From Thermoplasmata archaeon (GTDB taxonomy: Archaea > Thermoplasmatota > Thermoplasmata > Methanomassiliicoccales > Methanomethylophilaceae), in NCBI GenBank assembly GCA_015063245.1, contig SUSV01000002.1, positions 62,001 to 126,000 on the forward strand: a stretch of 64,000 nucleotides of DNA, given 5' to 3'. Below are positions 1-64,000 of this stretch, in pieces; position 1 is the stretch's first letter, and each line of letters opens with the position of its first letter. The notes under the pieces are model-generated. The model did no database searches, was not told the DNA's origin, and worked only from the letters and a program-made list of their open reading frames with translations. A program made the position numbers and the translations under genes.

Positions 1-2
1 AG

Positions 3-464
3 GGGCTGTACGGCTCCAAGTCGTTCATGTCCAGGTCGGTAAGCCTCAGCAAGGAGAACAGCGAGAAACCTATCTTCCATGACATAGGCGCATGGATCGA
101 GCTGATCCCTGGCGTATTCATCACACCGTTCTACTACGACCCCAAAGGATACGGGGAAACGTTCATGGTCATAGTGGAAGGCAGCAGGGTCGCGCTCCTC
201 AGCGGACGCTGCTCATGCTATCCGGACAAGGTCATATCCGATGTCCAGGAGCATATCGGAAAGAAGGTTACGGCATTCATAGGCCCCGTTCTCCTTGAAA
301 AGAAGAAGAAACCGGTCGCGGCAGCTTATGCAGAAATGCTAGCATCCGTGCCCGATCTGTATCTCAACCATTGCGTCGGTCCCGATGGGATCGTCAATCT
401 GAGGGTGCACCTCGGATTGGACGGAGTCTCGGATTTCTATGTCGGAGACGTTTACAATCTGTGA
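3..464 (+). CDS. MBL-fold metallo-hydrolase-like protein, C-terminal part (5' end outside window)
   Basis: Frame is open from the window start; pattern 'ALLSGRCSCYPDKVISDVQ...VTAFIGPVLL...LYLNHCVGPDGI...FYVGDVYNL' resembles the C-terminal half of MJ0888/dihydropterin-type MBL hydrolases. Confidence 0.55.
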   Translation, partial: GLYGSKSFMSRSVSLSKENSEKPIFHDIGAWIELIPGVFITPFYYDPKGYGETFMVIVEGSRVALLSGRCSCYPDKVISDVQEHIGKKVTAFIGPVLLEKKKKPVAAAYAEMLASVPDLYLNHCVGPDGIVNLRVHLGLDGVSDFYVGDVYNL

Positions 465-514
465 AACTCCAAATATGTTTTTATACGAGTACAAACAAAT
501 CCCAACTTGATAAT

Positions 515-1405
515 ATGGCGTACTGGCGCAGCAGAACTGCATTGATGTTCGTCGCGATGACAGGAATACTGGTCGCGTTGGGATCCGTTGTAGGATACGC
601 GTTCGACAACATGTGGACCGGATTCTACGTAATGCTCGCACTGTCTCTGGTGATAACCTTCGTGTCGTTCTTCTTCTCGAAGTCGATGGCACTGAAGGCC
701 AACAAGGTGCATCTCATCACTCGCGAGGAGGAGCCCAGGCTCTACGATACAGTGTACAAGCTGTCTCAGAAGGCGGGACTTCCCATGCCTGAGGTAGGCA
801 TCTCAGAGGTCCCTATGCCCAATGCATTCGCAACCGGACGCAACCCCAAGAACGCCGCGGTCGTGGCGACAAGGCCTCTGCTCAATCTCCTTTCGGATGA
901 CGAGCTCGAAGGGGTCATAGCTCACGAATTGTCACATGTGAAGAACAGGGATATCCTGGTCATGTCGTTCGCTTCCGCGATGGCATCCATCATCTCGTTC
1001 GTGACCAGGATGGCGGTCTGGAGCGCGGTGTTCGATGACAGGGACAACCCTTCGGGACTCATCATCGCTCTCATCGCAGACCTGACGCTGCCTTTCGCGG
1101 CGATGCTCATCCAGCTCGGGGTATCCAGGAACAGGGAGTTCCTTGCAGACGAATCCGGAGCGAGGCTCACGGGAAAGCCCATGGCGCTTGCGGACGCTCT
1201 TATGAGGCTTGAGACCGGATGCACAGCTAGGACCAACACCTACAACAATCCGTCAGCTGCCAACATGTGGATCTCCAACCCATTCGGTAAGAAGAAGACC
1301 GGAGTGTTCACCGGCCTTTTCAGCACACACCCGTCAACGGAAGACCGTATCCAGAGGCTGAAGATGCTCGATCAGGAGCTCAACGGAGTCCAGCACTTTT
1401 ACTGA
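515..1405 (+). CDS. htpX: M48 family zinc metalloprotease HtpX
   Basis: HELSHVKNRDI motif, N-terminal TM segments, 'NREFLADESGA', 'THPSTEDRIQRL'; ATG at 515 inside a longer ORF. Confidence 0.95.
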   Translation: MAYWRSRTALMFVAMTGILVALGSVVGYAFDNMWTGFYVMLALSLVITFVSFFFSKSMALKANKVHLITREEEPRLYDTVYKLSQKAGLPMPEVGISEVPMPNAFATGRNPKNAAVVATRPLLNLLSDDELEGVIAHELSHVKNRDILVMSFASAMASIISFVTRMAVWSAVFDDRDNPSGLIIALIADLTLPFAAMLIQLGVSRNREFLADESGARLTGKPMALADALMRLETGCTARTNTYNNPSAANMWISNPFGKKKTGVFTGLFSTHPSTEDRIQRLKMLDQELNGVQHFY

Positions 1406-2691
1406 ACCGGTTCCCATTTGGACAATTCATTTACCTTCGAGAGAGTGGATCCCCTCTTGATCTCCTCTCTCGTACGGTTCTCCCTCTCATGGACATCCAG
1501 TGAGCGGTTGGCCACCTCTACAGCGACCTCCTTGGGTACGACGATCACTCCGCTCTCGTCCCCGATGATCCAATCGCCGGTCCTTACCTTCTGACCGCCG
1601 ACAGTGACCTCGATACCTATTCCGCCGTATCCCTTGGGCTCTCCGGCGCAGGGGGCGACCGTTCTTGAGAATGCAGGGAACTTCAGATCCCTTATGTCAT
1701 CGATGTCCCTGATGGCACCGTCGATGACGATACCGTGGGCTCCCATGACCATCGCGGAGCATGTTGCGAGCTCTCCCCATACGGCGACGGGCGCTCCTCC
1801 TACATCAACGACGAGGATGTCGCCCTCCTTCACATGGTCTATGGCCTCGACGGGCTTCGCCCAGTCCCCGTTGGTAGTCTGGACGGTCAGCGCGCGTCCG
1901 ACCATCCTCTGCCTGTGCTGGAGTGATTGGGGGACGATCCCGATCATGACTCCCTGCTTGTGATATGCATCAGATATGTTGCAGGTGGATACCTTCGAGA
2001 AGGCCTCGAACAGCTGGTCCTCGGTGTACTTCTTCGAGATGCCCGTCTCGATCTTTGCACCGGCCATGGCCTTCTTGACGTTCTCCGCCGCCTGCTTTAT
2101 GTTGCCTGTCTTGATGATGGCTCCGCCGACGATGACGTCTGTGGCCCCTGCCTCGACATACTGTCCGGCGTTCTCTGCCGTGATGCCGCCTGCGACCGCG
2201 ACAGGTATCGAGATCGATTCGACAACCTTCTTCAATGTGTCGATGGGCGGTTCCTCCCCTTTCATCTGCGTGTCGATACCCATGTGGAGGCAGACGTACG
2301 CGACTCCCAGCTTCTCGACCTCTATGGAACGCTGGACCTTGTCGGGGACGTTGATCATGTCGACCATGACCTCTGCACCGTATTTCCTTCCGGCCATGAC
2401 GGCCTCCTCGATCGTGGAATCCTCTGACAGTCCGAGGACGGTGATGATGTTCGCACCGGCCTTGGCCATGATCTCGACCTCGACACCTCCGACATCCATG
2501 GTCTTGGTGTCCGCGATTATCTTCTTGCCCGGGAACTCCCTGCGCAGCGTACGAACAGCTTCGGCTCCTTCGCTCTTGATGAGAGGTGTTCCTACCTCCA
2601 CCCAATCCGCACCGCCGTCCACGGCTTCGTGGGCGATGACTACGGCTCTGTTCAACTGCATGAGGTCCAATGCTATCTGCAATACGGGCAT
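1399..2691 (-). CDS. Bifunctional 3-hexulose-6-phosphate synthase / RraA-like (demethylmenaquinone methyltransferase-like) fusion
   Basis: N-domain 'LQIALDLMQLNRA...IIADTKTMDVGGVE...AVAGGITAENA', C-domain 'GDILVVDVGGAPVAVWGELATCSAMVMGAHGIVIDGAIRDIDDI'. Confidence 0.93.
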   Translation of the reverse strand: MPVLQIALDLMQLNRAVVIAHEAVDGGADWVEVGTPLIKSEGAEAVRTLRREFPGKKIIADTKTMDVGGVEVEIMAKAGANIITVLGLSEDSTIEEAVMAGRKYGAEVMVDMINVPDKVQRSIEVEKLGVAYVCLHMGIDTQMKGEEPPIDTLKKVVESISIPVAVAGGITAENAGQYVEAGATDVIVGGAIIKTGNIKQAAENVKKAMAGAKIETGISKKYTEDQLFEAFSKVSTCNISDAYHKQGVMIGIVPQSLQHRQRMVGRALTVQTTNGDWAKPVEAIDHVKEGDILVVDVGGAPVAVWGELATCSAMVMGAHGIVIDGAIRDIDDIRDLKFPAFSRTVAPCAGEPKGYGGIGIEVTVGGQKVRTGDWIIGDESGVIVVPKEVAVEVANRSLDVHERENRTREEIKRGSTLSKVNELSKWEPVQ

Positions 2692-3114
2692 GATTGCATC
2701 AAAATAATCGCGATATATACGGATATGGATGGGTGTGCGCGACTATTGACGAACATGAAGAAGCCACTCAGCTCGCCCGTCTATCATCATGATCAGCTCG
2801 AAAAAACGATCATCATCGTGGCAGAGCTGTGTAGGATTTCATCCGATAAAATGGTTGACCGAGCGTCGTTGGAGCCAGGGGTTTTAAGCATATATCAAAG
2901 GCTTTTATCGGGTGGTTATACCCCCTCCATTTCCACTGGAATAGGATTATATATCCAATATGGGTTTCCTTTGGGAACCCTTTGGATTTCTTACTATTTT
3001 CTGACTACCCTTCCCCGGTTGGGGAAGGCTCAAAAGAAAAGCATCCGAATTGGGTTTTTTAGGTGTAGGTGCAGGGGGCACACACCCCCTGAATTTTGAC
3101 CGGCTAGGCTGTTT

Positions 3115-3315
3115 TCAGAATGCTGGCTCGAATCTCATCTCGAGAGGCTGTCCGCAGATCATGCATCTTGAGAATGGGTTCAACTCATCATTCATTGTTC
3201 CGCAATACTTGCATACGCATCCCATAGGAACAGCATGTTTCTTACCATATTTATGGAGGTCTAAAGGTCGGAACTTAACCTGTGAAAATTTGTCCGAGGA
3301 TGTTGTCTTAGTCAT
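3115..3315 (-). CDS. Small zinc-ribbon protein (66 aa)
   Basis: CKYCGTMNDELNPFSRCMICG; start ATG overlaps the stop of the upstream small ORF (ATGACTAA). Confidence 0.6.
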   Translation of the reverse strand: MTKTTSSDKFSQVKFRPLDLHKYGKKHAVPMGCVCKYCGTMNDELNPFSRCMICGQPLEMRFEPAF

Positions 3316-3484
3316 CTTCCTCGTCGCCCTCTTCGTTGAAGCAGACCTGCTTGTCGCCGTCCTTCGAAGGGGGTACGTAATCGGGGTTCGCCTCGGGCCT
3401 TCCGGCGGGATATTCCACGGCGAATGTCGCCTTGTAGTCCTCATCGGATACGATCTTTCCTGAAGGGAACTTGTACAAGGTCAT
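3308..3484 (-). CDS. Small acidic hypothetical protein (58 aa, MTLYKFPSGKIVSDEDYKATFAVEYPAGRPEANPDYVPPSKDGDKQVCFNEEGDEEDD)
   Basis: Open frame below the supplied ORF length cutoff, 4+ nt overlap with the downstream zinc-ribbon ORF. Confidence 0.5.
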   Translation of the reverse strand: MTLYKFPSGKIVSDEDYKATFAVEYPAGRPEANPDYVPPSKDGDKQVCFNEEGDEEDD

Positions 3485-3532
3485 AGTATCGAAAAGAAAG
3501 AACAGAGGGGTTGACCCTCCGTGAGATGTTTC

Positions 3533-3802
3533 TCAGAGAACGGTGGATGCAACGCACTCGATCTCGGCGATTCCGGGGATTGCACGGAGTGCCTCTTCGA
3601 GCTTGCTTCCGATCTCTTGGTCGGCATCGTCGACGACGAAACCGGCTGTGATCTTCATGAGACCGAATGCAACAGGGTTGATGCTGGTCTCTGTGATCTG
3701 AATTCCTGCGGGAATGAGCGTGGGGAGCTTATCGATGATAGCCTGGAGATCCACTTCCGTTCCCTCGGGCATGAGGTCGTATCCTGCAACAATCTGTCCC
3801 AT
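3533..3802 (-). CDS. ef1b: Translation elongation factor aEF-1 beta
   Basis: MGQIVAGYDLMPEGTEVDLQAI...NPVAFGLMKITAGFVVDD...EEALRAIPGIAEIEC. Confidence 0.93.
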   Translation of the reverse strand: MGQIVAGYDLMPEGTEVDLQAIIDKLPTLIPAGIQITETSINPVAFGLMKITAGFVVDDADQEIGSKLEEALRAIPGIAEIECVASTVL

Positions 3803-3811
3803 TTCAACACC

Positions 3812-3979
3812 TCATGGTCCGATAAATCCGCATTTCTTGCACTCGTAGGGTACACTCTGGTCACGGCACTGGTCGCACCTTCCGATCTCGTACTCCCCGC
3901 ATTTGGGGCACTTGAAGAAAGTGTTGCCATGGCCGATGAGCCTCTTACCGCATGAAGAGCATATCTTGTCAGCTGCCAT
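3812..3979 (-). CDS. Archaeal zinc-ribbon protein (55 aa) upstream of aEF-1 beta
   Basis: MAADKICSSCGKRLIGHGNTFFKCPKCGEYEIGRCDQCRDQSVPYECKKCGFIGP; four CxxC motifs; not in the ORF track because it is short. Confidence 0.85.
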   Translation of the reverse strand: MAADKICSSCGKRLIGHGNTFFKCPKCGEYEIGRCDQCRDQSVPYECKKCGFIGP

Positions 3980-4056
3980 GTATTGTGCGATAATATAGGT
4001 TATATAAAAGAGGATGGGTTTGCCCGTCCTGCGCCTTCAGAAGGGCGGAGAACAGG

Positions 4057-5484
4057 TCATTCTATCCTCGGAATCTCCTTTTTCCCTAACAGGATGTCCA
4101 AATCAAATAGGGCGATGTTGTTATCTGTGGCATACTCCCTGAGATCGTCGGTGAAGCCTGACAGGGAGAAGAGCGCAAACCTTGTGTTATAGGATCCCTT
4201 CAGTGAACGGACCCTTATCTGTAATGTGTTCAAGGCGGAGAAGTCCATCGGAGTTCTCGTGAACTTGCATTCTCCGAACAGGTTCATGCGGTCGTTGCCC
4301 TTCCTAACTGTAGCGACGATGTCTATGTCCACGCTCTCCGTGATGGTCTTCCCGTTCTCGTCCTTTACTTTCTTCCCGTTCTTTATAATCGGTGCTTTGC
4401 CCCACCAGGAGCCTACCTCGGAGCAGGGGTAGTTCCTTCTGACGAAGTCCCTGCAATAGTCCTCGAACCTGGGGCCCAGCCACGAGGAGATCACCTGCTT
4501 CAGATCATCATACGGGTCCTCGGAGCCCATCATCTCTTTGTTCCTGTCGATGACGCTGTAGTAGAACGAAGTCATCGGGTCGGATATGCGGTAGACTTTT
4601 GATTTCTTGGATGATATGAGGGAGTCCCTCTTCTCAATGAACCCTGATACAATCATCCTCTCCAGCTGTTGCTGAAGGGAGACATCCGGAAGTCCGGTCC
4701 GATTCTTCATCTCGTTGTAGGTGTTGTCTCCCAAGACTATGGATTTGAATATCGATACCGAATCCCTTCCGGCATTGCCCATCTCTCTGTTGATCCCGAA
4801 TTGGATATCGTTCTGTATGAATCCGAATCTGTTGAGGATGTAGCCGTTCATGATATCCTTGTAGCAGCGGTTCCCTGTCAGGCTGTGATATGCGGTAACG
4901 CCTCCCAACGTCAGATAGGTCCTGATAAAATCGTCATCGGATACATCTGGCTGGAATTCTCTCGCCTCTTCTGGTTCTATCGGGCCGAGATTGATCGTGA
5001 ACATGAAGCGCTTGTATAGCGGCTTTCCTGAGTTCATTACCTCCTCCAGCAGCAGGGAAACGGACGAACCGGAGATGATGATCATAGATTCCGTATTCCT
5101 GACCACCCAGTCGGTAAGATGCTGTATCTCCGACGCGCCTGCGCTGTAGTTCGATGTCAGATATGGAAGCTCATCGAATACGATTACCATCCTGTTCTTC
5201 TTGCAGAGTTCCTTGATGATTTCCATCGATTCGCGCATAGAATTCGTGCTAATTTGGGAACTTGTGAACTCGGAGATGGAGTTGTTTATGATGTCTAGAT
5301 TGATTTTGTACGTCGCATCGTCCAGTTCGATGTTGATGTGAGGTTTGTCCGAGATGAACCTCTCTATCAGGGTGGTCTTGCCGATACGGCGGCGACCGAA
5401 GATCATACAGGTCTTGTTGGACTCCTCCTCGTAGATTCTGGTCAGGAGTGCGAGTTCTTTGGAACGGCCGATGAATCTCTGCAT
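4057..5484 (-). CDS. Archaeal AAA ATPase with DUF234-type C-terminal nuclease-like domain
   Basis: FGRRRIGKTTLIERF Walker A, 'MVIVFDELPYL' Walker B, C-terminal 'VDIDIVATVR...NLFGECKFTRTPMDFSAL'. Confidence 0.9.
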   Translation of the reverse strand: MQRFIGRSKELALLTRIYEEESNKTCMIFGRRRIGKTTLIERFISDKPHINIELDDATYKINLDIINNSISEFTSSQISTNSMRESMEIIKELCKKNRMVIVFDELPYLTSNYSAGASEIQHLTDWVVRNTESMIIISGSSVSLLLEEVMNSGKPLYKRFMFTINLGPIEPEEAREFQPDVSDDDFIRTYLTLGGVTAYHSLTGNRCYKDIMNGYILNRFGFIQNDIQFGINREMGNAGRDSVSIFKSIVLGDNTYNEMKNRTGLPDVSLQQQLERMIVSGFIEKRDSLISSKKSKVYRISDPMTSFYYSVIDRNKEMMGSEDPYDDLKQVISSWLGPRFEDYCRDFVRRNYPCSEVGSWWGKAPIIKNGKKVKDENGKTITESVDIDIVATVRKGNDRMNLFGECKFTRTPMDFSALNTLQIRVRSLKGSYNTRFALFSLSGFTDDLREYATDNNIALFDLDILLGKKEIPRIE

Positions 5485-5510
5485 GTTTGTTCCATGTTTT
5501 AGTGATATTT

Positions 5511-5570
5511 AATTTTACATATATTTTGTATATGTAATAAATTTTACAAATAGAAATTATATGTAAAATT
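5511..5570. promoter_or_regulatory. AT-rich inverted-repeat operator-like array upstream of the DUF234 ATPase gene
   Basis: Perfect 12-bp inverted repeat AATTTTACATAT (5511-5522)/ATATGTAAAATT (5559-5570) with an internal TTTTACA copy near 5542. Confidence 0.65.
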
Positions 5571-5621
5571 TATAATAATCATGTGATAACCGCCAAATAT
5601 CCAAAAATCATCCTCCGTAGC

Positions 5622-6488
5622 ATGAGGATCCATACCGATTGCGTGCCCTGCCTGATGAAACGTGTCCTTTTCCAATCCAGACTCTCGGAGGGCATGGATG
5701 AGAAGGCATCGGTGGAGGCAGGCCTGAAGGTGTTCGCAGAGGGGTTCGACTACAGCAGGAAATCAGTCGATGTGGCGACCGAAGTGCACAGGGCATCATA
5801 TGCGGTATTGGGCGAGGATCCCTACCATGACCTCAAGGTCCGTGCGGATGAAGTTGCTGCAAAATACATGGATCTGGCACAGAAGTTCGTGGACTCATCG
5901 GACGATAAGCTCCGGGCGGCGCTGATGGTCGCGGTCATAGGCAACATCATGGATTTCGGATCCACGGGCGGCATCGATAACCCCGAGCTCTTCGAGAAGA
6001 TGTTCGACAAGCTCATCGATCAGGGGCTCGGCATCGATGATTCCGACAGGATAGAGGCTGTGCTCGATAAACCGGGTACCGTCGTCTACATGTTCGACAA
6101 TTGCGGCGAGACGCAGCTGGACAAGATCCTCATTAGATACCTCCGCTCCCGCGGCAAGAGGGTGGTCGGGATGGTGAGGGGCAGGCCGATCCTGAACGAC
6201 GTCACGAGGGAGGATGCTGTCCGTTCCCGGCTCGACAAGGAGCTGGACCTGATGCTGGATACCGGATGCTTCTATGTAGGCATAGATTGGAACGATGTCC
6301 CTGAGGACCTCATGAGGGAGATCGAGGGATGCGACATAATCATCGCGAAGGGAATGGGCAACTACGAATCTTTATCGGATGAGACCATTCCAGTGCCCGT
6401 GGCGCATGTGCTGCGCACCAAGTGCAAACCGGTCGCGGACTCCATCGGGGCTCCGTTGGACCAGAATGTCGTCTATGTCCGCGGGTGA
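5622..6488 (+). CDS. DUF89 family protein (damage-control phosphatase ARMT1-like)
   Basis: MRIHTDCVPCLMKR N-terminus, 'VVYMFDNCGETQLDKILI', 'IIAKGMGNYESL'. Confidence 0.9.
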   Translation: MRIHTDCVPCLMKRVLFQSRLSEGMDEKASVEAGLKVFAEGFDYSRKSVDVATEVHRASYAVLGEDPYHDLKVRADEVAAKYMDLAQKFVDSSDDKLRAALMVAVIGNIMDFGSTGGIDNPELFEKMFDKLIDQGLGIDDSDRIEAVLDKPGTVVYMFDNCGETQLDKILIRYLRSRGKRVVGMVRGRPILNDVTREDAVRSRLDKELDLMLDTGCFYVGIDWNDVPEDLMREIEGCDIIIAKGMGNYESLSDETIPVPVAHVLRTKCKPVADSIGAPLDQNVVYVRG

Positions 6489-6492
6489 TATC

Positions 6493-7515
6493 ATGAAGGT
6501 AAGACAGGCAGTCGTTATGGTAGGCGGGATGGGAACGCGTCTCCGTCCCCTGACCGAGAACAAACCGAAACCGATGCTCTCGGTGGCTGATAAACCGTGC
6601 ATATGGTATCTCATGAGATCATTGGCCCGTGCAGGCATCGAGGAGGTGATTCTAGCATGCGGATACAAGCCCGGCATGATGGAGTCACTCGGGGACGGCA
6701 GCGATCTAGGGATAAGGGTCGTCTATTCCTATGAGGATGAGCCTCTTGGGACCGCAGGGGCGATCAAGAACGTAGAATCCAGATTGGACGAGGTGTTCGT
6801 AGCGGCGAACGGCGACGTGTTCGCTGATATCGATGTCAAGAAGGAGGTGGAGACTCACTTCGCCAACGACGCCACGGTCACGATAGCCCTCACACCCGTC
6901 GAGAACCCGTGCGAGTTCGGCATCGCACGCGTGGACGATACCGGGAGGATCCTGGAGTTCAAGGAGAAGCCCAAACCGGAAGAGGTGTTCTCCAATCTGA
7001 TCAATGCCGGAGTATACGTTGTGAACAGGTCCGTCCTCGAGAAGGTCCCCGCAGGAAAGTTCTACGATTTCTCCAAGGACCTGGTCAAGGTCCTGATGGA
7101 GGAAGGCAAGAGGATCCAGTCCTACAGCCTCACGGGAACATGGATGGATGTCGGAAGGCCGCACGACCTCCTGGAGGCGAATCTCGCCGTCGCGGAGAGG
7201 GAGTACAGGCTCAAGAGATTCGATTCAGCGGTAGAATGCTGCTCCAGGGACCAGTTCTACCTCGGACCCGGGGCATCCATCGAGAACTCATCCACTGTCA
7301 AGACGGTCATCTCGAAAGGATCCGCCGTAAGGGATTCGAATCTGAACCGCGTCCTCATCCTGGAGAACTGCAAGGTCGACGGTGCGAGGATTGAGAACTC
7401 TATCCTGGGCGACGGTTGTGTCGTGAGGAAGGGTGCCGAGATAACGAATGCGGTGCTCGCCGACAACACGGTCGTCGAAGAGGGTCAGAGGATAGAGGGC
7501 GACAGGATAGTCTGA
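6493..7515 (+). CDS. Nucleotidyltransferase family NDP-sugar synthase with left-handed beta-helix C-terminus
   Basis: AVVMVGGMGTRLRPLTENKPKPMLSV, 'DEPLGTAGAI', C-terminal hexapeptide-like repeats. Confidence 0.92.
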   Translation: MKVRQAVVMVGGMGTRLRPLTENKPKPMLSVADKPCIWYLMRSLARAGIEEVILACGYKPGMMESLGDGSDLGIRVVYSYEDEPLGTAGAIKNVESRLDEVFVAANGDVFADIDVKKEVETHFANDATVTIALTPVENPCEFGIARVDDTGRILEFKEKPKPEEVFSNLINAGVYVVNRSVLEKVPAGKFYDFSKDLVKVLMEEGKRIQSYSLTGTWMDVGRPHDLLEANLAVAEREYRLKRFDSAVECCSRDQFYLGPGASIENSSTVKTVISKGSAVRDSNLNRVLILENCKVDGARIENSILGDGCVVRKGAEITNAVLADNTVVEEGQRIEGDRIV

Positions 7516-7522
7516 ACGCATC

Positions 7523-7748
7523 TCACCGTTCTTCCAGGAATGGCATCATGTATTGGGGGATCGTGATGACCCCGTTGGATTCTCCGGTTCTGGAGCCTGT
7601 GAGCTTGATGCATCTCCTGACTCCGTACAGATCCTGATTGTCGAGGATGGTTCTGGCGCAGTCCTTTGATCAGCAAGGCCTGTTTTTTGTTCAGACCGGA
7701 ATCCTTCCATTTCTGCATCTGGTCGAGAATCTTTCTACGAAAGCCCAT
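7523..7748 (-). pseudogene. Internally deleted relic of an AAA ATPase (DUF4143-type): N-terminal 30 aa joined to C-terminal ~45 aa out of frame
   Basis: MGFRRKILDQMQKWKDSGLNKKQALLIKGLRQ in one frame followed immediately by DCARTILDNQDLYGVRRCIKLTGSRTGESNGVITIPQYMMPFLEER* in another; no P-loop left. Confidence 0.65.
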
Positions 7749-7775
7749 GATTGATGAATGGGAAGGAACGATGTA

Positions 7776-7836
7776 ACATTTTTTACCACGAAAAAAATGT
7801 GTATTTCAACACTTTTTACCACGAACTTTTTGCGTA
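7776..7836. repeat. Two 28-nt imperfect direct repeats, 33 bp apart, upstream of the ATPase relic
   Basis: ACATTTTTTACCACGAAAAAAATGTGTA (7776-7803) and ACACTTTTTACCACGAACTTTTTGCGTA (7809-7836). Confidence 0.8.
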
Positions 7837-7866
7837 AAACTACACAAAAATGGAGGAACTTTCAAG

Positions 7867-9024
7867 TCACTTCTTCTTCGATTTGGTCCTTTCCTTCTTT
7901 TCCTCGACCACTTCTCTGTACAGCCTGTCGAGCGCTTCGGCGGTAGCCTGTATAGAGTACTCCTCGGCGGTCCTTCTCGCTCCGGCCTTGAGCTCATCGA
8001 TATGAGCCAGGCCTTCGTTTATGACCCTTGCGCAATCCTCCACGGTGGTCTCGAAGAGGTATCCGTTGACCCCGTCCTTGATGACATCAGTGAATGCGCG
8101 CCCGTTGGCGCACATGGCGGGGATCTTGCATGCCATGGCCTCGAGCGTTGTGAGTCCCTGCGTCTCGAACTTGGATGCTGTAATGAAGATGTCCGCGCAT
8201 GAGTAGTACGATATGAGCTCATCGTCGGGGACGAATCCGGCGAAGACGACCTTGTCCTGGACGCCGAGGTCGACCGCAAGCTGCCTCCATTCCTTGTCGC
8301 ATGGCCCCTTCCCGCAGATTAGGAGGACTACATCGTCGGGAACGACCTTCATGGTCTCGATCAGGAGGTCTACCTTCTTCTCGAACGACATGCGCCCTAC
8401 GGTGATCAGCACCCTCTTGCCTACGAGCCCGTGCCTCTCCCTGATCATGTCGCCCTTGTCATCCTTCCTGAACCTGTCGATGTCTACCCCTACCGGGATG
8501 ACCTCGAGCCTCTTCGGTTTGACGCCCATGGCCAGCAGCTCCCTCTCTATGGGAGGCGTAGGAACGACAAGCGCGTTCGGCCTCTTTAGCTCCTGGCGGA
8601 GGTAGATCTGGACCATCTTGTTCAGGACGTTCTTGGGGAGCCTGATCGGGGAGTACTGATATGCGACCTCGTTCACCATGGTGACGAACGTCTGGACGGT
8701 GGGGATGCCGGTCTTGTGCGATGTCACAAGCCCTTTCAGGGTCATGACGGTGCATCCGTGCATGTGGATGAGGTCGGGCTGTATCTCCTGGATCGCCTTC
8801 AGGTTGTTGTGCCTGAACTCCGGCAGGAAGTAACCCTCATAGGACTTGAAGGGCTTCGCTTTGACGTAGTAGATTCCCTCCTCCCTGTCCTTCTCTCCCG
8901 GGTCGGGAGCGACGATGAAGACTTCGTGACCCATCTTCTCGAGGCATTGCCTGGTGGTCAGAACCTGTGTGGCGACCCCGTCGCGCGTCGGGAAATAACT
9001 GTCGGTCACTATTGCGATCCTCAT
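7867..9024 (-). CDS. GT4 family glycosyltransferase
   Basis: MRIAIVTDSYFPTRDGVATQV, 'VGRMSFEKKVDLLIE', 'SKFETQGLTTLEAMACKIPAM'. Confidence 0.95.
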   Translation of the reverse strand: MRIAIVTDSYFPTRDGVATQVLTTRQCLEKMGHEVFIVAPDPGEKDREEGIYYVKAKPFKSYEGYFLPEFRHNNLKAIQEIQPDLIHMHGCTVMTLKGLVTSHKTGIPTVQTFVTMVNEVAYQYSPIRLPKNVLNKMVQIYLRQELKRPNALVVPTPPIERELLAMGVKPKRLEVIPVGVDIDRFRKDDKGDMIRERHGLVGKRVLITVGRMSFEKKVDLLIETMKVVPDDVVLLICGKGPCDKEWRQLAVDLGVQDKVVFAGFVPDDELISYYSCADIFITASKFETQGLTTLEAMACKIPAMCANGRAFTDVIKDGVNGYLFETTVEDCARVINEGLAHIDELKAGARRTAEEYSIQATAEALDRLYREVVEEKKERTKSKKK

Positions 9025-9170
9025 GCTCCGTCCTCCATGATGGCTATACCGCCATGCCGATGCTATCGCGATGCGTAGCGCAGTTATGATGATTTTGGTC
9101 GCATCAAGCCCTCGTTCATTTATAATAAGACGAACACGATGCTCGTGGCATTCGAATTGGAGCTAACCAC

Positions 9171-10085
9171 ATGATGTCCGACGGACCTAGCAGACTTCTC
9201 CCCGAGCACATTCAGGAATCACTTGGATTCGACGTTCCCAAGCAGGAGAAGGCCTCGATGATATGCCTTTTCAACTTCGAGGCATCCAATATCGCCGCGG
9301 ATACGGTATCCTCGTACGTGTTCAGCCATTCCGAGGCGCAGGTCCACACGATTGTGGACAGGGTCGTGCCCGCATGGGTGAACGAGTCGTCGGATGTGGT
9401 CATCATGTCATATTCGGGAAACAGCCCCGAGATAGAATCCGTGTACAACACCGCAAGCATGAGGGGGGCGAGGATCCACTGCATCACATCCGGAGGGAAG
9501 CTGGCCGAACTGTGTTCGGGGAAGGGGCATCTCATGCTGATCCCGAAGGGACTCAACAACTTCGAGGCCACCGGATACGAGATGGGCGTGCTGGTCAATC
9601 TCTACGACGCCATGGGCATCGAGGGCATCAAGGATGCGATGAAAGCTGCGATCCCGGGCATAACGAAGTACCGCGACGAGGTATGGGGCTCCAAGAAGGC
9701 TTGGAGGCTCTCGCTGCAGATAACCGACAGGATCCCCGTGATCTACTGCGTAGGGGAGCTGAGGGCAGTCCACAAGAGATGGAAGATGCTCATAAACCAG
9801 GTCCTGGGAAAGCTCGCATTCTCCGGAGAGCTCCCGGAGTTCGACCATAACGAGATAGTGAGCTGGACCGAGGACAGGAACAACAGGGAGTTCATCGTGC
9901 TGATGTTCAGGATCAATACGGATTCGGAGCTGCTGAACCTCATCCAGAACACGGTCACCGAGCTTCTTCCGGAATACAGGCTCAACATCAAGGTCATAGA
10001 CCTGGAGGGCGGACTGATGGAGCGCGCCATCAAGGGCATCATCCTCGCGGACGCGGTCGTTGACTGCATGAAGGGGGGCGAGTGA
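9171..10085 (+). CDS. SIS-domain protein, PGI/PMI family paralog A
   Basis: SIS fold pattern 'VVIMSYSGNSPEIESVY', 'LPEFDHNEIVSW'; lacks the GMGGS motif. Confidence 0.85.
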   Translation: MMSDGPSRLLPEHIQESLGFDVPKQEKASMICLFNFEASNIAADTVSSYVFSHSEAQVHTIVDRVVPAWVNESSDVVIMSYSGNSPEIESVYNTASMRGARIHCITSGGKLAELCSGKGHLMLIPKGLNNFEATGYEMGVLVNLYDAMGIEGIKDAMKAAIPGITKYRDEVWGSKKAWRLSLQITDRIPVIYCVGELRAVHKRWKMLINQVLGKLAFSGELPEFDHNEIVSWTEDRNNREFIVLMFRINTDSELLNLIQNTVTELLPEYRLNIKVIDLEGGLMERAIKGIILADAVVDCMKGGE

Positions 10086-10086
10086 G

Positions 10087-11079
10087 ATGGACCCGACGCA
10101 GGCAAGGGAGAGGCTCCACGAGTTCCTCGACGACATCAGGAAGACCATCGACACCGACATCGATCTGGGCAAGCCGGAGGTCAAGGCCATATTCTTCGGG
10201 GCGATGGGAGGCTCCGCCATATCGGCCAACATCGTCGCCAACTGCTGCTCCCATTACATGGATGTGCCGCTCACCACCAACAGGTCCCCCATCGTCCCTA
10301 ACTGGGTCGGGAAGGGAACGCTGGTCATCATATCCACATATTCCGGTAACACCGACGAGACCCTCGAGATGTACAATAAGGTCATCAAAACAGAGGCCAC
10401 GGTAGTGGTCATCACCGCGGGAGGGAAGATCAAGGACATCGCCGAGAAGGACGGCATACCCGTCCTGATGGTCCCCACGGGATTCCAGCCCAGATACTCG
10501 GCAGGGTTCATGATCGGATACATCGCGGCCATCATGGCATCCGTCGGATACACGGAGTTCAAGAACAGGCTCAAGGGATGCATAGGCTCCCTAGAGACAT
10601 ACAGGAACTACCTGGAGGCCCCTGGCTCCCTGGCATATCTCCTCGCAGACAAGTACAAGGGATGCATCCCGGTGGTCTGCACCGAGAACAAGTTCAAGGC
10701 CGTCTCGCTGAGATGGAAGGCGGCGTTCAACGAGAACGCCAAGACGATATGCTTCGATACCGCGCTGTCAGAGTTCAGCTATTTCGAAGCGAACCCCTGG
10801 TCGGAGTACAAGGGGAAGAAACTTAGATTGATCGTCCTCACAGGAGAGAACGACCTGGCGGACGGAGGTCCCGTGAAGACCGCCGTGAAGAACATCGAAT
10901 CCCTCGGATTCCCGTTCGACCTAGTCGCCATAGCCGGCACCACCCATGAGGAGAGACTGTTCCGTGCGCTGATCCTCGGTGATTACGTCACGGTGTACAT
11001 GGCGGAGGCGGCCAGGATAGATCCCGAGCTGACCCCTGTCATCACGGAGCTGAAGAAGCGTATCCGCGGGGAGAAGTGA
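10087..11079 (+). CDS. SIS-domain protein, bifunctional phosphoglucose/phosphomannose isomerase family paralog B
   Basis: FFGAMGGSAISANIV, 'VIISTYSGNTDETLEMY', 'AIAGTTHEERLF'. Confidence 0.9.
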   Translation: MDPTQARERLHEFLDDIRKTIDTDIDLGKPEVKAIFFGAMGGSAISANIVANCCSHYMDVPLTTNRSPIVPNWVGKGTLVIISTYSGNTDETLEMYNKVIKTEATVVVITAGGKIKDIAEKDGIPVLMVPTGFQPRYSAGFMIGYIAAIMASVGYTEFKNRLKGCIGSLETYRNYLEAPGSLAYLLADKYKGCIPVVCTENKFKAVSLRWKAAFNENAKTICFDTALSEFSYFEANPWSEYKGKKLRLIVLTGENDLADGGPVKTAVKNIESLGFPFDLVAIAGTTHEERLFRALILGDYVTVYMAEAARIDPELTPVITELKKRIRGEK

Positions 11080-11083
11080 TATC

Positions 11084-12430
11084 GTGAAGATGTTCGGGAC
11101 CAACGGGATACGCGGTGTTGCCAATCAATACCTGGATTGTGAGCTCGCCTTGAAGGTTGGCAAGGCGATCGCGAAGGTGTTGGGCCCGGGTCCGATCGCG
11201 ATAGCGATGGATACGAGGGTATCGTCGGACATGATCCGTTCCGCCGTCTCGGCGGGACTCATGTCCATGGGAGTCGATGTCCACAATCTGGGGATGGTGC
11301 CCACTCCGGCGATCCAGTACTATGTGAAGACCCATGATGTGTCCGGCGGAGTCATGATCACCGCATCCCACAACCCCCCGGAGTTCAACGGCATCAAGTG
11401 CATCTCTGCGGACGGCACCGAATGCTCCCACGAGGAGGAATCGGCGATAGAGGATGCATACGAGGAGGAGCTCCAGACGGTGTCCTGGGAGAGGATCGGA
11501 AAGGAGACATCCATCGACGGGGCCGGCGAGGCATATGTCGATGCTATCGTATCCAAGGTTGACACGGATCTGATCAGGAGATCGAATATCAAGGTCGTTC
11601 TGGACTGCGCAAACGGCGCATCCGTGCATACATCCCCCCTTCTCCTTGAGAAGCTGGGGGTGCAGGCGGTCGTCCTCAACGGCGTCGCCGACGGCATGTT
11701 CCCAGGCCACTACAGCGAGCCGGTGGAGGAGAACCTCTCCGAGCTGAAGGAGGAGGTTGTAAAGGTCGGAGCGCAGCTCGGTTTCGCCCATGACGGCGAT
11801 GCGGACCGCTGCGTATTCGTATCCGAGACAGGGAGATACCTTCCGGGAGACGTAGGTCTGGCTCTTCTCTCGATCCTGTGCATGGAGACCGCTTCCGGAA
11901 AGAAGGAGGTGGTATCGACCGTGGCTCTCTCCAACATGGTGGAGGACGCCATTAACGATGCGGGAGGCACCCTCGCACGCACCGCTGTCGGCTCGCCGAT
12001 AGTCGCACGCAGGATGATGGAGGACGGAGCGCCCATAGGCGGGGAGGACAACGGAGGGATAATCTTCGCCGACCACCAGTACTGCCGCGACGGAGGCCTT
12101 GCTGCCGCAAGGATGATAGAGTTCGTCGCAAGGTATGGATCGGTCCAGGAACATGTTGACGCACTGCCGAAGTACACTACGATCAAATCCGCTGCATTCT
12201 GTCCCGATGATAAGAAATCGTATCTCGTCGAGACCATGGCCAGGAACCACTCGTCGGAGAGGATCGACAGGACCGACGGTCTCAAGATATCGTTCTCGGA
12301 CGGGTGGGTGCTGCTCCGTCCCTCGGGGACCGAGCCCAAGTTCAGGATCTATTCCGAATCCAAGGATCCAGAGGTGGCCAGGAGCAGGTCCGAGCAGTTC
12401 GTCAGGGAAGTCGCCGATATCTTAGGCTGA
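11084..12430 (+). CDS. glmM: Phosphoglucosamine mutase / phosphohexomutase
   Basis: FGTNGIRGVAN, 'VMITASHNPPEFNGIK', 'AHDGDADRC', 'LRPSGTEPKFRIY'; GTG start. Confidence 0.93.
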   Translation: MKMFGTNGIRGVANQYLDCELALKVGKAIAKVLGPGPIAIAMDTRVSSDMIRSAVSAGLMSMGVDVHNLGMVPTPAIQYYVKTHDVSGGVMITASHNPPEFNGIKCISADGTECSHEEESAIEDAYEEELQTVSWERIGKETSIDGAGEAYVDAIVSKVDTDLIRRSNIKVVLDCANGASVHTSPLLLEKLGVQAVVLNGVADGMFPGHYSEPVEENLSELKEEVVKVGAQLGFAHDGDADRCVFVSETGRYLPGDVGLALLSILCMETASGKKEVVSTVALSNMVEDAINDAGGTLARTAVGSPIVARRMMEDGAPIGGEDNGGIIFADHQYCRDGGLAAARMIEFVARYGSVQEHVDALPKYTTIKSAAFCPDDKKSYLVETMARNHSSERIDRTDGLKISFSDGWVLLRPSGTEPKFRIYSESKDPEVARSRSEQFVREVADILG

Positions 12431-12907
12431 GACAATCTCGTCAGCGACTACAGAGAACGAATCGCTCACAGCAGTGATACGGAGTATCTCGCATTTCTCC
12501 ATTGTATAGAACTTGTAATCCACACCTTCGTATGTGAAGGTGTAGACGGACGTCTCCTTCCCGTCGATGGTAGCCGCCCCTTCGTATTCGAACATCTCCG
12601 CCATCCTGTCATCGCTGCCGAATATCACATGGACTTCAGCGCTTCCTTTGTGCTCCGAGGCGGTATCTTTGAAATCGAGGGTTATGCGATACACGCGGCC
12701 CCCTCCGCCCTCTTCCAGGAACTCGCATCTTCCGGTCCCTGTGCAGTCTGATCCGTCCAGGGTCCCTTCCACAGTGTATCTCCTGGTCTCTTCATAGGGG
12801 TCCGGATTGGCATCGCGGTAGGCCTCCATCATCATGAAAACGCATACGGATGATATCAGCAGAAGGCCTATCAGCGCGATCCCGGCGATCTTGGAACCGT
12901 TGTCCAT
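12422..12907 (-). CDS. Hypothetical membrane-anchored exported protein
   Basis: Single N-terminal hydrophobic segment, then a polar domain. Confidence 0.65.
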   Translation of the reverse strand: MDNGSKIAGIALIGLLLISSVCVFMMMEAYRDANPDPYEETRRYTVEGTLDGSDCTGTGRCEFLEEGGGGRVYRITLDFKDTASEHKGSAEVHVIFGSDDRMAEMFEYEGAATIDGKETSVYTFTYEGVDYKFYTMEKCEILRITAVSDSFSVVADEIVSA

Positions 12908-12959
12908 GCTACATCATCATGGAACGTCGATAAAAGCAATTCATTGGATGGGTCAGGCC

Positions 12960-13697
12960 TTACCAGCCTTCCGGTATCTTGCCTTCAAGCTCGTCCAGCA
13001 GATACTGGCTGCGTCCGATGCACTCAGCATGCACGACCGGGATGCTTAGATTCATCTTGCAGACCTTTTCGGGTATGGCCTCCGTGATGCTTCTGCCGCC
13101 GAATATGAACACCGGGAGCAGCACGATCCTCTCCGCACCCCTGTCGATCAGAGTTTCGATCCCATCCTCAAGGCTCTGCCCTTCGTTCTCAAGGACACAG
13201 GCTGTTAACAGAGGGAACCCATGCTCGGAGAGGTACCTCATATGATGTTCCATGTCCTTTCCGCACATGGACATCTTCGAACCGTGGGATATGAGAAGGA
13301 TCCCGTCATTCCCTGTCGCTCCGGCCTCCTCAAGGCGCTGGAGAAGCGCCTTCGGCACCGCTTTGCAGCTTCCGAAAGCCGTCGAGAAGCGTATCGCGAT
13401 ATGCGTCCCTGTGAGATATGTATAGGAGCAGGAGTTGTCCGGCATCCCCATGCGCCTCGGCATCTCCCAGACTGTGAGATTGCCCTCCGACAGGATGAGA
13501 GGGAGGACGATGAACGTGTTGTTCATCCCGTGGACGTTCATCTCCTTCAGAACATCAGCGATATTGGGGTCGCCATCATGGAACGCGACATGCACGTCGG
13601 CATGGCCTCTGGCTCTTAGGCCTTCGGCATACCATTCCGCGATCGGGACGGAAGAACCATCGGCGCGGTGCGCGAGTACGATGACCCCTTTCTTCAT
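12960..13697 (-). CDS. CbiX/SirB-like chelatase family protein (two-domain)
   Basis: VIVLAHRADGSS, 'ILLISHGSKMSMC', 'RIVLLPVFIFGGRSITEAIPE'. Confidence 0.8.
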   Translation of the reverse strand: MKKGVIVLAHRADGSSVPIAEWYAEGLRARGHADVHVAFHDGDPNIADVLKEMNVHGMNNTFIVLPLILSEGNLTVWEMPRRMGMPDNSCSYTYLTGTHIAIRFSTAFGSCKAVPKALLQRLEEAGATGNDGILLISHGSKMSMCGKDMEHHMRYLSEHGFPLLTACVLENEGQSLEDGIETLIDRGAERIVLLPVFIFGGRSITEAIPEKVCKMNLSIPVVHAECIGRSQYLLDELEGKIPEGW

Positions 13698-13830
13698 GTA
13701 TGAAGCATGGTCGTAGAGGTCAATAACCTATCGTCACTCTCGGTCATCCGTGTCCTCTGGCGGGCTGATGCGGAGTAAACCCCCATCCGAAGTTTGTTTA
13801 TAATCGTGGGTGTGTTTGTGGGTTGATAAC

Positions 13831-14193
13831 GTGTTCGTCATATCACTGGTCGTGAAAGATGAGTTCGGCGTGACGCAGAGGATACTGGCGGAGTTCACCC
13901 GCAACAAGATCAACATCGATTCCATTGTCGGGGGGACCTGCGAGCAGCCTGGAAAATCGCGCATCGTCATCTCGATGATCGATGAGAATGACGCACTCAC
14001 AGCTGCCACCAGGCTTCAGACACTTCAGGATGTCTACGAGATGGAGATGATCCCTCCCGAGCGCCAGGCGGCCTATGCGCTGATGGCGATGTCCAGCGGG
14101 GGCGTCGGTGTCGTGGGCAGGTCCGCAGAGGTGAATGAGATCATCGAACGCAGCAAGCCTGAGAGGTACGTAAAGGCCCTCAACGCTCTATGA
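13831..14193 (+). CDS. ACT-domain protein, acetolactate synthase small-subunit-like
   Basis: VFVISLVVKDEFGVTQRILAEFTRNKINIDSIVGG; GTG start assumed. Confidence 0.75.
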   Translation: MFVISLVVKDEFGVTQRILAEFTRNKINIDSIVGGTCEQPGKSRIVISMIDENDALTAATRLQTLQDVYEMEMIPPERQAAYALMAMSSGGVGVVGRSAEVNEIIERSKPERYVKALNAL

Positions 14194-14215
14194 TACAATT
14201 TCAAAGGTGTCAATA

Positions 14216-15154
14216 ATGCAGAAAGCAAAGAAGATTTGGCTGGATGGAAACATCATCAACTGGGAAGACGCAAAGGTGCATGTCCTTTGTCACGCCCTCA
14301 ACTATGGAACAGGTGTGTTCGAGGGAATCAGGGTGTACAACACCCCTAAGGGAGCCGCCGTCTTCAGGCTTCAGGACCACATCAAGAGACTTATGGACGG
14401 ATGCAAGATCATGGGAATCGAGCCCAAGATCAACGGCAAGATGATGACCAAGGAGGACATCATCGAGGCGCACAAGCAGATCATCAGGGAGAACGAGAAG
14501 CTCGGATTCACCACAGACTACATCAAGCCCACAGTGTTCCTGTCCGGAGAAGAGGTCGGACTCAACCCCACCAAGGTCCCCTCATCACTGTCGATCTGCT
14601 GTGTCTACATGGGATCATACCTCGGCGAGGACGCCAACGCAGGAGCAAAGCTCATCACGTCATCCTGGCACAGGCCTGACAACCTCTGCGCACCCGCAGG
14701 AGCCAAGGTCAACGGAACATACGTCACATCCACCCTCGCCAAGAGGGAGGCCATCCGCCAGGGCGCAGACGAGGCGGTCATGCTCAACTCTGACGGACAC
14801 GTCGCAGAGTGTACCGGTGAGAACATCTTCATCTACAGGAAGGGAGTCATCTACACCCCCGCAGTCTCCGAGTGCATCCTCGAGGGAATCACAAGGGATT
14901 CCATCATCAAGGTCGCAAGGGACCTCGGATACACAGTCGTCGAGAAGGACATCACAAGGTCGGAGCTCATCTCGGCAGATGAGGTCTGGATGACCGGAAC
15001 CGCAGCCGAGATCGGACCCGTCACGATGATCGACGGAAGGGTCATCGGAGACGGAAAGATCGGAAAGGTCGCAACCGAGATCCACCAGAAGTTCATCGAG
15101 ATCGCTACCGGAAAGGACCCCAAGTACGACGCTTGGCTCGACTACGTCAACTGA
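14216..15154 (+). CDS. ilvE: Branched-chain amino acid aminotransferase
   Basis: IWLDGNIINWEDAKVHVLCHALNYGTGVFEGIRVY, 'EIGPVTMIDGRVIGDGKIG'. Confidence 0.96.
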   Translation: MQKAKKIWLDGNIINWEDAKVHVLCHALNYGTGVFEGIRVYNTPKGAAVFRLQDHIKRLMDGCKIMGIEPKINGKMMTKEDIIEAHKQIIRENEKLGFTTDYIKPTVFLSGEEVGLNPTKVPSSLSICCVYMGSYLGEDANAGAKLITSSWHRPDNLCAPAGAKVNGTYVTSTLAKREAIRQGADEAVMLNSDGHVAECTGENIFIYRKGVIYTPAVSECILEGITRDSIIKVARDLGYTVVEKDITRSELISADEVWMTGTAAEIGPVTMIDGRVIGDGKIGKVATEIHQKFIEIATGKDPKYDAWLDYVN

Positions 15155-15163
15155 AACCTTTCA

Positions 15164-15179
15164 GCCCCCGGAAGGGGGC
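15164..15179. terminator. Short GC-rich hairpin directly downstream of ilvE
   Basis: GCCCCC-GGAA-GGGGGC, 10 nt after the stop codon; no strong T tract. Confidence 0.5.
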
Positions 15180-15321
15180 CATCACCTATTCAGGATCATC
15201 GCGGCAATGCCGATTTCCGTTTATCTTAAGAATTGTACATGGTAAGAAAATGCACATTTTGCGCAATCATTTTTAATAAAAGTAAGAAGTGCATTGACTC
15301 AAATCTTTTAGATTCACTCGG

Positions 15322-16353
15322 ATGGTGTTTTGGATGGGAGAGAAACATTACAGAGCGAAGGCACCTCTTCGTATAGGCTTGGTAGGCGGAGGTACGGATG
15401 TCAATCCGTATGCCTCCCAGAAAGGCGGTATGGTCTTCAACACGACCATCAACAAATATGCATATTGTACGATCACGCCTACCGGCGACTCGTCCATGTC
15501 CATCCATTCAACGGATTATGGAAAATATGAGGCTCCCCTCGACGGAGGACCGCTTCCCCTCGACGGTAACATGGACCTCATCAAAGCCGTCACCAACCAC
15601 TTCAACATCACGGACGGATTCAAGATGTTCCTCCAGTCGGAGGCACCGCCCGGATCCGGTCTCGGAGGATCGTCCGCGGTCATCGTGTCCATCATCGCCG
15701 CTGTATGCGAGTGGAAGGGCATCAGGATGACCGGTGACGAGATGGCCAGTCTCGCATTCAAGCTGGAGAGGGAGGACATTGGCCTCAAGGGCGGGAAGCA
15801 GGACCAGTACACCGCTGTGTTCGGAGGTTTCAACGTCATGAGATTCTCCCAGGACTGGGTCGATGTCAACCGTGTCAGGGTCGACGAGGACACCGTCAAC
15901 GAGCTCCAGTACAGATCCGTGCTGTGCTACACAGGGACATCCCGCGAATCCGCGGATGTGATCGACAGTCAGGTCAAGAAGTTCGCCACAGGGCAGAACG
16001 AGGCCGCCCTCGATGCCGCAAAAGCCCTGGTCAGGCCGATGTCCGATGCCCTCAGCAAGGGAGACATCAACCTGGCAGGAAAGTACCTCGACGAGTCATG
16101 GCAGCTGAAGAAGCAGTTCTCGGACAAGATCACCAATCCAAAGATCGACCAGCTCTACAATGCCGCCAAGGAGGCAGGTGCCATCGGAGGAAAGGTCTCC
16201 GGAGCTGGAGGTGGAGGTTTCATGTACTTCATATGCAGATACGACACGAAGTACAGTGTCGAGAAGGCGCTCTACAAGCTCGGTGCCAAGGTCACCGATT
16301 TCGCCTTCGAACCGAACGGTGTAATTTCATGGAGTTATCCAAATGACGATTGA
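15322..16353 (+). CDS. hddA: GHMP kinase, D-glycero-alpha-D-manno-heptose-7-phosphate kinase-like
   Basis: RAKAPLRIGLVGGGTDVNPY, 'APPGSGLGGSSAV', 'GKVSGAGGGGFMYF'. Confidence 0.9.
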   Translation: MVFWMGEKHYRAKAPLRIGLVGGGTDVNPYASQKGGMVFNTTINKYAYCTITPTGDSSMSIHSTDYGKYEAPLDGGPLPLDGNMDLIKAVTNHFNITDGFKMFLQSEAPPGSGLGGSSAVIVSIIAAVCEWKGIRMTGDEMASLAFKLEREDIGLKGGKQDQYTAVFGGFNVMRFSQDWVDVNRVRVDEDTVNELQYRSVLCYTGTSRESADVIDSQVKKFATGQNEAALDAAKALVRPMSDALSKGDINLAGKYLDESWQLKKQFSDKITNPKIDQLYNAAKEAGAIGGKVSGAGGGGFMYFICRYDTKYSVEKALYKLGAKVTDFAFEPNGVISWSYPNDD

Positions 16354-17386
16354 ATCAATCCAAGAGGAATTCAAGAGAAGCGCAGAGACCATCGCCAACA
16401 TCGACCCCAATCAGGTCAGGAAGGCAGCGGACCTCGTTCTGGAATCGTTCCGCAACGGCGGTCAGGTCATCTTCATGGGTAACGGAGGCTCATCCGCCGA
16501 TGCCCAGCACATCGCAGCTGAGTTCTCGGGAAGGTACCTCCTCGAGCGTCCTGCTCTCCCCAGCATATGCCTCTCTAATATCGCACCCGTCACCGCCATC
16601 GGAAACGACTACTCCTATGACGTGGTCTTCAAGAGGCAGATCGAGGCGAACTGCAGGAAGGGCGATGTCGTCATCGGCCTTTCCACCTCGGGCAACTCCA
16701 AGAACGTCGTGCTGGCACTGGAGAAGGCGAAGGAGATCGGAGCCAAGACCATCTCGTTCACCGGAGACGGTGGGAAGCTCAGGGACATGGTCGACTGCGC
16801 CGTCATCATCCCCTCCAAGGAGACCCCGCGTATCCAGGAAGGCTACCTCTGTGCGTGCCACACCATGTGCGGCATCGTCGAGAGGGAGATGTTCGGGAAC
16901 CGAGCGGTGTTCATAGATCGCGACGATACGATCGCGAAGGATGTGCCGTACTGTCACGAGCCCGAGAAGTTCATCCTCTATCCCGGTGTGCCGGAGGCCG
17001 TCAAGCGCCTCAACGATGCAGGATTCCTTGTCATAGTGATTACCAACCAGTCCGGACTGGGCAGGGGCTATTTCGACGAGTCGCAGCTCAAAGCTGTACA
17101 CGATAAGATGTGCAGGGACATAGAGGCCGGAGGAGGGCACATCGACGACATATTCTTCTGCCCCCACACCCCCGACGACCACTGCTCCTGCAGGAAGCCT
17201 GAGATCGGGATGGGATTGCAGGCCATCGCGAAGCACGGCATCAATCCGAGGGCATCCTATATGATCGGGGATCACGACAAGGATGTTCAATTCGGGGAGA
17301 GGCTCGGCTGCAAGACCTACAAAGTGGATGAATCGTTCACATTCGTGGATGCAGTTGACGATATTATCACTAAGAACGCCCGCTGA
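16343..17386 (+). CDS. gmhA-gmhB: Fused sedoheptulose-7-phosphate isomerase (GmhA, SIS) and D,D-heptose bisphosphate phosphatase (GmhB, HAD)
   Basis: 'VIFMGNGGSSADAQHIAAEFSGRYLLERPALPSI...GNDYSYDVVFKRQI' then 'AVFIDRDDTI...VITNQSGLGRGYF...CPHTPDDHCSCRKPEIGM'. Confidence 0.93.
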   Translation: MTIESIQEEFKRSAETIANIDPNQVRKAADLVLESFRNGGQVIFMGNGGSSADAQHIAAEFSGRYLLERPALPSICLSNIAPVTAIGNDYSYDVVFKRQIEANCRKGDVVIGLSTSGNSKNVVLALEKAKEIGAKTISFTGDGGKLRDMVDCAVIIPSKETPRIQEGYLCACHTMCGIVEREMFGNRAVFIDRDDTIAKDVPYCHEPEKFILYPGVPEAVKRLNDAGFLVIVITNQSGLGRGYFDESQLKAVHDKMCRDIEAGGGHIDDIFFCPHTPDDHCSCRKPEIGMGLQAIAKHGINPRASYMIGDHDKDVQFGERLGCKTYKVDESFTFVDAVDDIITKNAR

Positions 17387-17437
17387 TTCCCCCCATACGT
17401 TATATATGAACCTACCATTCATCGATTCGGTCATAAT

Positions 17438-18208
17438 ATGGCAGGTACCTGCACGATAGTCATCCCCACATACAACGAAGAGATCAACGCCCCAATGATG
17501 GCGAAGGCCATCAGGGAGATGTATCCTGATTTCAAGGTCATGTTCATGGATGACAACTCCACGGACCGCTCCAAGCAGTTCATCGACGAGCTCAACGACC
17601 CTCTCACGCAGATGGTCGTAAGGAAGCCCGAGGAGAGAGGTCTCGCGGCCAGTGTTTTCCAGGGTATCATGGAATGCGGTACCGATTACTTCATGACCGT
17701 CGATTGCGACTTCCAGCACCCTCTCAGCACCGTCAAGGGGATGTATGAGAAGCTGGAGGCCGGAGCGGACCTCGTCATCGGAACAAGGGATGACAGGACC
17801 GCCATGGGATTCAAGCGCTGGGCAGGATCCTGGTGCTTCACCATCTTCGCCAATATGTTCCTTCTTTGGCACAGGAAGCCCAGGTCCAAGGACAACATGA
17901 GCGGGCTCATCGCCGGAAGGACGGATGTATTCGTCCCCGTGATCAAGGACAACTGGGACAAGCTCGAGATGCAGGGATGGAAGGTCCTTCTCGACCTGCT
18001 CAGATGGGGACCCAAGGACATCAAGATCGATGAGGAGCACTACATCTTTGAGAAGAGGGAGGTAGGGGAATCCCACATCAGCCCCAAGGTCGTCATGATG
18101 ACGTTCCACCAGTGCGGATGCGTCGGAAGGGTTTTCGCAAGAATCTATGCCAAGATCAAGAGGATCGACTACTTCTACGATAACGACAAGAAGAAGAAAA
18201 AGCAGTGA
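17438..18208 (+). CDS. GT2 family glycosyltransferase (dolichyl-phosphate mannose synthase-like)
   Basis: CTIVIPTYNEEINAPMMAKAI, 'DDNSTDRSKQFIDE', 'MTVDCDFQHP'. Confidence 0.92.
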   Translation: MAGTCTIVIPTYNEEINAPMMAKAIREMYPDFKVMFMDDNSTDRSKQFIDELNDPLTQMVVRKPEERGLAASVFQGIMECGTDYFMTVDCDFQHPLSTVKGMYEKLEAGADLVIGTRDDRTAMGFKRWAGSWCFTIFANMFLLWHRKPRSKDNMSGLIAGRTDVFVPVIKDNWDKLEMQGWKVLLDLLRWGPKDIKIDEEHYIFEKREVGESHISPKVVMMTFHQCGCVGRVFARIYAKIKRIDYFYDNDKKKKKQ

Positions 18209-18232
18209 ATCCTTTCACTCTTTTCCGAGAAA

Positions 18233-18925
18233 TCAGCGTTCTTTACAGATTAGCAGAGCTTCCAGCAGCTTGAGATCCTCAGGATATGTGATCTTGATGT
18301 TGTCGGATTTGCTCTTGGAGAAGAATATAGTCTTTCCCTGAGCTACGTACAGTTCCGTTGTGGATGCGTATCCCGGGTCACCGTTCTTGAAAGCTTCCTC
18401 GTAGGCTTCGAGGGCCTCTGCGCGGTTGTACATCTGAGGCGTATGCGTCTTCCAGACGGAATCGCGGTCAAGGTATGTATTCGATGAGGCGCCGTCCGTG
18501 CTCTGATATGTGAGTTCCACGGCCTTGATGGCGGATACGGCGTTCCCGTGCTTCTTATACACCCTTCTGCAGTCGTTCAGGATATCATCGTCGATAAGCG
18601 GTCTGTTGGCATCATGGATGATGATGGCTTCGAATTCATCGGGAATGTTCTTGATCCCTATGAATGTGGATTCGAGACCTGTGTTTCCGCCCGGCACGAT
18701 GTCTATGCTCTTGGTGATTCCGTATTTCTCGATGAGGTCCCTCATCAACGACATGTATTCGTGGTTGCATGAGATGCAGATGTGCTCGATCATCGGCGAT
18801 GCTGCCAATTTCTCCAGCGTACGGATCATCAGAGGTTTGCCTAGGACATCGATGAATTGTTTCGGTACACGGGAATCGATCCTGCTTCCGGTCCCTCCGG
18901 CCAATAACACTGCCGCTACCTTCAT
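18233..18925 (-). CDS. IspD/TarI family cytidylyltransferase
   Basis: AAVLLAGGTGSRIDSRVPKQFIDVLGKPLMIRTLE, 'IIIHDANRPLIDDDIL', 'VWKTHTPQMY'. Confidence 0.88.
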   Translation of the reverse strand: MKVAAVLLAGGTGSRIDSRVPKQFIDVLGKPLMIRTLEKLAASPMIEHICISCNHEYMSLMRDLIEKYGITKSIDIVPGGNTGLESTFIGIKNIPDEFEAIIIHDANRPLIDDDILNDCRRVYKKHGNAVSAIKAVELTYQSTDGASSNTYLDRDSVWKTHTPQMYNRAEALEAYEEAFKNGDPGYASTTELYVAQGKTIFFSKSKSDNIKITYPEDLKLLEALLICKER

Positions 18926-18980
18926 GATATATCACCATGGGTGTTCGGTAACACAGGGAAGCGGTATCCGAACATCAGAT

Positions 18981-19007
18981 AAAAAAGATGTATGTTACAT
19001 CTTTTTT
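18981..19007 (-). terminator. Terminator-like hairpin at the end of the phosphonate operon
   Basis: AAAAAAGATGT-ATGTT-ACATCTTTTTT, perfect 11-bp arms with a T run, 36 nt beyond the stop at 19043. Confidence 0.75.
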
Positions 19008-19042
19008 CATTTTCTGCTATCACCATCTGCTATTCAGGACGT

Positions 19043-21992
<2,950 letters not shown>

Positions 21993-21997
21993 ATGAA

Positions 21998-23302
21998 TCA
22001 CTTGAATTCGGGTATGAGTGTGAGTATCTGCTTGATGGGCATGCACATGTCGTCCGCCTCGAGCGACCTTTCGTTCTCGAGGATGCACTCGGCAACCTTC
22101 ACCATTGCGGGGTAGGATGCCCTCAGCATGTGGTTGGCGTAGATGATGATGTTGGCGCCCCATTCCTGGAACTCCTTCTCCTTGAACTGGTTGTAAGTGG
22201 TGGGGACCAGCACGATGGGTGTGGATTTGTTGGTCTCCCTGAACCTTGTGCAGAACTCCTTGATGTCCATTCCGGACTTGTCCTTGCTGTGAATCATGAT
22301 TCCGTCAGCTCCTGCCCCGACGTAAGCGTGAGCACGTTCGAGCGCCTCATCGACGGAATGCCCTGCGATGATGCTCTCGAGGCGAGCGATGATCATGAAG
22401 TCCTTGGTGAGCTGTGCGTTCTTTCCCGCATGGATCTTGTCGCAGAACTCGTCGATCGGTGCGAGGTTCTGCTCAACTGATGTCCCGAAGAGCGAGTTCC
22501 GCTTCAATCCGACCTTATCCTCGATGATGACAGCGGAGATTCCGTTGCGCTCGAGTGTGCGCACTGTGAAGACGAAGTGCTCCATCTTCCCGCCGGTGTC
22601 CCCGTCGTAGATGAGGGGTTTGGTCGTGCATTCAAGGATGCTGGTGAGGTTCTGCATACGCGTTGTGAGGTCGACAGCCTCGATGTCGGGCTTTCCCTTG
22701 CTTGTGGAGTCGGTGAGGCTCGATGACCACATCCCGTCGAAGTAGTGGAGGCCGTCATCCTTCTCTATCTCGGTGTGCTCCACGATGAGTCCCGAGATTC
22801 CTGAATGGACCTCCATGATCCTTATCAGGGGTTTGGCTTCAAGCAGCCTCCTGAGGCTGGAGAGCCTCCTCTCCGGCGTTATTCCGAATTCACGGCGTGC
22901 GGTGTTGATGACCGATCCTGTGATTCCCCTGGTGTAGGGTATGTCCACGACCTCTCCTCCCCATTCCGAGACGATCTTGATCGTCTCTTCCCTGATGGTG
23001 CTCATCGAATTGCTGACCCAATCGTCTCCGTGGACGACGTATCTGGGCTTGTACTTGCGGAGATTGTCCTCTCCGCACCAGTCCTCCTGGGGGACGACCA
23101 TTTCCACATTCTTGATGTTCTTGATGATGATCTCCCTTTTATCGTAATCGAGGAAGGGAGGGTGCTGACGTGACAGGATAGCCTTGTCAGTGAGAAGCCC
23201 AACGATGACCTTTCCTCTTTTGGAAGCCTCGTTTATGATGTTGAGGTTCCCAGGGTGGATAACATCTCCAACCAGTGTTACATACGAAAATGTGTCTCCC
23301 AT
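21998..23302 (-). CDS. Phosphoenolpyruvate mutase with N-terminal cytidylyltransferase-like domain
   Basis: PEP mutase signature 'EDKVGLKRNS'; N-domain 'LVGDVIHPGNLNIINEASKRGKVIVGLLTD...YVVHGDDW'. Confidence 0.93.
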   Translation of the reverse strand: MGDTFSYVTLVGDVIHPGNLNIINEASKRGKVIVGLLTDKAILSRQHPPFLDYDKREIIIKNIKNVEMVVPQEDWCGEDNLRKYKPRYVVHGDDWVSNSMSTIREETIKIVSEWGGEVVDIPYTRGITGSVINTARREFGITPERRLSSLRRLLEAKPLIRIMEVHSGISGLIVEHTEIEKDDGLHYFDGMWSSSLTDSTSKGKPDIEAVDLTTRMQNLTSILECTTKPLIYDGDTGGKMEHFVFTVRTLERNGISAVIIEDKVGLKRNSLFGTSVEQNLAPIDEFCDKIHAGKNAQLTKDFMIIARLESIIAGHSVDEALERAHAYVGAGADGIMIHSKDKSGMDIKEFCTRFRETNKSTPIVLVPTTYNQFKEKEFQEWGANIIIYANHMLRASYPAMVKVAECILENERSLEADDMCMPIKQILTLIPEFK

Positions 23303-23467
23303 AATATTACCGGCTATGTCAGCTATGGGCGACGCGGATATATTGTTTACGTTTCTTATAGTCGCGCGCACGCATATCGGGACTCAGAAAAAGAGCTGAG
23401 GCTGTTAGAATCCGGCGCAGCATTGTTCCAGCAATTTTAAAATAAGGTACGGGCATGAAACATCGGA

Positions 23468-24946
23468 TTGGTAGGTCAATTGCTAGTTCGTAACTTCACC
23501 TTCAAAGTCGTGTCCCAGTTAATGGCGGCAATCATGGCATTCGTGTCGTTGTTGGTGATGACCAGATGCGTCCCTAACGAGTACGGGGTGATGATGTGGG
23601 CGCTGGCCCTGGTCAGCCTGGTCAATACGGTTGCCGATTTGGGATTCAACTCAGCCAATCTGAAGTTCATCGCCAAGGAAGGATACGATCAATCCGCATG
23701 CTTCACATCATACATGGTTATCAAGATCGTTCTGACCGTGCTCTTGTCCATCATCACCGTTGCCACGGTCTTCATCATGGCGGAGCTCGACATGAAGGAT
23801 ACAGAGGCGCTCCATGTCTGCCTTGTCCTTCTGATCTATCAGATCATCTCGAACGTCCAGTTCGCGATATACTATACGCTGGACGGACTGATGCTCAGCG
23901 GCAAGAGCGCGATCCTTACCATAGTCGAATGTTTCCTGAGGAACCTGATCCTGATCATCTTCGCACTGATGGAATCGGATGCGATGACCCTGGCAAGCGC
24001 TTATGTCTACGCTACGATCGTATCAGTCATAATCAGTGTGATAATGGTCCATTCGGCCGGAATAAGATTGGTCAGGCCGAAATACCTTCGCGAGTACATC
24101 GTGTTCGCAGCTCCCTTGGCAGCCGCGCTCATCCTTACCTCCATCCTGACCTATCTGGCGCAGGTTCTCATAGGTCTGTATTACCCGCATCAGGACATCG
24201 AGGTCACGTACTATACGACCGCAGTGGGTGCAATCACCACATTGACCGCGGTCGGAGTATCATTGAACAATGTGCTCCTGCCCCATCTGTCGAAGAACAT
24301 CGCCAACAGGGGGAAGACGGAGTACACGCTCTGGTATCTCGAGAAGATCCTGTGCGTCGTCCTGTTCCCGTTCGTAACATTCCTGATAATACTCGGGCCT
24401 GAGGTGGCGGTTGTTCTGTTCGGGGACCGTCTCGGGCCGTCCGGGGAAATGATCTCGATCCTCGCCATCCATATTATCCCGTTCGTCATCGCAGGGGTGA
24501 TGACCCAGGTGCTTTACGCCATCAACAAGGGTAAGGCATATCTCAGGGCGTCGGTCTTAATGTGCATAATAGCGGTGGCGGGATTCTTCATACTGATACC
24601 CGATGAGACGTTCATGCCGTTCTGTTTCGGACTCAAGGGGGTAGGAGCCGCGATATCGGTCACGGTCTCCTACATGGTGTTCGTCGTGATCCTGATCCTG
24701 ATGGTCAAGAAGATGATCAACCACAAGCTCTATCCCAATATCTGGAAGCTTTTCGTCGCATTCATCATCTCATCTGTTGCGATTTATGCGATAGATCAGC
24801 TCATCAGCATACACGGATTCATACAGCTGGCACTGGCGGGAATATTCATCGAGATTATGTTCCTGGGCACTCTCTACCTCATGAAGGAATTCAGTATGGG
24901 CGAGGTCAGGACGATCTGGAGAAAGTTCAGGAACGACGAGGATTGA
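23468..24946 (+). CDS. Oligosaccharide flippase family (Wzx-like) membrane protein
   Basis: About 12-14 TM segments, 'FTFKVVSQLMAAIMAFVSLLVMTRCVPNEYGVMMWALALVSLVNTVADLGF'; TTG start. Confidence 0.9.
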   Translation: MVGQLLVRNFTFKVVSQLMAAIMAFVSLLVMTRCVPNEYGVMMWALALVSLVNTVADLGFNSANLKFIAKEGYDQSACFTSYMVIKIVLTVLLSIITVATVFIMAELDMKDTEALHVCLVLLIYQIISNVQFAIYYTLDGLMLSGKSAILTIVECFLRNLILIIFALMESDAMTLASAYVYATIVSVIISVIMVHSAGIRLVRPKYLREYIVFAAPLAAALILTSILTYLAQVLIGLYYPHQDIEVTYYTTAVGAITTLTAVGVSLNNVLLPHLSKNIANRGKTEYTLWYLEKILCVVLFPFVTFLIILGPEVAVVLFGDRLGPSGEMISILAIHIIPFVIAGVMTQVLYAINKGKAYLRASVLMCIIAVAGFFILIPDETFMPFCFGLKGVGAAISVTVSYMVFVVILILMVKKMINHKLYPNIWKLFVAFIISSVAIYAIDQLISIHGFIQLALAGIFIEIMFLGTLYLMKEFSMGEVRTIWRKFRNDED

Positions 24947-25735
24947 TCATTTAGGAAGGTCCTTGCTGGACAGTCTGCGGTGCTTCTTCCTCTCACCCTG
25001 ATCCTCAAGATAATCGTTGAGGAGGCTGTACGGGTATCCTGCAGCTCCGGTTCTCTGGTCCTCCGGGGGAGGCGTCATGTAGTCCCCGTAGAAGTTCGTC
25101 AGCATCTCATGGTATTTCTCGGGGAGCGGGATGGTGGTGTCCTCGAAATCCACCACGACCGGTGTGCCGTAATCCGATTTCTTCCAAACGTGCTTCCTCA
25201 CCTGGACCGCCCTCAGCGATACCAGATCCGTCTTAGAAGTGGAGAAGAACCTGATCATCTTCCTGGAGATGAGCTCAATGGGGTAGAAGATGGCCTTCAC
25301 GATACCGCTGTCATGGTCCCCCAGGATCTTGTGGGAAAGCAGCTCGAATCCGCAGAACGGATACATCAGGCCCTGGCGGATGATCGATTTGGGGAAGTCC
25401 ATGAGGACGAACAGGTCGATGAAGGATGCCTTCTGGTTCTTTATGTCCTCGATGAAGTTCTCGGTCCTGATGATGACATGAGGGTGCGAGTCCGCGCTGG
25501 GGTTGTGATAATAGTACTTGTCCTTGTCCAGCTCCGCCTCGAGGACCTCATTGATACGGTCCAGATCCTTAGCGAATATGACAAGGTCGAGGTCGTCATC
25601 CCACGGGATGAATCCTTTGTGCCTGACGGCACCGATGGCCGTACCGTATGCTCCGTAGTAAGGGAGGTCATACTTATCGAGAATCGTGGCTATGTCCTTG
25701 TAGGCTGCCAGCAGTTGACTGTGGTTATCGGTCAT
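24947..25735 (-). CDS. LicD family phosphotransferase
   Basis: YGAYGTAIGAVRHKGFIPWDDDLDLVIF. Confidence 0.92.
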   Translation of the reverse strand: MTDNHSQLLAAYKDIATILDKYDLPYYGAYGTAIGAVRHKGFIPWDDDLDLVIFAKDLDRINEVLEAELDKDKYYYHNPSADSHPHVIIRTENFIEDIKNQKASFIDLFVLMDFPKSIIRQGLMYPFCGFELLSHKILGDHDSGIVKAIFYPIELISRKMIRFFSTSKTDLVSLRAVQVRKHVWKKSDYGTPVVVDFEDTTIPLPEKYHEMLTNFYGDYMTPPPEDQRTGAAGYPYSLLNDYLEDQGERKKHRRLSSKDLPK

Positions 25736-25768
25736 CAGTCCTTTTTATCAGAAATCCTGTATATTAAC

Positions 25769-27076
25769 TCAATCCTGCGCAGGTTTCAGGGACCTGATGA
25801 GCGTTTTCAGCAGGTGGCACGTCAGGATTATGGCGATAGCGCCCTTCAGCGTATCTGCTAGGATGTACTGGACGGTGATCCTCTTTGACTCCCCTTCCAC
25901 GACATCGCCCATGAAGAGGACCGTCAGGAGAGATGCAGCGCACAGCAGTATCAGGTAGATGCGGAGCCTCTTCGGATCGGCTCCGAGCGATTTGAACGAA
26001 TAGACAAGGAACGGGTACATCATCACGATCCACATGACATACTGGGCGCAGAATACCTTGTTGAAGGTCATGAAGATCATGAGCACTATCCCGCAGGCGA
26101 GCAGCATAAGCGGCATGGATCTTTCGGAATCATCTTCGTTCTTGTACATCTTGTAGAGGAAATAGACGATAAAGGCCCCTATGATCAGGAACGTTATCGG
26201 CATGATATAGGGCTCGACCGAATCCGCCAGTGTACCGAACAGGTCCCATGACTCGTTCTCATCCATCCCCACATAGACGAGCGAATCGTCGATGAGGCTG
26301 ACGATCATGAGCGGGATCGCGACCACGCTCTCGATCTCCACACCTCTTCCGGAATGCTGTGTGAGATAGCTGAATGCCGTCGAGGGGTCGTTGATGAGGA
26401 CCGGGAGCTCGATCACGAAGCATACCAGGGCGGTCAGGGCACCGTACTTGAAGAAAGACTTCAGGTCCTTCCTCGCCAGGAACGGGATCAGCAATATGGG
26501 CAGCAGGAAGATGGGGTAGATCTTCGTCATTATCCCCAATGCGAGCAGGACGAAGGCCGGAACATACTTCCTGTCCAGGTAGAAGAGGATCGAGAGGACG
26601 ACGAAGACAGTGGTGATGGTGTCGTTCCTCGCTATGAAGAAGTTGTTGACCCCGATAATCAGGAGCGCGAAGGTGAAATAGACATAGGAATGGCTGATGC
26701 CGCGTGAATCACAGAACTTCAGCAGACCGTGTATCGCCAGCAGCGAGAACAGATACGTCATGATGGCGAAGCTGTAGTTGTATCCGGGCTCCGTCGGCGT
26801 GATGATGTAGGGTATCAGGTCGAGGAAGAAGGCCAGCGGGGGGTATGCGGACGGATCGTCCTCATACGGCATCATCCCGTTGAACATGTTCTCCGCATGC
26901 AGCCAGTACTGATGGACATCGTTCCAGCCGTAGTTGTTGCCGACTATGTCGTTGACGATATCTGTGAGCAGTATGATGAACAGATAAAGGACCGTGTAGA
27001 GGATGTAGAACTGGTAATCCCTGTTCTCCCTAATCCTATCTATGATGCTCGGGGTCTTATCGCTCATCTTACCCAT
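25769..27076 (-). CDS. GT-C type polytopic glycosyltransferase
   Basis: Polytopic; 'NDVHQYWLHAENMFNGMMPYEDDPSAYPPLAFF' loop typical of DUF2029/GT87-like mannosyltransferases. Confidence 0.8.
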   Translation of the reverse strand: MGKMSDKTPSIIDRIRENRDYQFYILYTVLYLFIILLTDIVNDIVGNNYGWNDVHQYWLHAENMFNGMMPYEDDPSAYPPLAFFLDLIPYIITPTEPGYNYSFAIMTYLFSLLAIHGLLKFCDSRGISHSYVYFTFALLIIGVNNFFIARNDTITTVFVVLSILFYLDRKYVPAFVLLALGIMTKIYPIFLLPILLIPFLARKDLKSFFKYGALTALVCFVIELPVLINDPSTAFSYLTQHSGRGVEIESVVAIPLMIVSLIDDSLVYVGMDENESWDLFGTLADSVEPYIMPITFLIIGAFIVYFLYKMYKNEDDSERSMPLMLLACGIVLMIFMTFNKVFCAQYVMWIVMMYPFLVYSFKSLGADPKRLRIYLILLCAASLLTVLFMGDVVEGESKRITVQYILADTLKGAIAIILTCHLLKTLIRSLKPAQD

Positions 27077-27109
27077 CCGTAGAGGGTCGGTGATATAAAA
27101 GGAAGGGAT

Positions 27110-27952
27110 TCAGGCGTCTTCCGGCGAATAATGGTTGGAGAACACATGGATCCCGTATCCGATGATCAGACCGATGACGATCGCTACGATGCATTGGACC
27201 AGATACTCATCGGAGTCCATGTCCATCAGGCCCTGTACGACGACGGTCACAACCGATCCCAGGGTCAGTCCGAAGATGGCGCAGTATGTGGACCTTCTGC
27301 AGTTGTTGACGAAGTAATCCATCGCCTTCGCGAAGCATATGATCCCGAACAGCGCGCCTAAGATGAGCGGAAGGATATCCATAAGTTCGAACTCGGTAAG
27401 GGAGTCGAGAACGGGGGTGAGAAGACCGAGTGCCAGCAGCATAGTAGAACCGCTGATCCCGGGGGAGAGCGCGCACAGCGCGTAGAGTATTCCGGCCACG
27501 AACATCCCGACCATCCCATAATCCGCATCTTCCGGCTGCGACATGCCGAGGATGAGCACCGCCATCATCACGAGGAATCCGCAGACGAGTGCGAGGATGT
27601 TGTATTTGGTGAGCTTCTTGTCCCCATCCCTAATGTTGACTGCGATGTCGGGCAACTGGACCGAGATGAGGGCACCGAAGAAGAACATGATCGGGATCTC
27701 GTACGATTCGATGAGGAAATCCAGTCCTTTGGCGCAGATGAGAAGCCCGATGACCCCTCCTATTCCCAAGGTCGCGATGAAACCTATGTCCTTGATGAGG
27801 TAGGTCCTGATCTTCGATATGTCGCGGATGAGCCTCTCGTAGACTCTGAAAACGACAGCCATGGTGGCTCCGCTGGCGCCGGGGAGCATCATGAAAATGC
27901 CCATGAGCGTTCCTACGAATACGTTCTTCAGCGCTTCTGCGGTTTTCATCAA
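27110..27952 (-). CDS. DUF368 family (PopT-type polyprenyl-phosphate translocase)
   Basis: GTLMGIFMMLPGASGATMAVVFRVYERLI and repeat 'LCALSPGISGSTMLLALGLLTPVL'. Confidence 0.9.
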   Translation of the reverse strand: MMKTAEALKNVFVGTLMGIFMMLPGASGATMAVVFRVYERLIRDISKIRTYLIKDIGFIATLGIGGVIGLLICAKGLDFLIESYEIPIMFFFGALISVQLPDIAVNIRDGDKKLTKYNILALVCGFLVMMAVLILGMSQPEDADYGMVGMFVAGILYALCALSPGISGSTMLLALGLLTPVLDSLTEFELMDILPLILGALFGIICFAKAMDYFVNNCRRSTYCAIFGLTLGSVVTVVVQGLMDMDSDEYLVQCIVAIVIGLIIGYGIHVFSNHYSPEDA

Positions 27953-27978
27953 GCCTCAATATATGAACTCAATATAAA

Positions 27979-29268
27979 TCAGAGTGGTCCGAAGACCCTG
28001 TTCCCTAATCGGAATCGGTCATTTTCAGTCTGGTTTTCTTCCTGCCCGATGACGCCCTTCTCCTTCAGTTTCGATTCTATCCTGTCGGCCAGCGAGTTGA
28101 TCCTGTTATCCAAGGGTTTGAACACAAGCCATATTCTGAGCTTATCGATGATTATGCATACAGCGAACACCAGCAGCGTGCATGCCACGGCATATAGCGG
28201 AAACATCTCATCCGCGAACATCTCGTCCATGTGCAGCCATGGTTTCCATATCAGATGCTTCAGTAAGATTGATTCGTGAATCAGATACACGGCCAGCGTA
28301 GATGCGGCCACCCAGTTGATCGCCTTGGAGTGTCTGGGCCTCATGTTGAGGAATGTCAGGAACATACCTAATGCGAAGAACAGTTCAGTGATGCTCATCC
28401 TTTCACGGAAGTATTCAACTCCGACTCCGAACCCGTAAAGCGACAGCGACCAGAACGCATGCACATACAGCATGACGACAATCCCGGCAGCCAGGACGAT
28501 CTTCCTCCTGGTTGTGAGATAGAGTATCGTGAACAGCAGGAGCAGTCCTACGAACACGACGAAGTACAGGTAACTGTACTCCAGCGGGCCGTCGTAACAG
28601 TAGAATGCCAAAGAATATGCCAGTACTATGTCGGCAGCCAATGAGAATACGGTCAGCGCGACCCCGTTGCCGAAGCTCGAGGTCAGAGGTTTCGGATGGA
28701 GCCTGATATATCCTGCGATCAGGTACATCGTGACCGCCGTTCCGAACGCGGTGACGAACCTTCCGGTACCTATCGTCGAATACTGGATGTATGTGAGGAA
28801 GAACATGACCCCGCACAGCAGGAGATGCTGTCTCTCGTTGATCCTATGCAGGACCATGTTGATGAACGGGGATACAATCATCAGCCCCAGATACGCATCC
28901 ATGAACCACCACTGGGACGTGACGATCGGGAACAGGCTCTTGATCATGCGTTCCGGAGGGACCGATACTCCGCAGGCGATACATATGGCCAATATCACGA
29001 ATGAGTAGAACCATATCTCCAGAACCAATCTCAGGAGCTTCTTCACAGTGATCTTCTGATTGACCATGAAGTATCCGCTTATCAGGAAGAATATCAGAAC
29101 TCCGAACTGTCCGCAGAATTTCTGCATCGCATAGACTACCACATTGAGATCAGGTTCGTCAGGTAGGTCTATTCCACCGAACATGGAGATGTGGTGGAAC
29201 ACAATCATAAGCATGCAGATAATACGGAGCAGTTCCAGGTTGGAGTTTCTGGCTGAGGAAGAGCTCAT
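27979..29268 (-). CDS. Acyltransferase 3 family integral membrane protein
   Basis: RNSNLELLRIICMLMIVFHHISMFGG, 'FLISGYFMV', ~10 TM. Confidence 0.92.
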   Translation of the reverse strand: MSSSSARNSNLELLRIICMLMIVFHHISMFGGIDLPDEPDLNVVVYAMQKFCGQFGVLIFFLISGYFMVNQKITVKKLLRLVLEIWFYSFVILAICIACGVSVPPERMIKSLFPIVTSQWWFMDAYLGLMIVSPFINMVLHRINERQHLLLCGVMFFLTYIQYSTIGTGRFVTAFGTAVTMYLIAGYIRLHPKPLTSSFGNGVALTVFSLAADIVLAYSLAFYCYDGPLEYSYLYFVVFVGLLLLFTILYLTTRRKIVLAAGIVVMLYVHAFWSLSLYGFGVGVEYFRERMSITELFFALGMFLTFLNMRPRHSKAINWVAASTLAVYLIHESILLKHLIWKPWLHMDEMFADEMFPLYAVACTLLVFAVCIIIDKLRIWLVFKPLDNRINSLADRIESKLKEKGVIGQEENQTENDRFRLGNRVFGPL

Positions 29269-29503
29269 TATGAACGGAATGGTTTCCAGTCGTATGCTAT
29301 AAAAGAATTTATTACCAGTATTATCCAATTAACGGTTGTTAAAGCCGACAGGTCTTCAGTGACCGGGAATGCTTTAGGATGTTTCCATTCATCTTTTTCA
29401 GCAGGTTATTACTTTTTATATAGGTAGAAGATAACCGAATCCTGCTCTTACAGAGCCGATGAATGATGAAGGCGTCTTTGTACGCCCGAAAGAGGTAATT
29501 GAA

Positions 29504-29869
29504 ATGTCTGTATTTGTTAAATTCGAGACACCCAAGGAGCTCTCTGACAAGGCTTACGCACTGGCAGAGGCTGCAAGGGACGGCGGAAAGATCAAGAAGG
29601 GAACCAACGAGGTCACAAAGGCTGTCGAGCGCGGAGCCGCAGCAATGGTCATCATGGCCGTTGATGTCGAGCCCCCAGAGATCCTCGCACACATGCCTGC
29701 TCTCTGTGACGAGAGGAACGTTCCCTACGTGTACGTTCCCAGCAAGGTCGAGCTTGGAGCCGCAATCGGACTCAACAAGCCCGCAGCATCCGTCGCCATC
29801 ATGGATGTCGGAAAGGGAAAAGCACTTTGTGATGAGATCGCACAGGCTACAGCAGCACTCAAGAACTGA
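29504..29869 (+). CDS. rpl7ae: 50S ribosomal protein L7Ae
   Basis: [46 protein letters not shown]. Confidence 0.97.
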
Positions 29870-29879
29870 GGTGAGCTGA

Positions 29880-30092
29880 ATGGTCGACACTGACAGCATC
29901 CCTTCTGAAGTCGTTGAGATCATCGGAAGGACCGGAATGACCGGCGAGGCAACTCAGGTCAAGGTCCGTGTTCTCGATGGACGCGACAAGGGAAGGATCA
30001 TTACAAGGAACATCATGGGTCCTGTCAGAATGGGTGACATCCTCATGCTGAGGGAGACATCCAGAGAAGCCAGGAAACTGGGCATGAGGTGA
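29880..30092 (+). CDS. rps28e: 30S ribosomal protein S28e
   Basis: [55 protein letters not shown]. Confidence 0.97.
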
Positions 30093-30097
30093 TTTCG

Positions 30098-30319
30098 ATG
30101 GTAGACACATCCAAGAGATGCTCTTTCTGCGGAGCACCTATCGAGCCCGGAACCGGTAAGATGTACGTCAAGAAGGACGGAACCATCCTCCTCTTCGACA
30201 CCAACAAGTGCTACAAGAACATGATCCAGCTCAAGAGGGTCGCTCGTACAACCGAGTGGACCGAGAAGGCAGCCATCGAGAAGGCAGCCAGGCTCAAGGC
30301 AGCTGAGAAGAAGGAGTGA
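30098..30319 (+). CDS. rpl24e: 50S ribosomal protein L24e
   Basis: [36 protein letters not shown]. Confidence 0.97.
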
Positions 30320-30324
30320 GTTCC

Positions 30325-30780
30325 ATGGCTATGGAGCAGACCTACCTTATGGTCAAACCCGACGGAGTCCAGCGCGGACTCTGCGGAGAGATCCTCTCAC
30401 GCTTCGAGAAGAAAGGGCTCAAGATCGTCGGACTCAAGTTCATGGTCATCTCCAAGGAGGTTGCCGAGAACCACTACGGCGAGCACAAGGGAAAGCCCTT
30501 CTTCCCCTCACTGATCAGCTACATCACCTCCGGACCCGTCATGGCGATGGTCCTCGAGGGAGAGGATGCAGTTCAGATCTGCAGGAACATGATGGGAAAG
30601 ACCAAACCTATCGAGTCCGCCCCCGGAACCATCCGCGGCGACTACGCTATGGTCACTGGTTGCAACATCATCCACGGATCCGATTCAGTCGAGTCTGCAA
30701 AGAGGGAGATCTCCATCTTCTTCAAGCCCGAGGAACTTGTCACATACGACAGGACCGCGGACAAGTGGATCTACGAGTGA
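30325..30780 (+). CDS. ndk: Nucleoside diphosphate kinase
   Basis: [21 protein letters not shown], '[18 protein letters not shown]'. Confidence 0.97.
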
Positions 30781-30902
30781 AGCACTCAGGATAAAACTCA
30801 TTCCCCTCTGGAAGGAGGGGTTCAACTTTCATCAGAAACCATTCTGGATGAACATCCTTTTATTGGGATGAGTCGATTAATAACCCATGGATTGTGGTGG
30901 CT

Positions 30903-32651
30903 ATGGCAATAAGACAACCAGTTGTGAGCGTTCTTGGTCACGTGGATCACGGTAAGACCAAACTTTTGGACAGGATTAGGGGAACATCGGTTCAGGCCCG
31001 CGAGGCAGGAGCCATCACGCAGCACATAGGTGCTACGGAAGTCCCCATAGAGCACATCTACAAGGTATGCCACCAGCTGATCGGGGCGAAGAAGTTCAAC
31101 GTCCCCGGTCTTCTTTTCATAGACACCCCGGGACACCATTCCTTCATCACGCTCCGTGCAAGGGGAGGTTCCCTCGCGGACATCGCCGTCCTTGTCATAG
31201 ACATTAGGGAAGGGCTGATGCCCCAGACCATCGAATCCATACGCATCCTGAGGCAGTACAAGACCCCGTTCGTCATCGCTCTGAACAAGGTCGATACCAT
31301 CGAGGGATGGATCTCCGAGGAGGGAAGGCCCTTCATCATCTCGGAGAAGCAGCAGCAGGCCCACACCATCGAGGTCTTCAACGAGAAGCTCTACACGATA
31401 ATAGCACAGCTCTCCGAGCAGGGCATCTATGCCGACAGGTATGACAGGATCGACGATTTCACGAAGAACGTCGCGCTCGTCCCCATCTCAGCAAAGGAGG
31501 GCGAGGGAGTGCCTGATTTGTTATTAGTCCTCATCGGTCTGGCACAGCGTTTCCTCGAGTCGCAGCTCGAGAAAGGAGAGGGTCCTGGAAAGGGTACGAT
31601 CCTGGAGATCAAGGAGGAGAGGGGACTCGGAAAGACCCTCGACATGATCCTCTATTCGGGTACGATCAAGAAGGGTGACACGGTCGCTCTCGGAACGAGA
31701 GGGGCTCCCGTGGTCACTAAGGTAAAAGCAATCCTCAAACCCAAGCCGCTCGACGAGATACGCGATCCCAGGGACAGGTTCGATTCCGTCCCCGTCCTCC
31801 ATGCGGCGGCAGGAGTCAAGATCTCATGCCAGAACGTCGAGGGAGTGATCGCAGGAGCACCCATGCTCGTCGTCAAGAACGAGAAGGACCCGGCAATCAA
31901 GACCCTCCAGGAGGAGTCCACAGTCAAGATCGAGACGTCCGAGAACGGAATCTCGATCAAAGCCGACGCCGTCGGTTCGCTCGAGGCATTGGCATTCGAG
32001 GCCAAGGCAAACGAGATCTCTATCAGGAAATACGGTGTCGGGGAGATCACCCGCAGGGACATCGTCGAGGCGGCATACGGAGACAAGAAGAACTGCGTGC
32101 TGCTGGGATTCAATTCGGAGCTCTCGAAGGATGCCGAGGCCGAGCTGGCCAACCACCCGGAGCTCAAGGTCATCACAAACCAGATCGTCTACAAGCTCAT
32201 CGAGGATTACCTCGAATGGGTGGACGAGACCAAGAGGCAGGCAGAGGGAGACAAGAGGGCGGAATTCTCATTCCCCGCCAAGTTCAAGATCCTGCCCAAC
32301 TGCATATTCCGTGCGAGCAAACCCGCCATCGTCGGAGTCAGGGTCCTTGCAGGAAGGATAAGGCCCGGAGAGAACCTCATCGGTCCCGACGGAAGGGACT
32401 GCGGAAGGATCAAATCCATCCACACGGGCGAGGACACCCTGAAAGAGGCCAAGCAGGGGGAGGAAGTAGCTGTCGGAATCGACGGCGTGACCGCCGGCAG
32501 GCAGATCAACGAGGAGGACATCATCTACGTGGACCTCATCGGTTCCTCGATCAAGCCCCTGAAGGAGTTGGACCTCAACGACGATGAGAAAATGGCCATG
32601 GAAGAGGTCATCGCCATCAAGCGTAAGGACGAGCCCTTCTGGGGTATGTGA
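30903..32651 (+). CDS. infB: Translation initiation factor aIF5B (IF-2 family)
   Basis: [43 protein letters not shown], 'FIDTPGHHSF'. Confidence 0.97.
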   Translation: MAIRQPVVSVLGHVDHGKTKLLDRIRGTSVQAREAGAITQHIGATEVPIEHIYKVCHQLIGAKKFNVPGLLFIDTPGHHSFITLRARGGSLADIAVLVIDIREGLMPQTIESIRILRQYKTPFVIALNKVDTIEGWISEEGRPFIISEKQQQAHTIEVFNEKLYTIIAQLSEQGIYADRYDRIDDFTKNVALVPISAKEGEGVPDLLLVLIGLAQRFLESQLEKGEGPGKGTILEIKEERGLGKTLDMILYSGTIKKGDTVALGTRGAPVVTKVKAILKPKPLDEIRDPRDRFDSVPVLHAAAGVKISCQNVEGVIAGAPMLVVKNEKDPAIKTLQEESTVKIETSENGISIKADAVGSLEALAFEAKANEISIRKYGVGEITRRDIVEAAYGDKKNCVLLGFNSELSKDAEAELANHPELKVITNQIVYKLIEDYLEWVDETKRQAEGDKRAEFSFPAKFKILPNCIFRASKPAIVGVRVLAGRIRPGENLIGPDGRDCGRIKSIHTGEDTLKEAKQGEEVAVGIDGVTAGRQINEEDIIYVDLIGSSIKPLKELDLNDDEKMAMEEVIAIKRKDEPFWGM

Positions 32652-33028
32652 TGAAGGTCTACTACGCCAGAGCGGTGGACAGCCGCGATTGGGACGAGGT
32701 CCAATCCTGCAGGGATAAGGTCATTGATCTCTTCTCGGAGCACGGCCACGAGGTCATCAACGATTTCTCCGACGGTTACGTTTCGGACAAGGAGCTGGTG
32801 GAATCTCAGCTCGCCAACATCAGGAGATGCGACATCCTTGTCGCGGATCTCTCCATAGTGAATCATCCGTATGTCGGGTGCATCGGCGAGATCATCTATG
32901 CGCACCAGATGGGCAAGAAGGTGTACGTGGTATACGGCGAACATACGCATCTGCTGAAGAGGCCATGGCTCACCTATCATGTAGACGGGTTCTATAAGAC
33001 CTATTCCGAATTGATCAGATCAATCTGA
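32651..33028 (+). CDS. Nucleoside 2-deoxyribosyltransferase-like protein
   Basis: CDILVADLSIVNHPYVGCIGEIIYAHQMGKKVYVV. Confidence 0.7.
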   Translation: MKVYYARAVDSRDWDEVQSCRDKVIDLFSEHGHEVINDFSDGYVSDKELVESQLANIRRCDILVADLSIVNHPYVGCIGEIIYAHQMGKKVYVVYGEHTHLLKRPWLTYHVDGFYKTYSELIRSI

Positions 33029-34372
33029 ATCCGTCAGGGCAGAATTATCCTTATCCCTATGTTCGGAAACAAGCCTCTTGAGATATCCGTAGTTGATTCC
33101 GAAGTGGTCCAATACGATCACAGCCGCTATCAGCACAGCGAGCTCCTCCAGCCCGTTACCTATCACCATCAGCAGGTTGTATACGAAATTGCCGTTACCG
33201 TAGAAGGCGTCATAGAGAGATACGAACGAGTCGAATGATATCAGATGGTCATACATGGTGACCGAGACCATCTCCGATCCCAAATGGAGGATCTGTGCTA
33301 TCGTGCACCCGATCATCAGGATGGCCAGGGGGATGTACATCCTCCTGTCAAACATGAGTGCACCGATTATCAGGAACGGCATCAGCAGGATCAGATACTG
33401 CGGCGCACCAGTGTTCTGGAAGATGATGATCACGGCGATAACCATGAACCAGAGGAACTGGCGATCCAGATTCTCCGCATCCGTCTTCTGTCTCATGAAT
33501 ACGACGGCCGCCACGATGCTCAGGATGAAGATGAACGAGTAGACCAGGACGTCATGGTACTTCGAGATGAATCCTGTCGATTCATCAGAACCCCCGGCAC
33601 GGTCGGTGAGGAAGCTGATGCTGTCCAGCAGAGTTCCGTTCAGGATCACCGGCAGCATTATGACGGCAGTGGCGATCCCGGCGCCCAGCACAGCTTTGAG
33701 CAGTCTCGGTTTCCAATTATCCTTATCCTTGAGGATATAGCACACCAGGAGGAATATCAGGAATACGGGGAACAGCTTGAGAAGCACTGCCATCGCGAAC
33801 ATCACTCCCGCCAGGAAATCATACTTCTTGATGAGCATGCAGAAGCAGAGCAGCGTCATCAAGGCCGAGAACGAATCGAACATCGCGCCCATGGATGAGA
33901 CTGCGATGACGTTGATTCCCAGGAAGAACAAGGCAAAACCCATCTTGGCCTTTACCTTATCATCTGTGAAATAATCGACGATCCAGTAGATCATCAGAGA
34001 TGCCAGCAGATCCAATATCGTCAGGAAGATGGTGAACACCAGGTTGAATGTGGGCGTGGTGATGCTGCCCTCTTCCTCCATCTCCTCCATGAACAGCAGC
34101 TCTGTGAAGAAGTCCCCGAGGGAATCGACACCGAGGTGCTCGATAATCTCAGCGAATACAGCGAGATAATACCCCCAGACCGGAGGATAGTAGTATCCCG
34201 CCACACCGTACAGTCCGTTCCCTCCGTCGATGTTGGTGATGGTGAAGACCCATGCCGTGATGTCGTTGACGAATGTGACATAATAGCCGAGGACCAGTCT
34301 GATTATGATTCCTGCTATTATCACGATGAATAGGCCTTTGCAGAGGAATCTCTCGTCATCGAAGAATCTCAT
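33020..34372 (-). CDS. GT-C type polytopic membrane protein, module copy 1
   Basis: Polytopic; '[51 protein letters not shown]'; paralogous to 36384-37715 and 38796-40127. Confidence 0.85.
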   Translation of the reverse strand: MRFFDDERFLCKGLFIVIIAGIIIRLVLGYYVTFVNDITAWVFTITNIDGGNGLYGVAGYYYPPVWGYYLAVFAEIIEHLGVDSLGDFFTELLFMEEMEEEGSITTPTFNLVFTIFLTILDLLASLMIYWIVDYFTDDKVKAKMGFALFFLGINVIAVSSMGAMFDSFSALMTLLCFCMLIKKYDFLAGVMFAMAVLLKLFPVFLIFLLVCYILKDKDNWKPRLLKAVLGAGIATAVIMLPVILNGTLLDSISFLTDRAGGSDESTGFISKYHDVLVYSFIFILSIVAAVVFMRQKTDAENLDRQFLWFMVIAVIIIFQNTGAPQYLILLMPFLIIGALMFDRRMYIPLAILMIGCTIAQILHLGSEMVSVTMYDHLISFDSFVSLYDAFYGNGNFVYNLLMVIGNGLEELAVLIAAVIVLDHFGINYGYLKRLVSEHRDKDNSALTDSD

Positions 34373-35409
34373 CCGGCCACCTCATGATATTGGCAGAATA
34401 CCGTGTTGTCCCTGCCCAGTATGACGAACACCGAATCTCCTTTCATGACCGTTCCTTCGGCCGTGCCGTTCACCGAACCCGATGCGTGATCCACCAGTAC
34501 CGACTCCGGTCCGATCCCTGAGGATATTATCTGAGCGAGGTCAAGACGCTGGCGTATGGAGTAATCCCCGCCCATTATACAGATCATCCCGTCACCGCAG
34601 GCAACTAGAGTTGATGTGCAGCGAGTCCCATCCGTACGGCCGATGCAGAGATGTACCGAATCAGACGGCAGGAGGGATTCTATGACGCCGAAGGACAATC
34701 CGTGATTCATGAGGCAGAGCTCATCGCAGAGGTCCTTCTCTTCGATCATGCGCAGGACCTTGGGGTCGTCTTCGGCGATCTTCCCGTCATCGACGCATTC
34801 GGAGCCCAGGAAGAGCGTTGTCCCGTTGGGTACAGAGACCAGGTCATTCGGAGTGGATATGTAATTTCCGATCATGCCCCCGACCCAGTACAGCCTGCCT
34901 CCGGTCTTGATCCAATTCAGTATCTTTGGATTACTCTCATCATCATATACCGTATCCGGAATGGCGCCCGAGAGCATGATCAGGGCGTAGCCTTTGCCGG
35001 GGTTATCGTCAGCCATTATCCTTTCAAGATCGTGGGCATCAACAACTTCGACGTTCTCGAGGTCCCTGACCATCAAAGTACCGAAGAGCTGCTGTACGTA
35101 GTACTTCTCGTTCAGATCCCTTGCTCCTTTGGAAGCAAGACCGTTCTTGGCCGCCGACTGATAATCCTCATCGAAGTAGATGTACACCTTTTCCGGCGTA
35201 TCGAACGTGTTGTTGAAGGAAAGCACATCATAGGTGTGGGCACCGGGGCTTTCCAGTTCGAAATGGACAGCATCACCATCGACAGAGATCGATGATGAAT
35301 AGTCGTCATGTGAACTTGTGATGACGATGATCTCGCCGACAAGCATCACGGCTATCAGAATGACGGTCAATGCCAGCGGGAAATGCTTCTTGAAATCCAC
35401 ATCGCTCAA
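34369..35409 (-). CDS. Single-TM extracytoplasmic protein, module copy 1
   Basis: N-terminal TM, 'TSSHDDYSSSISVDGDAVHFELES', 'LNWIKTGGRLYWVGGMIGNYIS'; paralogous to 37712-38746 and 40124-41146. Confidence 0.85.
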   Translation of the reverse strand: MSDVDFKKHFPLALTVILIAVMLVGEIIVITSSHDDYSSSISVDGDAVHFELESPGAHTYDVLSFNNTFDTPEKVYIYFDEDYQSAAKNGLASKGARDLNEKYYVQQLFGTLMVRDLENVEVVDAHDLERIMADDNPGKGYALIMLSGAIPDTVYDDESNPKILNWIKTGGRLYWVGGMIGNYISTPNDLVSVPNGTTLFLGSECVDDGKIAEDDPKVLRMIEEKDLCDELCLMNHGLSFGVIESLLPSDSVHLCIGRTDGTRCTSTLVACGDGMICIMGGDYSIRQRLDLAQIISSGIGPESVLVDHASGSVNGTAEGTVMKGDSVFVILGRDNTVFCQYHEVAG

Positions 35410-35520
35410 GTTCAGATTATCCTGTTGATTGATGAAACGGATTCATAAAATAATTTGTCATCCCGAAGGGATGCAGGGGTTCGATTCAAAAAGGATGGTG
35501 GGGACATGGCCCCACATCAA

Positions 35521-36312
35521 TCAGCGAAGATGTTTAGCGGCTTCCTCGACTGTGGCACCGTGGAGGACGATATCCGATACCGCGCTCATCATGCCACGGA
35601 CGTTCTTGTGCTGGAAGATGTTCCTTCCCATGGACACTCCGTGTCCTCCGGCTTCCAGCGAGTCGTGGACCATGTTGAGCACGTCCATATCGGATTCCAT
35701 CTTGGGTCCTCCCGCGATGACGACTGGGACGACGGCTCCTTTGACTACGTCCCTGAACGTGTCTATGTCCCCGGTGTAGCTGCATTTGACGATGTCCGCA
35801 CCGAGCTCCGTCGCGACCCTTGCCGCATGCGCTATGGCCTGGGGGTCGAAGGAGTCCTTGATCTTGGGTCCGCGGGGGTATGCCATGACGACCAGGGGCA
35901 TTCCCCACTGGTGGCATTTCATAGATACCATTCCGAGGTCCGACAGCATCTGAGGCTCGCACTCGGCTCCGACGTTGATGTGCATGGACACGGCATCGGC
36001 TCCCATCGTCAGCGCCTCCTCGACGGTCGAGACGAGCACCTTGTTGTTGGAGTTGACTCCGATATCGGTGGACGCGGAAAGGTGGAGGATCAGACCGACA
36101 TCGTGACCTGATGTCCTATGGCCCAGAGGGACGATTCCCTTATGCATCAGAACGGCTGTCGCGCCGCCCTCTACAACATCCTCCACTGTGCTCTTCATAT
36201 CAGTGAGGCCTGCAATCGGGCCTACGCTTATCCCATGGTCCATAGGCACTATGACGGCATTGCCGCTCGCTCTGTCCATGATCCTTTCGATTCTGATGTT
36301 CTTTCCGTACAT
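35521..36312 (-). CDS. 2-amino-3,7-dideoxy-D-threo-hept-6-ulosonate (ADTH) synthase / class I FBA-like aldolase
   Basis: [19 protein letters not shown], '[12 protein letters not shown]', '[15 protein letters not shown]', '[11 protein letters not shown]'. Confidence 0.93.
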
Positions 36313-36321
36313 TTCAGTCAA

Positions 36322-36340
36322 CGTGCTACGTGTTAGCACG
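36322..36340. promoter_or_regulatory. Palindromic operator-like site just upstream of the ADTH synthase start
   Basis: CGTGCTA-CGTGT-TAGCACG, 9 nt 5' of the start codon at 36312. Confidence 0.55.
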
Positions 36341-36383
36341 CATCACTATAGACAACTGATATTTAAGATATTCTCCGAATCTC

Positions 36384-37715
36384 TCAGTTCTCTCCCTCGT
36401 TCGAGGGTTTCCTGAGATTCTTGACCTTGGAGATGAGGTCTATCCCGAAATAATCAAGGATATAGACTCCGGCGATGAACGGCGCAATGCCCATGACGAG
36501 ATTGCCGACGGCCTCCCAGATCAGATAGACGATCCTTCCGTTGCTGTTGTAGAAATCATAGAATGACAGCCACGTATCGAATGACATGATGTCCCCGTAC
36601 AGCACGATGGCCACGAACTCGGAGCTCAGATGGATGGTCTGTGCGATGCTCGATCCCACCATGAGAACGATCAGCGGTATCATCATCCGCTTGTCATACA
36701 TCACTGCGGCTATGATCAGGAACGGCGTCAGCAGGATGATGTACTGCGGTGCCCCTGGATAGAGGAATATTATGGTCACGGCTATGATCAGGAACCAGAG
36801 GAAGGTGCGGTCCACATCGTCCGTCCTCTTCCTGATGAAGAGGTAGGACAGTGCGATCTCCAGCAATATCAGGATCGGATATACGATCAATGTGCTGTAT
36901 TTCATCAGCAGTCCGCCCGAATCCTCGGAGCCGCTCGCACGCGCTGTGATGAATGTGAAGCTGTCCATTATGTTCCCGTCCAGGATCTGCGGGAGCATTA
37001 TCACTACGGTGATCGCCAAAGCCCCTGCGGCGGCCTTTAGGACCCTCGGAAGCCAGTTATCCCTGTCTTTCTTGATCAGATATGCGACCAGGATGAAGAT
37101 CAGGAATGCGGGGAACAGCTTCAGCAGTGCCGCCAGAGCGAACATGACCCCTGCGAGGAAATCATTCCTCTTCAGGAGGAAGCAGAAGCAGATCAGGACC
37201 ATGAGCGGGGAGAACGTATCGAACATCGCACCCATGGCCGAGACGACTATGACGTTCAGTCCTAGGAAATATAATGCGAACCCGATCTTCGATTTGACCT
37301 TGTCGTGCGTGAAGTAATCGATGATCCAATAGATGGTGAGCGATACAAGGAAGTCCCCTATCGCCAGATACATGGTGTAGACGAGATTGAACACCGGCGT
37401 CGATACGTTGGCCTCCTCCTCGATCTCCTCCATGAACAGTATCTCGGTGAAGTATCCTCCCAAGGAATCCACGCCCAGATGCTCTATGACCTCGGCGAAT
37501 GTCGCCAGCATGTATCCCCATACCGGCGGATAGTAGTAGCCGGCAACGGAATAGAGTCCGATCCCCGCATCGATATTGGAGATTGTCATGGTGAATGCGG
37601 TGACATCGTTGTTGTATTCGAGGTAGTATCCCAGGATGACCCTGATCAGAATGCCGGCGGCGATGACTATCAGCAATCCTTTGCAAAGGAATTTCTTGTC
37701 ATCGAAGAACATCAT
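36384..37715 (-). CDS. GT-C type polytopic membrane protein, module copy 2
   Basis: '[51 protein letters not shown]'. Confidence 0.85.
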
Positions 37716-38746
37716 TCCACCTCATGGTTGCGGCAGTATACCGTGTATGCTCCGCCGAGCTGTATGAATACGGAGTCCACGTGCTCCGTCCCCGTCAATT
37801 CGATGGTTCCGCGCTCCGTGCCGTAGACCGAACCGCTGACATGCCTGACGACCACGGAGTCCGGGCCGACACCCGAGGCGATCAGCTGTGCGAGGTCGTT
37901 ACGCTGACGGATGCTGTACTCCCCTGCGACGACGCAGACCATTCCTTCTCCGTGGGATACCATGGTTATGCTGGCGCGCTCGCCGTCATAGTATCCCATG
38001 CATTGGTAGTCGACATCCTCCGGTATCTTGGATTCTATCACACCGTATGTGGTCCAATTGCCCTGGAAGAAGAGATCGTGGCGGAAGGGATTGCCCTCAT
38101 AGTCCCTGTGAGCTGTGTGGAAGTACTCATCGACACAGTCCGAGGCTCCGAGGAAAAGGTCTGTTCTATTCACTTCCTCGATCGAATCCTGATGGGATAC
38201 GTATTTCCCTACGATGTTCCCAACCCAGTAGAGCCTTCCGCCGCTGTTCATCCAATCGAATACGGGATCGTTAGCGTCTCCACTGTAGACGGTATCCGGC
38301 AGAGAGCCAGACAATGTGACTACAACTATGCCTTTCCCGCTTTGGGACATTATCTCTCCCAGCTTTTCGGCATCGGCTGTCTTGACGTTGGTGACATCCC
38401 TGACCTTCAGCGTAGGGAACATCTCCTCGACGTAGTATTCTTCGTCTAGCGCTCTCGCACCCATGGACGCCTTGCCGTTCTTCGCAGCTGACTCGTAGTC
38501 CGGATCGTAGTAGATGTAGACCATCTCAGCATTCCCGAACGTGTTGTCGATCGCCACCACGTCATACGTGTGGGCGTTGTCCGATTCGATCTCGAAATCT
38601 ATCCGGTTCCCGTCGACCTCGATCGATGTGGTGTAATCATCATGGGAGTTTGTGGCGACGATGACCTCTCCGAACAGGATGATGGCCAGCAGGAATGCCG
38701 CCACAATGTACGGGTAGAGGTTCTTCAAATCCATGTCGTTCACCAT
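37712..38746 (-). CDS. Single-TM extracytoplasmic protein, module copy 2
   Basis: 'ATNSHDDYTTSIEVDGNRIDFEIES...FDWMNSGGRLYWVGNIVGKYVS'. Confidence 0.85.
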   Translation of the reverse strand: MVNDMDLKNLYPYIVAAFLLAIILFGEVIVATNSHDDYTTSIEVDGNRIDFEIESDNAHTYDVVAIDNTFGNAEMVYIYYDPDYESAAKNGKASMGARALDEEYYVEEMFPTLKVRDVTNVKTADAEKLGEIMSQSGKGIVVVTLSGSLPDTVYSGDANDPVFDWMNSGGRLYWVGNIVGKYVSHQDSIEEVNRTDLFLGASDCVDEYFHTAHRDYEGNPFRHDLFFQGNWTTYGVIESKIPEDVDYQCMGYYDGERASITMVSHGEGMVCVVAGEYSIRQRNDLAQLIASGVGPDSVVVRHVSGSVYGTERGTIELTGTEHVDSVFIQLGGAYTVYCRNHEVE

Positions 38747-38795
38747 CGGACGATGCTGTTCTACTGATGATTAGCTCGGATAATAATTGAACGGT

Positions 38796-40127
38796 TCATC
38801 CTTCCGTTTCTTCTATGCCGCTGTCGACCGCCGCTTCCTTCCTCTTCCTGAGACGCTGGATGAAGAGCGCCCCAGCCCATACCGTGGCCAGATACTGCAG
38901 TATCCCCCCGGCTAGGTTCCACGCATCGTAGAGGATACCGTCCCTCCAGTGGTGCATGACATTGTAGAATGACTCCCAGGCTTCATACGACAGCCATTCC
39001 TGATACAGTACGATGGAAATGAGGTCCGAACTGATGTTGGCAAGCGCGAATACCGAGGAACCGATCACAAGCAGGATCATCGGCTTGAAGAGCTGCTCGT
39101 CATGCAGCAGCGCGCAGATTATCAGGAACGGCATCAGCAGAATCAGATACTGGGGGGTTCCGGGGTAGAGGAAGACCAGGACCATGGAGAACATGGCGAA
39201 GTACATGAAGCATCTGTCCACATCCTCGGTCCTGATCCTTACGAATGTGATCGAGGTCAGTATCAGCAGGACAACGATGATCGGGTAGATGATAACGGAA
39301 CTGTACTTCATAAGAATGGATCCGATGTCTTCTGAATTTGCACCTGTCGCGCGGGATGTGACGAAGGACAGGCTGTCCATGACAGTACCGTCCACTATCT
39401 GCGGTATCATTATGACGAGGGTGGTCAGCCCTGCCCCCAGGATCGCGAAGCACAGTCTCCGCCTGAAGTTCTCCCTGTCCTTCTTGAACAGATAGGCTAC
39501 GAGCAGGAAGATCAGGAAAGCAGGGAACAGCTTCAGCAGTGCCGCCAGCGAGAAGAGGACTCCCGCCATGAAGTCGTTGCCTCTGATGAGGAAGCAGATG
39601 CATAGGAGAGTGAGGAGAGCGGAGAACGTATCGAACATACCTCCGACGGCGGAGATTATGACGACGTTCGCACCCAGGAAGTAGAGGGTGAATCCGATCT
39701 TCCCCTTAACCGCATCTCCGGTGAAATGGTGGATGAGCCAGTAAATCACGAACGACACGAGGATGTCCGCCACTGCCAGGAACATCGAGAATGCGAGATT
39801 GAACGCAGGGGTGGAGGTGATGGCCTCCTCCTTGATCTCGTCCATGAAGATGATGTCCGTGAAGTAATCCCCGAGACTGCCGATACCGATCAGATGGATT
39901 ATCTCGTTGAAGGATGCCAGCATATAGCCCCATACGGGCGGATAGTAGTATCCGGCCACACCGTATAGCCCGTTCCCTCCGTCGATGTTGGCGATGGTCA
40001 TGGTCCAAGCGGTCACGTCGTTGTTGTATTCCAGGAAGTAGCCCAGGATGATCCTTACGATGATCCCGATGGCGATGATGGCCAGAAGACCTCTGCAGAA
40101 CAGTTTGCGGTCATCGAAGAACATCAT
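38796..40127 (-). CDS. GT-C type polytopic membrane protein, module copy 3
   Basis: '[51 protein letters not shown]'. Confidence 0.85.
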   Translation of the reverse strand: MMFFDDRKLFCRGLLAIIAIGIIVRIILGYFLEYNNDVTAWTMTIANIDGGNGLYGVAGYYYPPVWGYMLASFNEIIHLIGIGSLGDYFTDIIFMDEIKEEAITSTPAFNLAFSMFLAVADILVSFVIYWLIHHFTGDAVKGKIGFTLYFLGANVVIISAVGGMFDTFSALLTLLCICFLIRGNDFMAGVLFSLAALLKLFPAFLIFLLVAYLFKKDRENFRRRLCFAILGAGLTTLVIMIPQIVDGTVMDSLSFVTSRATGANSEDIGSILMKYSSVIIYPIIVVLLILTSITFVRIRTEDVDRCFMYFAMFSMVLVFLYPGTPQYLILLMPFLIICALLHDEQLFKPMILLVIGSSVFALANISSDLISIVLYQEWLSYEAWESFYNVMHHWRDGILYDAWNLAGGILQYLATVWAGALFIQRLRKRKEAAVDSGIEETEG

Positions 40128-41146
40128 TCCACCTCATAGTTCTGGCCGTAGACCAGCAGGTCGCCGCCTATCATGATGTAAACGGAGTCGGCCTTCATGA
40201 CCGTGCCTTCGACAACTCCTCTGAACTTGCCCGTCTTGAAGTCCTTGATCGTCGTATCCAATCCGATGCCTGATGCGACCGTCTGGGTCAGATCGTCGCT
40301 CTGTTCGATCGAATACTTCCCTCCGAAGACATAGATGGTGCCTTCGCCGTATCCGACCATGGTGATCGTGGCGTGCGTGCCGTCCGTCCGGCCCATGCAT
40401 TGGGATCTCTTGTCAGAAGGCAGTTCAGCCGTATCCACGGAGAACTGAGCCTCATGGTTGATAAGATGGAGGTGTCTCTTGAACTCCTTGTGCTCCTCCT
40501 CTATGTCCGTATCGGCGGTGTATTCCTCCTTGTCGATGCATTCCGAACCGAGGAACAGCGTTGTTCCGCCATCTACCGGATCCACCCTGTCTGGATATGA
40601 GATGTATTTGCCCAGGATGTCCCCGGCCCAATAGAGCCTCCCGCCGCTGTTCAGCCATCCGAATATCGGGTCGCTTTCGTCTCCTGTGTACACATTGTTT
40701 GGGAGGGATCCGGATATGACAATCAGCGCCTGTCCGCTGCCGGGCTGAGAAAGGTAATCCTCCAGGCCCTGCGCGTTGAGGACCTTCAGATTCTCGACAC
40801 CCCTTACCATGAACTTGCCCTTTATCTGCTTCAGATAGTAGTCCTCGGTGAAGGGCATCCCCCCGGTGTGGGACCGTCCCTCTTCCGCAGCCGATTTGTA
40901 TGCTGGATCATGATATATTGCGATGGATTCAGGCATCTTCATCGAATCTTCCAGCGAGAGCACTTCATAGGTATAGGCACCTCTTTTCTTGAGCTCGAAG
41001 TCGACGGTATCCTCATTGACGGTGATCGACGACGAGAAATCATCATGGGAGCTGGTCATGGTGACGACCTCACCCGTCAGGATGAGAATCAGCACTATGG
41101 AGGTGGCTATTATGATGATGCGGTCGTTCTTATTCACCGGATTCAC
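40124..41146 (-). CDS. Single-TM extracytoplasmic protein, module copy 3
   Basis: 'TSSHDDFSSSITVNEDTVDFELKK...FGWLNSGGRLYWAGDILGKYIS'. Confidence 0.85.
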   Translation of the reverse strand: MNPVNKNDRIIIIATSIVLILILTGEVVTMTSSHDDFSSSITVNEDTVDFELKKRGAYTYEVLSLEDSMKMPESIAIYHDPAYKSAAEEGRSHTGGMPFTEDYYLKQIKGKFMVRGVENLKVLNAQGLEDYLSQPGSGQALIVISGSLPNNVYTGDESDPIFGWLNSGGRLYWAGDILGKYISYPDRVDPVDGGTTLFLGSECIDKEEYTADTDIEEEHKEFKRHLHLINHEAQFSVDTAELPSDKRSQCMGRTDGTHATITMVGYGEGTIYVFGGKYSIEQSDDLTQTVASGIGLDTTIKDFKTGKFRGVVEGTVMKADSVYIMIGGDLLVYGQNYEVE

Positions 41147-41311
41147 GCTCTCGAATGATAATCACAAGATGAATTAGCATGGCTGCCGTGCCTGGATTAT
41201 AAAATCCGCTAGCAGTTGCCATAAATAATAGTTATGGGACGGATTGTTTGGATTTCCCTATCGCATAACTTTATAAATAATACTATATTACACGCAGGTA
41301 CAGGTGTTCAA

Positions 41312-41710
41312 ATGGCAGAATTCAAAGCTGTTGTTAATGACAAGAAAACCGGAAAGTCCTACAATGTAGCTGTTTCCGGTCACCACGCGAACTCTCTGAT
41401 TGGTATCAAGATCGGAGAGATAGTTGACGGAGTCTTCTTTGGTCTCCCCGAGTACAAGATTAAGATCACAGGCGGATCCGACAGAGACGGAACCCCCATG
41501 AGGAAGGACCTTCCCGGAAACAAGAGGCTCAGACTCCTGCTCTCCGATGGAAAGGGATTCCATGAGGTCTACCACGGAGAGAGGAAGAGAACCGCAATCC
41601 GTGGAAACATGATCTCCGACGCTATCGTCCAGATCAACGCCGTCATCGAAGAGTACGGACCCAAGTCCATCGAGGAGTGTCTCAACCCCGAGGCACCCGC
41701 GGAGAACTGA
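41312..41710 (+). CDS. rps6e: 30S ribosomal protein S6e
   Basis: [40 protein letters not shown]...[25 protein letters not shown]. Confidence 0.97.
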
Positions 41711-42948
41711 TGAAAGTCCCAAAGCAGCCCGAGATCAACATCGGGATGATCGGTCACGTCGACCACGGTAAGACAACCCTTACCAAGGCGCTCTCTGGAG
41801 AGTGGACCGACCGTCACTCCGAGGAACTGAAGAGAGGAATCTCAATCCGTCTCGGGTACGCAGACGTAGCATTCTACAAATGTCCTGAGTGTCAGGGTGC
41901 AGCAGCATACGGTACCGCGAAGAAGTGTAAGAACTGCGGTGCCGATGCGGAGTACCTCAGGGCCGTATCGTTCGTCGATGCGCCCGGACACGAGACCCTG
42001 ATGGCCACGATGCTGTCGGGTGCAGCTCTCATGGACGGAGCACTCCTGCTGGTAGCAGCCAACGAGAAGTGCCCCCAGCCCCAGACGAAAGAGCATCTCA
42101 TGGCCCTTTCGATCATCGGGATCGATAAGATCATCATCGTTCAGAACAAGATCGATATCGTAACCAGGGAGCAGGCGATCGAGAACTACAAGCAGATCAA
42201 AGAGTTCGTCAAGGGAACCATCGCAGAGAACGCGCCCATCATTCCCATCTCCGCCAACCGCGGTGTCAACATCGATATGCTCATTGAGGCAATCGAGGAG
42301 CACATCGTCGCGAAGATCAAGAGGAATCCGAAGGCGTCGCCTCTGATGCACGTCGCTCGTTCATTCGACATCAACTCCCCCGGAACCAAGCCGGAGGATC
42401 TCAAGGGAGGAGTCCTGGGAGGAACGCTCATCCAGGGAACCCTGAGGGTCGGTGACGATATCGAGATCTCACCCGGAAGGAAGACAGAGGTCGCCGGAAA
42501 GGTGGTGTATGAGAGGATCACTGCGAAGGTGACGTCATTGGAGGCCGGAGGACGTTCCGTCAAATCGGTCGTTCCCGGAGGACTCATTGCGATCGGAACA
42601 GGATTGGACGCATCGATCACGAAATCAGACGGATTGACTGGAAGGGTCATCGGTATCCCCGGTGAGCTGCCGGCCGTCGTCCACGATTTCAAGATGAAGA
42701 CAACACTCCTGGACCGTGTCGTGGGATCATCAGCAGAGCTCTCGGTCGAGGACATCAAGAGCAACGAGCCTCTCATGCTCAGCGTCGGTACCGCTACGAC
42801 AGTAGGTATCGTCAAGAGTGCCAGGAACGGTTCGGCCGAGGTCGTTCTAAAGATCCCGGTATGCATCCTGCCCGGACAGAGGGTCGCGATCTCCAGAAGG
42901 ATCTCCAACAAGTGGAGACTCATCGGATACGGTATCGTAGATCAGTGA
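41710..42948 (+). CDS. eif2g: Translation initiation factor aIF2 subunit gamma
   Basis: [46 protein letters not shown]; overlaps the rps6e stop. Confidence 0.97.
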
Positions 42949-42952
42949 GATC

Positions 42953-43321
42953 ATGCAGATCGTCGTGCTCGACACAAACGCCTTACTCATGCCTTTTGAG
43001 ATGAAGATGAACCTCGACCTCGCCCTCAGGGATCTCCTGGGCGAGGTCAGGATCATCGTTCCCGGACCTCTGGTCGGGGAGCTTAAGCATATGAATCACA
43101 GGTACGCCAAGGCAGCCATAGCGCTGGCCAGGAAGTATGAGATCATCCCGACAGAATACACGGGGGACAATGCTGTCATCGAGATGGCCGCCAGGACCGG
43201 CGGTTATGTTCTTACAAATGATAAGGAGCTGAGGAGGAGGCTCAGGAAGGAGGGCGTCCCGATAATCATGCTCCGTTCCGGAAGCCACCTCGTCATAGAT
43301 TCATACCTCGGAGAGGAGTGA
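42953..43321 (+). CDS. PIN-domain protein (VapC9/Fcf1-like)
   Basis: IVVLDTNALLMPFEMKMNLD, 'GGYVLTNDKELRRRL'. Confidence 0.9.
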   Translation: MQIVVLDTNALLMPFEMKMNLDLALRDLLGEVRIIVPGPLVGELKHMNHRYAKAAIALARKYEIIPTEYTGDNAVIEMAARTGGYVLTNDKELRRRLRKEGVPIIMLRSGSHLVIDSYLGEE

Positions 43322-43322
43322 A

Positions 43323-44162
43323 TCAGATAAGCGGATAGGGGGGCTGCTCGGGTGTCGAGGGGTCGAACGGTTCCTTTCCAAGCTCCTTCAGCTTGTCTGT
43401 TATGAGCTCCTTTCCGAAATCGGTTATCCCGTACACCGGGACCTTGTTGCCTGCGGCCAGATACTTCTCGGGATTCCTGTGGTAGACCTCCCTGACGTAT
43501 TTGGATGCGCAGGCGGTGATGATATCGAAGAGCTCGAAGGCATCCTCGGCGTCCTTCTCCGACATGCCCGAAGTGTGAACCCCTATGATGGTCAGGTCCG
43601 TGCCGAACATGTCGCGCATCATCCAGGCATCCTGAACGGATGTGGTGGTGACGGCTATCTTGTGAAGTCCCTTGTCGTATGCTTTGCAGACGCCCTCGAT
43701 CATATCGATCTTCGCGGTATCCGGGTCCACGACGTTCTCGGGGCCGATGGCTTCGATGACCTTGGGGATGGGCTCGGTCTCGCATATACCCGAGATCCTT
43801 CCGCCCATTCCCTGCACGATGGATGGTTTCCTTATGACCGCGGTACCGCAACCATCGGCTGCGATGACAGCGGCCTCGATCTTCTGATTCTTCAGCGCGA
43901 GACAGAGCAGTTCTGAGATTCCGAAGGAGAGGAAATTGTCCATCTCGGTCTGCCTGTTCTCACAGCACATACCGAATTTGTTCATACGGAATTCCATGTT
44001 CTCCTTGACGAACTCCTTGTTCAGTTCTTTCACACCGTGAGTCTTCTCGAACAGCGGGCAGTACTTCACCTTGGGTTCGGTGACCTCCACAACCTTGCCG
44101 TCCTCTATGGTCACACGGCTGAGGCCCAGACACTCCATCACGTGCTTGGACATCTTTATCAC
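43323..44162 (-). CDS. Methanogenesis marker protein 8 (DUF2099)
   Basis: 'KYCPLFEKTHGVKELNKEFVKENMEFRMNKFGMC...AADGCGTAVIRKPSIVQGMGGRISGICET'. Confidence 0.9.
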   Translation of the reverse strand: MIKMSKHVMECLGLSRVTIEDGKVVEVTEPKVKYCPLFEKTHGVKELNKEFVKENMEFRMNKFGMCCENRQTEMDNFLSFGISELLCLALKNQKIEAAVIAADGCGTAVIRKPSIVQGMGGRISGICETEPIPKVIEAIGPENVVDPDTAKIDMIEGVCKAYDKGLHKIAVTTTSVQDAWMMRDMFGTDLTIIGVHTSGMSEKDAEDAFELFDIITACASKYVREVYHRNPEKYLAAGNKVPVYGITDFGKELITDKLKELGKEPFDPSTPEQPPYPLI

Positions 44163-44638
44163 TCGATGACTTCGACCGAGACCAGCTTCACGTCCTCGAG
44201 GGGCCTGTCGCTCCTGTCGGTCCTGACCTTGCTGATCTTGTCTGCGACGTCCATTCCCTCGAGGACGGTTCCGAACACCGGGTGTGCGTAGGGTGTTCTG
44301 GGATCCTCCTTGTCGAGATATGTGTTGTCGACCACATTGATGAAGAACTGGCTGCCTCCAGAGTGAGGCCTTCCGGTGTTCGCCATTGAGATTGTTCCCC
44401 TGATGTTGGAGTGGCCCTTTCCGAACTCGTCCTCGATGGTGTATCCGGGTCCGCCCATTCCGGTCCCCTGGGGGTCTCCTCCCTGGATCATGAAGTCCTC
44501 GATGACCCTGTGGAAGATGGTCCCGTTGTAGAATCCTTCCTTTGCCAGCTTGATGAAGTTGCCTGTTGTGATAGGCATGTCATCGTGCATCTTGATCTTG
44601 ATGTCGCCCATTGAAGTGTGCATAATCACGTCTGTCAT
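44159..44638 (-). CDS. ppi: Cyclophilin-type peptidyl-prolyl cis-trans isomerase
   Basis: VIMHTSMGDIKIKM, 'GTIFHRVIEDFMIQGGDPQGTGMGGPGY', 'GGSQFFINV'. Confidence 0.96.
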   Translation of the reverse strand: MTDVIMHTSMGDIKIKMHDDMPITTGNFIKLAKEGFYNGTIFHRVIEDFMIQGGDPQGTGMGGPGYTIEDEFGKGHSNIRGTISMANTGRPHSGGSQFFINVVDNTYLDKEDPRTPYAHPVFGTVLEGMDVADKISKVRTDRSDRPLEDVKLVSVEVIE

Positions 44639-44754
44639 GTTCGGTGCATTGTATCCGGTAGAAATAAGATTGGCGCTAAGTTTCGGAGGATTGCTGAAGC
44701 CTCTGCAGATCTGTGTACCCAAAGATTATGTGACGGCTAGCAGTTCATGGTATC

Positions 44755-45384
44755 ATGAAGGTAATGCTCATCAACGGAAGCCCCCATGAGAAGGGGTGCA
44801 CGTATACAGCACTGAAGGAGGTCGCGGACACTCTCGAGGAGAACGGTGTCTCGGCTGAGATCCATTGGATCGGAAAAGGGGACATAGTCGGATGCAAGGC
44901 ATGCGGATACTGTGCCAAGAACGGATGCTGCGTCACGAACGACGATGTCAACGTGGTTTCCAAAAGGGTCGATGAGTTCGACGGGTTCATCTTCGGAGCA
45001 CCGGTCTATTACTCCGGCCCGGCAGGGCAGATGAACGCATGGATGGACCGTTTCTTCTACGTGAACGCAAAGAGGCTCAAGGGGAAGACGGCATCATCGG
45101 TAGTCAATGCCCGCAGGGGAGGGAACTCGGCATCCTTCGAGAGGCTCAATCAGTATTACCTGATCTGCGGAATGGTCGTTCCCGGTTCACAGTACTGGAA
45201 CATGACCCACGGATCCAATCCTGACGATGTCAGGAAGGACAAGGAGGGGCTCCAGACCATGAGGACTCTCGGCAGGAACACAGCATGGATCCTCAAGTGC
45301 ATCGAGGCAGGAAGGAAGGCTGGGGTCGAGTTCCCCGTTCCCGAGCAGACGGTGCGCACCAACTTCATCATGCCCAAGGAATAA
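44755..45384 (+). CDS. NADPH-dependent FMN reductase / flavodoxin-like protein
   Basis: MKVMLINGSPHEKGCTYTALKEV, 'GCKACGYCAKNGCCVTNDD', 'APVYYSGPAGQMNAWMDRFFY'. Confidence 0.93.
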   Translation: MKVMLINGSPHEKGCTYTALKEVADTLEENGVSAEIHWIGKGDIVGCKACGYCAKNGCCVTNDDVNVVSKRVDEFDGFIFGAPVYYSGPAGQMNAWMDRFFYVNAKRLKGKTASSVVNARRGGNSASFERLNQYYLICGMVVPGSQYWNMTHGSNPDDVRKDKEGLQTMRTLGRNTAWILKCIEAGRKAGVEFPVPEQTVRTNFIMPKE

Positions 45385-45419
45385 ACATCAGACGGGGGGC
45401 ACACCCCCCATCATTGTCG

Positions 45420-45974
45420 TCAGGATGCCGCAGACGGTTCCTCTGAGCTATCGCCCTCATCGCTGTACAGATCAGTACCGATGAACGGGCCTATGAAATC
45501 ATAGTCATGACTCTTGATCGAACCTTTCCTTTTCTCCTTCGAGAACCAATCCAGATGATCGTTCTTCCTGTAGAATCCGATGTTGATGTGCAGGATCAGG
45601 CCTATCTCCACCATGGTGTGCACGACATCCTTGACCGCGGAGTTTGGGAGGTTGTTCCCTATCTGGGGGATGTACACACTGCTGAACCAGGATATATGGT
45701 ACAGTCTTCCGGACTCCATGTTGGATGCGAGCAGCATCATCATCGAATTCCTGATGGAGTCCGAGTCGGTCACAGAGACGGGAATCATGTACACGTCCGT
45801 GAATATCTTGACAACCGATCCCCTGTCACGAAGTTTCGCCAGCGAAGATACTATCGTACTTCTGTTAGTGATCCTGTATCCGTCATTGCCCATGAGCTCC
45901 AGTATCTCGTCAAGAAGGTATAGTCTGCCTGGCCTCATGACCTTCAATACAGCGTTCATCGACATTTCTACCAC
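45420..45974 (-). CDS. Hypothetical protein with possible winged-helix fold
   Basis: 'LYLLDEILELMGNDGYRITNRSTIVSSLAKLRDRGSVVKI' helix-turn-helix-like. Confidence 0.5.
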   Translation of the reverse strand: MVEMSMNAVLKVMRPGRLYLLDEILELMGNDGYRITNRSTIVSSLAKLRDRGSVVKIFTDVYMIPVSVTDSDSIRNSMMMLLASNMESGRLYHISWFSSVYIPQIGNNLPNSAVKDVVHTMVEIGLILHINIGFYRKNDHLDWFSKEKRKGSIKSHDYDFIGPFIGTDLYSDEGDSSEEPSAAS

Positions 45975-46271
45975 ACTCTTAATTCATATGTTTTAGAGGG
46001 TAATAAGAACCTATCTGAAAAAACGGCCGATATTAGTTTTGAATATTTGACAGTTCAATATCTAACACTATTTTATTTAGGCCAGAACCGTCTTGTTCAA
46101 GGGGCGATGTGCCTGTTTTATAATCTCTCGTGAAGATATTTACTGTTATCATTGAAAAATGGTAAGAAAAACGAGGTACCGACTCGATTTTTAGGATAAT
46201 AGTATGTATCGCCATAATGGATTTCAAAGAATCCGTTTTTCAGATAAAGACGGAGGGTCGCCCCTCCTGTT

Positions 46272-46661
46272 TCACATTCCGAAGAAACTCTTGACCTTGG
46301 GCCTGAAGAGGTACCAAAGGACGATACAAGCCATGATGGTGGGCAAGATTCCGCCGAATCCGGTCTGGAATATGGATACGATACCAAATATCGCTCCCAA
46401 TGCTGAGAATATCACTCCGAGGATCCACATGATCTTCCAACCATTCCAGAATCCTCCTGCTATGACCACCATTATGAGTCCATAGATGAGGGCGACAGCC
46501 CCTCCGATCGTTCCGAGGTCTGAGGCGCCATCCTCAAGGTCTTCGGCCGTTACTGCCCCGGTTATGAGAGCGGCTCCTCCGATGATGCACAGTACTCCCA
46601 CGAGGAAGTACAGCAGGGCAAGGAGCGTGATCAGAATCGGGCGCGATTTGCCTGATGCCAT
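46272..46661 (-). CDS. Small four-TM membrane protein
   Basis: Four hydrophobic segments, short cytoplasmic end. Confidence 0.7.
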   Translation of the reverse strand: MASGKSRPILITLLALLYFLVGVLCIIGGAALITGAVTAEDLEDGASDLGTIGGAVALIYGLIMVVIAGGFWNGWKIMWILGVIFSALGAIFGIVSIFQTGFGGILPTIMACIVLWYLFRPKVKSFFGM

Positions 46662-46768
46662 GATTCTCTGATGTATGTCACTGATAAAAACAGTTTCTCG
46701 GGCCAGATGTGAAAGGAGGGGTGGGTTAGGGGGATGCAGGATAATCGGTATGGTACAATCGTTCCAAT

Positions 46769-46807
46769 TAATAGTAATACAAATTACGGTAATTTTAATT
46801 ACTATTA
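46769..46807. promoter_or_regulatory. Nested palindromic operator-like site upstream of the second DUF234 ATPase
   Basis: TAATAGTAAT (46769-46778)...ATTACTATTA (46798-46807), perfect 10-bp arms, with internal palindrome AATTAC-G-GTAATT. Confidence 0.65.
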
Positions 46808-46823
46808 TGTTCTTCAGATCATC

Positions 46824-48131
46824 ATGAGATTCTACGGTCGCGAGGAGGAACTCCGTGTTTTGGAGAATATAAGAGAGATATCAGAGAATTCCAGCAGATT
46901 CACCGTCATCCTTGGAAGGCGCCGTATCGGAAAGACTGCGTTGGCATTGAGGTCCGTCGAGGGCCATCCTTTCGTCTATCTTTTCGTGACGCGTGTGAAC
47001 GAGTCTGTCCTCTGCCACAATATGCAAAATACGTTGCAGGAATCAGGGATAGACCTCACAGGAGAGATCTCAAGGTTCCGTGATATCCTCAAGGCAGTGA
47101 TGATTCACTCAAGGGAGCATCCGATCACGATGATCATTGATGAGTTCCAGGACTTTTCTTATGTCAATCCATCGATCTATTCGGATATCCAGGAGATTTG
47201 GGACCTATACAAGGACACGTCCAGATTGAATCTCATAGTCAGCGGATCGGTGCATACCATGATGACGCGTCTGTTCGAAGATGAGAAGCAGCCGTTATTC
47301 AACCGTCCGACATCCAAGATATCTCTTCAGCCGTTTCCGATAAGTCTTATGAAGGACATTCTGAAGGACCACAATCCCGATTATACGAACAAGGACCTCC
47401 TCACTATGTATATGCTCACAGGCGGGACGCCTTTGTACATCGAGGTGCTGATGGATGGCGGTGCCCTTGATTCCGATGGCATGATCGACAAGGTCGCATC
47501 ATTCGATTCGATCTTCCTGAGGGATGGAAAGGATCTATTGGTAACAGAGTTCGGCAAAGACTACAGGACATATTTCTCCATACTGCAGCTGATATCCTCC
47601 GGGAAGGAACGCCGTTCGGAGATCGAGGACGTTCTTCGGATGGAATCTGGACCGTATCTGGACCGTTTGAAGAGAGAGTATAGGTTCGTCGATACTGTGG
47701 CTCCGATATTCTCGGACCATGACACCAAGAACACGCGTTGGAGGATCACTGATATGTATCTTCGTTTCTATTTCAGGATGATCCTCCCCGTATCCGACTA
47801 TCTGGAATCTGGGAGGTATGACCTGTTGCGCAGATCCATACTCAGCGCGATACCTAATTACGAGGGCAAGGTTCTGGAAGAGTATTTCACGAGGCGGATA
47901 AAGGAGGAGGACACCTACACCAGGATAGGCGGGTTCTGGAACCGCAAGGGGGACATCGAGATAGACATAGTTGTCGTAGACGACATCGAGAAGACGGCCA
48001 GGGTCATTGAGGTCAAGAGGAATCCCGATAAGCTGGATGAAGGTATACTGAGGATGAAGGCAGAGTATCTGAAAGACGGCCTGAAAGGATACCAAGTGGT
48101 CTATCAGGGGCTCTCTGTCAACGACATGTGA
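46824..48131 (+). CDS. Archaeal AAA ATPase with DUF234-type domain
   Basis: MRFYGREEELRVLENI...ILGRRRIGKTALAL Walker A, 'TMIIDEFQDFSY', C-terminal 'IEIDIVVVDDIEKTARVIEVKRN'. Confidence 0.92.
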   Translation: MRFYGREEELRVLENIREISENSSRFTVILGRRRIGKTALALRSVEGHPFVYLFVTRVNESVLCHNMQNTLQESGIDLTGEISRFRDILKAVMIHSREHPITMIIDEFQDFSYVNPSIYSDIQEIWDLYKDTSRLNLIVSGSVHTMMTRLFEDEKQPLFNRPTSKISLQPFPISLMKDILKDHNPDYTNKDLLTMYMLTGGTPLYIEVLMDGGALDSDGMIDKVASFDSIFLRDGKDLLVTEFGKDYRTYFSILQLISSGKERRSEIEDVLRMESGPYLDRLKREYRFVDTVAPIFSDHDTKNTRWRITDMYLRFYFRMILPVSDYLESGRYDLLRRSILSAIPNYEGKVLEEYFTRRIKEEDTYTRIGGFWNRKGDIEIDIVVVDDIEKTARVIEVKRNPDKLDEGILRMKAEYLKDGLKGYQVVYQGLSVNDM

Positions 48132-48261
48132 TCCTTATTCGAAAACAGGCGGTTATCGGAGCCGTCGAGAGCATGCTAGCTGAGCATTCGAGAACCGTAT
48201 ATCAGCAAATCAGTCCATGATCTACAGTTGCGAATGATGTTAGCATAGGTTATGTCGATAG

Positions 48262-48306
48262 GTTGTATTTTTGTCATATTAAGGGTTAGAAATAGTTGTA
48301 TTTTTG
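48262..48306. repeat. 12-bp perfect direct repeat (GTTGTATTTTTG) with 33-bp period
   Basis: GTTGTATTTTTG at 48262-48273 and 48295-48306, in the non-coding gap before the Rep module. Confidence 0.75.
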
Positions 48307-48670
48307 ACAGTATCCACATATCCAGATTATTAGATGATATGCGTACCGTAAGATGAGAGATAGGATCAAAAATTCTATGCTGAGGATGATAGGAGGGCCT
48401 TGATCATAGACTGTGTTCGTCATTGCGGCAGATTCATCCATCAAGGACTCAAAATGAGAAGTGGTGGGCCCTACCGAAACCAAATCCCACTGAGCCAGAT
48501 CACAGAAAAATATTCTATAAAGGGTCGAATTTCTGGCGATAAAAATGCCGTGGGGAACACAGAGGGAAGAATTCCTCGTAGCGTGGGTCCGATTTTAAGC
48601 GCTCGATCTGAGAACAACGACGGCCGTACAGCCGTTCCCTCAACATTGCACTCAGAGCGAGGTAATCAAT

Positions 48671-49015
48671 ATGAAAGCGAAAGCTAGGAATGGGCCCTAC
48701 AAGGCCGGGAGCAGCAGGAAGAACAAGAGGACCAAGGTCAGGAATCTTGTGTCCTTCGAGAAGGGGAACATCAGGATATTCCTCAGACAGATAACGCCAT
48801 TCGACGAGGTTTCTGAGGAGTACGTCCAGCCCTTCCTAAGGTTGGTCTCTTTGGTTGACGGCAAGTATGCGAGGATTCCGTTGGACAAGGAGATTCTGAT
48901 CGAGTTGGGAGGATTCCTTCAATCAATCGGTTCCGGACTGTCGATGAAGGAGGATTCAGGATTGGAGTACTCAGCCCCTTTGAAACCGGAAGCTATCCAG
49001 GAGGCGAGTGAATGA
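48671..49015 (+). CDS. Small hypothetical protein A of the Rep module
   Basis: Good RBS (GAGGTAAT); 'PFLRLVSLVDGKYARIPLDKEILIELGGFLQSIGSGL' aligns by eye with the next ORF. Confidence 0.7.
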   Translation: MKAKARNGPYKAGSSRKNKRTKVRNLVSFEKGNIRIFLRQITPFDEVSEEYVQPFLRLVSLVDGKYARIPLDKEILIELGGFLQSIGSGLSMKEDSGLEYSAPLKPEAIQEASE

Positions 49016-49386
49016 GCTCAGAAGAGGAATTCATCCAGGAAGCTCAGGAGAAGCTTGGGGTCCCACAGCCGGTATCGAAACCTCCCATGAGGCTGCCGTT
49101 GAACAAGTTTCATTACGGCCGTCTCTTCGCCAATTTCACATTGGTGGCAGACTATGACATCAAGAATCAGGAGTACAACCCTCCGGAGCCCAGACTGAAC
49201 ATATCTATGGGGGAGAAGCGCATTTGGCTTCCCACAGATCCGGAGGTCATCAGGCTTTTGGGCGAGTACTTCATCACAGTCGGAAAGACGATGGAGGATC
49301 TCAAGTTCCCTACCAAGGAAGTCGATATCGAGGAGATCAGGAGGATCCTGATGTCATGCGGGTGTGTGGTGAAGGATGGGAATTAA
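49012..49386 (+). CDS. Small hypothetical protein B of the Rep module (probable paralog of A)
   Basis: 4-bp overlap with A; 'PRLNISMGEKRIWLPTDPEVIRLLGEYFITVGKTM'. Confidence 0.7.
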   Translation: MSSEEEFIQEAQEKLGVPQPVSKPPMRLPLNKFHYGRLFANFTLVADYDIKNQEYNPPEPRLNISMGEKRIWLPTDPEVIRLLGEYFITVGKTMEDLKFPTKEVDIEEIRRILMSCGCVVKDGN

Positions 49387-49735
49387 GAGATGCTGCCTGA
49401 CCTGCGCATACTTCCCAGGATTCAACGAGGAGCATGAGCTGGATGCTGCTTGTAAGGATTACAGGCCCCTCGATATCGACAAGATCGATGAGATGACCAG
49501 GGACGAGATCCTTACCAAGCTGTATGGGGTCGAATATCTTCGTAACTATTACGAGGAGGATGAGTTCGATGAACTCTATGGTTGGAAGGTCGAAATGGAG
49601 GAATCTTCATCCAGGACTGGATCCAGATGCCCTGAGGAATACGGACCTCAGACCGTCAATGAAACGCCTTACGTTGACAAGAACGGACTTCGCGTATGCG
49701 AGTTCCTCTTGGACGGTCAGAGCGGGGAGCTCTGA
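49376..49735 (+). CDS. Cys-containing small hypothetical protein of the Rep module
   Basis: MGIKRCCLTCAYFPGFNEEHELDAACKDY; 11-bp overlap with the previous gene. Confidence 0.65.
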   Translation: MGIKRCCLTCAYFPGFNEEHELDAACKDYRPLDIDKIDEMTRDEILTKLYGVEYLRNYYEEDEFDELYGWKVEMEESSSRTGSRCPEEYGPQTVNETPYVDKNGLRVCEFLLDGQSGEL

Positions 49736-49738
49736 ATA

Positions 49739-51127
49739 ATGGACATCCAGGATCTGTTGGATCAAGGATACACTGGGAACATGGATGTGGGGGAGCTGGA
49801 ATCGAGGATCAAAGAGACCTTCGAACATCCAGTCATCCCTTACATCAAGAAACTCCCTTTCGAGGATACTTTCTACAATCCTGACGACACGCCTTTATCG
49901 GAATTCAACGAGCTCCTGTCATGGGTGCCTCCGGGCCATGATCTGGAGCGTCCGATAAGGAATCATTGCGGACCTCTGAGGGTGAAGGGCTCCACAGGTA
50001 ACAACGGCCGTGTGTTCACTGCATGTTCCAATGACGCGGACCATTACATCAGGGGAAAGTGCAACCATTGCTGGTCATGCAAATGCCCGGTGTGTCTGAA
50101 CGATACATGCATGAGACAGGGGACAAAGGCGGAGATGAGATTCGTTGCTTACCGCCTACTATGTGAGAAGCAGGGGATCGATCCGGGACCGCTAGGTCAT
50201 TGGGTGTTGTCCCCTGACCAGGATCTGATCAAGAGGAAGATGCAGTCCCATGAGGACTTCACCAAGTTCCGCAGGAAGATGCAGAAGGATCTCGTCAAGG
50301 TCGGAGCGAAGGGCGGTATCCTGATATTCCATCCTTGGAGGATGAAGGATGATCTTTGGGAGGTCGGACCGCACTTCCATGGTTTTATCCACGGATTCCT
50401 CGATACGGAGAGGTTCCTGGATTCTCATGAAGGCTATGTCATCAAGAAGGTCCACTCGAAGGTCAAGATAGAGTCCATCCGTTTGTCGATGGCCTATCTT
50501 TACACCCATGAGGGGATCGGCCTTTACGAGAGGCAGCCTACAACGGATGATTACATCAGGAAGATCGTGAACTACTACCTTCCCGGATTGCAGACTCCGG
50601 AGCGTCAGGACGATGGTTCGATGGTTATCAGGAACAGATACACTGATGAGGATTATGCCGATCAAGTACTCGGGAAAGGGAGGATGGTCGGAGAGGGAAT
50701 CATCGACTGGTTCGGTATGATCAAGGACTCTCATTTCTCCCAGGTACGTAACAACTATTTTGGCGATATGGCCAACAACATCCTCAAGAAGGTCTGTGTC
50801 GAGAACTATCGTGAGACCAGGACCTGTACCCATTGCGGGGCCGAGCTGAGGACGTATGCAGGCCTGTGCGATCAATGTGGAGAGCAATCTTCACACATTT
50901 TCGAGAACAATGTGAGGGTGTTCGCGAAGGATGCGGATTATGTGAAGGAGCTCGTTCCAGAGATCAAGTCAGGTCTGTCGGATTCGGGTATGAGATGGGG
51001 CGATCTCACACCGAAAGTTGCCATGATCGTTTCCGATAAGGAGGTCATGGACAACATAGCCGCTTCCAGACCTGAGAATGCTCTTAAGGCCTATTCTTCA
51101 GGCCCCATAGTTCGTCATCTCTGTTGA
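49739..51127 (+). CDS. HUH-superfamily rolling-circle replication initiator (Rep)-like protein
   Basis: 'GGILIFHPWRMKDDLWEVGPHFHGFIHGF' (HUH motif HFH), 'SMAYLYTHEGIG' candidate Tyr motif, N-terminal 'CNHCWSCKCPVC' and C-terminal 'CTHCGAELRTYAGLCDQCG' zinc fingers. Confidence 0.8.
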   Translation: MDIQDLLDQGYTGNMDVGELESRIKETFEHPVIPYIKKLPFEDTFYNPDDTPLSEFNELLSWVPPGHDLERPIRNHCGPLRVKGSTGNNGRVFTACSNDADHYIRGKCNHCWSCKCPVCLNDTCMRQGTKAEMRFVAYRLLCEKQGIDPGPLGHWVLSPDQDLIKRKMQSHEDFTKFRRKMQKDLVKVGAKGGILIFHPWRMKDDLWEVGPHFHGFIHGFLDTERFLDSHEGYVIKKVHSKVKIESIRLSMAYLYTHEGIGLYERQPTTDDYIRKIVNYYLPGLQTPERQDDGSMVIRNRYTDEDYADQVLGKGRMVGEGIIDWFGMIKDSHFSQVRNNYFGDMANNILKKVCVENYRETRTCTHCGAELRTYAGLCDQCGEQSSHIFENNVRVFAKDADYVKELVPEIKSGLSDSGMRWGDLTPKVAMIVSDKEVMDNIAASRPENALKAYSSGPIVRHLC

Positions 51128-51153
51128 TAGGAACCTGGTAGGGATATCCTAAC

Positions 51154-51283
51154 AGGTGTCGCCCGACGGACGCGCGAGCGGATGTCGCGCATCCGAGCAA
51201 ACCTTAGTGCAGCGAGGATGCGGGCGACCTATGGGCCAGGCGGCCATGCGCGTCGGACCACGGTCCAGCGCTGGCCGCCGGGC
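51154..51283. other. GC-rich multi-hairpin element (candidate replication origin or structured RNA)
   Basis: Closing stem GTCGCCCG (51158-51165)/CGGGCGAC (51221-51228), inner hairpin CGGATG-TCGCG-CATCCG (51179-51195), then long hairpin GGCGGCCA (51239-51246)...TGGCCGCC (51272-51279) with nested GCGC/GCGC and GGAC-CACG-GTCC. Confidence 0.7.
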
Positions 51284-51440
51284 ACATTGACATCATTCCA
51301 ACCCGTTGTGCGTTTCCTGCCATATATGTACCGTGCTGAACGGTACAGACATGGATGATTAAATCATGGACTGATCATGCACCTCGTTTACATCAAACAT
51401 CAAGAAAAGGTTATACGGGCTATCCAGGATAACCAACTCG

Positions 51441-53876
51441 ATGAAGGACAAAGATATCAAGCTCAATCAAAAGCTGACAGATGCTTGCTCGAGTCTTTCA
51501 TTCTATACCGACAATCCCTATTTTGTCGAACCCATGGATTTCAACACTATCCTGAAGGATTACAAGCAGCTCAAGAATGATGCCGATCGGCGCTCATCAA
51601 AGATTACTTATTCGTTGGGGCTTGTGAATAAGACCCTGAAGGCGAACATTATCAGATTCCAGGAGATGTATGACGCCTTCCCTCAGACCATGGCTTCTCA
51701 TAACGATGTAATCGCTCAGAGGTTGGCGGTCGAGATAGGCAATCGCATCAATCCTGTTGAAGGTCGTGATCTCGATGATCAGCAATTGAAGGCAATTGCA
51801 TATGATGTTAGGACTAGGCTAATCATCGCAGGAGCCGGAACAGGGAAGACAACCACCATCATCGGTCTTGTCAAAGAGCTTCTTTCATCGGGGAAGGCCA
51901 ATCCGGAAGAGATACTTCTTCTTTCATTCACCAATGCATCCGTCAGTGAACTCAAGGGCAGGATCCAAAAGGAAACCAACCAAAGGGTGGAGACCACAAC
52001 ATTCCACCGTCTTGGTCTGAAGATAATAGCCGGGGCTCAGGGAAAGGTCCCTGCGATCTCAAAGATAGACATAGGCAAGTTCGTCATCGACGAGATTCTC
52101 CGCAGGAAATCAGATCCGGCCTTCATGAGGAAACTCAATGAGTACATCGCATACGATTACGAATCTCTCAGGGATGAGGACCAATTCGAAAGCGGTTCGG
52201 AGATGGTCGCATATCTTCAAGAGAATCCTTTGTACACTCTGAACGGTGAGAGGGTTAAGAGTTTCGGGGAATCTGATATCGCCAACTACCTCGCCTTGAA
52301 TGGAATTCCGTACATCTATGAGGATTCATACGAGGTTGATACTGCCGATTCCAAATATGGTCAGTACCATCCGGACTTCCATATCAAGGGCACCAACATC
52401 TACATCGAGTATTTCGGGATAGACCGCAACGGCAATGTTGCGAAGTTCATGACCGACAAGGATCCTCAGGCTGCAGAAGAGTACAGGAAAGGCATGGAGT
52501 GGAAGAGGGAGATCCACAGGGCCAACGGCACCAAGCTGATCGAATTGTACGCGTATGACCGTTCCGAGGGGAATCTCATCGATGAGCTGGAGAGGAAGCT
52601 CAAGGCCAGTCATGTCAAAATGGATCCCCGTCCTCCGGAGGAGATATTTGAAAAGACATTCGGAGGGGATAAACGCAAGTTGAACACCCTTGCCTCCAAT
52701 TTCACCACGGCCATTCTTCTCATCAAAGGTTTCGGGAGGCCTTGGGAGGAAGTATATCCCAAAGCGGACAATCGTCAGGACAAGCGCGAGCTGAAGAGGA
52801 TGGAAGGTGTACTCAGACCGATATATGATGCGTATCAGAATGAGCTGTCGATGAAAGGCGAGATAGATTTCGAGGATATGCTGAACACGGCCTCAGACTG
52901 TGTTTGGAAAGGTCTGTACGTCCATCCGTACAAGTATGTGATCGTCGACGAATATCAGGATCTCTCCAGATCGAGATACAATCTGCTGAAGGCTCTCCGC
53001 AGGTCCAAGGATTACAGGCTGTTCTGCGTAGGCGATGATTGGCAGAGCATCTATCGTTTCAACGGATGCGATGTATCCTACATACTTGATTTCGAGAAGT
53101 ATTGGGGGCCCTCAGCGATATGCAAGATCGAGAGAACATACCGCTTCTCGGGAGAGCTTCTGACCAAGAGTTCTGAATTCATCAGCAGGAATGGGAAGCA
53201 ATACAGGAAGCATCTGATAGGTTCGTCTTCCAAGGATAGCAAGGTCTATCCTCTGTTCGCTCCGACGGATGCGGAGATCCGTAGGAGGATCGCCGACGTC
53301 ATCTTGAGGGCCCCGGAGGGGAAGAGTGTCCTGTTCCTCGGAAGGTACAATCATGATGTCAGGCTTCTCTCGGAGGATGGATTCAGCTGGAGGCCGAGCA
53401 TCTCCGACAGTTCGACCATCATAGGTTATTCAGAACGTCAGGGCCTCGATATGAGATTCATGACCATCCATTCTTCGAAAGGGCTTCAGGCTGATGTTGT
53501 GATTTCCCTCAATAACAAGACCGGAAGGTACGGTTTCCCAAGCAAGAGGGATGAACCTCTGCTGATCCCTCTCCTTCTGGGGAAGGATAACAATCAGTAC
53601 GATGAGGAACGCAGGCTGTTCTATGTCGCAATGACCCGTGCTAAAGATGCAGCCTACATCGTTTCCTATACGAATCGCCAGTCCGATTTCTTCAAGGAGC
53701 TGTTCTCTTACAACGGTAGGGATGCGAACAGAGTCCAGATGATCTGTCCGGTATGTGGCGGTGCTCTATTGATCAAGAACGGAAAATACGGTATGTTCTA
53801 CGGGTGCTCGAACTTCGCATCCAGGGGATGCAGGTTCACCCGTAAGGTGGATAACGGGCCCCGGTATCAGAAATGA
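51441..53876 (+). CDS. UvrD/Rep-family SF1 DNA helicase with inserted nuclease-like domain and C-terminal topoisomerase-type zinc finger
   Basis: 'IIAGAGTGKTTTIIGLVKELL', 'VIVDEYQDLSRSRYNLL', 'FCVGDDWQSIYRFNG', insertion 'YHPDFHIKGTNIYIEYFG', C-terminal 'CPVCGGALLIKNGKYGMFYGCSNFASRGCRFTR'. Confidence 0.92.
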   Translation: MKDKDIKLNQKLTDACSSLSFYTDNPYFVEPMDFNTILKDYKQLKNDADRRSSKITYSLGLVNKTLKANIIRFQEMYDAFPQTMASHNDVIAQRLAVEIGNRINPVEGRDLDDQQLKAIAYDVRTRLIIAGAGTGKTTTIIGLVKELLSSGKANPEEILLLSFTNASVSELKGRIQKETNQRVETTTFHRLGLKIIAGAQGKVPAISKIDIGKFVIDEILRRKSDPAFMRKLNEYIAYDYESLRDEDQFESGSEMVAYLQENPLYTLNGERVKSFGESDIANYLALNGIPYIYEDSYEVDTADSKYGQYHPDFHIKGTNIYIEYFGIDRNGNVAKFMTDKDPQAAEEYRKGMEWKREIHRANGTKLIELYAYDRSEGNLIDELERKLKASHVKMDPRPPEEIFEKTFGGDKRKLNTLASNFTTAILLIKGFGRPWEEVYPKADNRQDKRELKRMEGVLRPIYDAYQNELSMKGEIDFEDMLNTASDCVWKGLYVHPYKYVIVDEYQDLSRSRYNLLKALRRSKDYRLFCVGDDWQSIYRFNGCDVSYILDFEKYWGPSAICKIERTYRFSGELLTKSSEFISRNGKQYRKHLIGSSSKDSKVYPLFAPTDAEIRRRIADVILRAPEGKSVLFLGRYNHDVRLLSEDGFSWRPSISDSSTIIGYSERQGLDMRFMTIHSSKGLQADVVISLNNKTGRYGFPSKRDEPLLIPLLLGKDNNQYDEERRLFYVAMTRAKDAAYIVSYTNRQSDFFKELFSYNGRDANRVQMICPVCGGALLIKNGKYGMFYGCSNFASRGCRFTRKVDNGPRYQK

Positions 53877-53928
53877 TTACGATCCCGGGTCGGTTTCGAA
53901 GAGGTTTAGGGCCTTCGGCCCTTGGTTG

Positions 53929-54603
53929 TCAGAGCGAGAATCTGTGGTCCTCCAGCCACTCGTTGATGGCATCGAATCCAGGATAGTTCCTGACGACCCT
54001 GGCGACCTCATCCTTCCTGTCTATTTGCGTCATGTTGAAATCGCTGTTCACATAGACGATCTGATTGAAGATCACGTAGTCCAGGACCTCATCGGGGACA
54101 TCTTCCAGATCCAAGGCCTTGTTGATGGTCACGACCTTCATGAGCATCGATGACCATGCACTCTTATCGTCACTCGTTCCGGCGGACCAGAAGAATCTCA
54201 TGTGTCCGAGGTCTTCGGGGATCAGCTTCATGTCCTTGAGTCTTGCCAGGGATTCCTGGATGTCCTTGTACTGGCCCTCTTCGGATCCGATCCTTCTGTC
54301 CCTCTTGATGTAGGAGGGCTGCATCTTCATTGTGAATTCCTCGGATGTTAGCCAATCGGACACAACTTCGGGGTATTCGCATTCCTTTCCTTTGATCCTG
54401 TTGAAGATCGTCCTCGCGATCCCTTCAACGACGTTTAGCGGAGCTTCCTTCAGGTAGTCCGATACCGTGAATTCGGCCCATTGGTAGGTCCTCATCCATC
54501 TGACTTTGAGTTCGTGATATGCCGCGAACTCCGCTTTGGTCTGTATTCCGAAATCGTTTCCGACCTTCTGGAAGGTCATGTCCAGTTCTTCCGATGTTAC
54601 CAT
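53929..54603 (-). CDS. Protein resembling SprT/M48-type metallopeptidase fold but without HExxH (pseudo-enzyme candidate)
   Basis: 'SAWSSMLMKVVTINKALDLEDVPDEVLDYVIFNQIVYV...YPGFDAINEWLEDH'; strong RBS AAGGAG before the ATG at 54603. Confidence 0.5.
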   Translation of the reverse strand: MVTSEELDMTFQKVGNDFGIQTKAEFAAYHELKVRWMRTYQWAEFTVSDYLKEAPLNVVEGIARTIFNRIKGKECEYPEVVSDWLTSEEFTMKMQPSYIKRDRRIGSEEGQYKDIQESLARLKDMKLIPEDLGHMRFFWSAGTSDDKSAWSSMLMKVVTINKALDLEDVPDEVLDYVIFNQIVYVNSDFNMTQIDRKDEVARVVRNYPGFDAINEWLEDHRFSL

Positions 54604-54783
54604 CTTCTTCAACTCCTTTTTCTTAGGGGCAACTTGAACCCCGGAACGGAGCTGGAGCGAGGGGATTATGCGGACTGCGGCGAGCAAGAAGGAATAGTTC
54701 AAGCAGGAAAAGGTGAGCCGCTGGACACAATATTGCCCCTAGCGATGAGTGAAGGGTGAAAGTGCCCGAAAAAGGAGTTATTA

Positions 54784-54792
54784 TGTTATGAT
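54784..54792. repeat. 9-bp target-site duplication, left copy
   Basis: TGTTATGAT abutting the left IR. Confidence 0.95.
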
Positions 54793-54845
54793 GGTAATGT
54801 GATACTTTTTAGTTGATATTTTATATTTATACTCCCATATCGTTT

Positions 54846-55283
54846 ATGATGATCAAGATGGGAGAAAGAGGGCCTAAACAGAAGTTCTTGGAGATCTCGT
54901 GCCCGAATGAGGAATGCAGGAATTTCGGCAGACTCGGGGAGCAGAACATCATAGCGAACGGGACCTATCAGACGAAGTCAGGGACCGTGCGCAAATACAA
55001 ATGTAAGACCTGCGGACGCGTGTTCAACGACCGTACTGGCACAGCTTATGAGCATACCCACCTGACCAAGGAGGAGCACAATCTGATCATGGCCTGTCAG
55101 GCCAACGGGGTCGGCGTCCGGAGGACGGCCGACATCGTCGGCTGCACGGTCAGGACCGTGCAGAAGCGTACGAAACGCGGCGGGAAGCATGTTGCTAAGG
55201 TCTCGGCCAGTCTGGAATCGAAGGGTGTGGCCCCCGAGAGCCTCCAATTCGATGAGCTTTTATATACTCTAAAAAAAACATGA
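54846..55283 (+). CDS. IS1-type transposase ORF A (zinc finger/HTH)
   Basis: CPNEECRNFGRLGEQNIIANGTYQTKSGTVRKYKCKTCGRVFNDRTGTAYEHTHL...GVGVRRTADIVGCTVRTVQKR. Confidence 0.88.
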   Translation: MMIKMGERGPKQKFLEISCPNEECRNFGRLGEQNIIANGTYQTKSGTVRKYKCKTCGRVFNDRTGTAYEHTHLTKEEHNLIMACQANGVGVRRTADIVGCTVRTVQKRTKRGGKHVAKVSASLESKGVAPESLQFDELLYTLKKT

Positions 55284-55947
55284 TTTTCGTGGGGACCATT
55301 TCAAAGAGGACGGGGACTGGATATGGACCTCCTTCTGTGCCACCGAAAAGTATCTGCTGGGTATTGTCGCCGACGGCAAAGGAAAGGCCGTCTGCGAACG
55401 CATCGTCAACACCGAATTAGACAAGCTTAGGCGCAACCACATGCCGTATTTCGTCACCGACGGCTACAGACCTTATCTGACCACTCTTTTCAAGAGGTAC
55501 AGCTATCGCGTGTACAACAACGGACGCGGACGCCCGGGAAGCCATTTGGAGCCCAATTCTGACTTCAACTACGGTGTGGTGGAGAAGACCCGCCTGGGCA
55601 AGAAATTGGAGAAGGTGAGGCGGTATGTCGCCTTCGGCGACGTACCGGAACACCTTCTCAACACGTCGGCAATCGAGAGGCAGAACCTGACGATCAGGCT
55701 GTTCAATGCGAGGATCAGGCGCAGAACGGTGACCTTTGGTAAATCCAGGGAGGCCGTGCAGGCAGGTCTGGATTTGTTCAAAGGCTACTACAACCTCTGT
55801 ATTCCGCACTCTTCGATTTCGATCCGGAAGAAGGAGAACGGTGGCAAACGTGTGGATGTCACGCCTGCGATGAAATTGGGTCTGACCGACCATGTTTGGG
55901 AGATGACGGAGCTGATGTCTTTTCTTTATAGACAAAACATCAACTAA
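55276..55947 (+). CDS. IS1-type transposase ORF B (DDE catalytic domain), +1 frame relative to ORF A
   Basis: KHDFRGDHFKEDGDWIWTSFCATEKYLLGIVADGKGK...TDGYRPY...SAIERQNLTIRLFNARIRRRTVTFGKSREAVQAGLDLFKGYYN; joined to ORF A at an A8 run (55271-55278). Confidence 0.88.
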   Translation, partial: KHDFRGDHFKEDGDWIWTSFCATEKYLLGIVADGKGKAVCERIVNTELDKLRRNHMPYFVTDGYRPYLTTLFKRYSYRVYNNGRGRPGSHLEPNSDFNYGVVEKTRLGKKLEKVRRYVAFGDVPEHLLNTSAIERQNLTIRLFNARIRRRTVTFGKSREAVQAGLDLFKGYYNLCIPHSSISIRKKENGGKRVDVTPAMKLGLTDHVWEMTELMSFLYRQNIN

Positions 55948-56755
55948 AAAGTATCACATTACCTGTTATGATTTCTTCTTCAAATTCAAATTTGCTACTA
56001 CATGTTTTGAGTCTGATAACTTCAATTCCATTACTCTTGCATGTTTGAATTATTTGCTTGTTGTACCTAGTACATTTAGCGCCGATATATACACGACTAA
56101 TAGAGTCTTTGATGTCTATTTCATCTTCGAAGCTACCGTTGAAATAGCGCCATTCTTTTTCGTAACAATAATCTTTGTTTTTTGTCAGAATACTTCCAAT
56201 CAATGAGTCCATTATGAATTCAAAATCATTTTTAGTCCTTTTAGGAAAAGATGAAAAAGATTTCTTGGAGTATTTGACTTGGAACGGTGCAGCACAGTTT
56301 TTCAATTTCGAACCATCATATTCGATACAAACTCCAGTATATTGGCGAGCATAGTGATCCCACATAGGGAATGACCGATAATCCTCAGCGAAACAGCAGA
56401 TTGTTAGAAGATCTTTCGGGGTATCAAGTATTTCTTTCATCATTTGTTCAGCGTCACTAGTGTCCTCACACAATTCTTTGTAGAGATTTGTTTTCTTAAT
56501 TATGTCAACAATCGGGATTAAGCTGTCATACGGATCCGACATTTCAGAAACAGAGGCTAAGAGTATGTAATGATTCTCAATTTCATCCATAGCGCGCTTG
56601 GCTGGTCTATATCTGTATAGAGATCTTGGACAGTTTGTATTGAAACCCGTGGATGATAGATAATCTGTGATGTTCGACAAAGATGTCAATAGCTCATCTT
56701 TGTTGGTTATTCCAAATAATTCAAGAAACGGTATGCTTTCTGTATTATTGCTCAT
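55940..56755 (-). CDS. DUF2971 domain protein (C-terminus extended by IS sequence)
   Basis: 'LYRYRPAKRAMDEIENHYILLASVSEMSDPYD...ICCFAEDYRSFPMWDHYARQYTGVCIEYD...YCYEKEWRYF'. Confidence 0.85.
   Translation of the reverse strand: MSNNTESIPFLELFGITNKDELLTSLSNITDYLSSTGFNTNCPRSLYRYRPAKRAMDEIENHYILLASVSEMSDPYDSLIPIVDIIKKTNLYKELCEDTSDAEQMMKEILDTPKDLLTICCFAEDYRSFPMWDHYARQYTGVCIEYDGSKLKNCAAPFQVKYSKKSFSSFPKRTKNDFEFIMDSLIGSILTKNKDYCYEKEWRYFNGSFEDEIDIKDSISRVYIGAKCTRYNKQIIQTCKSNGIEVIRLKTCSSKFEFEEEIITGNVILFS
55964..55972. repeat. 9-bp target-site duplication, right copy
   Basis: TGTTATGAT abutting the right IR. Confidence 0.95.
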
Positions 56756-56847
56756 AGGATAGTAGTCTTTACACTGCCTTACGTATTATTCTTTCTGGTG
56801 ACGAATACGCTTAACTATAAGGCACCCCATTTTGTGTTTGATTTTAT

Positions 56848-59346
56848 ATGGCACGTACTAAGGCAGATTCCACGGTCGAGAAAGAGATCAAGCCCTATAC
56901 TCATGACGATAAGACTCGTCTGAACAACCCGCCAGTCGGTTATGCTCAGTATGATACGGCCCAAGAGACCAAGAAGAAGTACTCCTATGATCCGAATCTA
57001 GATCCTACCCTTACTTGGGCAGGAAAGGCTGAGAGAACATCCTTTGAGGTTCCCACAGTCTCTTTGCATGTGCATGAAACAATAGATCCATACAGAATCA
57101 TACGCGAGGCTAGGCATAGGGAGCATCGTGGAGTCTATCAGACAACGTTATTCGATACAGATTCTTTGATAAAGAGAAGAGAATCAATGGAATTTTATCA
57201 ACATCCCCGGGGTTGGGCTAACAGATTGATTGCAGGAGATAGTCTTCTTATAATGAATTCTTTACTAGAGAAAGAATCTATGGCTGGGAAGGTCCAGATG
57301 GTATACATGGATCCACCTTACGGGATCAAATACGGATCCAATTTTCAACCATTCGTAGATAAGAGAAATGTTTCAGATAAGGATGAGGATTTATCTACTG
57401 AACCTGAGATGATCAAGGCTTTTAGAGATACTTGGGAGTTGGGGATTCATTCATATTTATCTTATTTGAGGGATCGTTTACTGTTAGTGAGGGATCTATT
57501 ATCAGAATCTGGTAGTGTTTTTATACAGATTGGGGATGAGAATGTTCACAGAGTTAGGCAAATCTGTGATGAAGTATTTGGTCCTGAAAATTTCATGAGT
57601 CAAATATCTTTTAAGACATCTCCCGGGGATACGACCAATTACCTTCCCCCCTGTTTAGATTACATTGTGTGGTATGTCAAGGATAAACAGAAGACGAAAT
57701 TCAGAAAATTATACTTGCCGAAGCAGAAAGGCGATGTGAATGCTTCCAGTTTTGATTGGATAGAATTACAGGATGGTACTAGTCGTAGTCTAACGATTGA
57801 AGAAAAGAAAGATCCAAAAAGTATTCCTTCGGGAAAGCTGTTCAGATGGGCAGATCCTTGCAGGAAAGGAACTTCTGAATCTGCCAGATTCGAATTTGAA
57901 TTCAACGGCGAGGTGTTTAAACCCGCACCTGGAATGACATGGAAAACCACTCATGAGGGGTTATCTAGACTTGAACAAGCTGGTCGTTTAGGCAAAAAAG
58001 GATCACAGTTGAATTATAAACGTTACATTGATGATTTTCCAGCCACAGAGCTTCTTAATGTCTGGACAGATACAATGAACTCTTTTATGCAAAGACATTA
58101 TGTTGTCGAGACCAATCCTCTGCCCGTTCAGCGCTGTATATTAATGACTACTGATCCTGGCGATTTAGTCATGGACATAACATGTGGAAGCGGTGTTACT
58201 GCATTTGTATCTGAGAAATATGGCAGGAGGTGGATCACATGTGATACGTCTCGTATTGCAACTATATTAACACGTCAGAGGCTTTTAACAGCTACTTTTC
58301 CATACTACCAATTAAAAGACGTAAGTAACGGCGTATCAAGCGGGTTTGAATATAAGGTGATACCACACATCACTCTAGAAACACTGGCGAATGGAGAAAA
58401 TCCGATTTTAGAGACTATGTATGATGAGCCTTTGATTGATAAGACAAAAATTAGAGTGTCAGGCCCTTTTACGATGGAAGCAATCCCGTCGCCTACAGTT
58501 AAACCCGTCGATTCTTTATATGACGATCTCGCCACTTCGGACACATCTTCCAAACAATCAGAATGGCGTGATCAGTTAAAATCAACAGGCATTATTGCAA
58601 GAGGTGGGGAAATTATCAAATTTTCGAGAGTAGATCCACTTGTAGGGACTAAGTTTTTACAAGCGGAAGCTGAGACTAAAGACGAAGTTCCTCGCAAGGC
58701 CGTTATTTGTTTTGCTAATGAATCTGCACCTCTTGATTCAAAAACAGTCGCTTCTGCTTTAGATGAAGCCGAACTTATACGTCCACTTCCTAAGTTAATA
58801 ATATTTTGTGCATTCCAGTTTGATCCAGAAGCCGCCAAATTCATTGATGAAACCAAGTGGCCCAATGTACAATTGCTTAAAGTACAAATGAATACGGATT
58901 TGTTAATAGAAGATTTGATGAAGAGAGATCCTTCAAGTCAGAGTTTTTGGATGATTGGGCAACCAGACATTATTTGCGAGAAAATAACTGTCGGGGATTT
59001 TGCTGGGAAATATCAAGTTTCTGTTAGGGGATTTGATTACTATGATACAAAAACGGGAACAATTCAATCAGGGGATAGTTCGAAGATTGCTATGTGGTTA
59101 CTTGATACAGATTATGATGGGATGTCATTGAACCCTTCTCAAATCTTTTTCCCGATGTCAGGGTCTAAGGAGGGGTGGGCCAAATTAGCTAAGACATTAA
59201 GAGTAGAATTAGATCCAGATCTAATTAAGATGTATCATGGGGTAAAATCAATACCCTTTAGTTCGAAGGCTAATACAAAGGTTGCAGTGAAGATTATTGA
59301 CAATCGTGGAATTGAAAGTCTTAAGGTCCTTATGATTGGTGAATGA
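56848..59346 (+). CDS. Type III-like restriction-modification DNA methyltransferase (Mod)
   Basis: 'VQMVYMDPPYGIKYGSNFQPF' (motif IV) followed later by 'MDITCGSGVTAFVSEKYGRRWITCDTS' (motif I): beta-class order. Confidence 0.92.
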   Translation: MARTKADSTVEKEIKPYTHDDKTRLNNPPVGYAQYDTAQETKKKYSYDPNLDPTLTWAGKAERTSFEVPTVSLHVHETIDPYRIIREARHREHRGVYQTTLFDTDSLIKRRESMEFYQHPRGWANRLIAGDSLLIMNSLLEKESMAGKVQMVYMDPPYGIKYGSNFQPFVDKRNVSDKDEDLSTEPEMIKAFRDTWELGIHSYLSYLRDRLLLVRDLLSESGSVFIQIGDENVHRVRQICDEVFGPENFMSQISFKTSPGDTTNYLPPCLDYIVWYVKDKQKTKFRKLYLPKQKGDVNASSFDWIELQDGTSRSLTIEEKKDPKSIPSGKLFRWADPCRKGTSESARFEFEFNGEVFKPAPGMTWKTTHEGLSRLEQAGRLGKKGSQLNYKRYIDDFPATELLNVWTDTMNSFMQRHYVVETNPLPVQRCILMTTDPGDLVMDITCGSGVTAFVSEKYGRRWITCDTSRIATILTRQRLLTATFPYYQLKDVSNGVSSGFEYKVIPHITLETLANGENPILETMYDEPLIDKTKIRVSGPFTMEAIPSPTVKPVDSLYDDLATSDTSSKQSEWRDQLKSTGIIARGGEIIKFSRVDPLVGTKFLQAEAETKDEVPRKAVICFANESAPLDSKTVASALDEAELIRPLPKLIIFCAFQFDPEAAKFIDETKWPNVQLLKVQMNTDLLIEDLMKRDPSSQSFWMIGQPDIICEKITVGDFAGKYQVSVRGFDYYDTKTGTIQSGDSSKIAMWLLDTDYDGMSLNPSQIFFPMSGSKEGWAKLAKTLRVELDPDLIKMYHGVKSIPFSSKANTKVAVKIIDNRGIESLKVLMIGE

Positions 59347-59347
59347 A

Positions 59348-62300
59348 ATGGTTGCTCTAATCGAAAAATTGATTGTCAACTCGGCTTTTAAGGAGCCTGA
59401 GCATCATTGGTTATTCTCTCTTGAGGAAGACAGATTTGTTCTCAAAGAAGGTCGCAGGCCTGCAGGTTATTTCATCGCTGAACAGGGTAGTAATCAATAC
59501 AACGATGTTGGACGTTTTGTTGAGTTACCAGCTGTCAACGAGATACGTAAGAGGGTCGCCAATTGGAGAAATAATGGGTACCCTGGTTGTACAGGGGTTA
59601 CAAGGAAGCTTCTTGCTCATTGGCACGATGAGGAACAACGCACACATCCGTTCTTTTTTTGTCAGCTTGATGCTATTGAAACTCTTATCTGGCTGACTGA
59701 GGCGCCTGATTCAGAGAAAGTTGGGATCAATATAGATCAGGACAACAACGAATTTACAAGATTATGTTCCAAGATGGCAACCGGGACGGGGAAGACTGTC
59801 GTTATGAGCATGCTAATCGCCTGGCAGGTAATCAACAAAGTCGTTTACCCTCAGGACAAGAGGTTCTCGAAGTACGTTCTTATAATTACTCCCGGAATCA
59901 CAGTCAAGAACAGATTGTCAGTTTTGAAGCCAGAGGATTCTGAGAACTACTATGATCAGTTTGGTATTATCCCTGTGACATTGAGGGACAGATTCAACCA
60001 AGGAATGATCAAGGTGACAAATTGGCACACTCTTGCATGGGATGATGAGGCTGTCATTAAGAAGAAGCATTCTGTGGATAAGAGGGGGCCCCTTAGCGAT
60101 GAGGCATATGCCAAAAAAGTGTTAGGACAGATGTCCAGATACTCCAATATCCTTGTCATTAACGATGAAGCTCACCATGCTTGGAAGAAGAATCCTGAGA
60201 TCAAGGTGAAGTATGACAAAGACGACAAGGAATTCATCAAGGAACTTGAGGAATCTTCTACGGTTTGGGTTGGAGGTCTGGAGAAGATCAATCGTGCTTG
60301 TCATATTCAGACGTGTTATGATTTTTCCGCCACACCGTTTGCCCCAAGTGGTAAGAAGAACGATGAGGCTGCTCTTTTCTCTTGGATAGTAAGCGATTTC
60401 GGCCTCAATGATGCTATCGAGTCCGGTCTGGTCAAGACACCTCGCATGGTCGTCAGGGACGATGGCATTCCGGATGCAAAGACTTACAGGTCGAAGCTAT
60501 ATCATATCTATGGTGATGAAACCGTTCGTGCGGACTTATCGAGACCGGCGGAACCTCAGGAATCATTGCCCACTTTGGTAAATGATGCATATAGGTTGCT
60601 TGCCAAGGATTGGTTAGAGACCTATAATGATTGGAGAACAGCAGGTATGTCTACTCCTCCAGTTATGATCACTGTTGCCAACCGTACTGAGACAGCATCT
60701 AGGATCAACTACTCATTTCAGAAGGGTTTACTAGGTGTCGAAGAGCTATGCGAATCAGATTACATACTGCAAATCGATTCGAAGATCTTGAAAAAATCAG
60801 AATCAGTGGATTATGGCGAGGAAGATTTCTCTGGAAAGGATTATGATGATCTTAGCGAAGGAGATCGTGCAGCATATCTCAGACAGAAGGTGAATACTGT
60901 TGGTCGTATCGGTGAACTTGGAGAGCAGGTCCGTAATATAATCTCCGTTTCTATGCTATCCGAAGGTTGGGATACAAAGACAGTAACACACATCATGGGG
61001 CTGAGGGCATTTTCTAGCCAACTGCTATGTGAGCAGACTATCGGAAGAGGATTGAGGCGTACATCTTATGATGTTGATGATGAAACAGGATTATTCACAC
61101 CGGAGTATGTGAACGTATTCGGAGTTCCTTTCTCATTCCTACCTCAAGAGGCGGCACCGGGAACCACCAAACCAACCAAACCCAAGACTCAGATCTATGT
61201 GCGCGACGACATGGCAAAATTCGAGATACAATGGCCTAATATTATTCGTATTGACCATCATTTGAAGGATGTTCTGACATTGGACCTTGAGAACATTCCT
61301 GTTCTGGATATCAACGCATCTGAACTCATCTCTGCAGCAGATCTGGCGCCATTCATTGGTGACAAGGAATACAGCAACGAGCTAGCAGAAATCACGTTAG
61401 AAGATGTCTCGGATGACCAGTTCCGTCTTCAGACAACTGTGTTCCATGCTGCTTCGACACTTTATGATATGGACTGGAGTACTAAAGGGACCAAGATCGC
61501 ACTCCTCGGTCAACTTATAAGAGTAGTCGAAGAATTTCTGAATTCGGAAAAGATCAACATCATGCCACCTTCTTATGGTGACAAGAGTAATCCGAAGCGT
61601 CGTATCATTTTATCTCGTAATATTGGTCGTGTGATCACACACATTCGTGAACATATCATGTCCGAGAATGTCGAATCGACCGAAGTCGTTCTTGATCAGA
61701 ACCGCCCTATGCTATCGACGGCGGATATGCCTACTTGGTATACGTCCAAAAATTGTGCAATGGCAGTCAAATCGCATATTAGTCACTGTGTTGTCGATAG
61801 TGCGTTGGAGGCCTCCCATGCTAACAAACTCATCAAGAATCGTTCAGTGGAAGCTTGGGTGAAGAACGATCATATCGGTTTTGAGATCCAATACATGTTT
61901 AACGGTGGTTTTGCTAATTATCGTCCAGACTTTATAATCAGGTTATCCAATGGACATTACCTTGTTCTAGAAACCAAAGGTCAGGATTCTGAGAGGGTCA
62001 GGGCTAAGCGTAAAGCGTTGAAAGAATGGGTGGACGCTGTTAACTCCTTAGGTAAATATGGAGTATGGCATGAGGACATGTGTTTTCAAGAGGATGATCT
62101 CAATGCCATTGTTGCTAAATATGTCCAATACGAGCGCGACGGTTCTAGTGTATTCTATGATGAGGATCCTGATGTGAAGCTTTCCGACGTACTCGGAACA
62201 AGCGTTACAGGCCGCGTACATGCTTACCCGCAGACAGAGGAAGGTCTGATAAATCCAGCCATGATGGAGCGTACCAAATTCGATGATGGCAAGAGATTGG

Positions 62301-62947
62301 GTCCGGAGAACATTCATCCGTCAACAGTTGGTCTTGCTGTAGATTATCTTACCAGATTCATGCTGGGTGATGATCCGAAAGATGCATTTAGGATTCCATT
62401 GATGGGAGCAGACATCGCAGGAAAATTCGATGAAGTTTTAAATTTATTGTACAATGTTACTGATTTGAGCAATGAATCCATCATCAATATGTGCCGTGCG
62501 GTTCCGTTCGATGTCTATTACAGAGCGGGGGTCGCACCATCATTCGATCCATTCAGTCTTGATGTAGATCAATCTACGATTGACAACATTCGCATCATGG
62601 TGGAACGTACTCTCAAGTTCTTTGATGATAACGGTCCCATAACTGTTTTCGGACCGACTTTCCCAGGATCCTATACGGATAAGGTTCTCACGGGAGACGG
62701 TGATTTAGTTACAACCGATGCCATATGGGATCTAAAAGTATCTAAAAATCAACCTACAAAAGAGAATACCTTGCAGCTTATGATATACTATTTGATGTGC
62801 AAGCATTCTGTGGATAGGAAGCTCAAGAAGATAACATACATGGGGATATTTAATCCAAGATTGAATATTGCATATACACTCAATCCTGCTATTTTGGATA
62901 AAGGCATCATAGAAAAAGTTGAAAAAGAGGTGATCGGTTATGAATGA
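59348..62947 (+). CDS. Type III-like restriction endonuclease (Res) with SF2 helicase, PD-(D/E)XK and extra C-terminal nuclease-like domain
   Basis: 'CSKMATGTGKTVVMSMLIAWQV', 'LVINDEAHHAW', 'YRPDFIIRLSNGHYLVLETKG', C-terminal 'TGDGDLVTTDAIWDLKVSKNQPTKENTLQLMIYYLM'. Confidence 0.9.
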   Translation: MVALIEKLIVNSAFKEPEHHWLFSLEEDRFVLKEGRRPAGYFIAEQGSNQYNDVGRFVELPAVNEIRKRVANWRNNGYPGCTGVTRKLLAHWHDEEQRTHPFFFCQLDAIETLIWLTEAPDSEKVGINIDQDNNEFTRLCSKMATGTGKTVVMSMLIAWQVINKVVYPQDKRFSKYVLIITPGITVKNRLSVLKPEDSENYYDQFGIIPVTLRDRFNQGMIKVTNWHTLAWDDEAVIKKKHSVDKRGPLSDEAYAKKVLGQMSRYSNILVINDEAHHAWKKNPEIKVKYDKDDKEFIKELEESSTVWVGGLEKINRACHIQTCYDFSATPFAPSGKKNDEAALFSWIVSDFGLNDAIESGLVKTPRMVVRDDGIPDAKTYRSKLYHIYGDETVRADLSRPAEPQESLPTLVNDAYRLLAKDWLETYNDWRTAGMSTPPVMITVANRTETASRINYSFQKGLLGVEELCESDYILQIDSKILKKSESVDYGEEDFSGKDYDDLSEGDRAAYLRQKVNTVGRIGELGEQVRNIISVSMLSEGWDTKTVTHIMGLRAFSSQLLCEQTIGRGLRRTSYDVDDETGLFTPEYVNVFGVPFSFLPQEAAPGTTKPTKPKTQIYVRDDMAKFEIQWPNIIRIDHHLKDVLTLDLENIPVLDINASELISAADLAPFIGDKEYSNELAEITLEDVSDDQFRLQTTVFHAASTLYDMDWSTKGTKIALLGQLIRVVEEFLNSEKINIMPPSYGDKSNPKRRIILSRNIGRVITHIREHIMSENVESTEVVLDQNRPMLSTADMPTWYTSKNCAMAVKSHISHCVVDSALEASHANKLIKNRSVEAWVKNDHIGFEIQYMFNGGFANYRPDFIIRLSNGHYLVLETKGQDSERVRAKRKALKEWVDAVNSLGKYGVWHEDMCFQEDDLNAIVAKYVQYERDGSSVFYDEDPDVKLSDVLGTSVTGRVHAYPQTEEGLINPAMMERTKFDDGKRLGPENIHPSTVGLAVDYLTRFMLGDDPKDAFRIPLMGADIAGKFDEVLNLLYNVTDLSNESIINMCRAVPFDVYYRAGVAPSFDPFSLDVDQSTIDNIRIMVERTLKFFDDNGPITVFGPTFPGSYTDKVLTGDGDLVTTDAIWDLKVSKNQPTKENTLQLMIYYLMCKHSVDRKLKKITYMGIFNPRLNIAYTLNPAILDKGIIEKVEKEVIGYE

Positions 62948-64000
62948 TGGCAAATACCGTTTCTTCTCTGCGCTCTGTTATGAGGAGGGATGTCGAGATG
63001 GCTGATGACTTGAAAGCGCTTTGCGAAGTCGCTTCGACTTCTGATGTCCTCAAAGATACTTCTCAGATTATTGTAAAGACCAGAGATTATACCTATCAGT
63101 CCGTCAACAAGGCCTTAATACTTCGTAACTGGTTACTTGGAAGGAGGATCTCCCAGGAAGTCCTGAGAGATGGAAGTTTTGAGGAGACATATGGAAAGAA
63201 GCTCATTGCAGATCTTTCCAAAGAGCTCACTTCTAACTTTGGAAAGGGCTTCAGCCCCAGTAATCTTTACAAGTATGTCAGGTTCTACAAGGCCTTTCCA
63301 GAGATATTGTCCACACTGTGGACACAATCTTTTTCGACCCTTTCTTGGAGTCATTATCGCATTCTTATACAGGTAGAGGATGACGATGCCAGATATTGGT
63401 ATGAGAAGGAAGCTTCTGATCAGACTTGGGCTGTCAGGACTCTTCAACGCAATATCGATTCTCAATACTACTACAGAATGCTGAAGACTCCCGATCCGCA
63501 GGCCGTAGAATCCGAGATGAGGGCACTCACAGTGGATTACGAGACTGAGAAACTATCGTTCATTAAGGATCCGGTTGTTGTAGAATTCCTTGGCTTATCT
63601 CCTGATGACAAGTACACGGAATCAGACCTGGAAACTAGGATAATAGATAATCTGCAGAAGTTCTTGTTGGAGCTTGGTAAAGGCTATGCGTTCATGGCCC
63701 GTCAGCAGCATATCCATACTGAAGCTAAAGACTACTATCGACCTGGTTTTCTACAACGTCTATCTGAAGTGTTACGTTCTCATCGATCTGAAGACCACAA
63801 GGGTGAATCATCAGGACGTAGGTCAAATGGACATGTACGTCAGGATGTATGATGAGCTCAAACGCGTAGAGGGCGACAATCCGACGTTAGGGATCATTCT
63901 ATGCTCTAATACCGATGAGGATGTGGCCCGTTATTCCATCCTTCACGATAACGATCGCCTCTTTGCTACGAAATATAAGTTGTATCTACCATCAGACGAG
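62944..64000 (+). pseudogene. DUF1016 (YhcG-type PDDEXK) nuclease, frameshifted at ~63736, continues past window end
   Basis: N-terminal DUF1016 'ILRNWLLGRRISQEVL...LSWSHYRIL...FIKDPVVVEFLGL...LLELGKGYAFMARQQHI' in frame 1; 'IDLVFYNVYLKCYVLIDLKTTRVNHQDVGQMDMYVRMYDE...NPTLGIILCSNTDEDVARYSI' in the shifted frame to 64000. Confidence 0.85.

Follow-up and report, generated by a model that had tools for sequence, protein, structure and literature searches.

A putative private operator array before a PDC-S27 ATPase-nuclease gene of a Thermoplasmata archaeon, and co-change of such arrays with the winged helix of the encoded proteins

The stretch of DNA analysed here (64,000 nucleotides; referred to as the window) carries two intact ATPase genes of the candidate defence family PDC-S27 and the relic of a PDC-S01 gene, each with a repeat array on its upstream side. 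The features concerned are the following:

46769..46807, + strand: putative private operator array, consisting of two GTAAT-N4-ATTAC dyads 15 bp apart, a 39-bp near-palindrome overall
46793..46799, + strand: probable TATA box TTTTAAT within the array, at -31 to -25 from the ATG, inferred for the gene at 46824
46824..48131, + strand: PDC-S27 ATPase of 435 aa, with AAA+, winged-helix and PD-(D/E)xK nuclease domains
4057..5484, - strand: second PDC-S27 gene (ATPase_2 and DUF234), 475 aa, assigned by domain matches and the PDC-S27 HMM
5511..5570, - strand: private array of the 4057..5484 gene, a 27-bp, 89% inverted repeat with TTTTACATATA-type half-sites
7485..7748, - strand: relic of a PDC-S01 (AAA_14/DUF4143) ATPase, with about 32 N-terminal residues and then an unrelated frame
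7775..7825, - strand: direct-repeat array, two 18-nt copies 33 bp apart, before the broken PDC-S01-type gene

The array before the gene at 46824 reads TAATAGTAATACAAATTACGGTAATTTTAATTACTATTA, which on direct reading of the window is an inverted repeat around a single G, and is composed of TAATAGTAAT AC AAATTAC G GTAATTTTAATTACTATTA. Its arms (46769-46787 and 46789-46807) are 19 nt each, form 17 pairs and are separated by a spacer of 1 nt. The four GTAAT half-sites are laid out as GTAAT-N4-ATTAC-N-GTAAT-N4-ATTAC (GTAAT, 46774-46778; ATTAC, 46783-46787; GTAAT, 46789-46793; ATTAC, 46798-46802). The nested palindrome with four GTAAT/ATTAC half-sites in 39 bp that had been noticed in a preliminary description of this DNA is real. 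Indeed, the 64-kb window contains no other inverted repeat of such quality, no repeat of that quality occurred in dinucleotide shuffles of the whole window (n = 20), and a repeat of this type arose in one of 20,000 shuffles of the AT-rich 73 nt around it. Its position upstream of the ATG at 46824 was also described correctly, except that the gap between the end of the array and the ATG is 16 nt and not 17 nt. This start codon is supported, because the relatives of the encoded protein align from residue 1. In the orthologues L103 and L104, the array is 92% and 85% identical, respectively, whereas the adjacent 5' flank is 27-33% identical; between orthologues generally, this flank shows 25-33% conservation, which is random. 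The probable TATA box, at -31 to -25 inside the array, would imply a leaderless transcript.

The protein encoded behind this array matches the PADLOC PDC-S27 HMM with an E-value of 6.3e-46 over residues 2-412, and the product of the 4057-5484 gene matches it with 1.4e-43; both intact genes of the window carry ATPase_2 and DUF234. In the 46824 protein (ATPase_2 match, 1.5e-13), Walker A (GRRRIGKT, residues 31-38) and Walker B (IIDEF, with D106 and E107) are intact. Its C-terminus matches DUF234 and conserves D381 and E396-V-K398, the catalytic residues of PD-(D/E)xK nucleases, and the strand-helix order of such nucleases is present in its AlphaFold2 model (mean pLDDT 94; winged helix about 90). 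The AAA+ domain spans residues 1-235 and the winged helix residues 234-310 approximately, with the recognition helix at 276-286 and the wing extending to 308. The DNA-binding domain predicted by the model, i.e. the winged helix, is thus located in the same protein as the nuclease. Foldseek neighbours were PABY2304, SSO1545, archaeal Cdc6/Orc1 (1fnn and 1w5t) and STAND proteins, Cdc6/Orc1-like folds ranking among the best matches, and the fold also resembles that of MuB. To our knowledge, no mechanism is known for PDC-S27 or PDC-S01. Both have been listed as archaea-enriched, single-gene defence candidates consisting of an ATPase fused to PD-(D/E)xK, with validation pending; with 3,503 (PDC-S27) and 9,986 (PDC-S01) archaeal cases, they are among the commonest archaeal candidate defence genes (PMC12988326). 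That paper mentions neither a promoter or operator nor autoregulation.

The arrays at 5511-5570 and about 7.8 kb, pointed out in the preliminary description, turned out to be an inverted repeat and 33-bp direct repeats, respectively. The former was matched by none of 5,000 local shuffles. It sits in the spacer 5485-5582, which is common to the divergent promoter of the gene 5583(+), so that an autorepressor of the 4057..5484 gene would touch the 5583(+) promoter as well. The copies of the direct repeat at 7775-7825 are 94% identical, and this repeat type recurs, as a 32-33-bp repeat, in front of the intact relatives L259 and L260, which belong to two further genomes. The gene behind it had been labelled an ATPase relic, rightly so, because the ORF 7485-7748(-) consists of an AAA_14/DUF4143 N-terminus followed by an unrelated frame; over about 32 residues it matches intact ORFs of G012 (72% identity) and G028 (61%), its best relatives. 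The family of the relic is the sister AAA_14/DUF4143 family, not DUF234, and the genes related to it match PDC-S01. Just downstream of the ATPase gene at 46824, small ORFs (48671-49735) accompany a gene (49739-51127, +) whose 462-aa product has Cys-rich stretches and an HFHGF (HUH-like) motif. This protein resembles the initiator with which an integrated replicon would start rolling-circle replication; beyond a weak zinc ribbon it gave no Pfam match, nor did it give a PHROG match. The genome to which the window belongs (G000; 1.49 Mb, 12 contigs), placed in Methanomethylophilaceae/Methanomassiliicoccales by named orthologues, contains 12 ATPase_2 and 17 DUF4143 matches, a very heavy load of such ATPases for its size.

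Upstream arrays are a common property of these families. Of the DUF234 genes in 60 related genomes, 93 could be used together with the 130 nt upstream of them. An array, called as an inverted or direct repeat beating all dinucleotide shuffles, was present in 64.5% of these, as opposed to 19% of 195 control genes from the same loci and 35% of the AT-rich controls (n = 40). The median z of the array was 4.25 for DUF234 genes and 0.93 for controls (p = 1e-20), a contrast that is conservative, since the controls include divergent neighbours with the same spacer. Chance AT-richness as the source of the arrays was ruled out by the local shuffles and the control genes. For about a third of the family genes the array was not significant in the repeat scan, and many DUF234 relatives have direct repeats in place of inverted ones. 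Similarly, arrays were found before 8 of 13 PDC-S01 genes versus 20 of 120 controls. The direct repeats of PDC-S01 genes (L259, L260, L272 and 7775-7825 of the window) recur at 32-33 bp, about three helical turns, compared with the 15-bp dyads of PDC-S27. A scan of the collection yielded 79 members of the subfamily of the 46824 gene, mostly from Bacteroidales, with others from Methanoculleus, Clostridiales, Coriobacteriales and Burkholderiaceae. The arrays of the subfamily follow the pattern NNNNY-N4-RNNNN with a period of 15 or 16 bp and four half-sites; dyads with N4 and this period were the commonest best fit, and geometry scores amounted to 18-20 out of 20 in 76 of 80 arrays, while shuffles mostly reached 15-17. 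The suggestion that each ATPase locus of the window has its own private array thus holds there and extends to the 93 archaeal DUF234 genes, to PDC-S01 and to more than 100 bacterial and archaeal subfamily genes.

The arrays coincide with core promoter elements. In the archaeal members of the family set, TATA-like hexamers are most frequent between -30 and -20 relative to the start codon, and the AT-rich stretch with the arrays extends from about -100 onto this peak. In Bacteroidales, the -7 box TAnnTTTG lies beside 83 of 89 arrays, versus 2.5% in the background, and the arrays, with a median end 13 nt before the ATG over the set, fall in the likely 5' leader. That leader position, and the fact that all dyads could pair, would suit RNA hairpins controlling translation or attenuation. 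Such a role is very improbable, given that the archaeal arrays lie on or upstream of the TATA box at -30 to -20 and hence are largely untranscribed, that many relatives have direct repeats, and that pairing alone does not require one sequence in all four half-sites or their joint switching. A protein bound at the TATA or -7 box would block initiation, and with position as the sole basis, repression is most likely, rather than activation. The two adjacent dyads per promoter do recall the C-box arrangements of restriction-modification systems, in line with a protein that acts as an activator or two-way switch in the manner of C proteins instead of as a simple repressor; this is unlikely, however, because occlusion typically takes place at TATA, -7 or start regions, with which the arrays overlap. 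The behaviour of C proteins has been summarised elsewhere (PMC12255303).

The letters of the half-sites vary on this common layout. The half-site is GTAAT in Methanomethylophilaceae and ATTAT in Methanoculleus, and bacterial clades use TTAAY, TAAAY, GTAAC, TTTAY, GAAAT, GTTAC or GAACT. Within an array all four half-sites carry one sequence and switch together between clades, and arrays differ between nearly all protein clades. Paralogues in one genome can have three codes, namely TTAAT, TAAAT and GTAAT in G338, and TTAAC, TAAAT and GAACT in G061. Conversely, GTAAT, the code of the 46824 gene, recurs with a Bacteroidales protein that is about 41% identical. The occurrence of several codes per genome and of GTAAT in both archaea and Bacteroidales indicates that specificity travels with the protein and not with the host. 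A search of 60 genomes for the pattern of the 46769-46807 array, allowing at most 2 mismatches, returned a single occurrence in its own genome, before its own gene; in G009, G011 and G013 the pattern likewise precedes the orthologue. Only two of the other 56 genomes contained a match (G008 and G040), that of G040 having 2 mismatches. The site in G008 (C1:7736-7779; L257 1486-1529) consists of three tandem GTAATCCAGATTAC dyads at exactly 15 bp, matching the 46769-46807 array in code and geometry. No ATPase gene lies within about 1.5 kb to its left or right, the genome lacks a close orthologue, and the site represents either an orphan array or nothing more than a tandem repeat. Among the 60 genomes, the 46769-46807 site therefore has no regulon to speak of. 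Operators across one gene family are often the target of one regulator, and a separate host transcription factor might bind the arrays. Such a factor would give one code per host, against which speak the unlike arrays of paralogues in one genome, the single occurrence of the 46769-46807 site per genome and the sharing of one code by archaeal and Bacteroidales proteins that are about 41% identical; its involvement is hence highly unlikely.

The half-sites change together with the domain expected to read them. As had been anticipated for the palindrome and the protein clade, half-site class clusters strongly on the protein tree: when the winged-helix columns were left out of the tree, it required 12 changes versus 45.8 for shuffled labels. 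The outcome named in the preliminary description as refuting, i.e. upstream repeats that are missing or bear no relation to protein phylogeny, was thus not observed. On trees of this kind, winged-helix columns shared the branches of half-site change beyond the rest of the protein (p = 0.0012-0.0016), and the recognition helix did so even more in the first set, with p = 0.0004-0.0008. Some half-site registers (three rows) were assigned by eye, and the co-change results hold without them. After enlargement of the set with 37 proteins, p was 0.001 for the winged helix and 0.0065 for the recognition helix, and changes of base 2 tracked the wing residues 302 and 306 (p < 1/4000). Tree-based co-change was used because phylogeny swamps raw per-column associations, which did not single out the winged helix. 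Similarly, a family-wide k-mer Mantel test gave an operator-protein correlation that was not localised to the winged helix and that is probably confounded by host promoter sequence.

Particular residues were considered as well. In the first set, base 1 of the half-site was G in 12 of 14 cases with Arg or Lys at residue 281 versus 4 of 60 otherwise; in the new set, the figures were 21 of 26 versus 0 of 11. Base 1 alone gave no winged-helix excess on the tree (p = 0.62), and independent changes were few (only 5 independent pairs), so that residue 281 was dropped as the sole determinant of base 1 and kept as a suggestive lead that is not phylogenetically robust. In one Bacteroidales clade, a change from Tyr278 to Gln accompanies one from GTAAC to GTTAC (L210, L212, L213, L216 and L219 versus L152-L155 and L215); Gln278 is present in the TTTAY clade too. 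A link of Gln278 with T at base 3 (10 of 10) was abandoned in view of 7 exceptions outside, most from one clade. By these comparisons, half-site covariation is significant for the winged-helix domain and not for single residues. The clustering on the tree and the co-change with the winged helix make self-recognition and autoregulation, as proposed in the preliminary description, the best reading of the sequences. This support does not extend to the toxin-antitoxin-like or selfish lifestyle proposed along with it: the gene is single, lacks a conserved partner, matches a candidate defence family and moves with its array as a compact cassette.

Comparison of flanking DNA suggests how the arrays are inherited. 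Between orthologues that are 89% identical, the array and the gene are the only DNA in common within 3 kb, and no conserved neighbour gene was found within that distance. For pairs at 90-97% protein identity, upstream homology mostly stops near -80, and downstream sequence is common to 14 of 63 pairs. Pairs of genes among L119/L122/L123/L124/L125 and L130/L137/L138/L166, at 93-96% protein identity, have only promoter, array and ORF in common, in otherwise unrelated flanks. On this evidence, the putative operator and its gene move together as a compact single-gene cassette. That array and gene are the whole common unit even at 90-97% identity is also what one would see if the array, although bound by its own protein, were an end or landing site for mobilising or maintaining the gene and not (only) an operator. 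Iterons and origin boxes serve Rep or Orc proteins in a comparable way, and the fold resembles Cdc6/Orc1 and MuB. In the loci read, however, no matching repeat follows the stop codon, the arrays being on the upstream side only, and their tight coincidence with core promoter elements would be needless for an end sequence, which makes this role quite improbable. The absence of the recognition repeats from the downstream end in these loci also sets the cassette apart from classical DNA transposons.

The palindrome is best read as a private transcriptional operator, recognised by the winged helix of the protein encoded behind the array, with a probability of about 0.72. In this model, the winged helix would bind a pair of neighbouring dyads at the core promoter of its own gene, and the bound protein would most likely repress that gene by covering the TATA box in archaea or the -7/start region in Bacteroidales. 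Loss, titration or switching of the protein, e.g. by its ATP state or an infection signal, may then bring about derepression. Clade-specific half-site letters would allow many paralogues per genome without cross-regulation, operator and gene would be inherited and transferred as one cassette, and the AAA+ nuclease would be kept low until a trigger appears, which would suit a role in defence. What was observed are the arrays with their constant geometry, privacy, promoter position, joint inheritance with the gene and co-change with the winged helix; we infer that the encoded protein itself contacts its array and represses the gene instead of activating it, as well as the triggering signal and the function against viruses. 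Autoregulation is the simplest model, as it accounts for the pairing of each protein with one array, the place of the arrays on promoters, the switching of codes, the joint inheritance and the presence of many paralogues side by side, and the best reading of PDC-S27 genes is that they are candidate defence nucleases which read their own operators, probably as autorepressors. A further, speculative and doubtful possibility is a one-gene selfish or immune cassette, whose protein would do the sensing, act as nuclease and as transcription factor, and possibly mobilise itself. The code would then be a private identity comparable with plasmid incompatibility groups, and the array would be an operator as well as a self-mark that silences the cassette or protects it against the nuclease, letting it settle in new places. 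If so, private winged-helix codes would let many cassettes accumulate in one genome.

A self-read private operator may be a way in which dangerous nucleases stay silent, and would explain the coexistence of dozens of them in a 1.5-Mb genome. Each array may provide a defined DNA ligand for its protein, for use in purification, assays and structure determination. The family as a whole may constitute a natural protein-DNA recognition code, with one scaffold and many half-sites, the rules of which are testable by single-residue swaps. The arrays may also serve as a tool, marking true starts, promoters and broken family members such as the 7.5-kb relic.

Among known regulators, C proteins, antitoxins and defence repressors control themselves through a private operator. 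C proteins and toxin-antitoxin systems likewise have a private palindromic operator before their own gene that moves along with it, but they comprise at least two genes and a small HTH protein, whereas one gene with AAA+, winged-helix and nuclease domains is concerned here. Indeed, no two-gene unit of the toxin-antitoxin type and no conserved neighbour were found within 3 kb, and a single 435-aa protein without conserved flanking genes differs from a type II restriction-modification controller, which is a dedicated, small HTH protein beside a methylase/endonuclease pair. Archaeal Orc1/Cdc6 initiators likewise combine AAA+ and winged-helix domains, and have repeats (origin recognition boxes) beside their own gene. 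The 46824 protein has an additional DUF234/PD-(D/E)xK nuclease domain, by which it departs from such initiators, and its array occupies the core promoter of one mobile gene, with no origin evidence. Among defence repressors, RptR represses itself through three repeats located 58-31 bp before its own start (PMC12255303). RptR, BrxR/CapW, CapR, CapS and other repressors of defence islands resemble the present case in having repeats over a defence-gene promoter together with self-repression, which is proposed here; they are small dedicated regulators, whereas here the reader domain would be part of the effector nuclease, and each clade has diversified its own code. The sister PDC-S01 genes are also single-gene ATPase-nuclease candidates with private arrays, which are mostly direct repeats, and the window holds only a relic. 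In a search of open-access papers only, a weak absence therefore, no literature was found that ties DUF234, DUF4143 or PDC-S27 to operators or autoregulation. With PDC-S27 as described (PMC12988326), the present genes share the architecture of ATPase plus PD-(D/E)xK, the self-operator being the new element. Based on the sequences, what appears new is an effector ATPase-nuclease as its own regulator, a self-operator pattern that would span a very large family found in both archaea and bacteria, and an operator code whose letters seem to have diverged, at constant geometry, along with changes in the domain that would read the DNA.
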